Shown piece by piece: positions 1-64,000 of a stretch of 64,000 nucleotides of DNA. The first letter of the stretch is position 1; each line of letters starts with the position of its first letter. Below the pieces are notes generated by a model, which saw nothing but the letters and a program-made list of their open reading frames with translations, was not told the DNA's origin and made no database searches. The translations under genes and the position numbers were made by a program. The stretch covers positions 1-64,000 of the forward strand of contig JACPMX010000011.1 of assembly GCA_016185755.1 (NCBI GenBank), written 5' to 3'. This stretch comes from Candidatus Woesearchaeota archaeon (lineage in GTDB: Archaea; Nanobdellota; Nanobdellia; Woesearchaeales; GW2011-AR4).

Positions 1-8553: not shown

Positions 8554-9771
8554 ATGAAATTCGCGCACATGGCAGACTGCCATATAGGCTCGTGGAGGTA
8601 CCCGAAGCTCAAAGATACGAGCACATATGCCTTTGTGAAGGCAATAGACAAATGCATAAAAGAGAAGGTTGATTTTATCCTGATTGCAGGGGACTTGTTC
8701 AATACATCTTTTCCAAGGCTGGACAATCTGAAATCAGTTGTCACAAAATTCAAGCAGCTTAGGGACTTGGAAATTCCGGTATATATCGTGCCGGGCTCGC
8801 ATGACTACAGCCCGAGCGGAAAGACAATACTTGATGTTTTGGAGGAGGCCGGACTGTTTACCAATGTGTTCAAGGGATTTGCTGAAGATGGAAAGCTTAA
8901 GCTTCGTTTTACAATTGACAGGAAAACAGGGGCAAAGATAACAGGAATCCTTGGAAAAAGGGGCTCCTTGGAAAAAACTTATTACGAGAAGCTGGTGCTG
9001 GACAACCTGGAAAAGGAAGAAGGCTACAAGATTTTCATGTTTCATTCAGGCATTGATGAGCTGAAGCCTAAGGAGATGGAAAATATCATTTCCCAGCCAT
9101 TGTCATTGCTGCCGAAAGGCTTTGATTACTATGCAGGGGGGCACGTCCATATTGTTGATGACAGGCAGATTGAAGGATACGGAAGGATTGCGTATCCGGG
9201 CCCATTGTTTCCAAACAGCTTTTCTGAACTGGAGAAGCTGGAAAGGGGGGGATTTTACATATTTGAAGACGGAAATTTAAGGTGGGAGCCGATACAGATT
9301 TACAATGTCGAAAAATTGCCTGTCAAATGCGACCACAAAAATCCAGAGCAGGTAAAGAATGAAATTCTCGAGCATTTCAGGAAGAGGGAGCTGAATAATA
9401 CCATTGTCCTGATAAGGCTGCAGGGAATTCTTGAATCCGGCAAGCCGGGCGACATAGATTTCAAGGAGATTTTCAATGCGCTTTATGAAAAATCAGCGTA
9501 TTTTGTGATGAAAAGCTCGCATGCAGTATCCTCAAAAGAGTTTGAAGAAATCAAGACAGATGCAAGGAATGTCGAGGATATAGAATCATTCCTGATAAAG
9601 GAGCATTTGGGGCAGATAAAAATTGACGGCTTTGGCATTGAGAAAGAGGAAGAATTGGTAAAAAGCCTGATGAATATTTTAAGCACGGAAAAGCAGGAGG
9701 GAGAGACAGTTCCTGACTTTGAGAGAAGGGTAAGAGAAGAAGCCGGAAGGATTCTGGAGCTGGATTTGTGA
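8554..9771 (+). CDS. mre11: Mre11/SbcD-like DNA repair nuclease
   Basis: MKFAHMADCHIGSW, LIAGDLFNTSFP, YIVPGSHD, YYAGGHVHI phosphoesterase motifs. Confidence 0.88.
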   Translation: MKFAHMADCHIGSWRYPKLKDTSTYAFVKAIDKCIKEKVDFILIAGDLFNTSFPRLDNLKSVVTKFKQLRDLEIPVYIVPGSHDYSPSGKTILDVLEEAGLFTNVFKGFAEDGKLKLRFTIDRKTGAKITGILGKRGSLEKTYYEKLVLDNLEKEEGYKIFMFHSGIDELKPKEMENIISQPLSLLPKGFDYYAGGHVHIVDDRQIEGYGRIAYPGPLFPNSFSELEKLERGGFYIFEDGNLRWEPIQIYNVEKLPVKCDHKNPEQVKNEILEHFRKRELNNTIVLIRLQGILESGKPGDIDFKEIFNALYEKSAYFVMKSSHAVSSKEFEEIKTDARNVEDIESFLIKEHLGQIKIDGFGIEKEEELVKSLMNILSTEKQEGETVPDFERRVREEAGRILELDL

Positions 9772-10995
9772 CTATCTTTCTTCCAGCAATTTCTCAGCAT
9801 TCTTATACGCAAACTTTTCCTGTATTTCAGGGCTTAACTGACCAATAAATGAACGTGATATTTCTTCAAGCAATGCACCTGTGTCTTGGTCAAAATGCCA
9901 GTCGAATGCCCTGTCGGTTCCCCATAAAAATCTGCCAGGATGCTTCTCAATTCTGGGCTTCCAGATCACAAGGTTTGTCTCAAGAACTTCATTGAAACTG
10001 CCTGTTAGCTCTGAAATCAACTCTTCCTTATCCTCTACACCGTACAGGGTTGCAACTGTATGCTCGCCCTGAATGCCAAAAAGGCTTGTGTCAATCGTGT
10101 AATAAGCATTCGGGTATTTGTCCAAAATGCTCATCAATGAAGATTCAATTTCATGCCCATGGAAGAGAAACTTGACATTCGGATTTAATTTCAGGATGTT
10201 TTCAATGGCAGCTTGCTGGCCATAGTCTGGATGGATCATTACAACCAAATCATGCTCTTCTGCTATCTTGTAAATTTCAAGCATGGAAGGATCATCGGGG
10301 CTTATGCCTTTGAACGAGCCCTTGTAAAACGCAATCTCGCCATAACCCTTGAACAGGCCCTTGTTTGAATTTAATATTTCTTCTGCTTCACTTGGCTTCA
10401 GGTCAAGGCCAGAGATGTGGGCCGGCATTAGGAATGGGATAATTCTTCCACTGTATTCGAAGTCAACCTGCTTTATTGGCTGCAATGCCGATCCTTTCAA
10501 AAGATTTGGCACAACATAAAAACCGAATGCTGAATTAATTTTTTCCTTATCAAAGCCGCAGATTATGTCGCCAGCAGCTACCTCAATTTCAAGGATAGGG
10601 GCCGGCCAGTCAGCCTGCTTATAGAGTTCTGCTGGCGCCTGGAATGTGAACGGCATGTGAAGGTGCGCATCTATCAAGGGGCCTGCATAATATTGGCTGG
10701 AATCAAATTGCCTTTTTGTTTGGGTTTTGTTGCATTCCACTTCTTTTAATTTGCCTGCACTTCTGCCCCCAAGTATCTGATTTGTTATTTCCTCGGTTTT
10801 TTGCTTAATCATCTCCTGTGTTATTCTGTCAATCTCACTTTCAGTGATTCTGCTTGTTTCCTCGCCAGTTATTTTTCCAATTTGCTCTTTTGTGATTCTT
10901 TCAGTTACTTTTTTGACAGTGTAATTAAAAACAAAGTACGCCACAATTAAGAATACTATTACAGAGACAGCAATTATCGGGATAGATTTTTTCAT
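9772..10995 (-). CDS. Membrane-anchored amidohydrolase-family protein with N-terminal coiled coil
   Basis: N-terminal TM, LIDAHLHMPF, VVMIHPDYG, FLWGTDRAFDW. Confidence 0.7.
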   Translation of the reverse strand: MKKSIPIIAVSVIVFLIVAYFVFNYTVKKVTERITKEQIGKITGEETSRITESEIDRITQEMIKQKTEEITNQILGGRSAGKLKEVECNKTQTKRQFDSSQYYAGPLIDAHLHMPFTFQAPAELYKQADWPAPILEIEVAAGDIICGFDKEKINSAFGFYVVPNLLKGSALQPIKQVDFEYSGRIIPFLMPAHISGLDLKPSEAEEILNSNKGLFKGYGEIAFYKGSFKGISPDDPSMLEIYKIAEEHDLVVMIHPDYGQQAAIENILKLNPNVKFLFHGHEIESSLMSILDKYPNAYYTIDTSLFGIQGEHTVATLYGVEDKEELISELTGSFNEVLETNLVIWKPRIEKHPGRFLWGTDRAFDWHFDQDTGALLEEISRSFIGQLSPEIQEKFAYKNAEKLLEER

Positions 10996-10998
10996 GTT

Positions 10999-12648
10999 TT
11001 ACCGCTCATAAATCTTCGCATTGGCTGTGAAGCCGCTGACTTGATTTGCGCTTTTTCTAGGAAAGAATTCGGCCTTTAACCTTCTGGTTTCTATCAATTC
11101 GAATAAAGCGGTTCCTCTTACTTCATCTTTGTTTCTTGCCTTGATATTCTCAGCATAATTCATCCCATCCCATTTTGCATTCCCAGAATAGTAATCATAA
11201 GGCATCAATTCATACTTGATCAGCGTTCCAGTTCCGATATCTTTCGGGTCTGGAGCATTGCCTCTGACCTCAAATTGTTCCCCTCTTTCCTCAAATTTTC
11301 CAATTGAAACCACTATGTGTTCCGGATCCAATCCATCGTAGACAATGCTCAAATGCGTTTCCCAATAATCCCACTGTCCAAGCCCCTTATAGCCTCCTGT
11401 GCCTTCCACAAACCAATTGCCGACAATCTTTCCATCAATATCATAGTCAATCTTGCCGCCATAAGGCGGAGTTTTCCTGAGATTCTTTGCAAGGAGCTGG
11501 CTTCTTACAGGCTCCTTGAAATAGTCAAATGTGTCTACTGTATGGGTTTTCCACACCTCGCCTTTCTCTTTGTCATCGTAAGTTTCCCGCCTTGCAAAGC
11601 CTTTTAATGTGACATTTTCATCGACAACAGAAAAGTCAAATTTTCCGATTCCGATTGTTCCTATAACTTCGCCTTCCTTGATAGGAATCCGCTCCCATGA
11701 GTACTCTGGAATCACTCCATTTTGTGAAATCGCATTCACTATCCTGTCTGCCAGCTTGTCTATATGGATGAAAATGGTATAGAAGGTGCACGTATGTGCA
11801 ATTACAATCCTGTAATCTTTCCTTTCGTATAATCTACCGATGCTCACGATTTCGCCATCAGCCGGGGCATAGATCTTGAATCGGTCCAGGTCTATTTCAT
11901 CCTCCTTCGGACCAGCAAAATCGATCGTGTGGAAGTATTGGTGGTCTGTCGGGGTTATGTGCTGCGTTGACATGATGCCCATCGGCAAAATCTTCTGCAA
12001 GTCTTCCAGCGCAATTGGCGATGTTCCCAACAGGAAAGACCCATTGCCTTCGCACCCTCTTGGTGCCATAAGCCCCATTTTAAAGCCAGGCGAAGTTTGT
12101 GCTGTATTTTGTTCTTCGTGAACACCTCCTACCTTTAGCTTGGAGAATTCCTCTCTTAAATTATTAACTCTTTCATTGTTTATATCCTTTAATTCCTCTA
12201 ATTTTTCCCTGATTTGGTTATATCCTTCAGGGCTAACCTGCCAGTTATTCTCTTTTATTATAGAAAACTGATTCTCTAAATCCTTGATTTTGCTTTCCGA
12301 ATCACTAATCCCTATTTCATTCTTTTCTTCTTCTGTTCGCGAATAAACCACCAATTTCGCCAGTTTTTCCCTTAATTTAGAAACATCTACACCTTCTCGT
12401 TCCAGCTTGTTTACAGCCGCTTCCAGTTCATCATAATGCCTATCGCCAATCATATTGCCGGCTTGCAGCAAAGTATCAATTCCCCGTTCTAGGGAGATAT
12501 AATCGCTAGAGGTCATATGATTTGTTGTTTGGTCAGTGTATTTTCCTTCCGCCAGCCTTTCCTCTGCAGTCTTAGCCCTGTCTGCACCTTGGGAACAGCC
12601 GTAAACAATTAGAAGAATAGCCAATAGAAATATAGACTCTTTTTTCAT
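10999..12648 (-). CDS. Lipoprotein with coiled coil and M23-peptidase-like domain
   Basis: Lipobox-like LIVYGCS; YAPADGEIVSIG...HIDKLADR...GTIGIG. Confidence 0.6.
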   Translation of the reverse strand: MKKESIFLLAILLIVYGCSQGADRAKTAEERLAEGKYTDQTTNHMTSSDYISLERGIDTLLQAGNMIGDRHYDELEAAVNKLEREGVDVSKLREKLAKLVVYSRTEEEKNEIGISDSESKIKDLENQFSIIKENNWQVSPEGYNQIREKLEELKDINNERVNNLREEFSKLKVGGVHEEQNTAQTSPGFKMGLMAPRGCEGNGSFLLGTSPIALEDLQKILPMGIMSTQHITPTDHQYFHTIDFAGPKEDEIDLDRFKIYAPADGEIVSIGRLYERKDYRIVIAHTCTFYTIFIHIDKLADRIVNAISQNGVIPEYSWERIPIKEGEVIGTIGIGKFDFSVVDENVTLKGFARRETYDDKEKGEVWKTHTVDTFDYFKEPVRSQLLAKNLRKTPPYGGKIDYDIDGKIVGNWFVEGTGGYKGLGQWDYWETHLSIVYDGLDPEHIVVSIGKFEERGEQFEVRGNAPDPKDIGTGTLIKYELMPYDYYSGNAKWDGMNYAENIKARNKDEVRGTALFELIETRRLKAEFFPRKSANQVSGFTANAKIYER

Positions 12649-12693
12649 AATGATTTGCTTTTTAGAAATATATATAAAAGCTTTTTGATTAAA

Positions 12694-14103
12694 TCACTTA
12701 ATTAGCTTCAGAATTATCTCATTCACTTCCTTCGGAGTTGCTTTTCCCTTTGTCTTTCGCATGACAGCTCCAACAATGAAGTTCAATGCCCTTGCCCCCC
12801 CTTTTTTGTAGTCTTCGACAGCTTTTGGGTTTTCTTCAATGGCTTCCCTGCAGTATTTTTCAAGCTCTGAAATGTCGGAAACGGCTTCTAAACCTTCTTT
12901 TTTAACGTATTTGTTCACATCGAAATCTGCCGACAACATTTCAAGAATTTTAGATGCTACATTTTCCGTAATGTGCTTTCTTTCTACAAGTTTAAGTAAA
13001 TCTATCATTTGTATTTCTGTAATTCCTGATTCAGTTAAGCTTTTTTTGTTATAATTTAATACTCTTAACAGCTCTTTTCTTATCCATTTTGCAGCAAGCA
13101 ATGGGTCTATTTCTTCTGCAACTTTCTCAAACATTTCAGCAAGCTGCTTGTCAGAAGCAAGTATCTCAGCATCATCTTTCTTTATTTTGTATTTATCAAT
13201 AAATTTCCTTACCTTATCCTGCGCAAGCTCAGGCATGTGCTTCCTTAGCCCGCTAACCCATTTATCCTCGATTTCTATGGCAACTAAATCAGTGTCAATT
13301 ATGTACCCATAATCTTCTTCCGTCTCTTTTTTTCTCAAAGAAAATGTAACGCCTCTTTCAGAGTCCCATGACCTTGTTTCCTGCTCAATCTTGTGGGCTT
13401 CCTCTTTCTGCCTTTTCACCTCGTAAAGCAATGCCCTTTCAATTTCCTTGAATCCAGTTATATTTTTTATTTCAACCCTTTTGTAGCTGCTTTCCTTAAT
13501 CGATATATTTGCATCTGCTTTTATGATTCCCCCATTAATGTCAAAGATTTCAAGATAGTCAAGGACTGTAATCAGCTGTTTCATGAACTCCCTTGCCTCG
13601 TCAGGAGATGTCAAGTCAGGCTCTGTAACTATTTCAACAAGCGGATTGCCGCTCCGGTTGTAGTCAACCAAGACATACTGGCTTTCCTTCATGCCGGCAG
13701 GATGGATTAAAGAAGCAGGGTCTTCCTCCATGTGCACCCTTGTTATCCCAACCTCCTTTCCGTTGCTTAACTTCAATTTTCCTTTTTTTCCAAGCGGAAC
13801 TTCATACTGGGTTATTTGATAGTTTTTGGCCATGTCGGGATAGAAATAAGATTTTCTGGAGAAAATCAATTCAGGAGAAATTTCACAGCCTAATGCAAGG
13901 CACAGTTTTAATGCAAATTCAACTGCTTTTTTGTTCAGGACAGGCTTTGAGCCAGGCATTCCCAAGCATGTTGGGCACGTTCTTGTGTTGGGCTCTTCAT
14001 TTCCTTTTGTCGGGCAACTACAAAATAATTTTGTTTTTGTGTTTAGCTCAGCATGGATTTCAAGGCCTATGACGATGTCGCTTGTAAATTTTTTGTGATT
14101 CAT
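12694..14103 (-). CDS. gatB: Asp/Glu-tRNA amidotransferase subunit B
   Basis: IGLEIHAELNTKTKLFCSC, NRSGNPLVEIVTEPDL, C-terminal YqeY-like domain. Confidence 0.95.
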   Translation of the reverse strand: MNHKKFTSDIVIGLEIHAELNTKTKLFCSCPTKGNEEPNTRTCPTCLGMPGSKPVLNKKAVEFALKLCLALGCEISPELIFSRKSYFYPDMAKNYQITQYEVPLGKKGKLKLSNGKEVGITRVHMEEDPASLIHPAGMKESQYVLVDYNRSGNPLVEIVTEPDLTSPDEAREFMKQLITVLDYLEIFDINGGIIKADANISIKESSYKRVEIKNITGFKEIERALLYEVKRQKEEAHKIEQETRSWDSERGVTFSLRKKETEEDYGYIIDTDLVAIEIEDKWVSGLRKHMPELAQDKVRKFIDKYKIKKDDAEILASDKQLAEMFEKVAEEIDPLLAAKWIRKELLRVLNYNKKSLTESGITEIQMIDLLKLVERKHITENVASKILEMLSADFDVNKYVKKEGLEAVSDISELEKYCREAIEENPKAVEDYKKGGARALNFIVGAVMRKTKGKATPKEVNEIILKLIK

Positions 14104-14486
14104 TTTTTGAGGAATGGCTCTCTTACATATTCAATATTGGGCAATACAGCTGCAACTTTTCCATTTTTTACAATCTCATCCAGCGCATTTAAAGGAAGTC
14201 CTGCGCGAATATAGTTAATCTGATTTATTATTTCATCCCTTTGCCCACCAAGCTCGCGTATTTGCCTTAAATCATCTCCCCCAATTGTCGAGTTGTACTT
14301 TATATAAACATCGACCAAGTCTGTGCCTTTATATCTTGGGTAATTCCCCTCCCTGAGCATTTTTTCAAGCTCCGGGTGAATTTTGCTTTTGGGCTCTTGG
14401 GAGCTTACCCTGACGCTATTTGCGCCCAAAGCCACTATCGCTCCCAATGCAATTATCAAATTCCTTCTTTGATTATTCATTTCCAA
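14100..14486 (-). CDS. Hypothetical protein with N-terminal TM inside the gat cluster
   Basis: ORF overlapping both gatB and gatA ends. Confidence 0.55.
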   Translation of the reverse strand: MEMNNQRRNLIIALGAIVALGANSVRVSSQEPKSKIHPELEKMLREGNYPRYKGTDLVDVYIKYNSTIGGDDLRQIRELGGQRDEIINQINYIRAGLPLNALDEIVKNGKVAAVLPNIEYVREPFLKK

Positions 14487-15900
14487 ACACGCTCCCCAAC
14501 TGTATCAATTTCCCTTCCTGCAGATGGTCTGCAATCAAAAGCATCCCGACCGGAAGATTTTTTTCAAAGCCGACCGGAACATTGAGATGAGGCAGGCCTG
14601 CAACATTCGGAGAAACTGTCATGACATCAATCATGTAGTGCTGCAGCGGGCTCAGTTTCTCGATGTCCGAGAATTTTGGCGGCAATATAGATATGGTTGG
14701 AGACACTAAAGCATCAAATTTCCTGAATGCTTTCTTGTATTCATTAATCATCAATGTCCTTACTTTTGCCGCTTTCAGGTAAAAAGCATCCCTGTAGCCA
14801 GCCATTCTGGCAAAAGTGCCAAGTATGATCCTTCTTTTCACTTCCTCCCCAAAATTATTGCTCCTGACTTTTGTGAAGTATTCGTTAAAGGAGCCTTCAA
14901 GCTTTTCAAAAGCTCCATAGCGCATTCCGCAGTATTTTGCAAGGTTTGTGCTTGCTTCGCTTGTCGCAATCATGTAATAGGTCGGGATGCCGTATTTTAT
15001 TGGCAATTCCAGAGAAACTTCCTCTGCCTTTGCGCCTTCTTCCTCAAGCTCCTGAATTCCATTGTAGACATTTTTCTCGACTTCCCTTTCAACACCGGAG
15101 CCAAATGCTTCTTTTATGATGCCGATTTTCATACCCTTTACAGGCTTTTTTACATATTTTTCATAATCTTCGCTTTTTTCATTTAAGGATGTGCTGTCAT
15201 TGGCATCATGCCCGGCTATGACATTCATCAGCAAAGCAACATCTTCTATGGTCTTTCCCATTGGGCCTATCTTGTCCAATGAATTCGCAAAGTCTATCAA
15301 GCCGCATCTTGAAACTCTTCCATAAGTCGGGCAAAGCCCATAAACCCCGCAAAAAGAAGCTGGAGTTGTTATAGAGCCTCCTGTTGATTCGCCCAAAGCA
15401 ATATGGTTGGCCAGCTTTTGGCTCAGTCCGGCTGCGCCTCCTGAAGAGCCGCCGCAGCTTCTTTCAGTATCAAAAGGATTTTTTGGAATTCCAAATGCAG
15501 AATTTATGGAAAATGTGCCAAACCCGAACTCATCCTGGGCAGTTTTTCCGATTATAATGCCGCCTTCCTCTTTTACTTTTTGAATCACAAAGGCGTCAAA
15601 CAGCGGCTTGTAATTTTGCAGGATTTTAGAGCCTGCCGTTGTTTCAACACCTTTTACGCAAATTGCGTCCTTGGCAGAAATCGCAATTCCCAATAATTTT
15701 TTATTTTTTAGGTTTTTGCTGCTGTTTTTTAATTGTTTCCTGATTTCTTTTGCCTGCTCCAAAGCCAAACCTTCAGAAATTGTATTGAAATAGCCGTATT
15801 CCTTGTTAATTTCTTTGCATTCCCCAAGGATTTTTTCAGTATGCTCTACTATGTCGATTTCTTGATTTTTTATTTTATCTATAAAGTTTTTAGCGCTCAT
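14473..15900 (-). CDS. gatA: Asp/Glu-tRNA amidotransferase subunit A
   Basis: Amidase signature: AISAKDAICVKG, SCGGSSGGAAG, LGESTGGSITTPASFCG. Confidence 0.95.
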   Translation of the reverse strand: MSAKNFIDKIKNQEIDIVEHTEKILGECKEINKEYGYFNTISEGLALEQAKEIRKQLKNSSKNLKNKKLLGIAISAKDAICVKGVETTAGSKILQNYKPLFDAFVIQKVKEEGGIIIGKTAQDEFGFGTFSINSAFGIPKNPFDTERSCGGSSGGAAGLSQKLANHIALGESTGGSITTPASFCGVYGLCPTYGRVSRCGLIDFANSLDKIGPMGKTIEDVALLMNVIAGHDANDSTSLNEKSEDYEKYVKKPVKGMKIGIIKEAFGSGVEREVEKNVYNGIQELEEEGAKAEEVSLELPIKYGIPTYYMIATSEASTNLAKYCGMRYGAFEKLEGSFNEYFTKVRSNNFGEEVKRRIILGTFARMAGYRDAFYLKAAKVRTLMINEYKKAFRKFDALVSPTISILPPKFSDIEKLSPLQHYMIDVMTVSPNVAGLPHLNVPVGFEKNLPVGMLLIADHLQEGKLIQLGSVFGNE

Positions 15901-16438
15901 TTTCTTTCAGCTGAGTTCCTATTACTAAACCTATCATTGATAACACAAACATAACAATGAATAAAAATTGAAATCCAAAACGATTAGCTATGAAAGCCCC
16001 AATTAAGGCTGCTATTCCGGCTATAACATACCATAAGCTTTCCCAAGCAGCCCATTGTGATGCAAATTTACCTTTTTCAAGGTATTTTGTATAGAAAGAA
16101 TCACGAGCAGGAACAAGAATCATTGTTCCAATGCCTAAAACCACCTGCACTAAAAATAGTTGACCAATGTTTGAAATAAAATAATATCCTAAGAACCCTA
16201 AACTAACAAAAGAATACCCGAAAAGTATGAATTTTTTATCGCTTTTATGGTCCTGTATTTTTCCCATTATGAATATCCCAATACCTGAGACAAGCATAAA
16301 AATAGACCATGCAATTCCTGCTTCAAGTATGTCGCCGCCAATTCCTTTAATATAAATTGCATATATTGGTCCAAACATGGATTCAGCTAATCCAAAAAAT
16401 GAGAACATAATCAAAAATAGCCTATTTTGCTTGTGCAT
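15890..16438 (-). CDS. Half-size (about 6 TM) MFS-like membrane protein
   Basis: MFS-type GLAESMFGPIYAIY and GKIQDHKSDKK loop; 182 aa only. Confidence 0.65.
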   Translation of the reverse strand: MHKQNRLFLIMFSFFGLAESMFGPIYAIYIKGIGGDILEAGIAWSIFMLVSGIGIFIMGKIQDHKSDKKFILFGYSFVSLGFLGYYFISNIGQLFLVQVVLGIGTMILVPARDSFYTKYLEKGKFASQWAAWESLWYVIAGIAALIGAFIANRFGFQFLFIVMFVLSMIGLVIGTQLKENER

Positions 16439-16444
16439 TCATCA

Positions 16445-16981
16445 TCACTTGTCGCTTATGTAAATTTTATTCATCCTGTCGCCAACTTTTATTTTTTCCA
16501 CAGCTTCCATCCCCGCAACAACCTTTCCAAAAACAGCGTAATTCCCGTCAAGGAAAGGAGTTTCATCCAGCGTGATATAAAACTGGGATGAAGCGCTGTC
16601 AGGGTCCTGCGAGCGGGCCATTGCAAGCGCTCCCTTAACATGCCTCAGTTCCGGGCTTGTTTCAAGCGGGATTGTTTTTCCGGAGCCGCCTGTCCCGTCT
16701 CCCTTTGGGTCGCCGCCCTGCACAACAAAACCAGGCTCCACCCGGTGGAAAGCCAGTCCGTTATAAAATCCTGAATTTGCCAAATCAATGAAATTTTTTG
16801 CTGTAACCGGCGCCTTGCCCGTGTAAAGCTCTGCCTTTATAATCCCCTTTTCAGTTTCAATTATTGCATACTTTGTCATTTTGCTCTCCGTACTTTTTTC
16901 CATATTTGCTGATTGGCCTTTCGGTGCGCATGAGCTTACCAAAGTCAAAACCACCAAAACAAAAATAACTGATTTTTTCAT
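16445..16981 (-). CDS. Cyclophilin-type peptidyl-prolyl isomerase, lipoprotein
   Basis: [37 protein letters not shown]. Confidence 0.9.
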
Positions 16982-16982
16982 C

Positions 16983-17267
16983 TTAGACAGCCCTCGGCCC
17001 CTTGAAATAGCCGTCTTTTTTATGTTCTGTCAAGGACAATGCTTCATCCTGTGAAATGCACTTGCCTTCCTTGTCCTCGCGCACTGCATTCTTCAGCTCA
17101 ACAGGCTGGAAGCTGGGCTTTGCATTGTCTGTATCAATCTCCTTAAGCTTTGAAAAGAATTCAAGCGTTTCTTTCAGCTGCGGCAGGAATTTTCCTATTT
17201 CCTCTTCTGTAAGCTTTATCCTTGCAACTTCCGCCACATGCTCAAGAAGCTTCCTGTCCACTTCCAT
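16983..17267 (-). CDS. gatC: Asp/Glu-tRNA amidotransferase subunit C
   Basis: [21 protein letters not shown]. Confidence 0.9.
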
Positions 17268-17387
17268 AGCACTGGATGATTTTCAGCTGTTTATATATAT
17301 TTTTGTTTTGCCATCAAATGGAAAACTTTTTAAGTTCAAAATTTAATATCCCTTAAAATCGTCAGGAAAAAACTGTTTGAGGGGCTG

Positions 17388-17882
17388 TTGTGGAACTTCA
17401 GGTATGTCATACTTGTCGCAATAGTAACTCTTGTATTCTCGTCTTTGATTGCTTTCTATCTTGGGCTCAACAGCACTATAGAAGCCTTTCGTGAAATTGC
17501 AGATGCAAGGCAGCATAATGAAAGCATCCCATCCAATGTCATCCTTGTGCACATAATCTCCTCAATTGATGAGTTCCTTCTTGGAATAATCCTCATAATT
17601 TTCTCGCTTGGAATATACGAGTTGTTCATCAGCAAGCTTGATGTCCTGCAGGACAAGGACATCCCATATCCAAACTGGCTGATCTTCCGCTCTTTAGAGG
17701 ACTTGAAAGGAGTGCTTACAAAAGTGATAATAATAATCCTAATGGTCTATTTTTTTAAGAGTGTGGTAGTGATGAAGTTTGACACGCCATTAAGCATACT
17801 TTACCTTGCAGCAGGCATAATATTGATTGCGCTTGCGAATTACATATCGCACAAGCACGGGCATCAACCGCATAAGAAATAA
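17388..17882 (+). CDS. YqhA/UPF0114-like membrane protein (TTG start uncertain)
   Basis: IDEFLLGIILIIFSLGIYELFIS. Confidence 0.75.
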   Translation: MWNFRYVILVAIVTLVFSSLIAFYLGLNSTIEAFREIADARQHNESIPSNVILVHIISSIDEFLLGIILIIFSLGIYELFISKLDVLQDKDIPYPNWLIFRSLEDLKGVLTKVIIIILMVYFFKSVVVMKFDTPLSILYLAAGIILIALANYISHKHGHQPHKK

Positions 17883-17884
17883 AC

Positions 17885-18460
17885 CTATCTTACTATCTCC
17901 CTTCTCCTAATCTTTGAAACAAGCCTTTCCAAAGTATCAATTTTCCTCATCAGCTCGAGCTTTTCCCTGTCCATATCAACCAGCTGCCTTGCAAACCTTG
18001 TCAGCTCAAAGTCTTCTTTCTTGATGCTTTTGCTGATTTCCATGAACTTGCTGATTTCCTCGCTTGTCAAGCTCAGCCTTGACAGGACTTCGCTGACCTT
18101 TTTCCTTACTTCACTGTAGTCTTCAGCATCTTTTTTCAAAGCTTCCCTGTTTATTTGCAGGTCTTTCTGCAGCTCTTCCTCAAATCTGTCAAGGATTTTC
18201 CTCTGCAGCTGGCCTTTTAATAATTTGAACTCGACCAATTCTTTCCCGAAATCTTCCCTCAGGTTTTTGATTACTGACAGGTTTTCCCTGAAATTCTTCA
18301 GGAACTCGGCTTGTGACTTGTTGCTTTCAGCCAATCCGTTCCTTAATGCTTCAAGCTCGGCTTTCAATTCAGAAATGACTTTGCTGTTCTCTTCTATATT
18401 CCTGTTTATAGCACCAATATCCTCTTTTACATTCATCAGCCCTTTTATTTTCTGGAGCAT
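17885..18460 (-). CDS. Coiled-coil protein
   Basis: Heptad-rich ORF. Confidence 0.6.
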   Translation of the reverse strand: MLQKIKGLMNVKEDIGAINRNIEENSKVISELKAELEALRNGLAESNKSQAEFLKNFRENLSVIKNLREDFGKELVEFKLLKGQLQRKILDRFEEELQKDLQINREALKKDAEDYSEVRKKVSEVLSRLSLTSEEISKFMEISKSIKKEDFELTRFARQLVDMDREKLELMRKIDTLERLVSKIRRREIVR

Positions 18461-18483
18461 AGGAGAAGTTTGTTTGTTTGGAT

Positions 18484-19056
18484 TTATATGCTTTTCTTTT
18501 TTAGGAGATAATATCTTAATTTTAAAACAGCTCTTCTCCTGAATTTCTTTATCTCTTCTACATTTTTCATCTCGCCATATGCTTTATTGCTGCCTCCAGG
18601 GATGAATATCGGGTCATGCCCAAAACCATAAGAGCCTCTTACGCTTTCAGCAACTTTGCCTTTTTCTTGCCCAAGAAAGCTTACCGGCTTTTTGCTTGGC
18701 TCGCAGTATGCAACAGCGCTTTTGTATAAGCAAGTTCTGTCTTTCACATTTTCCATCAGCTTCAATATTCCTTTAAGCCCGATTCTTTTGTGGATGTAAG
18801 CAGAGCAGGTGCCGGGAAAATCATTCAGTGCTTTTATGAACAATCCGGAATCTTCGACAACAATATTCTTTTTCAGCTTGTTTGCCAGCATTTCTGCTGA
18901 CATTTTTGCTATCTCTTGGGGATTGTCGCTTCTCAATTCAGGATAAGAAATTTTGATATGATTAATTTTTATTTCCGGCTCCAAAATCTGCCTGAATTCC
19001 TTTACTTTGTTGATATTGGATGTGACGAAATTGATTGTGGATGTTGGTTTTGGCAT
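18484..19056 (-). CDS. Non-canonical purine NTP pyrophosphatase (HAM1/RdgB)
   Basis: FVTSNINKVKEF, VVEDSGLFI, GSYGFGHDPIFIP. Confidence 0.9.
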   Translation of the reverse strand: MPKPTSTINFVTSNINKVKEFRQILEPEIKINHIKISYPELRSDNPQEIAKMSAEMLANKLKKNIVVEDSGLFIKALNDFPGTCSAYIHKRIGLKGILKLMENVKDRTCLYKSAVAYCEPSKKPVSFLGQEKGKVAESVRGSYGFGHDPIFIPGGSNKAYGEMKNVEEIKKFRRRAVLKLRYYLLKKKSI

Positions 19057-19115
19057 ATTAGTAAAATTTTTAAACTCTATATTTAAATTATTCTTTTACT
19101 GTATTCCGATTAATA

Positions 19116-19700
19116 ATGAAGATAAAAATGAAATTACTTATAATTCTTTTGATGTTAGTATTCCTATTAGGCTGTTCTAGCACAGAAATTCCATTTACCG
19201 AAATTAAAGGTAAAGAGAATCTTTTATTCTATTATTGTTTGCCCTTTTATTCTTATACTGATAAAAATTTGCAAACTAGAGAATTTGTAATCAATAACGA
19301 TGATGAGTATCAATCATTAATTCAATTCAAAAGTAAAAATAAAATATGCACAAATTTTACCTTGCCCTATATAAATTTTTCACAAAAAACTTTGCTAGGA
19401 AAATATACTGCCGGTTCCTGTGGTGCTTATTTTGAACGAATGGTTTTGCTTAATGATAACAAAAGAACATATGATTATATAATTAATGTAAGAGAAAGTT
19501 TTTGTCTTAGTGGACTCCCGCAGGAAAGTATGAATTTTATAACTATCCCTAAAATTCCTGAAGACTATGGTGTTGCCTTTCAAGTTAAAGCAAGCCAAAA
19601 TAGTGGTAAGATAGAAATTTTAACGAAACCTGGAGAAAAAATTAATTTTACAGAAAGAGAATTGCTCGAAAAGGAAGGAATAGGTATTGTTGAAAGTTAA
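19116..19700 (+). CDS. Hypothetical lipoprotein
   Basis: Lipobox LVFLLGCSS; AT-rich. Confidence 0.6.
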   Translation: MKIKMKLLIILLMLVFLLGCSSTEIPFTEIKGKENLLFYYCLPFYSYTDKNLQTREFVINNDDEYQSLIQFKSKNKICTNFTLPYINFSQKTLLGKYTAGSCGAYFERMVLLNDNKRTYDYIINVRESFCLSGLPQESMNFITIPKIPEDYGVAFQVKASQNSGKIEILTKPGEKINFTERELLEKEGIGIVES

Positions 19701-19705
19701 TTATA

Positions 19706-21940
19706 TCACTTAGAAAATTCCTCAACAACAGGATTTACGACCTTTACCAAGTCCTTTGCCTTCATCTTGATGCTTTTGGTGTGCTGGCCGGCGTTGAAAG
19801 CAACAACATCATTCTCGACAACTGAATTGTCAAAAAAAGTTTTCAAATTAAACAAGTTTCCAAACGGAGGAACGCTTCCAATATTGCAGCCCGTTGCCTG
19901 CTTTACTTCCTTTGCATTTGCGAGCTCAACCTTCTTGAACATTGTAATCTTCTGCAATTTTGCAAGGTCAATTTCCTTTGCGCCTGAAACAACTGCCTGT
20001 ATAAATCCTTCTTCCGTCTTGACTATCAATGCTTTAGTCCCTTGCTTTAATTCTGTCCCCCTGACTTCAGCAGCCTCTTTGCTTGTGAAAACAGGCTTGT
20101 GCTCCAGCACCTCAAATTCAATCTTCTCCTTGTTCAGAACATCCCTTATCTTCCCAAAAACGACATTTACCTGCTCTTTTACGAAGTCAAGCTTGATGTG
20201 CAATTCCTGCATCTGCTTTTCAGAGGCTTCATTCGGCGAGCCGTCCATTGGATTCTCTGCAGACTTGTTTTTTGGGAATGCAATTACTTCCCTTATGTCA
20301 TGTATTCCCTGCATCAAGGAAGCAAGCCTGTCAAAGCCCAAGCCAAAGCCTGCATGCCGTGGAGCGCCATACTTATACGCTTCAAGCAAAAACCCGAATT
20401 TTTCTTTTATCTCAGGTTCAGACATGCCTGTAACCTTGAAAGTATTCATCTGCAGTTCAGGGATATTGTTCCGCACAGAGCCGGAAAACAATTCAGAGCC
20501 GTTCATGACAAAATCATATTGGTAAGAAATAACCTTGATTGGATCTTTTTCAAGGCTCTTCCAGTATTCCTCCTTTGGCATAGTGAAGGGGTTGTGGGCA
20601 AAGTCCCATCTCTGCTCGTCCTCGCTCCACTCGAACATCGGGAAATCAGTCACAAAGCAAAACTCAAAGTCATTTTCCTTTATCAATCCAAGCGAGCCAG
20701 CAAGCTTAAGCCTTATTTTTGAAAGCACGTCATTGGCAATCTTCGGACTGTCGGCTGCAAAAAGCAATAAATCATTTGGCTTTGCTTTTGTCCTTTCAAG
20801 CAGCTGCTTCTGCACTTTTTCATGGAAAAATTTTGCAATGTTGCTTTCCAATCCCTCTTTTGTTACTTTCATCCATGCAAGCCCCTGGGCGCCATTCTGC
20901 TTAGCAAACTCTATCAGCTCATCAATCTGGCTCCTGCTTAATTTTTCCCCGCAGCCTTCTGCATTCAGCACTTTTACAATGCTTCCTTTTTTAATCACGT
21001 CAAGAAAAACCTTAAACTCGGAATCTTTTGCAATGTCCGTTACAGTGCAGCTTTCCATCCCGAACCTTGTGTCAGGCTTGTCAGTGCAGAACCTTTCCAT
21101 TGCATCATGGTAAGCAAGCCTCTTGAAAGGAGTCTTTATGTCTTTGTCAAGAAGCTTCCTGAATACATGCTTGATTAACCCTTCTGTAAGGTGGAATATG
21201 TCTTCTGCATCGGCAAAGGACATCTCCAAGTCAATTTGAGTATGCTCGGGCTGCCTGTCTGCCCTCAAGTCCTCATCCCTGAGGCATCTTGCCAATTGGT
21301 AATACCTGTCAAAGCCCGCAATCATCAGAATCTGCTTGTATATCTGCGGAGACTGCGGCAATGAATAGAATTTTCCTGGGTGTATCCTGCTCGGCACAAG
21401 ATAATCCCTTGCACCTTCTGGAGTTGTCTTTATCAGCATCGGAGTTTCGATTTCAACAAACCCGTGCTGGTTCAGGTATTCCCTGACTGCAACCGCCAGA
21501 TTATGCCTGAACATAAGCTGCTTCTGCATCTTCGGCCTTCTTAAGTCAAGGTACCTGTATTTCAGCCTGGTTTCCTCTGTGGCTTCAATCCTGTCTTCCA
21601 CTTCAAGAGGGGGTGTTTGAGCTTTGTTTACATCCAGAATCTTGCTGATGAGAACTTCTATTTTGCCTGTGATTACCCTTTCATTTTCCATTCCACTTGG
21701 CCTTTTCCTTACAATGCCCTCTACAACCGCAACATCCTCCCTCCTTAGGTTTTCAGCAGCCTTGTGGCTTTCGATGTTGCTGCTCGGGTCAAATACAATC
21801 TGTGTTATCCCGTACCTGTCCCTAAGGTCAATGAAGATAACTCCCCCATGGTCTCTTCTTGTGGAGCACCAGCCTGCAAGGACTACCTTTTTGTTGATGT
21901 CCTTGTCGCTTAACTCCCCGCACGTATGCGTTCTTTTCAT
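19706..21940 (-). CDS. aspS: Bacterial-type aspartyl-tRNA synthetase fused to C-terminal YbaK/ProX-like editing domain
   Basis: AspRS class II motifs (GGVIFIDLRDRYG, GFGLGFDRLASL) with GAD-type insertion; C-terminus FEVLEHKPVFTSKEAAEVRGTELKQGTKALIVKT...GCNIGSVPPFGNLF. Confidence 0.92.
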   Translation of the reverse strand: MKRTHTCGELSDKDINKKVVLAGWCSTRRDHGGVIFIDLRDRYGITQIVFDPSSNIESHKAAENLRREDVAVVEGIVRKRPSGMENERVITGKIEVLISKILDVNKAQTPPLEVEDRIEATEETRLKYRYLDLRRPKMQKQLMFRHNLAVAVREYLNQHGFVEIETPMLIKTTPEGARDYLVPSRIHPGKFYSLPQSPQIYKQILMIAGFDRYYQLARCLRDEDLRADRQPEHTQIDLEMSFADAEDIFHLTEGLIKHVFRKLLDKDIKTPFKRLAYHDAMERFCTDKPDTRFGMESCTVTDIAKDSEFKVFLDVIKKGSIVKVLNAEGCGEKLSRSQIDELIEFAKQNGAQGLAWMKVTKEGLESNIAKFFHEKVQKQLLERTKAKPNDLLLFAADSPKIANDVLSKIRLKLAGSLGLIKENDFEFCFVTDFPMFEWSEDEQRWDFAHNPFTMPKEEYWKSLEKDPIKVISYQYDFVMNGSELFSGSVRNNIPELQMNTFKVTGMSEPEIKEKFGFLLEAYKYGAPRHAGFGLGFDRLASLMQGIHDIREVIAFPKNKSAENPMDGSPNEASEKQMQELHIKLDFVKEQVNVVFGKIRDVLNKEKIEFEVLEHKPVFTSKEAAEVRGTELKQGTKALIVKTEEGFIQAVVSGAKEIDLAKLQKITMFKKVELANAKEVKQATGCNIGSVPPFGNLFNLKTFFDNSVVENDVVAFNAGQHTKSIKMKAKDLVKVVNPVVEEFSK

Positions 21941-21987
21941 AAGAAAACGGATTTGAAGAAGTTATTTAAATCTTATTGTAGCAGAAA

Positions 21988-22353
21988 CTAAGGCTTTTTA
22001 AAATCATTCTGGCTGCATGCAGGCTTTGGGTCAGGGCTCATATCCTCAAATCCTTCTTCACCATTGTTTACAAGATAGCTGAGCCTAAAGCCTGGGCTGC
22101 ATATGAATGCATCCACTACCTTGCCGTCCTTAGCATTCTCTACTACAATGCTTCTTCTTATTCGGTAATAAAAAATTGATTCAGAAACTGCTGCCCCTGC
22201 TATCTTTCTTGTTGTATGCTCTGCATGATAAGGGGCAAATCCTCTTTGAGAAAGAGGAGTAACTTTGAGAAATATTTGAGGGTCTTGTGCAGGATTTGTG
22301 CCTACCAATAATGTGCCAATCAACGCCGCCGCAACTTGTCCTTCCAGCCCCAC
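21988..22353 (-). CDS. Hypothetical protein
   Basis: ORF only. Confidence 0.4.
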   Translation of the reverse strand: MGLEGQVAAALIGTLLVGTNPAQDPQIFLKVTPLSQRGFAPYHAEHTTRKIAGAAVSESIFYYRIRRSIVVENAKDGKVVDAFICSPGFRLSYLVNNGEEGFEDMSPDPKPACSQNDFKKP

Positions 22354-22390
22354 AGGAAAAGGAATCCGGATTTTTTATTTAAATTTTGCC

Positions 22391-22960
22391 TTAATGCCTT
22401 CCTTTCATGGAAATGTCGTACATAACTTCTTCCAGCTTCTTCAAGTTCCACTTGATTGAATCGGATTTTTTCCTTAATTCACCGTTTCTTAGATGCAATT
22501 TTAGAAACTCGCCATAAATATCATGAACCAATTCCTTTATCTTTTCAGCCTCATCGAATTTCTTGTGGATTACCTCATATATTGCTTTCCTTACCAGTTC
22601 CCCTGTCAAATCGCAAATTCCGCTCAAATAATCTTCTGCAGAGACGCCAAGGCTTGCTTTTGTAGGAATTTTGTTGTTTTTCACAAATTCATAGAATGCT
22701 ACGGCCTCGACATATTCCTGGAATGCGACAGCGCTTATGTTGGTGTCTGTTGAGACATTTATCTTTCTTAATTTGCTGACCTTTTCCTTGATGTCCCTTA
22801 TTGCATCAGAAGCTGCCTTCAGGTCATTCCTTTGGGCAGCATAGATTACCTGCTTTGAAATTGTGATTATTTCCCTTGAGGTCTGGATTATTGCTTCCCT
22901 TTTAAGGTCCAGATTGTGCATCTCATGCCTTATTTTGCCAAATTCCTTTTTGCTGAGCAT
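22391..22960 (-). CDS. Translin-family protein
   Basis: EYVEAVAFYEF, DYLSGICDLTGELVRKA. Confidence 0.75.
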   Translation of the reverse strand: MLSKKEFGKIRHEMHNLDLKREAIIQTSREIITISKQVIYAAQRNDLKAASDAIRDIKEKVSKLRKINVSTDTNISAVAFQEYVEAVAFYEFVKNNKIPTKASLGVSAEDYLSGICDLTGELVRKAIYEVIHKKFDEAEKIKELVHDIYGEFLKLHLRNGELRKKSDSIKWNLKKLEEVMYDISMKGRH

Positions 22961-23049
22961 GCCTGTAAAAATACTCTAATTGTATATAAATGTTTTTGAT
23001 TGAAGGCAAAAACAAAAAGTTTAAATATCTCTTTCAGCCTGAAAATCGC

Positions 23050-23610
23050 ATGGCCACTCCTTTCAGGCAAGTTATAGAGTTCTTTGACAGCATAGGCCTG
23101 TTTGACGTGGTGCTGCCTTTCCTTCTGGTGTTTACCATAGTCTTTGCGATATTTGAAAAGACAAAAGTGCTTGGCACAGAGGATATAGATGGCAAGAAAT
23201 ACACAAAGAAGAACCTTAATGCAATTGCGTCGTTTGTGATCGCTTTTTTGGTCATCGCATCCTCGGAGCTTGTTGAGGTGATAACGACAGTGTCGTCCAA
23301 TGCAGTTGTCGTGCTGTTCCTTTCAGTCCTGTTCCTTTTGCTTGTAGGCTCTTTCCACAAGGAAGGCGAGCCTATATTCCTTGAAGGGGGATGGAAGGTG
23401 GTGTTCATGGTCATAGTATTCATAGCCATAGTCGGCATTTTCCTTGATGCAATCAAAAGCCCTGACGGAAGGACATGGCTTGAAAGAATCGGGGACTTCA
23501 CAGGCTCGGGAGGAGATGAGCTGGCCGGCTCAATCGTTCTGCTTGCATTGATAGTGCTTTTTGTTGTTTATGCTGTCAAGGAGCAGCCGAAAGAGGTAAA
23601 GCACTCTTAA
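23050..23610 (+). CDS. Small multi-TM protein, paralog 1 of 3
   Basis: FDVVLPFLLVFTIVFAIFEKTKVLG. Confidence 0.75.
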   Translation: MATPFRQVIEFFDSIGLFDVVLPFLLVFTIVFAIFEKTKVLGTEDIDGKKYTKKNLNAIASFVIAFLVIASSELVEVITTVSSNAVVVLFLSVLFLLLVGSFHKEGEPIFLEGGWKVVFMVIVFIAIVGIFLDAIKSPDGRTWLERIGDFTGSGGDELAGSIVLLALIVLFVVYAVKEQPKEVKHS

Positions 23611-23661
23611 TTTGATAAGATTTATATAGTAATATCAAAATAAAAATAAAAAGGTGATTAA

Positions 23662-24264
23662 ATGGCTGCAGAGGCCTTAAGGCTTGAAGGTTTTGTCAGG
23701 ACTATGGAAATGTGGGGCTTGACAGATGTTCTGCTGCCGTTTTTGCTGATTTTTGTCATTGTATATGCTGTGCTGCAGAAGGCGAAGATTTTAGGGGAGG
23801 GAAAGAAAAACCTCAATGTAGTAGTTTCTGTTGTTGTTGCACTGCTTGTCGTCATACCCCACGTCACCGGAAGGTTTCCTGCAGACAGCGACCCTGTCCT
23901 TATAATAAATGATGCGCTGCCCCAGGTTTCCATTGTGCTTGTTGCGATAGTTTTCCTCATGATAATGATAGGGGTTTTCGGACAGGATTTTGTCATGCTG
24001 GGTGTCACGATGCCGGGCTGGATAACTCTGATATCATTCATAATAATAGTGCTCATATTCGGCGGTGCAGCCGGCTGGTGGAGCAGCGGAATGGGCAACA
24101 CTTTGGAAGACTTTTTCGGTACAGAAGGGGTGGCTGTATTCATCATGATCCTTACTTTTGGAATCATCATAGCGTGGATCACCGGGGATTCAAAGGAAAG
24201 GGAGGACAGGACTATCCTTAACAGGTTGGGCATGGATTTCAGCAAGCTGTTTGGAAAGAAATAG
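23662..24264 (+). CDS. Small multi-TM protein, paralog 2 of 3
   Basis: TDVLLPFLLIFVIVYAVLQKAKILG. Confidence 0.75.
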   Translation: MAAEALRLEGFVRTMEMWGLTDVLLPFLLIFVIVYAVLQKAKILGEGKKNLNVVVSVVVALLVVIPHVTGRFPADSDPVLIINDALPQVSIVLVAIVFLMIMIGVFGQDFVMLGVTMPGWITLISFIIIVLIFGGAAGWWSSGMGNTLEDFFGTEGVAVFIMILTFGIIIAWITGDSKEREDRTILNRLGMDFSKLFGKK

Positions 24265-24270
24265 GGCAAG

Positions 24271-24768
24271 ATGGCAACATTTCTTGATGTTACAGGCCTT
24301 CAGTATTTCTCAAGCATTTTTGTTTTTCTTTTTGTGTGGATAACCGTTTTTGCGGTGCTTGCATGGACCAAGGTTTTCGGCCACAACAAGTTCATACATG
24401 CGCTTGTGGGCCTTCTGCTTGGGATATTTGTGCTTATATCGCCGATTGCAACATCAATTGTAGCTGATACGGCGCCTTTCCTCGCGGTACTTTTCCTGTT
24501 CATTGTGCTGATATCAGTTGCGTCAGGAATGCTCGGGGCAAATCTTGAGTCTTTTCCGGCACTCAAAGGCATCATGCTGATTTTCATTGTATTGATAATA
24601 ATCATTTCCGCAGGAGTCAAGATAAGGGAGCAGGTTAATGTGCCGTCAGAAACGCAGACTGACCTTTCAAGCACTGTGAACCTTATTTTTCACCCCACTT
24701 TTCTTGGCGCTGTATTGATTTTTATGATAGCGATATTCACTATTGCGCTGCTTGCATCCAGAAGTTAG
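24271..24768 (+). CDS. Small multi-TM protein, paralog 3 of 3
   Basis: FSSIFVFLFVWITVFAVLAWTKVFG. Confidence 0.75.
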   Translation: MATFLDVTGLQYFSSIFVFLFVWITVFAVLAWTKVFGHNKFIHALVGLLLGIFVLISPIATSIVADTAPFLAVLFLFIVLISVASGMLGANLESFPALKGIMLIFIVLIIIISAGVKIREQVNVPSETQTDLSSTVNLIFHPTFLGAVLIFMIAIFTIALLASRS

Positions 24769-24781
24769 CTGTTAGAAGTAA

Positions 24782-25480
24782 TTATTTCTTTGCAGGCTCT
24801 TTATACCCTTTTGTCATCCTGTCGAGCTTGTTTACGCTTTCCGTAAGAGAAGGAAGGACTTTCTGGAACACTTTTTCCATTGCCTTGACCTCCGTGCCGA
24901 CGTCCACAATGTTCTGGTCGTAGGCTGAAACCTTTGCCATCATGCTTTTTGTGAGGGAATCAATGCTCAGCCTCATGTCAATCACCTGCTGCTCGAGCTT
25001 TGCCAGCCTGTTCTCGCTCTGCTCCTTCCATTCGATGACCTTCTTGATGTCCTTTGCAAGCTCTTCCCATTTCTCGTCAATTATCGCCTCTGCAACTTCC
25101 TGTATCCTCTCTTCGTCTATCGTGACAGGCGGCTGTATGTCCTTCGGAGCCTGGAAGCTCTGGAAGGATTGCTGCTGCTGGTATGGATGCTGCTCGTATT
25201 CCTGCCCGTATTCCGGCATCCCGACTTCAGGCTCGGGCTCATTTGCCTGGAAGCCGCCGCTAAGGCCAGCCTGGTTTATAGCATCAAAAATCTGGGAAGT
25301 GCTGTAGCCCTGGCTCTGGAGCGTCTGGACAATCTGGTTGTTTGTATACCCCTGCTGCTTCATCATTAGAACCTGCTCGATTGGCGATCCTTGGAATTGC
25401 TGCTGCTGGACTTCAGGAGAAGGCATTGGCGTGTCTAAAGATTCCTCTTTCTTCTTCTTTCCAAACTTAAAGAAAGCCAT
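24782..25480 (-). CDS. Coiled-coil protein with N-terminal GYS helical motif
   Basis: EQVLMMKQQGYTNNQIVQTLQSQGYSTSQIFDAINQAGL then long heptad region. Confidence 0.65.
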   Translation of the reverse strand: MAFFKFGKKKKEESLDTPMPSPEVQQQQFQGSPIEQVLMMKQQGYTNNQIVQTLQSQGYSTSQIFDAINQAGLSGGFQANEPEPEVGMPEYGQEYEQHPYQQQQSFQSFQAPKDIQPPVTIDEERIQEVAEAIIDEKWEELAKDIKKVIEWKEQSENRLAKLEQQVIDMRLSIDSLTKSMMAKVSAYDQNIVDVGTEVKAMEKVFQKVLPSLTESVNKLDRMTKGYKEPAKK

Positions 25481-25545
25481 TAATGCACCTCTCTTTTTGG
25501 ATTAAACTTTCGATAAATGTATTTAAAGCTTTCTATTAGAACGAT

Positions 25546-26031
25546 TTATTTAAGATTGCCGCTGCTCTGCCTCTTGTCGAGAACTTCATTGACTATCTGG
25601 TCTATCTCGTTTTGGGTTACAAATTTGACGGGGTTCCACATGTTTATGTACTTTTCAAGTACCTTGACTTCCTCTTTCCTTGCAACGGTCTGCAATTCCC
25701 TTATGACAAGAATCAATTTGTCTTTTAATTCCTGTATTTCCTTCCTCACCTCCGTTATGTCCGATGTCATGGTCTTTATCTCGGCAGAGAAGTGCTTGTT
25801 TTTGGCTATCATGTTCTCCTCTGTCACCTGGAAGAACCTTCTCAAGTTTGTGAAGCCCTCCTCAAGAAGCCTTAATCTCCTGCTTAAAGTGTTTACATCA
25901 GCAGTCATGCCGCTCATGTCAGGGGCCTCAGGCTGCTGCTGACGGCCAAAATTCAGGATCCCCTCATGCTTTTTAGGAGGAGGGGGCAAAACAGACTGCG
26001 GAGATTCCATCATTACCTCTTTTTTTGACAA
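25546..26031 (-). CDS. FlaD/E (ArlCDE)-like archaellum accessory protein
   Basis: Coiled coil and YINMWNPVKFVTQNEIDQIVNEVLDK. Confidence 0.5.
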   Translation of the reverse strand: MSKKEVMMESPQSVLPPPPKKHEGILNFGRQQQPEAPDMSGMTADVNTLSRRLRLLEEGFTNLRRFFQVTEENMIAKNKHFSAEIKTMTSDITEVRKEIQELKDKLILVIRELQTVARKEEVKVLEKYINMWNPVKFVTQNEIDQIVNEVLDKRQSSGNLK

Positions 26032-26048
26032 TATCCTTGTTGATTTAT

Positions 26049-26999
26049 TTAAAGTTTGTTATTTGCAGGGAATTTATATGTTTCTTTGAATCCCCTTAAA
26101 AATGGTTCAACTATATGATTTCCAAGCCTATATGTTGCTAATGTTAAACCCCCATTTATGAAATTAATATCCCTAGCTATAATCTGCTGTTTTGTAGCAA
26201 TTTGTAATTTTGGTCTGTATTCTTGTACAAGAGATTGTACTTGCTCTTGTGATGGCTCCCTTCCCAAAAACATACCCACCATAGGTAATGTTCTAGCAAA
26301 ATTATACACTTCCTCATCACTAAAGTCTGGATGTTGGTCAAGTCTTAGTGCAACACCATAATCAAATAAAACAGCAGGTGATGTTTCTGGAATTATAACA
26401 TGAGATCTTCCTAAATCGTCTGTGAGGATGTCATCATTATAATAAATTTCTCTAGAATGCAATTTTGATAAGATTTCCCCCATTCTCCTCCCTAGATGAT
26501 ATATATTATCGGCAGAGGTTCTATCACCCCTGAGCATTGAAAACAATTCACCTTCAACAAATTGCTCCGTTAGAAATCCACTTATACTTGTATATTGTTT
26601 TGGACCAATTCCCAGTTCATCCGCTATTTGTGCAACTTCTTGTTCTCTGCTATTTTGCGTAGGTTTAACAACAACTTTTTTTGTGGGATGCTTAATAATT
26701 CCAACTAAGCCCCTGTTTCCGCCATCAAAAGATATTTCTGGTGAAACCTCGCTACCATAAACCAAATCAAAAGTCTCAGGAAAAAACCCAAAAAAAGAAT
26801 ATTTCTGCGCCCTCGCATCACCAGATATTTTTCTATATAAATCAAGATTAGTAGCAAAGAGCCCAACGAATGGGTACATCCATTTGGGAATTTGATTATC
26901 TCTAAATTCGTTTCTTAAAATTTCAATTTCCTGAGTAGACAATTTTCTTTTTCCTGCAAGTGTATCCCTTACTTCTCCAAGCTCTTCTTCAGTATACAT
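26049..26999 (-). CDS. Protein kinase-like fold (RIO/Bud32-like)
   Basis: TKKVVVKPT, EQFVEGELFSM, MGEILSKLHSREIYYND, AVLFDYGVA. Confidence 0.55.
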   Translation of the reverse strand: MYTEEELGEVRDTLAGKRKLSTQEIEILRNEFRDNQIPKWMYPFVGLFATNLDLYRKISGDARAQKYSFFGFFPETFDLVYGSEVSPEISFDGGNRGLVGIIKHPTKKVVVKPTQNSREQEVAQIADELGIGPKQYTSISGFLTEQFVEGELFSMLRGDRTSADNIYHLGRRMGEILSKLHSREIYYNDDILTDDLGRSHVIIPETSPAVLFDYGVALRLDQHPDFSDEEVYNFARTLPMVGMFLGREPSQEQVQSLVQEYRPKLQIATKQQIIARDINFINGGLTLATYRLGNHIVEPFLRGFKETYKFPANNKL

Positions 27000-27144
27000 T
27001 TTTGTTATAGATTTATTACCACTAGTTAATAGTTACTTATAAACTTTTTGGTACATTTTATTCTTAAGACCGCAAGATTTAAATAGCACATATTATAAAA
27101 TAATATAATCTGTAGAAAATATATAAAATATATATTATAACATA

Positions 27145-27285
27145 ATGAAAAAGCCAATCAGCGCTACAATTGAAGAAGAGCTAATCAACTGGATTGAGAA
27201 AGAGCTTAATGATACAAGAAAGTACAGGAACAAGTCCCATTTGATAGAGGTTGCCATTGAAATGCTTAAGGCAAATAAAAAATAA
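27145..27285 (+). CDS. Ribbon-helix-helix DNA-binding protein (46 aa)
   Basis: MKKPISATIEEELINWIEKELNDTRKYRNKSHLIEVAIEMLKANKK; below ORF-track cutoff. Confidence 0.75.
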   Translation: MKKPISATIEEELINWIEKELNDTRKYRNKSHLIEVAIEMLKANKK

Positions 27286-27379
27286 AACATTATGAATGCG
27301 CATTAAAACAACTCAATGACGAAAAACACAATAAAAAATATATTAATAAAAAATCAAATTTAAAAAATAAAACTTGAAA

Positions 27380-29683
27380 ATGGCACTGTTCGGAGAGACC
27401 AAAAAGCCCTTCAGCTATGACATCCTGAGGGAAGGCGAGGAAACAATATTGATGATAGATTTAGAGCAATATCCCCATATCCCTTCCATTGAAGACGATC
27501 CAGTGTGCATGTCAAGGACTGTTGACATTCTTTCTGAGGCAAGCGGCATAACGAAAATCGTGTATGTCCAGAAAAGAAACTATGAGTATGACTACAACCA
27601 GACCCTCATGGTGCAGGAGATAGCGAAGCTGTACTCGCAACTGACAAAGAAAAGGGATTTGATAGGGTATGCGAGCCTTCTTGCAGACCCCCAGTGCACG
27701 AGGTGGGCTGCGCAGTGGTATTCAGGCATACAAAACATAACGGCAGACATGCTGAAAAGGGACCCGATCGGAGCCTATGTTGAATTAAAAAGGAATGTGC
27801 GGGATGAAAGGATAAAGATTGACCGGACAATAGACCAGGCCTACATAAAATGCGCCCAAAAATACATTGCCGTCCTGCAGTATCTCATGGGAATGATGGA
27901 GAAAACAAAGCTGATAGATTCCGCAAAGCAGTACTTATCAGGATATAAGGCAAACGACCGCTCTGCCTACAGGAGGATTTTCTCGCCTGACATCAGGCCG
28001 GACTTCATGTTCACAAAGCTGATGGCGGCTTACCCTCCGGAAGGTGAGGAGATAGACAGCTATGAAATAGGCAAGAATACAGAAGTTACTATTTTTGAGC
28101 TGCCGGACAATGTGCAGTACTTGTACCATCTGATACCTCCTGAATTCAAGCTGAGCGAGGAAAAGTACGAGATCCTTGACACTGCAAGGAAGATAATGTC
28201 GGAGCACAAGCCCACAAGGCAGGAATTTGTCGATCCTGAAAGGATGAGGCAGGTTTTCTACAATATCGGCTCTGATCTGATTGAGGAGCTTGTTAATTAC
28301 AGGAATTTAAAGATTACATCTGCCGAGATAGACGAAATGACAAAAATTTTAGTGAGGTACACGGTTGGCTTTGGGCTGATAGAAGTGCTTTTGCAGGATG
28401 AAAAGATACAGGACATAACAATAAACTCCCCGATGGGTGAAACGCCGATGTTCATTGTGCACCAGGATTATGCCGACTGCAGGACCAACATCGTCCCTAC
28501 AACTCCAGAAGCTGATTCATGGGCATCAAAGCTGAGGCTGATATCGGGAAGGCCGCTGGATGAAGCAAACCCGATTCTTGACACAGAATTGACCATTCCA
28601 GGAGCAAATTCAAGGATTGCAGTCGTTTCCCCCCCACTTAATCCAACTGGATTGGCATTTGCTTTCAGAAGGCATCGTGACAAGCCATGGACATTGCCTT
28701 TGTTCATACAGAACAAGATGATGAACCCATTGTCAGCCGGCATAATGAGTTTTTTGATTGACGGCTCAAGGTCACTCCTGATAGCAGGTACAAGGAGCGC
28801 AGGAAAGACAAGCCTTCTTGGCGCTGTTCTTGTTGAGCTTATGAGGAAATACAGGGTGATAACCATAGAGGACACTTTGGAGCTGCCGACAAACTCTCTA
28901 AGAAAACTGGGGTACAACATCCAGTCAATGAAAGTGGCTGCTGCACTGTCAAAAGGCTCAAGCGAAGTGCCTGCTGATGAAGGCATAAGGACAACATTGA
29001 GGATGGGAGATTCAGCTTTGATAATCGGCGAGATAAGAAGCAAGGAAGCGCTTGCATTGTACGAGGCAATGAGGATTGGGGCATTGGCAAATGTCGTGGC
29101 CGGAACAATCCACGGAGATTCGCCATATGGAGTGTTTGACAGGGTTGTCAATGATTTGGGAGTGCCGAAGACAAGCTTCAAGGCAACCGATGTTGTTGTC
29201 GTCGCAAATCCTGTGAGGAGCGCAGACGGCCTGCACAGGTGGAGAAGGATAACCCAGATAACAGAGGTAAGGAAGCAGTGGGAGCAGGACCCATTGGCGG
29301 AAAAGGGATTTGTCGACCTGATGAAATACAGCTCGAAAAAAGACGAGCTTGAGGCAAGCGAGGAGCTGATAAACGGGGATTCCGAGATTTTGAAGGCCAT
29401 TGCAGGCAATGTCAAGGAATGGGCGGGCAACTGGGATGATGTGTGGGAAAACATAATGCTGAGGGCCAACATAAAGCAGTCGCTTGTCGAGTTTGCGAAC
29501 AAGACAAGCAATCTTGGACTGCTGGAAGCCGATTTTGTGATACAGAGCAATGACCAGTTCCACAAGATATCAGAGCGGATAAGGGAAGAAATCGGGACTT
29601 TGGACTCAAAGAGGATATTTTTCGACGGGAACGAATGGCTGAAAAGGCATGTCAAGAAGATGGACTTCCAAAGAGGCATGTGA
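27380..29683 (+). CDS. Type II/IV secretion system ATPase (VirB11/TadA/ArlI-like)
   Basis: LIAGTRSAGKTSLLGAVL, RVITIEDTLELPT, ALIIGEIRSKEA, GTIHGDSPYGVFDRVVND. Confidence 0.93.
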   Translation: MALFGETKKPFSYDILREGEETILMIDLEQYPHIPSIEDDPVCMSRTVDILSEASGITKIVYVQKRNYEYDYNQTLMVQEIAKLYSQLTKKRDLIGYASLLADPQCTRWAAQWYSGIQNITADMLKRDPIGAYVELKRNVRDERIKIDRTIDQAYIKCAQKYIAVLQYLMGMMEKTKLIDSAKQYLSGYKANDRSAYRRIFSPDIRPDFMFTKLMAAYPPEGEEIDSYEIGKNTEVTIFELPDNVQYLYHLIPPEFKLSEEKYEILDTARKIMSEHKPTRQEFVDPERMRQVFYNIGSDLIEELVNYRNLKITSAEIDEMTKILVRYTVGFGLIEVLLQDEKIQDITINSPMGETPMFIVHQDYADCRTNIVPTTPEADSWASKLRLISGRPLDEANPILDTELTIPGANSRIAVVSPPLNPTGLAFAFRRHRDKPWTLPLFIQNKMMNPLSAGIMSFLIDGSRSLLIAGTRSAGKTSLLGAVLVELMRKYRVITIEDTLELPTNSLRKLGYNIQSMKVAAALSKGSSEVPADEGIRTTLRMGDSALIIGEIRSKEALALYEAMRIGALANVVAGTIHGDSPYGVFDRVVNDLGVPKTSFKATDVVVVANPVRSADGLHRWRRITQITEVRKQWEQDPLAEKGFVDLMKYSSKKDELEASEELINGDSEILKAIAGNVKEWAGNWDDVWENIMLRANIKQSLVEFANKTSNLGLLEADFVIQSNDQFHKISERIREEIGTLDSKRIFFDGNEWLKRHVKKMDFQRGM

Positions 29684-29825
29684 AGAAGATGGATTTCCAC
29701 AGCAAGCTATAGAATTTGGTTTGAATTGACAAAATAGAATATCTTATGAGCGAAGCGAACGGATTAAACTAGGTTAAGATTATATAAAAATTCCAAAAAA
29801 GAGGTGAAAGAGTTATTCTGGTGAT

Positions 29826-32012
29826 ATGCCGTCTGAGATAGACAAGCAAAAGCTGCTGTCATTGATGGAGATTTACAAGAAGCACCTGGAGAAGGAGCTG
29901 GGGGCGAAGCTTGAAAGCCATCCAGAGCAGCCGACAACAAAGGAGTACCAGGAATTCAAGGCGGAATTCCTCCCGAAGCACATGAGCCTGTACGAGAAGC
30001 TCTGCAATTTCAGCGAAAAATTATTGAAAATAAAGCCGGATGCAAAGAAAGCAGCAGAGCTGCAGGAGGCAATTGACATAACACACCTTAACATAACCCC
30101 TGCAGGCGCATTGTCATTTTCATTCCTTATACCCCTGATAGCTGCCTTATTCGGCTCCCTGTTCGCATTCCTGGTTTTTCAGTCAAACTTTTTTGTTTTG
30201 CTGTTTGTAATCGGTGCTGCAAGCATGATAAAGCCGCTTGGAAAGGCCCCCATTTTCATCGCAAACAACTGGCGCCTTAAGGCAAGCAACCAGATGGTGC
30301 TGTCCATCTTCTACACTGTAACCTACATGAGGCACACATCAAATCTTGAAAAAGCGATCGAGTTTGCAAGCCAGCATCTTGCCCCTCCGCTGTCTTTGGA
30401 CCTGAAAAAAGTGCTTTGGGATGTCGAGACTGAAAAATACTCTTCTGTAAAGGAATCTCTGGACATTTACCTTGAGACATGGAAAAAATGGAACCTTGAG
30501 TTTATAGAGGCATTCCACCTTATCGAAAGCTCGCTGTACGAGGGAGAGGAGTCACGAAGGCTGAATGCGCTCGACAAAAGCCTCGATGTAATACTTGACG
30601 AGACATACGAGAAGATGCTGCATTATGCCCATAATCTGCAAAATCCCATCACGATGCTGCACATGCTCGGGATCATACTCCCGATTCTTGGATTGGTTAT
30701 CTTGCCGCTGGTTGTAAGCTTCATGGAAGGAGTGAAATGGTACCATCTTGCTGTCATCTACAATGTCATATTGACTGTTGTCGTTTACTATCTTGGAAAA
30801 AACATTTTGTCGAGAAGGCCGACAGGCTATGGCGATACGGACATTGCAGAGGAAAACCCGGAGCTTAAAAAATACAGGAATGTCATTGTCAAAATCGGAA
30901 GCCAGGAGCTTCAAATAACCCCGATGGTTTTCAGCATTTTCATCGGTGCAGCGCTGTTTTTGATAGGCTTAAGCCCGCTGGTTTTTCATGCAGTCGGAAT
31001 TCCGGATTTCGGGTTTGGGGGGGAGGACTTGACCTCAAGCTGCGGGCAGCGATACTGCTTTTTGGAGTACAGGAACAGCGCAACTACAGGGGAGGAGATA
31101 GGCCCGTACGGATTGGGTGCTGCAATTGCAAGCCTCTTCATTCCGCTCAGCTTCGGGATCGCAATCGGGCTTTATTATCGGTTGAAATCCAAGAATGTTA
31201 TAAAAATAAGGGATAAGGCAAAGCAGCTTGAGATGGAATTTGCCAATGCGCTGTTCCAGCTGGGAAACAGGCTGGGGGACAACCTGCCTGTTGAAATTGC
31301 TGTCGGCAAAGTTGCCGATGTAATGGAAGGAACTGTTTCTGGAAGCTTTTTTCAGCTGGTCAGCCTGAACATAAGAAGGCTTGGAATGAGCATTGACAGG
31401 GCAATTTTCGACCCAATGCACGGGGCTTTGGCTTCATTTCCAAGCAATTTGATTGAAAGCTCGATGAAAGTTTTGACGCAGGCAATAAAGAAAGGTCCTC
31501 TCATTGCGGCGCAGGCACTGACAAATGTCGCAAGGTACATCAAGGAAATCCATAAAGTGAATGAAAGGCTTAAGGACCTGATGGCTGACATCATAGCCTC
31601 GATGAGGTCGCAAATCAAGTTCCTGACACCGGCAATTGCAGGGGTTGTTATCGGAATAACTTCGATGATAACTGCCATTCTGGGAAAGCTGAGCGGGCAG
31701 CTGCAGCAGGTCACATCATCTGTTGGAGGAACGGATGCGGCAGCTCCAACAGGAATTCTAGGCATTTTCGGCGACGGGGTGCCGACTTATTATTTCCAGC
31801 TCATTGTGGGGGTTTACGTGGTGCAGATCACATTCATTTTGACAGTCATTGCAAACGGGGTTGAGAACGGAAGCGACAAGCTGAATGAGAGGTACCAGCT
31901 CGGGAACAACCTGATAAGAAGCACTATACTCTATGTTTTCATATCCGGGGCTGTGATGCTGCTGTTCAACATAATTGCAGGAAGGATTTTGACTGCGACA
32001 TTGACTGCTTAG
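29826..32012 (+). CDS. Secretion system membrane platform protein (TadC/ArlJ-like)
   Basis: Two T2SF-like repeats with multiple TMs, follows ATPase. Confidence 0.88.
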   Translation: MPSEIDKQKLLSLMEIYKKHLEKELGAKLESHPEQPTTKEYQEFKAEFLPKHMSLYEKLCNFSEKLLKIKPDAKKAAELQEAIDITHLNITPAGALSFSFLIPLIAALFGSLFAFLVFQSNFFVLLFVIGAASMIKPLGKAPIFIANNWRLKASNQMVLSIFYTVTYMRHTSNLEKAIEFASQHLAPPLSLDLKKVLWDVETEKYSSVKESLDIYLETWKKWNLEFIEAFHLIESSLYEGEESRRLNALDKSLDVILDETYEKMLHYAHNLQNPITMLHMLGIILPILGLVILPLVVSFMEGVKWYHLAVIYNVILTVVVYYLGKNILSRRPTGYGDTDIAEENPELKKYRNVIVKIGSQELQITPMVFSIFIGAALFLIGLSPLVFHAVGIPDFGFGGEDLTSSCGQRYCFLEYRNSATTGEEIGPYGLGAAIASLFIPLSFGIAIGLYYRLKSKNVIKIRDKAKQLEMEFANALFQLGNRLGDNLPVEIAVGKVADVMEGTVSGSFFQLVSLNIRRLGMSIDRAIFDPMHGALASFPSNLIESSMKVLTQAIKKGPLIAAQALTNVARYIKEIHKVNERLKDLMADIIASMRSQIKFLTPAIAGVVIGITSMITAILGKLSGQLQQVTSSVGGTDAAAPTGILGIFGDGVPTYYFQLIVGVYVVQITFILTVIANGVENGSDKLNERYQLGNNLIRSTILYVFISGAVMLLFNIIAGRILTATLTA

Positions 32013-32019
32013 AAAAAAA

Positions 32020-32167
32020 TGGGGCGTATGGAATTTGAATCCATGATTGTGGAAGGGCACTAACGTGAACCTTTCACCACGGTCTTCAGCCGTCTAAGCC
32101 AGCTTTAAAAGCTGTGTGCTCTCCATAGCCGAAGACTAGCTTCCTTCTCAGGCTGAGCTAACGCCCC
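32020..32167 (-). tRNA. tRNA-Phe(GAA) with three introns: D-loop (approx. 25 nt), anticodon 5' stem (22 nt, approx. 32092-32113), variable loop (approx. 28 nt)
   Basis: GGGGCGT/ACGCCCC acceptor, D-stem GCTC/GAGC, CAC+GG/CCGTG anticodon stem around CTGAAGA, ATGGA-TTCAAAT-TCCAT T-arm; removal leaves a 73-nt cloverleaf. Confidence 0.83.
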
Positions 32168-32259
32168 ATGCAAAATTCAAGAACAAGATAATAATTTAAA
32201 AGGCTTTCGATTGCGCCAGCATATACGAAGTCATGAACGAAGTGAGTATACTTTCGAAT

Positions 32260-32670
32260 TCAAATCTCTTCGTCATCAGCGTCTTCAATGTCTTCTTCCT
32301 CGACATTAAGGCCCTCGCCGTCGCTTTCACTTTCTTTTGGGATGTTGCTGTATATCTTTGACGGCTCGCCTGAATCATCAGCCTTTCCGACAACCTCAAG
32401 CTTCCCCATCCTTCCGGTTGTGAGCTGCATCTCCCCCTGCCATTCATTAACATAGCCGTTTGTAATATGAATCTTGTCGCCAGCCTTCACCTTGTCAATG
32501 TCCTCGTTCCATAATGTAAGCTTGATGTCGCCTGTCTCGTCCTTCGCTATCGCGGTTGAAACCCTTCCAGCCTTGCCAAATTTCTGGAATTCTCTAGGGA
32601 CACCTATGTCAACAACATCTACAATGACGTCAACATTGCCCTGCTTCGGCTTAAGGTCTTTTATCTGCAT
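32260..32670 (-). CDS. OB-fold single-stranded nucleic-acid-binding protein with acidic tail
   Basis: RVSTAIAKDETGDIKLTLWNEDIDKVKAGDKIHITNGYVNEWQGEMQLTTG. Confidence 0.85.
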   Translation of the reverse strand: MQIKDLKPKQGNVDVIVDVVDIGVPREFQKFGKAGRVSTAIAKDETGDIKLTLWNEDIDKVKAGDKIHITNGYVNEWQGEMQLTTGRMGKLEVVGKADDSGEPSKIYSNIPKESESDGEGLNVEEEDIEDADDEEI

Positions 32671-32750
32671 TTTACTCAGAATTATGACTGATTATATATA
32701 AATTTATTGATGATTTGACCCTTAAATCAAAATCTTTAAATAATGAGGTT

Positions 32751-32833
32751 GCATACTTGTGTCCAAGCGCATGCTCGCAATAAAGTTTTTTGCAGAGAGT
32801 GTGCGTGGAATGCAAATTCTACGCTAAGGTATA
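32751..32833 (+). ncRNA. Candidate structured ncRNA upstream of rtcB
   Basis: ATACTT(32753-58)/AAGGTAT(32826-32) outer stem, imperfect hairpin GCGCATGCTCGCAA...TTGCAGAGAGTGTGC, and GCGTGGAA-TGCAAA-TTCTACGC hairpin; CTTTAAATAAT upstream. Confidence 0.35.
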
Positions 32834-32947
32834 GATTATATCTTATTTAGGAAAGATAATCAACTAATAAAAACTTTTAAAAAATACAGAGCAATTTTTA
32901 ACTTCCAACTAAATAAAAGTAAACCGCCCATAAAGAAAAACAATCAA

Positions 32948-34423
32948 ATGGAACGCAGCCTGGAAAAGCCAAAGGATAAGGATCTGAAGCAAGTAGACAA
33001 GACTGTTTGGGAGATTCCAACTTCTTATAAAAAAGGTATGCTGGTTCCTGCAAGGATTTACGCCACAAAAAAACTCTTGGATGAAATGGATGCAGGCGTA
33101 TTTAACCAGGTTACAAATGTTGCGTGCTTGCCAGGAATACAGAAATATGCATTCTGCATGCCGGATGGGCATTGGGGGTACGGCTTTCCAATTGGAGGAG
33201 TTGCTGCTTTTGATGCAGAAACAGGAGTAATTTCACCCGGTGGAATCGGCTTTGACATAAACTGCGGAATGAGATTGGTTACAACTAATCTCACTTTCAA
33301 GGAAGTGCAGCCCAAACTAAAAGAATTAGTTGATTCGCTGTTCAAAACAGTACCTTCAGGAGTTGGCTCGAGAGGATTTGTCAATGCAAGCAAATCACAG
33401 TTCAAGGAAATAATGTCTGACGGCTCAAAATGGTGCGTTGAAAATAATTATGGCTGGAAGGAAGATTTGGAAAGGACTGAAGGCCATGGAAAAATAGACT
33501 GGGCAGAGCCTGAAAAAGTGAGCCAAAAAGCTGTTGACAGGGGAATGAACCAACTGGGCACTTTGGGCTCGGGCAACCATTATCTTGAGATACAGATTGT
33601 AAGGGCTGAAAATATTTTTGACGAACAAATTGCAAAAAAGTTTGGCATTCATTCACCTGAGCAGATTGTTATAATGGTCCATTGCGGCTCAAGGGGATTC
33701 GGGCACCAGATTGGAACTGATTACCTGAGAGTTTTTGAAGGTGCGATGAAGAAATACGGCATTGAAGTTTATGACAGGGAACTGGCATGCGCGCCGTTCC
33801 AGAGCAATGAGGGCCAGGATTATTACAAGGCAATGGCATGCGCTGCAAACATGGCCTTTGCAAACCGTCAAGTGATTTTGCACAGGATAAGGGAAGGCTT
33901 CTCAAAAGTTTTCAGGACAGATGCTGAGAAACTTGACATGCACATGGTCTATGATGTTGCGCACAACATAGCAAAGCTGGAAGAGCATACTGTTGACGGA
34001 CACAGGAAAAAATTAATTGTCCATAGAAAAGGCTCGACAAGGGCATTTCCCCCACATCATCCGGAATTGGCAAATTTATACAAGGAAACAGGCCAGCCTG
34101 TGATCATAGGCGGCTCGATGGAAACCGGATCATTCTTGCTTGTGGGAACGCAGAAAGCAATGGATGACACATTTGGCAGCACTGCACATGGCTCGGGAAG
34201 GACAATGTCAAGGGCCGCCGCAAAGCACCAAGTCAGGGGAGAGCAGCTGCAAAAGGATATGGAAAAAAGAGGAATTTATGTCAAGGCAACTTCGATGCCC
34301 GGACTGGCAGAAGAGGCTGGGTTTGCTTACAAGAACATCAATGATGTTATTGAGGCTGTTTCACAAGCTGGGATATCTAAACCAGTGGTAGGACTAAAAC
34401 CCTGTGCCAATATCAAGGGCTGA
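32948..34423 (+). CDS. rtcB: RNA-splicing ligase RtcB
   Basis: YAFCMPDGHWGYGFPIGGVAAFD, GGIGFDINCGMRL, GTLGSGNHYLEIQ, VHCGSRGFGHQIG, STAHGSGRTMSR. Confidence 0.97.
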   Translation: MERSLEKPKDKDLKQVDKTVWEIPTSYKKGMLVPARIYATKKLLDEMDAGVFNQVTNVACLPGIQKYAFCMPDGHWGYGFPIGGVAAFDAETGVISPGGIGFDINCGMRLVTTNLTFKEVQPKLKELVDSLFKTVPSGVGSRGFVNASKSQFKEIMSDGSKWCVENNYGWKEDLERTEGHGKIDWAEPEKVSQKAVDRGMNQLGTLGSGNHYLEIQIVRAENIFDEQIAKKFGIHSPEQIVIMVHCGSRGFGHQIGTDYLRVFEGAMKKYGIEVYDRELACAPFQSNEGQDYYKAMACAANMAFANRQVILHRIREGFSKVFRTDAEKLDMHMVYDVAHNIAKLEEHTVDGHRKKLIVHRKGSTRAFPPHHPELANLYKETGQPVIIGGSMETGSFLLVGTQKAMDDTFGSTAHGSGRTMSRAAAKHQVRGEQLQKDMEKRGIYVKATSMPGLAEEAGFAYKNINDVIEAVSQAGISKPVVGLKPCANIKG

Positions 34424-35519
34424 TTGGACTTAAATCTGTTTTTGATTTAACTGCATCTTTAATTATAAATCTCAATTTTATAACTTCTTCTTCAATCTCG
34501 CACCAATGAACTATACCCTTATTATAAATCTTAAATATTAGGTCTCTCTTCATTATTTTTTCTGGATGTTTGATAGGTATATCTTTAAGTAATGATATTG
34601 CTTGACTCCTTTTTGTTTCTAGAATATAATAATCTTTATTATACTTGAATAATATACCATTATTAAAATATTTATGACCTTTACAATGGGATAAATGTAT
34701 TGAAGACTTGTAATCAAGATTGTTCAGTTTATCCTTAATACCTATCAACAAATTTAAATTCTGGCCAAAAAGTCTGATTCCATAAAAAATTCCACCATGC
34801 ATTCTTTTTAGCATAACGCTTCCATCAGAGTCTATAAAACCTGCTAAGAAGTAGAAGAAATTATTAGAATTTATCCAATCTGGTACTTTTCCATTCTTTG
34901 TGTCTAATAAGAAAGAAAAACTTTCTAAGTCTAAATGAGTCTGAAATCTAAACATGCCATTTAATTTGGTTTCTTTGTAGCTGCTTATTCCATATTTATT
35001 AAAAATATTGTATAATAATTTTACAAAAGTAAGATGAGTAGAATGAGTTATAAGCTTTAATGTATAGTTTGATTTTCTTACTGGAGTTAAATCACCCATA
35101 ACTAATCCATAAATATAAGCTTTTTCTTGGCTAGATAAATTAAATTTCTTCTTTTCTTTTATATAGCCTATGGCTAGTTGAGCTGATCTACTATCCATTA
35201 TACTTACTCCGTTTTCGACAAGAATCTTTCTTATAGTGCCTCTTGCAATTTTTGAATTCCTAGAAAGCTCTCTTATAGGGACTTTGTTGTTGTAATTTTC
35301 AAGCAGTTTTTGGATGTCAATATGCTTTCTTGTCCTTAAAATTACTCCTTCCACATCACTTCTTAACTTAACACCAATTTTTCTTAATCTTTTACCTATA
35401 CCATATGGACTGACTTTAAAGTTATATGCTCTATTCAAATATTCAGCAGTTTCCGTTAGCGAATTACCTCGCTTATAATATTCACAAGCAATTTTGACAA
35501 TCTGATTTGTTATTTGCAT
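34413..35519 (-). CDS. LAGLIDADG homing endonuclease-like protein with N-terminal HTH repeats
   Basis: EKAYIYGLVMGDLTPV and FLAGFIDSDGSV motifs; 3' end overlaps the rtcB stop. Confidence 0.83.
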   Translation of the reverse strand: MQITNQIVKIACEYYKRGNSLTETAEYLNRAYNFKVSPYGIGKRLRKIGVKLRSDVEGVILRTRKHIDIQKLLENYNNKVPIRELSRNSKIARGTIRKILVENGVSIMDSRSAQLAIGYIKEKKKFNLSSQEKAYIYGLVMGDLTPVRKSNYTLKLITHSTHLTFVKLLYNIFNKYGISSYKETKLNGMFRFQTHLDLESFSFLLDTKNGKVPDWINSNNFFYFLAGFIDSDGSVMLKRMHGGIFYGIRLFGQNLNLLIGIKDKLNNLDYKSSIHLSHCKGHKYFNNGILFKYNKDYYILETKRSQAISLLKDIPIKHPEKIMKRDLIFKIYNKGIVHWCEIEEEVIKLRFIIKDAVKSKTDLSPISP

Positions 35520-35714
35520 TTTAATCAACCTCCAAAGTTTTTTGTTTTCTCTAAAATTTTGGAATGAGGAAAAAGAGAATTTGAAGCGAAACTACTTAAT
35601 TGATTTTCGTGCTGTAAAGCAGAAAAGCATTATTTGGCAGTTTTGCGTGTTCTCTTTTTCAAGATTTAGTCAGAATTCAGCCTTTATATACTTTAGGCAG
35701 AGATGTCCAGTGGT
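35520..35714 (-). promoter_or_regulatory. Conserved promoter and structured 5' leader of LAGLIDADG element 2
   Basis: Reverse complement matches 2159-2348 in exact blocks. Confidence 0.72.
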
Positions 35715-35765
35715 TAGTGTCCTTGTTAGAGAAGATTTTTATATGTAATAACTAAAATTAGAAGT

Positions 35766-36545
35766 ATGTCTATTAAAGATATGTGGAAAAAACTAGATTA
35801 CTGGAAAAGGGGAGCTTTAATTGGGATAATATACAGCATAGTAACTTTAGGTTTAGTAGTTATACTAACCGCATTTATGCCTCTTTTTGTTGCTTGGATT
35901 GTGTTACTGGGATTTTTTACTGAACCTTGGAGCTCTCTTGTTCTGCATCTTTATTCATATCTCTTTAATGCTTCTTTGATAGAAGCTACTGAACAGGTTT
36001 TTGGAAGATATTGGCACTTCTACTTTCTTACTATAACATTACTAAACATGTTAGTTGGTGTGACTATTGGATTTGTCATAGATAAAAATAAACAAAAAAT
36101 CAAGAAAATACTTTCATCATTTATAGTAATATGGGTTTTGCTGGTTTTTGGAATCCCCATCACCGAATATCGGTTTGCAAAATCAGATTATGAAGCAAAT
36201 AGATTTCCATGCAATTATTTTGGAAAAACTGAGTACGAATTTGAGAAAATATCTTTTAGGATTTTTAAGCAGGAGTGTAAATTTGAAGATCAAGAAGTTT
36301 TATTTTTCTTTACTATGGAAGCTAAAAACAAAGCAGGTAATGTAATTCAATGGAGTCCCGAGAGAACATTTTTCGTGGATAGCAAGTCTATTTACAAGAA
36401 GTATGTTTGGGGCCAAGGATTTCATAAAACAGATTACAGCTACTTAATTGAACCAGAAAATTCAGTTACTGTTCATCTTTATACATTTTTTGAAAATCAA
36501 GACGGTAAATCTAATTTGTTGATTTATCAAGAAGGGTTAATCTAA
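35766..36545 (+). CDS. Hypothetical membrane protein
   Basis: Multiple predicted TMs; AT-rich. Confidence 0.55.
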   Translation: MSIKDMWKKLDYWKRGALIGIIYSIVTLGLVVILTAFMPLFVAWIVLLGFFTEPWSSLVLHLYSYLFNASLIEATEQVFGRYWHFYFLTITLLNMLVGVTIGFVIDKNKQKIKKILSSFIVIWVLLVFGIPITEYRFAKSDYEANRFPCNYFGKTEYEFEKISFRIFKQECKFEDQEVLFFFTMEAKNKAGNVIQWSPERTFFVDSKSIYKKYVWGQGFHKTDYSYLIEPENSVTVHLYTFFENQDGKSNLLIYQEGLI

Positions 36546-36632
36546 TAGTTAGTATTCAAAATAGTATGCTTTATAAATTAAAACCAATACCTTTATATAC
36601 TAATTAATATTACGAGATATCTATTGATATTA

Positions 36633-36863
36633 ATGGACTTATCCAGATACGATGTAATTATCAAAAGGCATGTCTTTGAGCGCGCCATGCAGCGGGGGAT
36701 GCATCCAGACTTGATTGAAGACACATTATTGAAAGGAAAAGTGGAGAGATTTGGAAAGCACGGAATAAAATTTGTCAGTAAAGGCTCAAAAAGAACCATA
36801 ATATGCGTTGGAGAGCTTGTTGGATACAAACTTAAGATAGTAACAATTGAGGAGGGAAATTAA
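36633..36863 (+). CDS. DUF4258/BrnT-like small protein (possible toxin)
   Basis: IKRHVFERAMQRGMHPDLIEDTLLKG...YKLKIVTIE. Confidence 0.6.
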   Translation: MDLSRYDVIIKRHVFERAMQRGMHPDLIEDTLLKGKVERFGKHGIKFVSKGSKRTIICVGELVGYKLKIVTIEEGN

Positions 36864-36864
36864 A

Positions 36865-37167
36865 ATGAGAAAATGCACAGAATGCAGCGGAACTATGCAG
36901 CAATTAAAGGCAAAAACTCCTGAAGGGATAGAGTATTATTACTATAAGTGCAATAAAGACGGGAAAGAAATTGTAGACATGAAGCAATTGCATGAAGTTG
37001 CCAAGCACTACAGGACATTGAAAAAATATAATGTAAAGCTTTCGAAATGGGGACTTAGCCTGGGGCTCAGAATTCCGAAAGAGCTTGTTGAAAAATACAA
37101 ATTAAAAAATGAAAAAGAAGTTTCAATAATACCTGAAAAGACAGGAATCAGGATTATAACCTCTTAA
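36865..37167 (+). CDS. Zinc-ribbon plus AbrB-like DNA-binding protein (possible antitoxin)
   Basis: CTECSGTM...YYKC and KLSKWGLSLGLRIPKELVEKYKLKNEKEVSII. Confidence 0.65.
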   Translation: MRKCTECSGTMQQLKAKTPEGIEYYYYKCNKDGKEIVDMKQLHEVAKHYRTLKKYNVKLSKWGLSLGLRIPKELVEKYKLKNEKEVSIIPEKTGIRIITS

Positions 37168-37183
37168 TTAATCTAAAAATAAA

Positions 37184-37933
37184 ATGGCGATTGTACTGCT
37201 TCAAATCGTAATTGCGTCTATTCTGGTCAGCCTGGTTTCCATACTTGGAATCCTCATATTCTTGCGGAAAAACACGCTTAACAAATTTTTGTTCTACCTT
37301 GTAAGCTTTGCAGCAGGAACTTTGCTTGCAGCGGCTTTCCTTGATTTATTGCCGGAAGTGATTGAAGAGGGATTTGGCGAAAATGTGCCGATACTAATTT
37401 TGAGCGGCATTCTGTCTTTTTTCGTGCTTGAAAAATTCCTTTACTGGCATCATCATCATGCACACGAGCATGAAGAGATGCACGGCTTTACGTACCTCAA
37501 CATCATTGGGGATGGAATCCATAATTTTCTTGATGGGGCAGTGATAGCTGTAAGCTTCATGAACAGCACTGCTCTTGGAATTGCAACCACAATCGCAATA
37601 ATTGCGCATGAAATACCGCAGGAAATAGCTGATTTTTCAATACTTGTATATGGCGGATTTTCAAAAATGAAGGCATTGGTGTACAATTTCCTAACAGCCC
37701 TGACAGCATTGCTGGGCGCCCTTCTGACTTATTTCTTCTCAAGCATAATGGAAAACTCCCATGCTTATATTGCGGCCTTCACAATAGGCGGGTTTGTTTA
37801 CATTGCAAGCACTGACCTTATTCCTGAAATACACAAGGAAAAGAACCTTAAAAAATCAATGCTGCAGCTTCTCATGCTTGGGCTGGGGATTGGATTGATA
37901 TGGTTTGTAGGCATTTTCTTCGAAGGCCACTAG
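37184..37933 (+). CDS. ZIP-family metal transporter
   Basis: His-rich loop HHHHAHEHEE, GDGIHNFLDGAVI, AHEIPQEIADF. Confidence 0.92.
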   Translation: MAIVLLQIVIASILVSLVSILGILIFLRKNTLNKFLFYLVSFAAGTLLAAAFLDLLPEVIEEGFGENVPILILSGILSFFVLEKFLYWHHHHAHEHEEMHGFTYLNIIGDGIHNFLDGAVIAVSFMNSTALGIATTIAIIAHEIPQEIADFSILVYGGFSKMKALVYNFLTALTALLGALLTYFFSSIMENSHAYIAAFTIGGFVYIASTDLIPEIHKEKNLKKSMLQLLMLGLGIGLIWFVGIFFEGH

Positions 37934-37964
37934 TTTTTTAAATTGAAAGGTATTCTGGGACATA

Positions 37965-38411
37965 ATGAACATAAACAACGACAAAACCAGGTACAAATTC
38001 CTTGAGGACATTGCGATTGCGGACATTGCATACGAGGCCTATGGGAAAGACCTGAATGAATTGTTTGAGAATGCCGCGCTTGCAATCTTTGAATTAAGCG
38101 CTGAAGTTGAAACAATTGACGCTGTCAAGAAAATCGAATTTGAGCTGGAAAATGAGAAACTTGACAATCTGCTGTATGATTTTCTGTCAGAAATCCTTTT
38201 TTTGAAAGACTCCAAGTACATGGTTTTCAAGCATGTCCATGTTGCAATCAATGAAGGGAAGAAAAACAAGCTAAAGGCGATTCTTGAGGGCGACAAGATA
38301 AATCCCCAGGTGCAGAGCCTTGAGAATGACATCAAGGCAATCACCATGCACATGTTCGAGCTTAAGAAAGAGAAAGGAAAGTGGAAGGCGAGGGTTGTTG
38401 TTGATATCTAA
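37965..38411 (+). CDS. Archease (RtcB cofactor)
   Basis: KFLEDIAIADIAYEAYGKDLNELFENAALAIFEL; KAITMHMFELKKEKGKWKARVVVDI. Confidence 0.85.
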   Translation: MNINNDKTRYKFLEDIAIADIAYEAYGKDLNELFENAALAIFELSAEVETIDAVKKIEFELENEKLDNLLYDFLSEILFLKDSKYMVFKHVHVAINEGKKNKLKAILEGDKINPQVQSLENDIKAITMHMFELKKEKGKWKARVVVDI

Positions 38412-38533
38412 ATCATCTTGTTTATCATCAAATGAATAAATGACTTAACCAAATAATAATCAATCTCGTAAAATATGTTGAAATAGAAAAGGCTAATTCC
38501 GAGCAGTCCAATAAATTTCAGCTTGTCAAGCAT
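38408..38533 (-). CDS. 41-aa hydrophobic protein overlapping parA stop
   Basis: MLDKLKFIGLLGISLFYFNIFYEIDYYLVKSFIHLMINKMI; ATGCTTGA overlap. Confidence 0.4.
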   Translation of the reverse strand: MLDKLKFIGLLGISLFYFNIFYEIDYYLVKSFIHLMINKMI

Positions 38534-39464
38534 GGCCGGCCCTCTTCTGCTTTTTTGCATCAATCAAGTGGCTTTTGATTGAATCCTTAATGTCCGCTAT
38601 GAACTTGAAGCCGAAAGTTACCTTGTTGTTGACTATCATCATCTCCCTTTTCTTGCCGTTGACAAAGTAATCCCTCATTGACTTGTCCCTCTGCTGCTGC
38701 GGAATTGCCAAGTCATACATGTACTCGTTTTCCAGCACAAGCTTGGTGAATTTCCAGTAGTCCTCTGCTCCTGTCGATTTCTTGTCGTAAGTGAAAATGG
38801 ACATCTTTGCCTTTGGGGCCTCCTTGAGCTTTGAATTGGCCCTTATCGGCTCTGCAACAAGCAATGGCGTGAATTCCTTTTTCATCCTGAGCAGCATTTC
38901 GCCGCATATCCTGCTCCTCCTGTCAAACATCGTGGGCAAGATAGAGCTGACAAATTCAGTATGGTGGTTTAAGCTGCCGAACTCCATGATGCGCTTTATG
39001 GTTTTTTCGAGGGAGGCATAGCCAAGCACGTCGGTTGAGGCAGGAATGATGACTTCGCTTGCATACCCAAGCGCATTCTTATTTAACAGCCTCCATGAAG
39101 GGGCGCAATCCATTATCACGTAGTCATAATCTTTTATCTGGGAGAATTTCTTTTCAAGGAAATTCATGCTGCTTTTTTCCCTGCTTATTTGCTGCTCAAA
39201 ATCCGCGAGCTTGTGGTCGCAGTGCATTATGTCAAGATTTTTCCCCAGCTTGGTGGTGCATTCGCCCAGCCCGGCGCCATCCATCAGGAAATGGCAGATG
39301 TTATACTGTGCGTTTACATTGTTTGTCGTGCTGATGTCACCTTGGGGATCCAAATCAATCAAAAGAACCCTTTTGCCGTTTCTTGACAGGCCGGCTGCCA
39401 GGTTAACTGCAGTTGTTGTCTTTCCAACGCCGCCTTTCTGGTTGAATATAGCGATTTTCCTCAT
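38526..39464 (-). CDS. parA: ParA/Soj-type P-loop ATPase
   Basis: FNQKGGVGKTTTAVNLAAGLS, LLIDLDPQGDIS. Confidence 0.92.
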   Translation of the reverse strand: MRKIAIFNQKGGVGKTTTAVNLAAGLSRNGKRVLLIDLDPQGDISTTNNVNAQYNICHFLMDGAGLGECTTKLGKNLDIMHCDHKLADFEQQISREKSSMNFLEKKFSQIKDYDYVIMDCAPSWRLLNKNALGYASEVIIPASTDVLGYASLEKTIKRIMEFGSLNHHTEFVSSILPTMFDRRSRICGEMLLRMKKEFTPLLVAEPIRANSKLKEAPKAKMSIFTYDKKSTGAEDYWKFTKLVLENEYMYDLAIPQQQRDKSMRDYFVNGKKREMMIVNNKVTFGFKFIADIKDSIKSHLIDAKKQKRAGHA

Positions 39465-39567
39465 AAGTCACCTCTATTTTTAATTAAATGAATGTTCTTT
39501 CTTTTTAGAAACAGGTTATATTTAAATGTTATGATTTACTATATTGGTATAGGGAAAAGTATATTAA

Positions 39568-41208
39568 TTAAACAGGGCATATCTCCTGCCCGAGCTTTTT
39601 CATAAGAGTAAAGTTCTCGCTGTAATCCACTGGAACATCAATTATGCTGACTGTCTTCTGCTTCAAGGCATCTGCAAGCATTTTCGCGAAATCACCTGCT
39701 TTTTCAACCCTGTAGCCTTTTGCCCCGAAGCTCTCGGCATATTTCACAAAATCGGGATTGCCGAATTCAATGCCATGGGTCTTTTGATGGTGTATGGTCT
39801 GCTTCCACTCGACCATGCCGTATTTTGAATCGTTGAATATTACGATGACAAAATTTGTTCCCAGCCTCATTGCAGTTTCCAGCTCCTGGCTGTTCATCAT
39901 GAAGCCGCCGTCGCCGCATATGACAACAACTTTTCTGTCCGGATGCACAAGCTTTGCTGCTATTGCTCCCGGCAATGAAATGCCCATCGAGCAAAGCCCG
40001 TTGTCGATAAGGCAGGTATTGGGCTCGTAAGTCTTGTACATCCTTGCAGCCCATATCTTGTGCATGCCGACATCTGAAATCACGATGTCCTTGTCATCCA
40101 ATGCCTTTCTTACGTCATGAATTATCCTTTGCGGCTTCAATGGAAACCCGTCATCGTTTTCTTTTTCCGCATGGTCTTCCAGAATGGTCTTTCTAAGCCT
40201 GAAAAAATATTCAGGATTCTTTTTTGGCTCGGCCTTCAGTTTTTCCCTCAAGACCCACAAAGTGTTTGAGACGTCCCCAACAACTTCAAGGTCGGGATTG
40301 TAATACTCATCAACTTCGCTTGGAAGGAAATCAATGTGGAGTATCTTCTTGTCTTTTGACTTGTTCCAGTGGACTGGCGACAGTTCAACAGTGTTATACC
40401 CTAGTGTAATCACCAAATCAGCCCGGTCGAAGCCGCATACATAATAATCGCGGGCATGTATCCCTGTAGTAAACAATGAATATTCAGACTTGTCGCTGAA
40501 AGCACCTTTGCCCATCTGGGTATGGACTATTGGGATGCCCCTTTCCTCGACAAATGCGTTAAGCTGCTTGCTGACCCTTGTCCTTACGCACCCATTTCCT
40601 GCAAGAATAAGCGGATTTTTAGCATGTTTTATCATTTCAACAGCCTGCTCGACAGCCTTGCCGTCCGCGCTAGGCCTTCTTACTTTTGTCCTTGGGAAAG
40701 GTTCTCCTTTTACGTCCATTTTTGCCACGTCTTCCGGAAGCTCCATGTGAGTTGCCCCGGGCCGCTCCATCTCGGCAATTTTGAATGCCTTCCTTATCCT
40801 TTCAGGTATGGTGGAAGGCGCTGAAATTGATGCATTCCATTTTGTTATAGGCTTAAAGATTTCAAATACATCAATAAATTGAAAATTCTCCTTGTCAAAC
40901 CTGTGCAGGCCCCCCTGCCCTGTTATTGCAACCAGGGGCATGTTTCCAAGATTGGCCTCTGCCAGTCCTGTTGTAAGGTTCATGGCCCCAGGACCTAATG
41001 TAGATAGGCAAACACCAGCTTTTCCCGTCAGCCTTCCGTAGACTGCTGCCATGAAAGCAGCGCCCTGTTCGTGCCTTGTGGGAATGAATTTTATCTTTGA
41101 GTTTATGAGAGAGATCATTATGTCCTCGTTTTCCTCGCCCGGAACGCCAAATATGTACTCCACTTCCTCGTTCTCAAGGCATTTTACAAAAAGTTCTGAT
41201 GCTTTCAT
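39568..41208 (-). CDS. Acetolactate synthase-like TPP enzyme
   Basis: GVPGEENEDIM, GAAFMAAVYGRLTGKAGVCLSTLGPGAMNL, GDGGFMMNSQELETA. Confidence 0.9.
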   Translation of the reverse strand: MKASELFVKCLENEEVEYIFGVPGEENEDIMISLINSKIKFIPTRHEQGAAFMAAVYGRLTGKAGVCLSTLGPGAMNLTTGLAEANLGNMPLVAITGQGGLHRFDKENFQFIDVFEIFKPITKWNASISAPSTIPERIRKAFKIAEMERPGATHMELPEDVAKMDVKGEPFPRTKVRRPSADGKAVEQAVEMIKHAKNPLILAGNGCVRTRVSKQLNAFVEERGIPIVHTQMGKGAFSDKSEYSLFTTGIHARDYYVCGFDRADLVITLGYNTVELSPVHWNKSKDKKILHIDFLPSEVDEYYNPDLEVVGDVSNTLWVLREKLKAEPKKNPEYFFRLRKTILEDHAEKENDDGFPLKPQRIIHDVRKALDDKDIVISDVGMHKIWAARMYKTYEPNTCLIDNGLCSMGISLPGAIAAKLVHPDRKVVVICGDGGFMMNSQELETAMRLGTNFVIVIFNDSKYGMVEWKQTIHHQKTHGIEFGNPDFVKYAESFGAKGYRVEKAGDFAKMLADALKQKTVSIIDVPVDYSENFTLMKKLGQEICPV

Positions 41209-41222
41209 TTTTTGGTAATTTC

Positions 41223-42170
41223 TTAAGCTGCTTTTCTTGGTACTAATTCTGCTGATGCTATAATTTTTGGTGTAATATCATCATATCCTAAATTTACTCT
41301 TGATCCTGGAGGAGTGCGTGATATTTTAAAACCCAAAGCAAGTCTCTTTTTAATTACAGCAATTGGGTTGCCATCTCTATCATACTCTGTGATATAATCC
41401 CTTAATCTGCCTGAGCCCGCAGGCATGCGACCCTTTTTTAATCTACCATATATGTTTATTAGCAATTTTGGATCATAATTTGCACTTCCTGGGACTATCC
41501 CATCAAATCTGAGTTGTTCATCTTTGATGAGAGGTGTATTTAACATAGCACTTTCACTGCCTTGGAAAACTGCCATTCTAGGATGACTTTTGTTTCTTAA
41601 ATCTATTAATTCGGAAAAATATTTGTCATTGCCTGAACTGTCTTTGATTCCTATTATCCTGCTCTTGTATCTTGGATTTTCAAATAACTTTCTTAAATCA
41701 TTTATGTCTATATACTTGCCACCTGTTATGCCTGGATTGTTATACAAAATTACTGGGACAGATGTTTCGTCCAAAACCTTTTTCAAATAATCAAAACTAG
41801 TCATAGCCGTATTATATTGTGGAGATATGACAACTGCATTCGCTCCTTTTTGCCGTGCATACTTTGTCAATTCTATTGTCTCTTCAATCGTTTCTCCGGT
41901 TGTTCCGATAAAAACTTTGGATTTTCCAACTTCAAGTCTAGTTGTTATGTCCATTACTTGCTTTTTTTGCGCTGCGGACAAATGTTCAAACTCCCCTGTA
42001 TGCCCAAGGAAAAACAATCCTTGAACTCCAGCTCTAACAAGATAGTCCACTAATCTGTTCATGCTGTTCGCATCAATTTGGCTATTTAGAAAAGGGGTTA
42101 TAACTGGAACAGCTACCCCAGACAATCTTTCTTCCAAGTCGGGCCTTCTAAAATCATGTTCTGAAATCAT
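41223..42170 (-). CDS. DHDPS/NAL-family aldolase
   Basis: GLFFLGHTGEFEHLS, VILYNNPGITG, IIGIKDSSGN. Confidence 0.85.
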   Translation of the reverse strand: MISEHDFRRPDLEERLSGVAVPVITPFLNSQIDANSMNRLVDYLVRAGVQGLFFLGHTGEFEHLSAAQKKQVMDITTRLEVGKSKVFIGTTGETIEETIELTKYARQKGANAVVISPQYNTAMTSFDYLKKVLDETSVPVILYNNPGITGGKYIDINDLRKLFENPRYKSRIIGIKDSSGNDKYFSELIDLRNKSHPRMAVFQGSESAMLNTPLIKDEQLRFDGIVPGSANYDPKLLINIYGRLKKGRMPAGSGRLRDYITEYDRDGNPIAVIKKRLALGFKISRTPPGSRVNLGYDDITPKIIASAELVPRKAA

Positions 42171-42182
42171 TTTAAAAATTTT

Positions 42183-43580
42183 TCATTCCGATTCAACCTT
42201 TTTCAAGACTTTGTGCTCGTAAACATTTATTCCCTTGATGTTGACGAATTCCCTCAATCCGTATTTTGAAAGCTCCCTTCCGATGCCGCTTTTCTTGATG
42301 CCTCCAAAAGGCATTCTGGGATCGGACTTGACAATTGAATTTATGAAGACATCGCCTGCTTCAAGCCTTTTTGCCATTTTCAGCCCTTTGGATTCATTGC
42401 CTGTCCAGACGCTTGAACCCAGCCCAAATTCCGTGTTGTTTGCAATTCTTATCGCCTCTTCCTCATCATGAACAACAATAATAGGGGCAACAGGGCCGAA
42501 GACTTCCTCTGCAACAACCTTCATGCCCATTTTTATGCCGGACAGGACAGTCGGCTTATAAAAATAGCCTTTTCTTTCCAGCCTTTTCCCTCCTGTGAGG
42601 ACTTTTGCGCCTTTGATTACAGCATCGTGAACCTGCAGCTCAATTGCCGCCAACCCCTCTTTATTTACCAAAGGCCCGACATCGGTTTTCATGTCCATAG
42701 GATTATCAACGACAAGACTGTTTGTCTCTTCAGCAAATATTCTTGAGAATTCATCAGCAATATTTTTCATCACAATAAACCTTTTTGCCGCAATGCAGCT
42801 TTGGCCTGAGTTTAAATTTCTCCCGGATACGGCATTTTTCGCTGCAAATTCGGCATCTGCGTCATCCAATACAATGAACGGGTCAGAGCCGCCAAGCTCA
42901 AGAACAACTTTCTTTAAGCTTCTTCCGGCAAGCTCTGCAATTCTTGCCCCGGCTGCCGTGCTGCCAGTCAATGAAACACCTTTTATGATGTCGGACTTTA
43001 CAAGATCAGCAGCAGTTTCATGGTCTGATATTATGGTTCTGAAAACATTTTCCGGAAAGCCTGCTTCCCTGAAAACCCCTTCAATGGCAAGCGCGCATTG
43101 CGGGACGACATTCGAGTGCTTCAAAATCGACACATTCCCTGCAATCAATGTCGGAATTCCAAAGCGGAAAGCCTGCCAGAAAGGAAAATTCCACGGCATT
43201 ATGGAAAGTATCGTGCCAAGGGGCTCGAATGCGACAAAATGCCTTTTGCCGTCTGCAATGACCTGCTCCTCTTCCAGCCATTTTTCCGCATTGCTGGCAT
43301 AGAACTCCGCAGTCCACGCGCATTTTTCAACCTCTGCCAGCCCCTGCTTTACGGGCTTGCCCATCTCCAAAGCCATCAATCCCGAATGTTCTTCCCTGTT
43401 ATCCCTGAGAACTTTAGCCAGCTTCCTGAAATAAACTGCCCTTTCAGAAATATCCAGCTGCTTCCATTCGGAGAACGCATTTCTTGAATCCTCGGCAACA
43501 CCAAAAACTTTCTCCTTGGGCATTATCTCGTGCTCTGCAATCACTTCCTCTGTTGCCGGGTTAATGGTCTTGAATTTCAT
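42183..43580 (-). CDS. Succinate-semialdehyde dehydrogenase-like ALDH
   Basis: MPWNFPFWQAFRFGIP, LELGGSDPFIVLDDAD, NSGQSCIAAKRFIV. Confidence 0.92.
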   Translation of the reverse strand: MKFKTINPATEEVIAEHEIMPKEKVFGVAEDSRNAFSEWKQLDISERAVYFRKLAKVLRDNREEHSGLMALEMGKPVKQGLAEVEKCAWTAEFYASNAEKWLEEEQVIADGKRHFVAFEPLGTILSIMPWNFPFWQAFRFGIPTLIAGNVSILKHSNVVPQCALAIEGVFREAGFPENVFRTIISDHETAADLVKSDIIKGVSLTGSTAAGARIAELAGRSLKKVVLELGGSDPFIVLDDADAEFAAKNAVSGRNLNSGQSCIAAKRFIVMKNIADEFSRIFAEETNSLVVDNPMDMKTDVGPLVNKEGLAAIELQVHDAVIKGAKVLTGGKRLERKGYFYKPTVLSGIKMGMKVVAEEVFGPVAPIIVVHDEEEAIRIANNTEFGLGSSVWTGNESKGLKMAKRLEAGDVFINSIVKSDPRMPFGGIKKSGIGRELSKYGLREFVNIKGINVYEHKVLKKVESE

Positions 43581-43666
43581 TTTTTGTTTTTTATTGCATT
43601 TATTTTTTATTTTGGATTTTTGTTAATGTTAATCGTTATTGATTTTTAATCCGTCCTTCGGACAAT

Positions 43667-43700
43667 AATTAGTGCTCAGCAAAATTGTATTGCACTAATT
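43667..43700. repeat. Perfect inverted repeat AATTAGTGC...GCACTAATT
   Basis: 9-bp arms, 16-nt loop, intergenic. Confidence 0.7.
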
Positions 43701-43728
43701 TTGCCTCGCCTATTTAGACAATAAACCC

Positions 43729-44337
43729 CTACAAAACTTTCCTCCTCAATAATTGCCCTGTGGTTAAAAACTTTGCCCCTTTCTGCCTGAACAAGGCCAG
43801 ATCTTTCTTTTCGTTTTTCCTGAAGACCGGCTTTATCGCGTCCTTGATTACATATGTCTTGATTTTCATTTGTCTCAGCCCAATCACAGCAGCTTTGACG
43901 CAGTAGTCGGTTGCAACCCCGTAAACATATGCTTTTTTTGCGCCGCTGAGGATTTTTTTCAGGTTAGGGTTTGAAAAAGCGGTGTATTCCTGCTTTTCTA
44001 TTATCACAATATTTTTTCCTTTTAGTTTTTCCGCTTCTTTTTTTGACAGCTTTTTGTTAGGCACGGATGCATAATTTTTCAGGCTTGTTTCGCTGATTTT
44101 CTTCTGCCCTTTTGTCCCTTCCATGCAGTGCGGAGGAAATGTTTTTGAAGAAATCTCCCAGTCGCCCATCCTGTGCCTGTCTGCCGAGGCTATGACCCTC
44201 ACATTTTTTCTTTTTGCGAGCTGCGTTATTTTTTTTAAATTAGGAATAATGCTTTCTGCGCCAGGGACATAGAGTTTGCCGTCTTTGTGCATGAAGTCAT
44301 ACTGAGTGTCGACGTCAAAGAATATTATATCTTTCAT
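43729..44337 (-). CDS. Nicotinamidase/isochorismatase family
   Basis: FFDVDTQYDFMHKDG, VYGVATDYCVKAAVIG. Confidence 0.88.
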   Translation of the reverse strand: MKDIIFFDVDTQYDFMHKDGKLYVPGAESIIPNLKKITQLAKRKNVRVIASADRHRMGDWEISSKTFPPHCMEGTKGQKKISETSLKNYASVPNKKLSKKEAEKLKGKNIVIIEKQEYTAFSNPNLKKILSGAKKAYVYGVATDYCVKAAVIGLRQMKIKTYVIKDAIKPVFRKNEKKDLALFRQKGAKFLTTGQLLRRKVL

Positions 44338-44361
44338 AAGGAAAATAATGAAGCATTGCTT

Positions 44362-45723
44362 TTAAAGTTTTTCTTTCAGGATTTTGTTCAGTTTTGATGT
44401 CAGCTCCTGCAGGCCTTGGCTTACTTCAACACTGTATTTGGCGGCATTTTCCAGCTTTTTATATTTGTCAGGCAGTTTTGACAAATTATGCATTGCATTT
44501 TTCCTTATTTCTTCCAATGAAGGAATTTTGCCCATCACCTTGCCTTTTTCCATCACTTTCTGCAGCAAAGGAATTCCTTTTATTTTTTCATCTCTGAGGC
44601 AAAGAATATCCTCTTGATAATTTCCATCTTTATCCGCAACCCTGTAAACCTGCTTTTTCCCAGGGTATGTCACCTTGTCCTTGCTCAGCTTCATTGTAGG
44701 CAGCAATTTGCCATGGTCGCTTAATTCCACCAGCTTGTATACCACATCCGAATAAGGAGCATCTTTCGAGACGCCCATTGCAGTTCCCACTCCAAATGAG
44801 CCTATCATGGCCCCTTTTTCCAGCAATTCCTCAACTTTGTATTCATCAAGGCTTCCGCTCGCAAAGACCTGTACATAATCCAGTCCATTTTTATCCAGGA
44901 TTTTTCTCGCTGATTTGCTCAATGAGGCCAAGTTGCCGGAGTCTAGCCTTATCGCTTTTAGCCTGTGGTCATTCATTTCCAGCTTTTTTGCGATGACTGC
45001 TGCCTTTCCAACCCCTTTTAAGGTGTCATATGTGTCAACAAGGAATGTTGAGGAATCCGGAAATGTCCCTGAATAGGCTTCAAAGCTTTTCTCTTCCTTT
45101 TCAAAAGCCATTACAAAGCTGTGGGCCATTGTGCCGTAAATTGGAATTCCATGTTTCATTCCAGCGAGCACGTTTGATGTTCCAGCGCATCCTGCGATAT
45201 AAGAGGCTCTTGCAGCCTTCATTCCGGCATCTGTACCCTGCGTTCTTCTCAATGAGAAATCGACAACCGGCCTTTGTTTTGCTGCATAAACCACTCTCGA
45301 GGCCTTTGTTGCAATTGTTGTCTGCAGGTTTATTGTGTTGAGCAGGAATGTCTCTGCAAGCTGCGCTTCCATTATTGGCGCTGTGACGCTGAGCACAGGC
45401 TCGTTTGGAAAGAATACTGTGCCTTCAGGCATCGCAAAAACATCCCCGGTAAACTTGAAATTTTTCAGGTAACCGAGAAAATCACCCTTGAAAATATTTT
45501 TAGATTTTAAGAATTTGATGTGATCATCTGTAAACTTTAATTTTTTCAGATAATTCAATGCGTCTTCCATGCCGGCTGCAATGAAATAAGACCTGTTTTC
45601 TGGAAGCTGGCGGATGAACAAGTCGAATGTGGCAATGCCATTTATGCTGTTGTCAAAATAGCTTGCGCACATCGTGAGCTCGTACAAGTCCGTGAACAAG
45701 GCAAAATCCCGCTCGTTGACCAT
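44362..45723 (-). CDS. Nicotinate phosphoribosyltransferase
   Basis: FTDLYELTMCASYF, GTMAHSFVMAFE, IRLDSGNL. Confidence 0.93.
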   Translation of the reverse strand: MVNERDFALFTDLYELTMCASYFDNSINGIATFDLFIRQLPENRSYFIAAGMEDALNYLKKLKFTDDHIKFLKSKNIFKGDFLGYLKNFKFTGDVFAMPEGTVFFPNEPVLSVTAPIMEAQLAETFLLNTINLQTTIATKASRVVYAAKQRPVVDFSLRRTQGTDAGMKAARASYIAGCAGTSNVLAGMKHGIPIYGTMAHSFVMAFEKEEKSFEAYSGTFPDSSTFLVDTYDTLKGVGKAAVIAKKLEMNDHRLKAIRLDSGNLASLSKSARKILDKNGLDYVQVFASGSLDEYKVEELLEKGAMIGSFGVGTAMGVSKDAPYSDVVYKLVELSDHGKLLPTMKLSKDKVTYPGKKQVYRVADKDGNYQEDILCLRDEKIKGIPLLQKVMEKGKVMGKIPSLEEIRKNAMHNLSKLPDKYKKLENAAKYSVEVSQGLQELTSKLNKILKEKL

Positions 45724-45766
45724 AGAACCAGATTGGCAGTTTTGTTTATAAATTTATTTCAGAAAA

Positions 45767-46255
45767 TCATTCCCTTAACAAGTTCTCGTACTCTTCCTCT
45801 TCAGCAACTTCCTCAGCAAGAAGGTCTTCCGCCAATTCATGGGTCACTAAATCCTTGCCGTGGGTTTTATTGGCCAAATCATTGTACAATGCAATCGCGT
45901 GCCTCTCCATTTCCAAAAATACCTTCACAAATCCGGCAGTATCGCTTCTCTTTTTAGGAAATGTGACCTTTCCGAATCCAGCAAGCTTTTCCATATCGCT
46001 TAAAGTTTGAGGCGGCTCGCCGCCAAGCTCTGAAATCCTTCTTGCAATCCTATTTGCATGCTCAAATTCGCCTTGGGCAGCCTTCTTAAAAATCTCAGAA
46101 TAAACTGCTGTCCTGTGCCCGGACAGGATATTTGCAGCCAAAGAAGCATAATAATGAACAACCCATTCGAATGCGTAAGCCTTGTTCAACTCATTAAGAA
46201 GCCATTTATGGTCCAGCTTTGCTATTTCCCTTCCTTTCTGCCCCATGATAATCAC
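45767..46255 (-). CDS. Ferritin-like/rubrerythrin-family protein
   Basis: E-rich helices with EWVVHYYASLAANIL, EFEHANRIARRISELGGEP. Confidence 0.82.
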   Translation of the reverse strand: MIIMGQKGREIAKLDHKWLLNELNKAYAFEWVVHYYASLAANILSGHRTAVYSEIFKKAAQGEFEHANRIARRISELGGEPPQTLSDMEKLAGFGKVTFPKKRSDTAGFVKVFLEMERHAIALYNDLANKTHGKDLVTHELAEDLLAEEVAEEEEYENLLRE

Positions 46256-46837
46256 TTAATACTCAAAGCTTTGGCCGCAGCCACAACCGCTGCCGCTCTT
46301 GACATTAGGGTTGCTTATCTTGAAACCACCGCCCTGCAAAGAGTCAACGTAATCAAGCTTCGCGCCTTTCAAGAAATTCATGTTTTCCTTTGATATTATT
46401 ATTTTTACTCCCTTTTCTTCAACAGTCAAGTCAAGGTCCGTTGTGTTGTCGTCTAATTCCAGCCCATACTGGAAGCCTGAGCAGCCGCCCGGAACAATCT
46501 CAACCCTCAAGCCAGAGCCTTCCTTGCTGTTTTCCTTCAGAACTTCCTTGAGCTTTTCAGCTGCCTTGCTTGTGATTATAAAATCCTTCCCTTCATCAAA
46601 TTTTGATTCCTCAACTGCCTTGTTTAAATTGCCTATGACCATCTCCACTTCATCATCTGTCATTCCATGGCCCTTGAAGCCCTGCTCCAAAGTCTCATGA
46701 TAGGAAACATGGCAGCCAACGCAATGCACGCCGGCAGACTGCAAGGGCTCTATCACAGCAGGATATTTGGCCACAACATCGCCTATCGTCATGTCTTTTG
46801 TTATCAATTGCTTTACTTGTTTTGCTTCCTGTTCCAT
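46256..46837 (-). CDS. DUF1858 domain fused to HesB/IscA-type Fe-S carrier
   Basis: MTIGDVVAKYPAVIEPLQSAGVHCVGC; VPGGCSGFQYGLELDD...GCGCGQSF. Confidence 0.9.
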   Translation of the reverse strand: MEQEAKQVKQLITKDMTIGDVVAKYPAVIEPLQSAGVHCVGCHVSYHETLEQGFKGHGMTDDEVEMVIGNLNKAVEESKFDEGKDFIITSKAAEKLKEVLKENSKEGSGLRVEIVPGGCSGFQYGLELDDNTTDLDLTVEEKGVKIIISKENMNFLKGAKLDYVDSLQGGGFKISNPNVKSGSGCGCGQSFEY

Positions 46838-46917
46838 AGGCTTTGCTTATATAACCAGATATATAAATGTTGCTGTCGATTTTATTAAATGACAATGTTT
46901 AAATACAGCTTTATGGA

Positions 46918-48903
46918 ATGAAAGAAAGCATGCATATTTTCAAAAAAAGGCAGAACCCATATAAGACAAAACTGCAAAAAAAAGCCCAATCATCCTTCTT
47001 TGTCATTGCCGGGATTTTTCTTTTTGTTGCCATGATTGTAGGCTTTGTAGTGTACAACAACATAAACTCAAAAAAAGCCGGGGAAGAGGCAAAAAAAATA
47101 TCTGACCTAGGCCTGCAGGCAGAGGAAGTCAAGAATCTTGTGAACGAGTGCATAAGAAAAGCGAGCCTTGAAGGCCTGAAAAAGCTAGGCCAGACAGGAG
47201 GTTACCTTGAAGTGCCGACTCTTATAAATTTCAAGGGAATGGGCTATTGGCATCTTGACCAAATCAACATACAGCCTTTCCTTAACCAGACACAGGAGAG
47301 GCTTATAGAGTATGTCGATGCAAATGTCCCATCCTGCGTTGATGAGCAGAAAATAAGCCAGCTTGGCTTTAAGGTTGAGAAAGGCAGGCAAACAACCTTC
47401 ATAGAGTTTGGCACGGCTGACGTGACCATCAAGGTAAATTATCCCATAAAGCTGAGCCAGCAGGATTTTACAAAGGAGTACTCTGAATTCTTCAACACAT
47501 TTGACATAAGGTACCGCGCAATATTTGAGGCTGCAAGCGAATTGAACGAAAAAACCTTTGAGGCCGATTTCGACGGCAAAAATCCGCTGAAAAACCTTGA
47601 CTATCTAAAAAACCTGGAATTTGACGCTGCATACAAGAATCCGGAAACGGATATCCTGGCATTCATTATAACGGACAAAAAATCAATAACTTCCACAAAC
47701 GAGTTCTATACATTTAGCTTTGCAGCCAGGTTCGGCAATTCAGAGCTGAAAAGGGCAACTGACTTGCAGAACAGGAGCGCTTCGGTATCAAATCCCTTGC
47801 CATACACAATTTTTTCCGTCGACAAAAAAGCGCAGCTCGACATTTCTGCCGGCACTACAATAAACAAGGACGGGCAGGATGTTTCTTTCATAAGCGTGCA
47901 GCAGTCATACCCTTCAGAGGCAATTACAAAGGATGTTCCTGTCTACAAGAAAAATGACCAGGTGATTCAAAAACAGGACATCACTTATAAAATTGACAAC
48001 CCGGTTTACAGCTTCGAGCCAAGCGGCCTTTTGTTCAATAATTTCCAGAAATTAACTTTGTATTATTCCCCTGAAACAGATGACAGCAAGGGAATGGGCA
48101 TCCTGATGGGAAAAAACGGGTTTTGGATTCCAATCACTTCCCAGCATGATCCTGTAAACAAAAAAGTTTCAACAGGAATTCTGGGATTTACGGAGTTCAC
48201 AGCAGTTTCCTGCGCAACGCAGAAAGCAAAGGAAACCATTGCAGAGCATTTGTTTGAGCCGAATGCCGGATGCTACATAAGCTTGGCGATATTGGTCATT
48301 GCATTGATTTTGATTGTTGTTGCTTTTGTCATAGTCCCAGTTGTTGTAACAGTGGCGCCAGTTGCCGGAGGAGTAACAGCAGGCACTACTGTGGTAGGCG
48401 GAACATCTGTTGCTGCAGGCAGTTCCGTTGTAGCTGGCTCAAGCGCAACTGTAGTTGCCGGAAGCACCACTATAGGCACTGCAGGGGCGCTTGCAGGTGG
48501 AAGTGTCACTGCCGGAGGTGTTACAGCAACTTCTGCAGGCTATTTTGCCAGTCTTGGAAGTGCTCTTGTAGGAGGTGCTGCTATTAGTACCGGGGTGGCT
48601 ACTGCCATAGGGATAAGCTTTGTACTGATTTCAACAGCAAGCACAATCCTCGGCGCGACAACAGATGTATTCTACGGCAAATCCCCTGACAACTGCGAAA
48701 CTTTCTACCCGACCTGCGACCAGACAATTTCTGTTGAGGAAGGAGGAGACGCTGATGAGGGGCAATGCATTCCTGGCCAGGGGCAGAGAGTTGCTGCCGG
48801 AACTCCGGTCAATATTTGCGCGCAGGTTGAATCATGCGGCAATTTCATAGACAAGACTCTGTGCAAGTCATGCAGCCAGAAATGCACTGCCAAATTCACA
48901 TAA
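46918..48903 (+). CDS. Pilin-like/large surface protein with class III-like signal region and G/A/T/V-rich hydrophobic tract
   Basis: KKAQSSFFVIAGIFLFVAMIVGF N-terminus; low-complexity stretch around 48320-48640. Confidence 0.65.
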   Translation: MKESMHIFKKRQNPYKTKLQKKAQSSFFVIAGIFLFVAMIVGFVVYNNINSKKAGEEAKKISDLGLQAEEVKNLVNECIRKASLEGLKKLGQTGGYLEVPTLINFKGMGYWHLDQINIQPFLNQTQERLIEYVDANVPSCVDEQKISQLGFKVEKGRQTTFIEFGTADVTIKVNYPIKLSQQDFTKEYSEFFNTFDIRYRAIFEAASELNEKTFEADFDGKNPLKNLDYLKNLEFDAAYKNPETDILAFIITDKKSITSTNEFYTFSFAARFGNSELKRATDLQNRSASVSNPLPYTIFSVDKKAQLDISAGTTINKDGQDVSFISVQQSYPSEAITKDVPVYKKNDQVIQKQDITYKIDNPVYSFEPSGLLFNNFQKLTLYYSPETDDSKGMGILMGKNGFWIPITSQHDPVNKKVSTGILGFTEFTAVSCATQKAKETIAEHLFEPNAGCYISLAILVIALILIVVAFVIVPVVVTVAPVAGGVTAGTTVVGGTSVAAGSSVVAGSSATVVAGSTTIGTAGALAGGSVTAGGVTATSAGYFASLGSALVGGAAISTGVATAIGISFVLISTASTILGATTDVFYGKSPDNCETFYPTCDQTISVEEGGDADEGQCIPGQGQRVAAGTPVNICAQVESCGNFIDKTLCKSCSQKCTAKFT

Positions 48904-48905
48904 GG

Positions 48906-49180
48906 TAGTGCCTATTAATTCTTTGATTTTATGTATATAAATTTTATTGTAGTGCCTAAATAATATGATTATATCTTTGTAGTGCCTAATAAACCAGTTT
49001 ATTTGTATATAAATAAAATTAAATTGTAGTGCCTAATTAAGTAATGCCTAACAAACTTCTATATTTTAAACACAAATTTCTAAAACTCATTAGTAGTGCC
49101 TAAAATTAATATATAAAAAATGCCTAATAATATCAAAAATAGTTAAATTCAAAACCTTTATATACCTTAGTAGTGCCTAA
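48906..49180 (+). repeat. Cluster of eight TAGTGCCTAA-like direct repeats
   Basis: Copies at 48906, 48950, 48980, 49027, 49042, 49094, 49118, 49171. Confidence 0.92.
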
Positions 49181-49187
49181 CCGGTTT

Positions 49188-49352
49188 ATGGCATTCCTGA
49201 GAGTCAAGAAAATCAACAACAATTACTATTACTACCTTGTAAAAAGCGTGAGGATAAACGGCAAGGTAAAGCAGAAAGTTGTCAAGTACATAGGCAAGTC
49301 AAAAAACCTGGTTTCTATGATTGAAAATGCTGAGCAAAAAGAAGATAGATAA
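49188..49352 (+). CDS. 54-aa protein resembling the N-terminus of IS1634/IS4-like transposases
   Basis: MAFLRVKKINNNYYYYLVKSVRINGKVKQKVVKYIGKSKNLVSMIENAEQKEDR. Confidence 0.5.
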   Translation: MAFLRVKKINNNYYYYLVKSVRINGKVKQKVVKYIGKSKNLVSMIENAEQKEDR

Positions 49353-50925
49353 AAAACTGAAGGATTACATAAGGGAGCATTTAGGCAGAGGGTACTCCGG
49401 GCAGTCAGTAAAGAAAGCACTGGTGAGCCATGGCTATGACGAAAACTATGTTGACAGCTTGCTTAGAAAACACTCGGAACTGCAGCTTGTTAAAGCTTAT
49501 TCTGTTTTTATTTCATTATTGTTCATAGTGTCTTTTTTTGCATTTGATTTATTTACAATTAAGAGTCCACCACAAGAAATTACAGGCTACGCTGTTGGAA
49601 GCAGCTCAAACGAAGGCTGCTGCACATCAGTTTGCCAGCAGACTTCCAAAAGCGCCTGCTATGGAAAATTTGTTCCAGGAGCAAAATGCCCCGATTTGGA
49701 GCAGTGCAATGTCGGGTGCTGCATTGACAAGGAAGGCTACTGCCTGACGAATTACCTGAGCGGAAACTGCATAGGGAGCAACGGCACAAACATCAACAAG
49801 GACTGCAAGGACATAGTATTCTGCAGGAACATAACAGACAAGTCTTACACATCAAGGCGATACAGCATCAAGAGCAAGTCAGCAGGATTCTCTGCATTGA
49901 AGCCCGTGGCTGACTATTACAATTCATCCTTCAATATACAGTATTACCTCTATGATAAGGCAAATGTAATCTCTGTCAGGGCAGATATAAAGGACAGCGG
50001 AAAGATAATAGACTCGATAGAGCTTTATGACGACGGCTCGCATAATGACGGGGCGAAAAATGACAATCTCTATGGAAACAACTGGCCCAGCACAAAAATA
50101 AGGGATTTTGACGGCTTCAAGAAGCTTGACGTCGGCATTTCTGTAAAATATGATGACAACACTATCCAGTCAATTGGCGATGCCGGCAGCGCTGTGGTGC
50201 TTAACAACAACAAATGCCTCCCGATAATAAACGAGTGGCACCCAAATCAAAACCCGGGCATAATCTTTGCAGCTGACCATTATGAAGAGCAGCAGAAATT
50301 CGAGGCTGATGTTCAGAATTTCATCGGAGTGCTGTTCTCGATAGACAAGCTACCCTATAAGCAAAGCCTCAACATATACAGGCTTGACCAGTCACTGTCC
50401 TACTTCAATATGCCCACTTTGGCGAGCATTGCGTCAGGCTCCTGCCCTTCTTACAGCAACAGGAAGGACATGATTTTGGTGCTTGACAATGACGAGAAAT
50501 ACTGCGTCCATGAAGGCCTGAGGATGATAAGGGTGAACCCAAAGGCACTGTTTTATAAGAATATCACGGGCCTCAACGCAACTGACGCATTCGCCGATTT
50601 CTGCAGCTTTACCCTGACACCGCAGAAGCTTGCGGATGAGATAATAGCATTTGCATCGCCGCCGACGATTGTTGTCCATACGCTTGAAAATGTCACGTAC
50701 AATACAAGCGCAAACCTTTCATTCAGCATATCAGCAACAAACTACCCCCTGAACACCTCTGTGTTTTTGGACAGCTCATTGGTATTTAACAAAATATCAA
50801 ATGAGGAATCCAGGGAAAGCATCCTCCTAAATTTGACAAAAGAAACCAGCCTTGTTTTCATCAAGGCAGTCGACAGAAACCGGAACAAGGCATTCGCCCA
50901 GATTTTGCTGAACTCAACAAAATGA
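49327..50925 (+). CDS. Secreted/membrane Cys-rich protein with N-terminal GYS helical motif
   Basis: IREHLGRGYSGQSVKKALVSHGYDENYVDSLL, TM, Cys-rich segment. Confidence 0.65.
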   Translation: MLSKKKIDKKLKDYIREHLGRGYSGQSVKKALVSHGYDENYVDSLLRKHSELQLVKAYSVFISLLFIVSFFAFDLFTIKSPPQEITGYAVGSSSNEGCCTSVCQQTSKSACYGKFVPGAKCPDLEQCNVGCCIDKEGYCLTNYLSGNCIGSNGTNINKDCKDIVFCRNITDKSYTSRRYSIKSKSAGFSALKPVADYYNSSFNIQYYLYDKANVISVRADIKDSGKIIDSIELYDDGSHNDGAKNDNLYGNNWPSTKIRDFDGFKKLDVGISVKYDDNTIQSIGDAGSAVVLNNNKCLPIINEWHPNQNPGIIFAADHYEEQQKFEADVQNFIGVLFSIDKLPYKQSLNIYRLDQSLSYFNMPTLASIASGSCPSYSNRKDMILVLDNDEKYCVHEGLRMIRVNPKALFYKNITGLNATDAFADFCSFTLTPQKLADEIIAFASPPTIVVHTLENVTYNTSANLSFSISATNYPLNTSVFLDSSLVFNKISNEESRESILLNLTKETSLVFIKAVDRNRNKAFAQILLNSTK

Positions 50926-51734
50926 GAAACAAAATAATGGCTTGCATTGTCCTGGTGCTGCTGATGGCAAACACCGCCAATGCAGAAAAATACTTCGTGC
51001 TTGACGTGAACCAGATAATAGGCTCCGTGACTTTCAACAGCATAAGCCTGAGGGAAATTGACAGGGCTGTGAAGTACACTGACAATGCCGGCTTTATGGC
51101 CAAGACCATCTCATTCCAAAATTCCGAAATAAGCAGCATTTACTACAACATGCCTGAAAACAAGAATTACCTTATTTATATCCCCTACAATGAAAATGCC
51201 GCAAGGATCGAGCTTTACAACCTGAAAAACTCAAAGATTATGGACATAGACGTAAGCTCATTTGCCAACACCTGCGGAAATAACTTTTGCGAAGAGCATG
51301 AAAGCCATGAAAGCTGCACAAAAGACTGCAGTTCTGGAGGCAAGGATGACTTTTGCGACGGATTGAAGGACGGGATTTGCGATCCTGACTGCTCCACCAA
51401 GACAGATGAAGACTGCGGAGGAACTGAAAAATCAGCCAATGCCTCGGCTGCAGGAAAGCCGGAGCTGCAGGGCAATAAGCCGGCTGAGGAAGCAAAAAAA
51501 ACTGAAAAAGACATTAGCTATATATCGTGGGCTTTATACGCGCTGCCGATAATAATCATACTTTTGCTATTCCTGTTTTTCAAAAAAAGGAAGGAAGGCA
51601 AAACAATAGGCATGCTGAGGCAATACATAAGCGATAACATAAGGAAGGGATTTAATCTCCAGCAGATAAAGGATGTTCTCTACAAAGAAGGCTATTCAGA
51701 AAAAGAAGTTGACAAGGCCATAAAGGCTATCTGA
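50922..51734 (+). CDS. Secreted Cys-rich protein with C-terminal TM and GYS helical motif
   Basis: Signal peptide, CGNNFCEEHESHESCTKDC, C-terminal ISDNIRKGFNLQQIKDVLYKEGYSEKEVDKAI. Confidence 0.65.
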   Translation: MRNKIMACIVLVLLMANTANAEKYFVLDVNQIIGSVTFNSISLREIDRAVKYTDNAGFMAKTISFQNSEISSIYYNMPENKNYLIYIPYNENAARIELYNLKNSKIMDIDVSSFANTCGNNFCEEHESHESCTKDCSSGGKDDFCDGLKDGICDPDCSTKTDEDCGGTEKSANASAAGKPELQGNKPAEEAKKTEKDISYISWALYALPIIIILLLFLFFKKRKEGKTIGMLRQYISDNIRKGFNLQQIKDVLYKEGYSEKEVDKAIKAI

Positions 51735-53706
51735 CTCTTGCGCCGTCCTTTGACTTTTCTACTTTGACTGTTTCCTTATCTGTTTTTAGTTCTTTATTTT
51801 CAAAATATACCTTGCTGCCTTTGACAATCATGCTGAGCTTTGCGAATTCCTCATATGTAATCTGTTTTGCAGCATTTTCAAATCCCTCAAAATAAACTTT
51901 GTCTCCGGGCTCGCTTTTTTCAACGGTCAATAATCCACACCCGGTTCCGTCATCCCCTGCAAGGAGCATTCCATTGCTCTCAACACCCCTCAATTTGGCC
52001 GGCTTCAAATTAGAAACAACAATTATCTTCTTGTTTTTCAACTCGTCTGCCGAGTAATGACCCTTAATTCCAGCCACTAACTGCCTTTTTTCATCTCCTA
52101 AATCAATATCCAAAATGTAAAGCTTGTCGGCATTGGGATGGTCCCTGACATCAATAATTTTTGCAGCCTTGAGGCTTAATGGAAATTCAGGCTTTGCCTC
52201 CTGAACATCCTCAACTTTTTTAATCAGGATTTCATCCTTCCCAATCTTGTGATTATTGAGATTGAAGCTTATGTCCTTCCATTTCAGGTTTTTCAGATTA
52301 AGCTGGCCCTGCAAAGCTGAAGAAATGCCGGGCATTGCAGGCTGCACTAAAATGCTGAGGTTCTTGACTATATTTGCGCAAAGGCCGCATATTTCACGGG
52401 CTTTTTCCCTGTCTTTCCTTATTAAAAACCAGGGCTCGCTTTCCTGGAAATACTTGTTACCAAGGTCAGAAATTGCCATTATCTCGCTAAGGGCAAGGCT
52501 GAAATTGAAGCCTTCATAATGCTGCTTTACTTTCTCCACCTTATCATTTATCTCAGCGATTACTTTCTCGTTTTTGTCTATCCCTTTGATTTCACCATCA
52601 AAACTTTTATTGATGAAATTCAGGACCCGGTAGCAGAAATTGCCAAAATTTCCAACTAGCTCATTATTTACCCTTTCTTTAAGCAAATCTTCAGAATACT
52701 CGCCGTCGCTTTCGAGAGGCATTGCCCCAAGGATGTAAAACCTGAACAGGTCAACACCATATTTTTTCATTTGCTCAAAAGGCTCTATTATATTGCCTGT
52801 CGACTTGCCCATTTTGGTTCCCTTGGACAATATGAATCCATGGACAAACAGCTGCTTTGGAAGCGTAATTTTTGCCGATATCAGCATTGCAGGCCAGAAA
52901 GCGGCATGGAATCTCAAAATATCCTTGCCTATGACGTGGACATCGGCCGGCCAAAATTTTTTAAACTCCTTTTCATCCCTGCCGTAACCGACAGCAGTTA
53001 TATAATTAGACAGCGCATCGCACCATACATACATGATATGGCTTTCATCGTTTGGGACGGGAATCCCCCATGGCAAAGAAGTCCTTGGCCTTGAGAAGCT
53101 TATGTCATTTGCAATCCTGAGGAAAGACAGGATTTCATTCTTCCTTACCTCAGGCACTATCCTGTACTCATACGATTCTATCAGCCTGGCAACCTCTTCG
53201 CGGTATCTTGAAAGCCTGAAAAAATAGTTTTCCTCCTCGACGAGCTGGACTTCCCTCGTCGGATGGTTAGGGCATTTCCCGCTTTCAAGCTCCCTTTCGG
53301 CCTTGAAGGCCTCGCATCCGGTGCAGTAAAGGCCACTGTATTTTTTCTTGTAAATATCATCGCTTTTTACCAGCTCTTCCCACAGCTTTATCGCGCCCGG
53401 GTAGTGGCTCTTCCTGTCAGTTGTCCTGATAAAATCGTCATTTGAGACATTCAGTTCCCTGTACAGTTTCCTGAATAGGGCGGCATTTGCATCAAGAAAT
53501 TCCATAATATCCTTGCCCTGCTTCCTTGCAGTTTCCCAGTTTTTCAGCCCGTGCTCGTCAGCCCCTGTCTGGAACCTAACGTCCTTGCCGAGAAGCCTGT
53601 TAAATCTTGCAAACGCGTCCGCCTGTATTATCTCAAGGGCATGGCCAAGGTGAGGGGCTGAATTAGTGTAGGGTATTGCTGCCGTGATGTAAAATTTCTT
53701 TTTCAT
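51727..53706 (-). CDS. metG: Methionyl-tRNA synthetase with C-terminal tRNA-binding domain
   Basis: AAIPYTNSAPHLGHA, GTKMGKSTGN, C-terminal IDVRDHPNADKLYILDIDLG. Confidence 0.96.
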   Translation of the reverse strand: MKKKFYITAAIPYTNSAPHLGHALEIIQADAFARFNRLLGKDVRFQTGADEHGLKNWETARKQGKDIMEFLDANAALFRKLYRELNVSNDDFIRTTDRKSHYPGAIKLWEELVKSDDIYKKKYSGLYCTGCEAFKAERELESGKCPNHPTREVQLVEEENYFFRLSRYREEVARLIESYEYRIVPEVRKNEILSFLRIANDISFSRPRTSLPWGIPVPNDESHIMYVWCDALSNYITAVGYGRDEKEFKKFWPADVHVIGKDILRFHAAFWPAMLISAKITLPKQLFVHGFILSKGTKMGKSTGNIIEPFEQMKKYGVDLFRFYILGAMPLESDGEYSEDLLKERVNNELVGNFGNFCYRVLNFINKSFDGEIKGIDKNEKVIAEINDKVEKVKQHYEGFNFSLALSEIMAISDLGNKYFQESEPWFLIRKDREKAREICGLCANIVKNLSILVQPAMPGISSALQGQLNLKNLKWKDISFNLNNHKIGKDEILIKKVEDVQEAKPEFPLSLKAAKIIDVRDHPNADKLYILDIDLGDEKRQLVAGIKGHYSADELKNKKIIVVSNLKPAKLRGVESNGMLLAGDDGTGCGLLTVEKSEPGDKVYFEGFENAAKQITYEEFAKLSMIVKGSKVYFENKELKTDKETVKVEKSKDGARVR

Positions 53707-53805
53707 TTTTGTGTTGTTTATTCTATTGTGTTTTTAAATGTTTATGCATGTTGGAGATTCTCTTATGCAAAAGGTTTAAATAGTTTAAAGGATGATAAGC
53801 TGTAT

Positions 53806-54309
53806 ATGGAAAACAAGAAGCTTGGTTTTGTAATTTTATCCATCAGCGTAGTTGCAAGCGTGCTGGCATTCAGCTTCATGGGAGCCCTTGGCAGGCAGAC
53901 AACTGCCCTTCAATGTTATCCGACAAGCGAATGCCAGCGAGTATCATCATTGATAAGCCTGTCGCACATAGCAGTAGGATTAATCTCATTTATAGGGGCG
54001 CTGGGGATATATCTCTTGTTCTTCAGCACAAGCGAGGAAGCTATTTTAAAGAGGCTTGAGCACGAAAAAAACATGAAGATTGAAGGCGACAAGTTCGAGC
54101 TTGTTTTGAAGTCAATGGACGAGAACGAGAAAAAAGTGCTGAAGGCAGTCAGGGAGCAGGACGGGATAACCCAGTCAACACTGAAGTTCAGGGCAGACTT
54201 GTCAAAGGCAAAAATAAGCCAGATACTTACAGATTTCGAGAAGAAGCAGCTTGTGAGAAGGGAATTGAAGGGAAAAACTTATGCTGTTTACTTGACAGAG
54301 AATTTCTAG
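53806..54309 (+). CDS. Membrane-anchored winged-helix protein
   Basis: TMs then KVLKAVREQDGITQSTLKFRADLSKAKISQILTDFEKKQLV. Confidence 0.75.
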   Translation: MENKKLGFVILSISVVASVLAFSFMGALGRQTTALQCYPTSECQRVSSLISLSHIAVGLISFIGALGIYLLFFSTSEEAILKRLEHEKNMKIEGDKFELVLKSMDENEKKVLKAVREQDGITQSTLKFRADLSKAKISQILTDFEKKQLVRRELKGKTYAVYLTENF

Positions 54310-54360
54310 TTTTAGAAAATTATTTAAATTATGCATTAATCAAAGCCAAAAGGTGGTTTC

Positions 54361-55062
54361 ATGAAGCTCAACAAACTGATTACAAAGAAAGGCATATTGT
54401 TTCTGCTTATATTCAGCGCATTGGTTTTTATAGGGGATAAAATAAATTTCTCAAAGCTCGTCGGAGCTGAAAACCAGTTCTTCACACTGTTCCAGTTCTT
54501 CGGCCCGGTTGCCGGGGCATTTCTGGGGCCGGTTGTAGGGGTTTTGTCAGTTTTGATTGCCGAGATTGCTAGCAAGATTGCAAATAATGCGGCATTTGAC
54601 TTTGTTACAGTCTTGAGGCTCACCCCGATGCTTTTCGCGGCATGGTACTTTGGCGCTAAAAAGGACAAGCTGAGCTTTTTTGTTCCAATTGCGGCAATCG
54701 CATTGTTCATTGCGCATCCTGTCGGAAGGCAAGTTTGGTTTTTTTCATTGTTCTGGACAATACCAATCATAGTAAAGCTGCTTCCCAAGAAATACGGCGA
54801 AAGCGTTTTTTTAAGAAGCCTTGGAGCCACGTTCACAGCGCATGCAGCCGGAGGCGCGATGTGGAACTACATTGTTCCAATGACTCCTGGCGCATGGGTC
54901 ACGCTTATTCCCATAGTAATATATGAAAGGCTGCTGTTTGCAGGAGGCATTGCAATATCATTTGTTTTGCTGAATACGCTGCTTGACAGGCTTGATGCAA
55001 AAACAAAGTCAGAATATGTCAATGTTGACAAAAGGCATGTCCTGTTCAGGCAGGCCTCCTAG
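54361..55062 (+). CDS. ECF-S-like integral membrane protein
   Basis: GPVAGAFLGPVVGVLSVLIAEI; multiple TMs. Confidence 0.5.
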   Translation: MKLNKLITKKGILFLLIFSALVFIGDKINFSKLVGAENQFFTLFQFFGPVAGAFLGPVVGVLSVLIAEIASKIANNAAFDFVTVLRLTPMLFAAWYFGAKKDKLSFFVPIAAIALFIAHPVGRQVWFFSLFWTIPIIVKLLPKKYGESVFLRSLGATFTAHAAGGAMWNYIVPMTPGAWVTLIPIVIYERLLFAGGIAISFVLLNTLLDRLDAKTKSEYVNVDKRHVLFRQAS

Positions 55063-55070
55063 GTGCTTTC

Positions 55071-55499
55071 ATGGACAAGCTGGATTTTGGGATTCTGGAA
55101 TTTTTGTCAAGGAATTCAAGGACACCCTTCATGGAATTGGCAAGAAGGCTAAAGGTTTCTGAGTCAGCCATAAGGAAAAGAGTTGCAAATCTTGAGAAAA
55201 ACGGCATAATAAAGAAATACTCGCTTGTTCTTGACAATAACAAGGCAGGCATGGGAAACATTGCCTTGGTAGGAGTTGACATCATGCCTGAAAAATACCT
55301 TGAAGTGGCTGAAAAGCTCACAAAATTCGAGGAAATAAAATATGCGGCTTCAACAATGGGTGACCATATGTTCATGCTTGAGATACTTGCCAGGGATGAT
55401 GATGAATTGCGCTCGATTTCTGAAAAGATAAGAAGGATAGAAGGGGTTACAAGGATATGCCCTGCCATTGTAAAAGATACGCTTAAAGGCGCTTTATAG
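55071..55499 (+). CDS. Lrp/AsnC-family regulator
   Basis: LDFGILEFLSRNSRTPFMELARRLKVSESAIRKRVANLEKNGII. Confidence 0.88.
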   Translation: MDKLDFGILEFLSRNSRTPFMELARRLKVSESAIRKRVANLEKNGIIKKYSLVLDNNKAGMGNIALVGVDIMPEKYLEVAEKLTKFEEIKYAASTMGDHMFMLEILARDDDELRSISEKIRRIEGVTRICPAIVKDTLKGAL

Positions 55500-55603
55500 C
55501 AATGCGAATTTCGCACTATTTTTAACGTAAACAGGAAACTATCCAGAAAGCTTTAAATATAAGCCACAACTCCAAATTAACAATTGTTAAGTTTGGTGGT
55601 TTT

Positions 55604-55765
55604 ATGGCAGGAGGATTAGAAAGCAAAATTTCACTAAGCCATTCCAGCGCAGGAGCTTTAGGAGCTGGAATTGCGGGCTATGTTATAGCCGGCCTTACAG
55701 GGGCGGGAGTAGCTGCCTTGGGAGTTTATGCAGCCACAACTCTTTATAATATTCTAAATGGATAA
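55604..55765 (+). CDS. 53-aa Gly/Ala-rich hydrophobic peptide
   Basis: MAGGLESKISLSHSSAGALGAGIAGYVIAGLTGAGVAALGVYAATTLYNILNG; TATA-like TTTAAATATAA upstream. Confidence 0.55.
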   Translation: MAGGLESKISLSHSSAGALGAGIAGYVIAGLTGAGVAALGVYAATTLYNILNG

Positions 55766-55774
55766 TAAGAAAAA

Positions 55775-64000: not shown

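Follow-up and report, generated by a model that had tools for sequence, protein, structure and literature searches.

Pre-tRNAs with three introns have been described in Pyrobaculum (Thermoproteales), namely tRNA-Glu(UUC) of P. calidifontis and tRNA-Pro(UGG) of P. islandicum (PMC4390854), and three introns per tRNA is the published archaeal maximum. The literature agrees with the original prediction for the locus described here, which held that such archaeal genes are known mainly from Thermoproteales. According to a 2019 review only the (alpha beta)2 and epsilon2 forms of the splicing endonuclease EndA efficiently remove introns with a relaxed bulge-helix-bulge (BHB) motif, and alpha4 is listed as narrow (PMC6379350). 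The current model has intron diversity co-evolving with EndA loops or beta subunits.

The tRNA-Phe gene and its predicted introns

We analysed a stretch of 64,000 nucleotides from the genome of a woesearchaeote (DPANN), in the following called the window. Candidate BHB introns were enumerated and all combinations were tried for a cloverleaf, the EndA cut being placed between the second and third bases of each 3-nt bulge, as is established for BHB splicing. For the minus strand at 32167..32020 (148 nt) the search returned a single top solution with a score of 81. The tRNA part scored 73, which no gene analysed here exceeds. The search thus confirmed the predicted tRNA-Phe(GAA) gene with three putative BHB introns and an empty position 37/38. 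Its features, taken from the BHB search except for the TATA-like box, which was read from the sequence, are:

32193..32201, minus strand: TATA-like box TTTTAAATT, 26-34 nt upstream of G1 of tRNA-Phe
32149..32167, minus strand: exon 1 (5' strands of the acceptor and D-stem, D-loop up to G18)
32125..32148, minus strand: intron 1, 24 nt, position 18/19, hBHBh' (H AGCC/GGCU, h' GAAGG/UCUUC, h CUC/GAG)
32116..32124, minus strand: exon 2 (G19 to C27)
32094..32115, minus strand: intron 2, 22 nt, position 27/28, HBh' (H GAGC/GCUU, h' CAGCUU/AAGCUG)
32075..32093, minus strand: exon 3 (A28 to variable-loop position 46, with the anticodon loop)
32047..32074, minus strand: intron 3, 28 nt, position 46/47, HBh' (H GUGG/CCAC, h' AAGG/CCUU)
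32020..32046, minus strand: exon 4 (positions 47-48, T arm, 3' strand of the acceptor stem, A73)

Positions follow Sprinzl numbering. The gene starts with GGGGCGT and ends with ACGCCCCA, followed by seven T. Removal of the introns leaves the sequence GGGGCGTTAGCTCAGCCTGGGAGAGCACACGGCTGAAGACCGTGGTGTCATGGATTCAAATTCCATACGCCCCA, which folds into the standard cloverleaf that had been predicted. It is perfect, with 7+4+5+5 stem pairs (21), all Watson-Crick, and an anticodon loop CUGAAGA with the anticodon GAA. The mature tRNA has 74 nt, 17a and A73 included, instead of the predicted 73; CCA is not encoded. The intron at 18/19 is flanked by a strict BHB, those at 27/28 and 46/47 by relaxed ones that have no outer helix. 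The predicted intron regions (D-loop, 5' anticodon stem and variable loop) and the lengths of 22 and about 28 nt were borne out, but the first intron has 24 and not about 25 nt. The second splice had been placed after CAC. It was moved to 27/28 (C/ACAG...TTAG/ACGG, slashes marking the cuts), since no other register yields a full BHB.

The top score among 200 dinucleotide-shuffled windows was 67, compared to 81 for tRNA-Phe. When the introns themselves were shuffled at fixed boundaries, an equally good BHB arose in 0.012%, 0.03% and 0.09% of cases for introns 1, 2 and 3, respectively. A T-arm-anchored scan of the whole window found two tRNAs, tRNA-Phe and an initiator tRNA-Met. ARAGORN called no tRNA anywhere in the window, nor did the Rfam tRNA model detect the tRNA-Phe gene. 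As predicted, we did not find an intact second tRNA-Phe in the assembly (1.25 Mb, 16 contigs, 93.7% complete, so that a second copy could fall in a gap). BLAST of the mature tRNA-Phe against the whole genome gave significant matches at pieces of the 32167-32020 locus only. Rfam gave 29 tRNA matches in the genome, of which not one read as GAA.

Other tRNA genes of this genome carry introns as well. The initiator tRNA-Met(CAT) at 2043-2146 (plus strand) contains a BHB intron of 29 nt in its D-loop (2058-2086); here Rfam yielded just a 29.5-bit match beginning inside the gene. Three tRNAs on contigs C16 and C6 (L024, L025, L029), apparently Pro and Ser-like, have 59/60 T-loop introns, thus the spread of introns is not confined to tRNA-Phe. 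A generic BHB solver for all tRNAs was dependable for some genes and spurious for others, and we do not claim a genome-wide intron count.

Splicing enzymes encoded in the genome

RtcB is the ligase of archaeal tRNA splicing. Its gene is located about 780 nt from the tRNA-Phe gene:

32948..34423, plus strand: RtcB tRNA-splicing ligase (PF01139, 579.7 bits)

The end of a LAGLIDADG-like ORF of 371 aa on the opposite strand (34413-35528, minus) overlaps the 3' end of rtcB.

The original prediction called for a broad-specificity endonuclease and for identification of the EndA subunit type. The genome search found one EndA gene, near the end of contig C9 (L063), which is of the alpha type with about 197 aa (ORF 197-245 aa). 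Its N-terminal half recurs with 98% identity at the end of contig C12 (L064), which we read as an assembly overlap. The protein has N and C domains and the invariant triad Y133, H143 and K174, presumably spaced as in M. jannaschii EndA. The nearest solved relatives are the N. equitans alpha subunit (3iey_A) and M. jannaschii EndA. A beta subunit was sought with PF01974 and PF02778, with the alpha protein itself, with a woesearchaeal EndA profile and with an NCBI beta-subunit model, and none of the five detected one, a result bounded by the genome completeness of 93.7% and by possible divergence. The Crenarchaea-specific loop (CSL), a Lys-containing insertion between YG and LSLIEALYL, is absent from this EndA; the stretch NLLDDGR is short where A. 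pernix has PLDVEKPRGADFEG, which we take to be the CSL. At 197-245 aa the ORF is also not an epsilon2-type three-unit fusion of about 390 aa. Being a single gene of alpha size with N and C domains and the Y/H/K triad, it has the features of an alpha4-type gene, and under the published classification the enzyme looks like the narrow alpha4 kind.

Yet two of the three introns of tRNA-Phe are of the relaxed HBh' form and would require broad activity, for which the known solutions are missing. Thus the predicted need for a broad enzyme stands, but the enzyme is of no known broad type. Either the alpha-only EndA is broad by an unexplained route, or a partner is hidden. On the first possibility we are evenly divided: a woesearchaeal EndA of alpha subunits, devoid of beta, CSL and ASL, may excise relaxed-BHB introns from about 12 positions, with as many as five in one tRNA. 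We consider it rather unlikely that the introns are spliced as proposed by a heterotetramer whose beta subunit is too diverged or lies in the missing 6% of the genome. In favour of such an enzyme, the protein is closest to the alpha subunit of N. equitans, which works as (alpha beta)2. Against it, the alpha query that retrieves N. equitans beta at 3e-13 in PDB gave no further match in this genome at E values up to 10, and of 100 order members nearly all, the closed genome G044 among them, have a single PF01974 gene.

A CSL-like or other EndA feature marking the intron-rich lineages was looked for in the C-terminal domain and rejected, as intron-rich order members and most of the intron-poor ones showed no visible difference there. 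The EndAs of the window's own family carry a Lys/Glu-rich N-terminal extension (L146-L157) that is mostly short or missing elsewhere.

Intron turnover among relatives

The tRNA-Phe locus is syntenic across the family, and relatives' loci were found with the upstream neighbour as a bait:

32260..32670, minus strand: SSB/RPA-like OB-fold protein, syntenic upstream neighbour of tRNA-Phe

Many relatives have a TTTTAAAT stretch upstream of tRNA-Phe, similar to the TATA-like box TTTTAAATT. Introns were located by spliced alignment to the mature tRNA-Phe in 58 distinct genes. Fourteen genes had no intron, 13 had one, nine had two, 12 had three, seven had four and three had five. The genes with five introns are:

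G015 (L040/L068): 4/5, 18/19, 27/28, 46/47, 59/60
G010 (L045/L079): 4/5, 18/19, 27/28, 46/47, 59/60
G030 (L054): 3/4, 18/19, 25/26, 46/47, 59/60

About 12 positions are well supported, i.e. 3/4, 4/5, 14/15, 18/19, 20/21, 25/26, 27/28, 37/38, 44/45, 46/47, 53/54 and 59/60; the labels 5/6, 35/36, 36/37 and 38/39 may be register shifts. In some introns, chiefly at 4/5, 14/15, 37/38 and 59/60, one of the four H pairs is missing or h' is short, so that their support comes from the match of the exons no less than from the motif. The 18/19 intron was present in 11 of the 58 genes.

Exons of genus members share 89-97% identity with those of the window gene, and the intron set varies between species. 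Among all relatives exon identity is 80-97% with differing introns, and orthologues with other introns or none yield a near-identical mature tRNA-Phe. From these alignments, intron positions of a single orthologous, syntenic tRNA are evidently gained and lost quickly within the family.

The helices of the motifs co-vary. In h' of the 27/28 intron all 13 genes retain the first four pairs, each of which occurs as two to four pair types. In H of the 46/47 intron one pair occurs as TA and as AT in six genes each and the next as GC and as TA in five each, e.g. GTGG/CCAC changing to TAGG/CCTA; the first h' pair occurs as AT and as TA in six genes each. The 18/19 helix is near-invariant in the family (GAAG/CUUC), and L209 has GUUUG/CAAAC instead. 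This is the pattern expected of splice motifs under selection.

Introns of the 37/38 region in L036, L044, L047 and L048 contain a kink-turn-like, box C/D-like element, e.g. TGAGCC..GGCGATGA, which might serve as an L7Ae site or as a guide RNA. The idea that the 18/19 intron is a mobile element was dropped, because GAAGG..CTTCG..GGA matches only tRNA-Phe genes and four protein-coding-like sites of the family.

Genes with four and five introns lift the published ceiling of three. Searches of the open-access literature turned up no report of tRNA introns in Woesearchaeota/DPANN or of four introns in an archaeal tRNA, and five introns in one archaeal tRNA appear to be new. Standard tools overlook intron-rich tRNA genes of this kind. 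Across the genomes G000-G059 the Rfam tRNA model recovers 6-21 tRNAs per genome for the genus and 5-21 for other members of the family; among further order members it recovers 9-13 in some (G043, G044, G045 and G047, with 13 in the closed G044) and 37-43 in some others. Genome incompleteness accounts for part of the low counts. However, the model sees only 16 tRNAs in the 99%-complete G008, so that many tRNA genes of the lineage are probably hidden by introns. Probably its tRNA inventories are badly undercounted.

Precursor folding and comparison with known systems

We are highly confident that 32167-32020 is a working tRNA-Phe gene with introns cut by EndA and exons joined by RtcB. We infer transcription, cleavage, ligation and splicing order as follows. 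The transcript would carry three short introns, each folding with adjoining exon bases into a BHB. EndA would cleave both bulges of every BHB, and the RtcB encoded nearby would ligate the four exons to a normal tRNA-Phe. The introns would be part of a lineage-wide invasion of tRNA genes with rapid gain and loss and up to five introns per gene.

In folding predictions the BHBs of introns 2 and 3 formed readily with pair probabilities of 0.75-0.99. In the minimum-energy fold intron 1 paired with the anticodon arm and its BHB was not favoured, a preference that sets in once the arm has been made. Imposing all three BHBs costs 13.7 kcal/mol, though the same model also fails to fold the cloverleaf of the mature tRNA-Phe. 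In a transcript prefix stopping before the anticodon arm the central helix of intron 1 formed, but not the exact h' register. The difference between folding before and after the anticodon arm makes an early, co-transcriptional removal of intron 1 plausible.

Intron 1 (GTCTTCGGCT, 32136-32127) can form about 10 bp with the anticodon arm (32092-32081). It is very unlikely, however, that it guards the anticodon by pairing of CUUC with G34-G37 until splicing and so replaces a 37/38 intron. The 10-bp pairing in the minimum-energy fold fits such a role, and in the first gene set CUUC was kept in nine of nine 18/19 introns and none of the nine genes also had a 37/38 intron. The idea thus fits the genus, but order-wide it is contradicted by L209, with an 18/19 intron lacking CUUC, and by L191, which has 18/19 and 37/38 introns together and breaks their mutual exclusion. 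We give hardly any credence to a decayed tRNA-Phe pseudogene with insertions whose function is taken over by another tRNA-Phe: standard tRNA finders miss the gene and the genome is 6% incomplete, but the 21 stem pairs are all preserved, every insertion is bounded by a BHB, the intron helices co-vary in relatives, synteny of the locus is maintained throughout the family and the genome yielded no other tRNA-Phe.

For a working gene spliced by EndA and RtcB one of the closest parallels is Pyrobaculum, which also has three short BHB introns at non-canonical positions of one tRNA. In contrast, the gene described here comes from another phylum, Woesearchaeota, has relatives with four and five introns and resides in a genome with neither a beta subunit nor a CSL detected. 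The multi-intron tRNAs of the red alga Cyanidioschyzon merolae likewise have introns in the D, anticodon and T arms, but belong to a eukaryote with a Sen2/34/54-type enzyme (PMC9602550). Nanoarchaeum equitans has the nearest solved relative of our alpha subunit and an enzyme that handles relaxed BHBs, yet this EndA is (alpha beta)2 and split tRNAs occur there, whereas here no beta was found and the introns lie in cis. ARMAN-2 (Micrarchaeota) is a DPANN archaeon whose introns demand broad specificity, too, but its epsilon2 EndA is a three-unit fusion of 390 aa compared to the one alpha unit of 197 aa here.

The number of introns per tRNA in this lineage is at least as extreme as in Thermoproteales, yet the enzyme looks minimal; thus the co-evolution model is directly testable with one recombinant protein. 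If true, a broad alpha-only EndA would break the accepted link of enzyme architecture to intron diversity. Taken together, the tRNA-Phe of the window is itself of a kind already known, and what is new are the four and five introns of its relatives and the apparently alpha-only enzyme.
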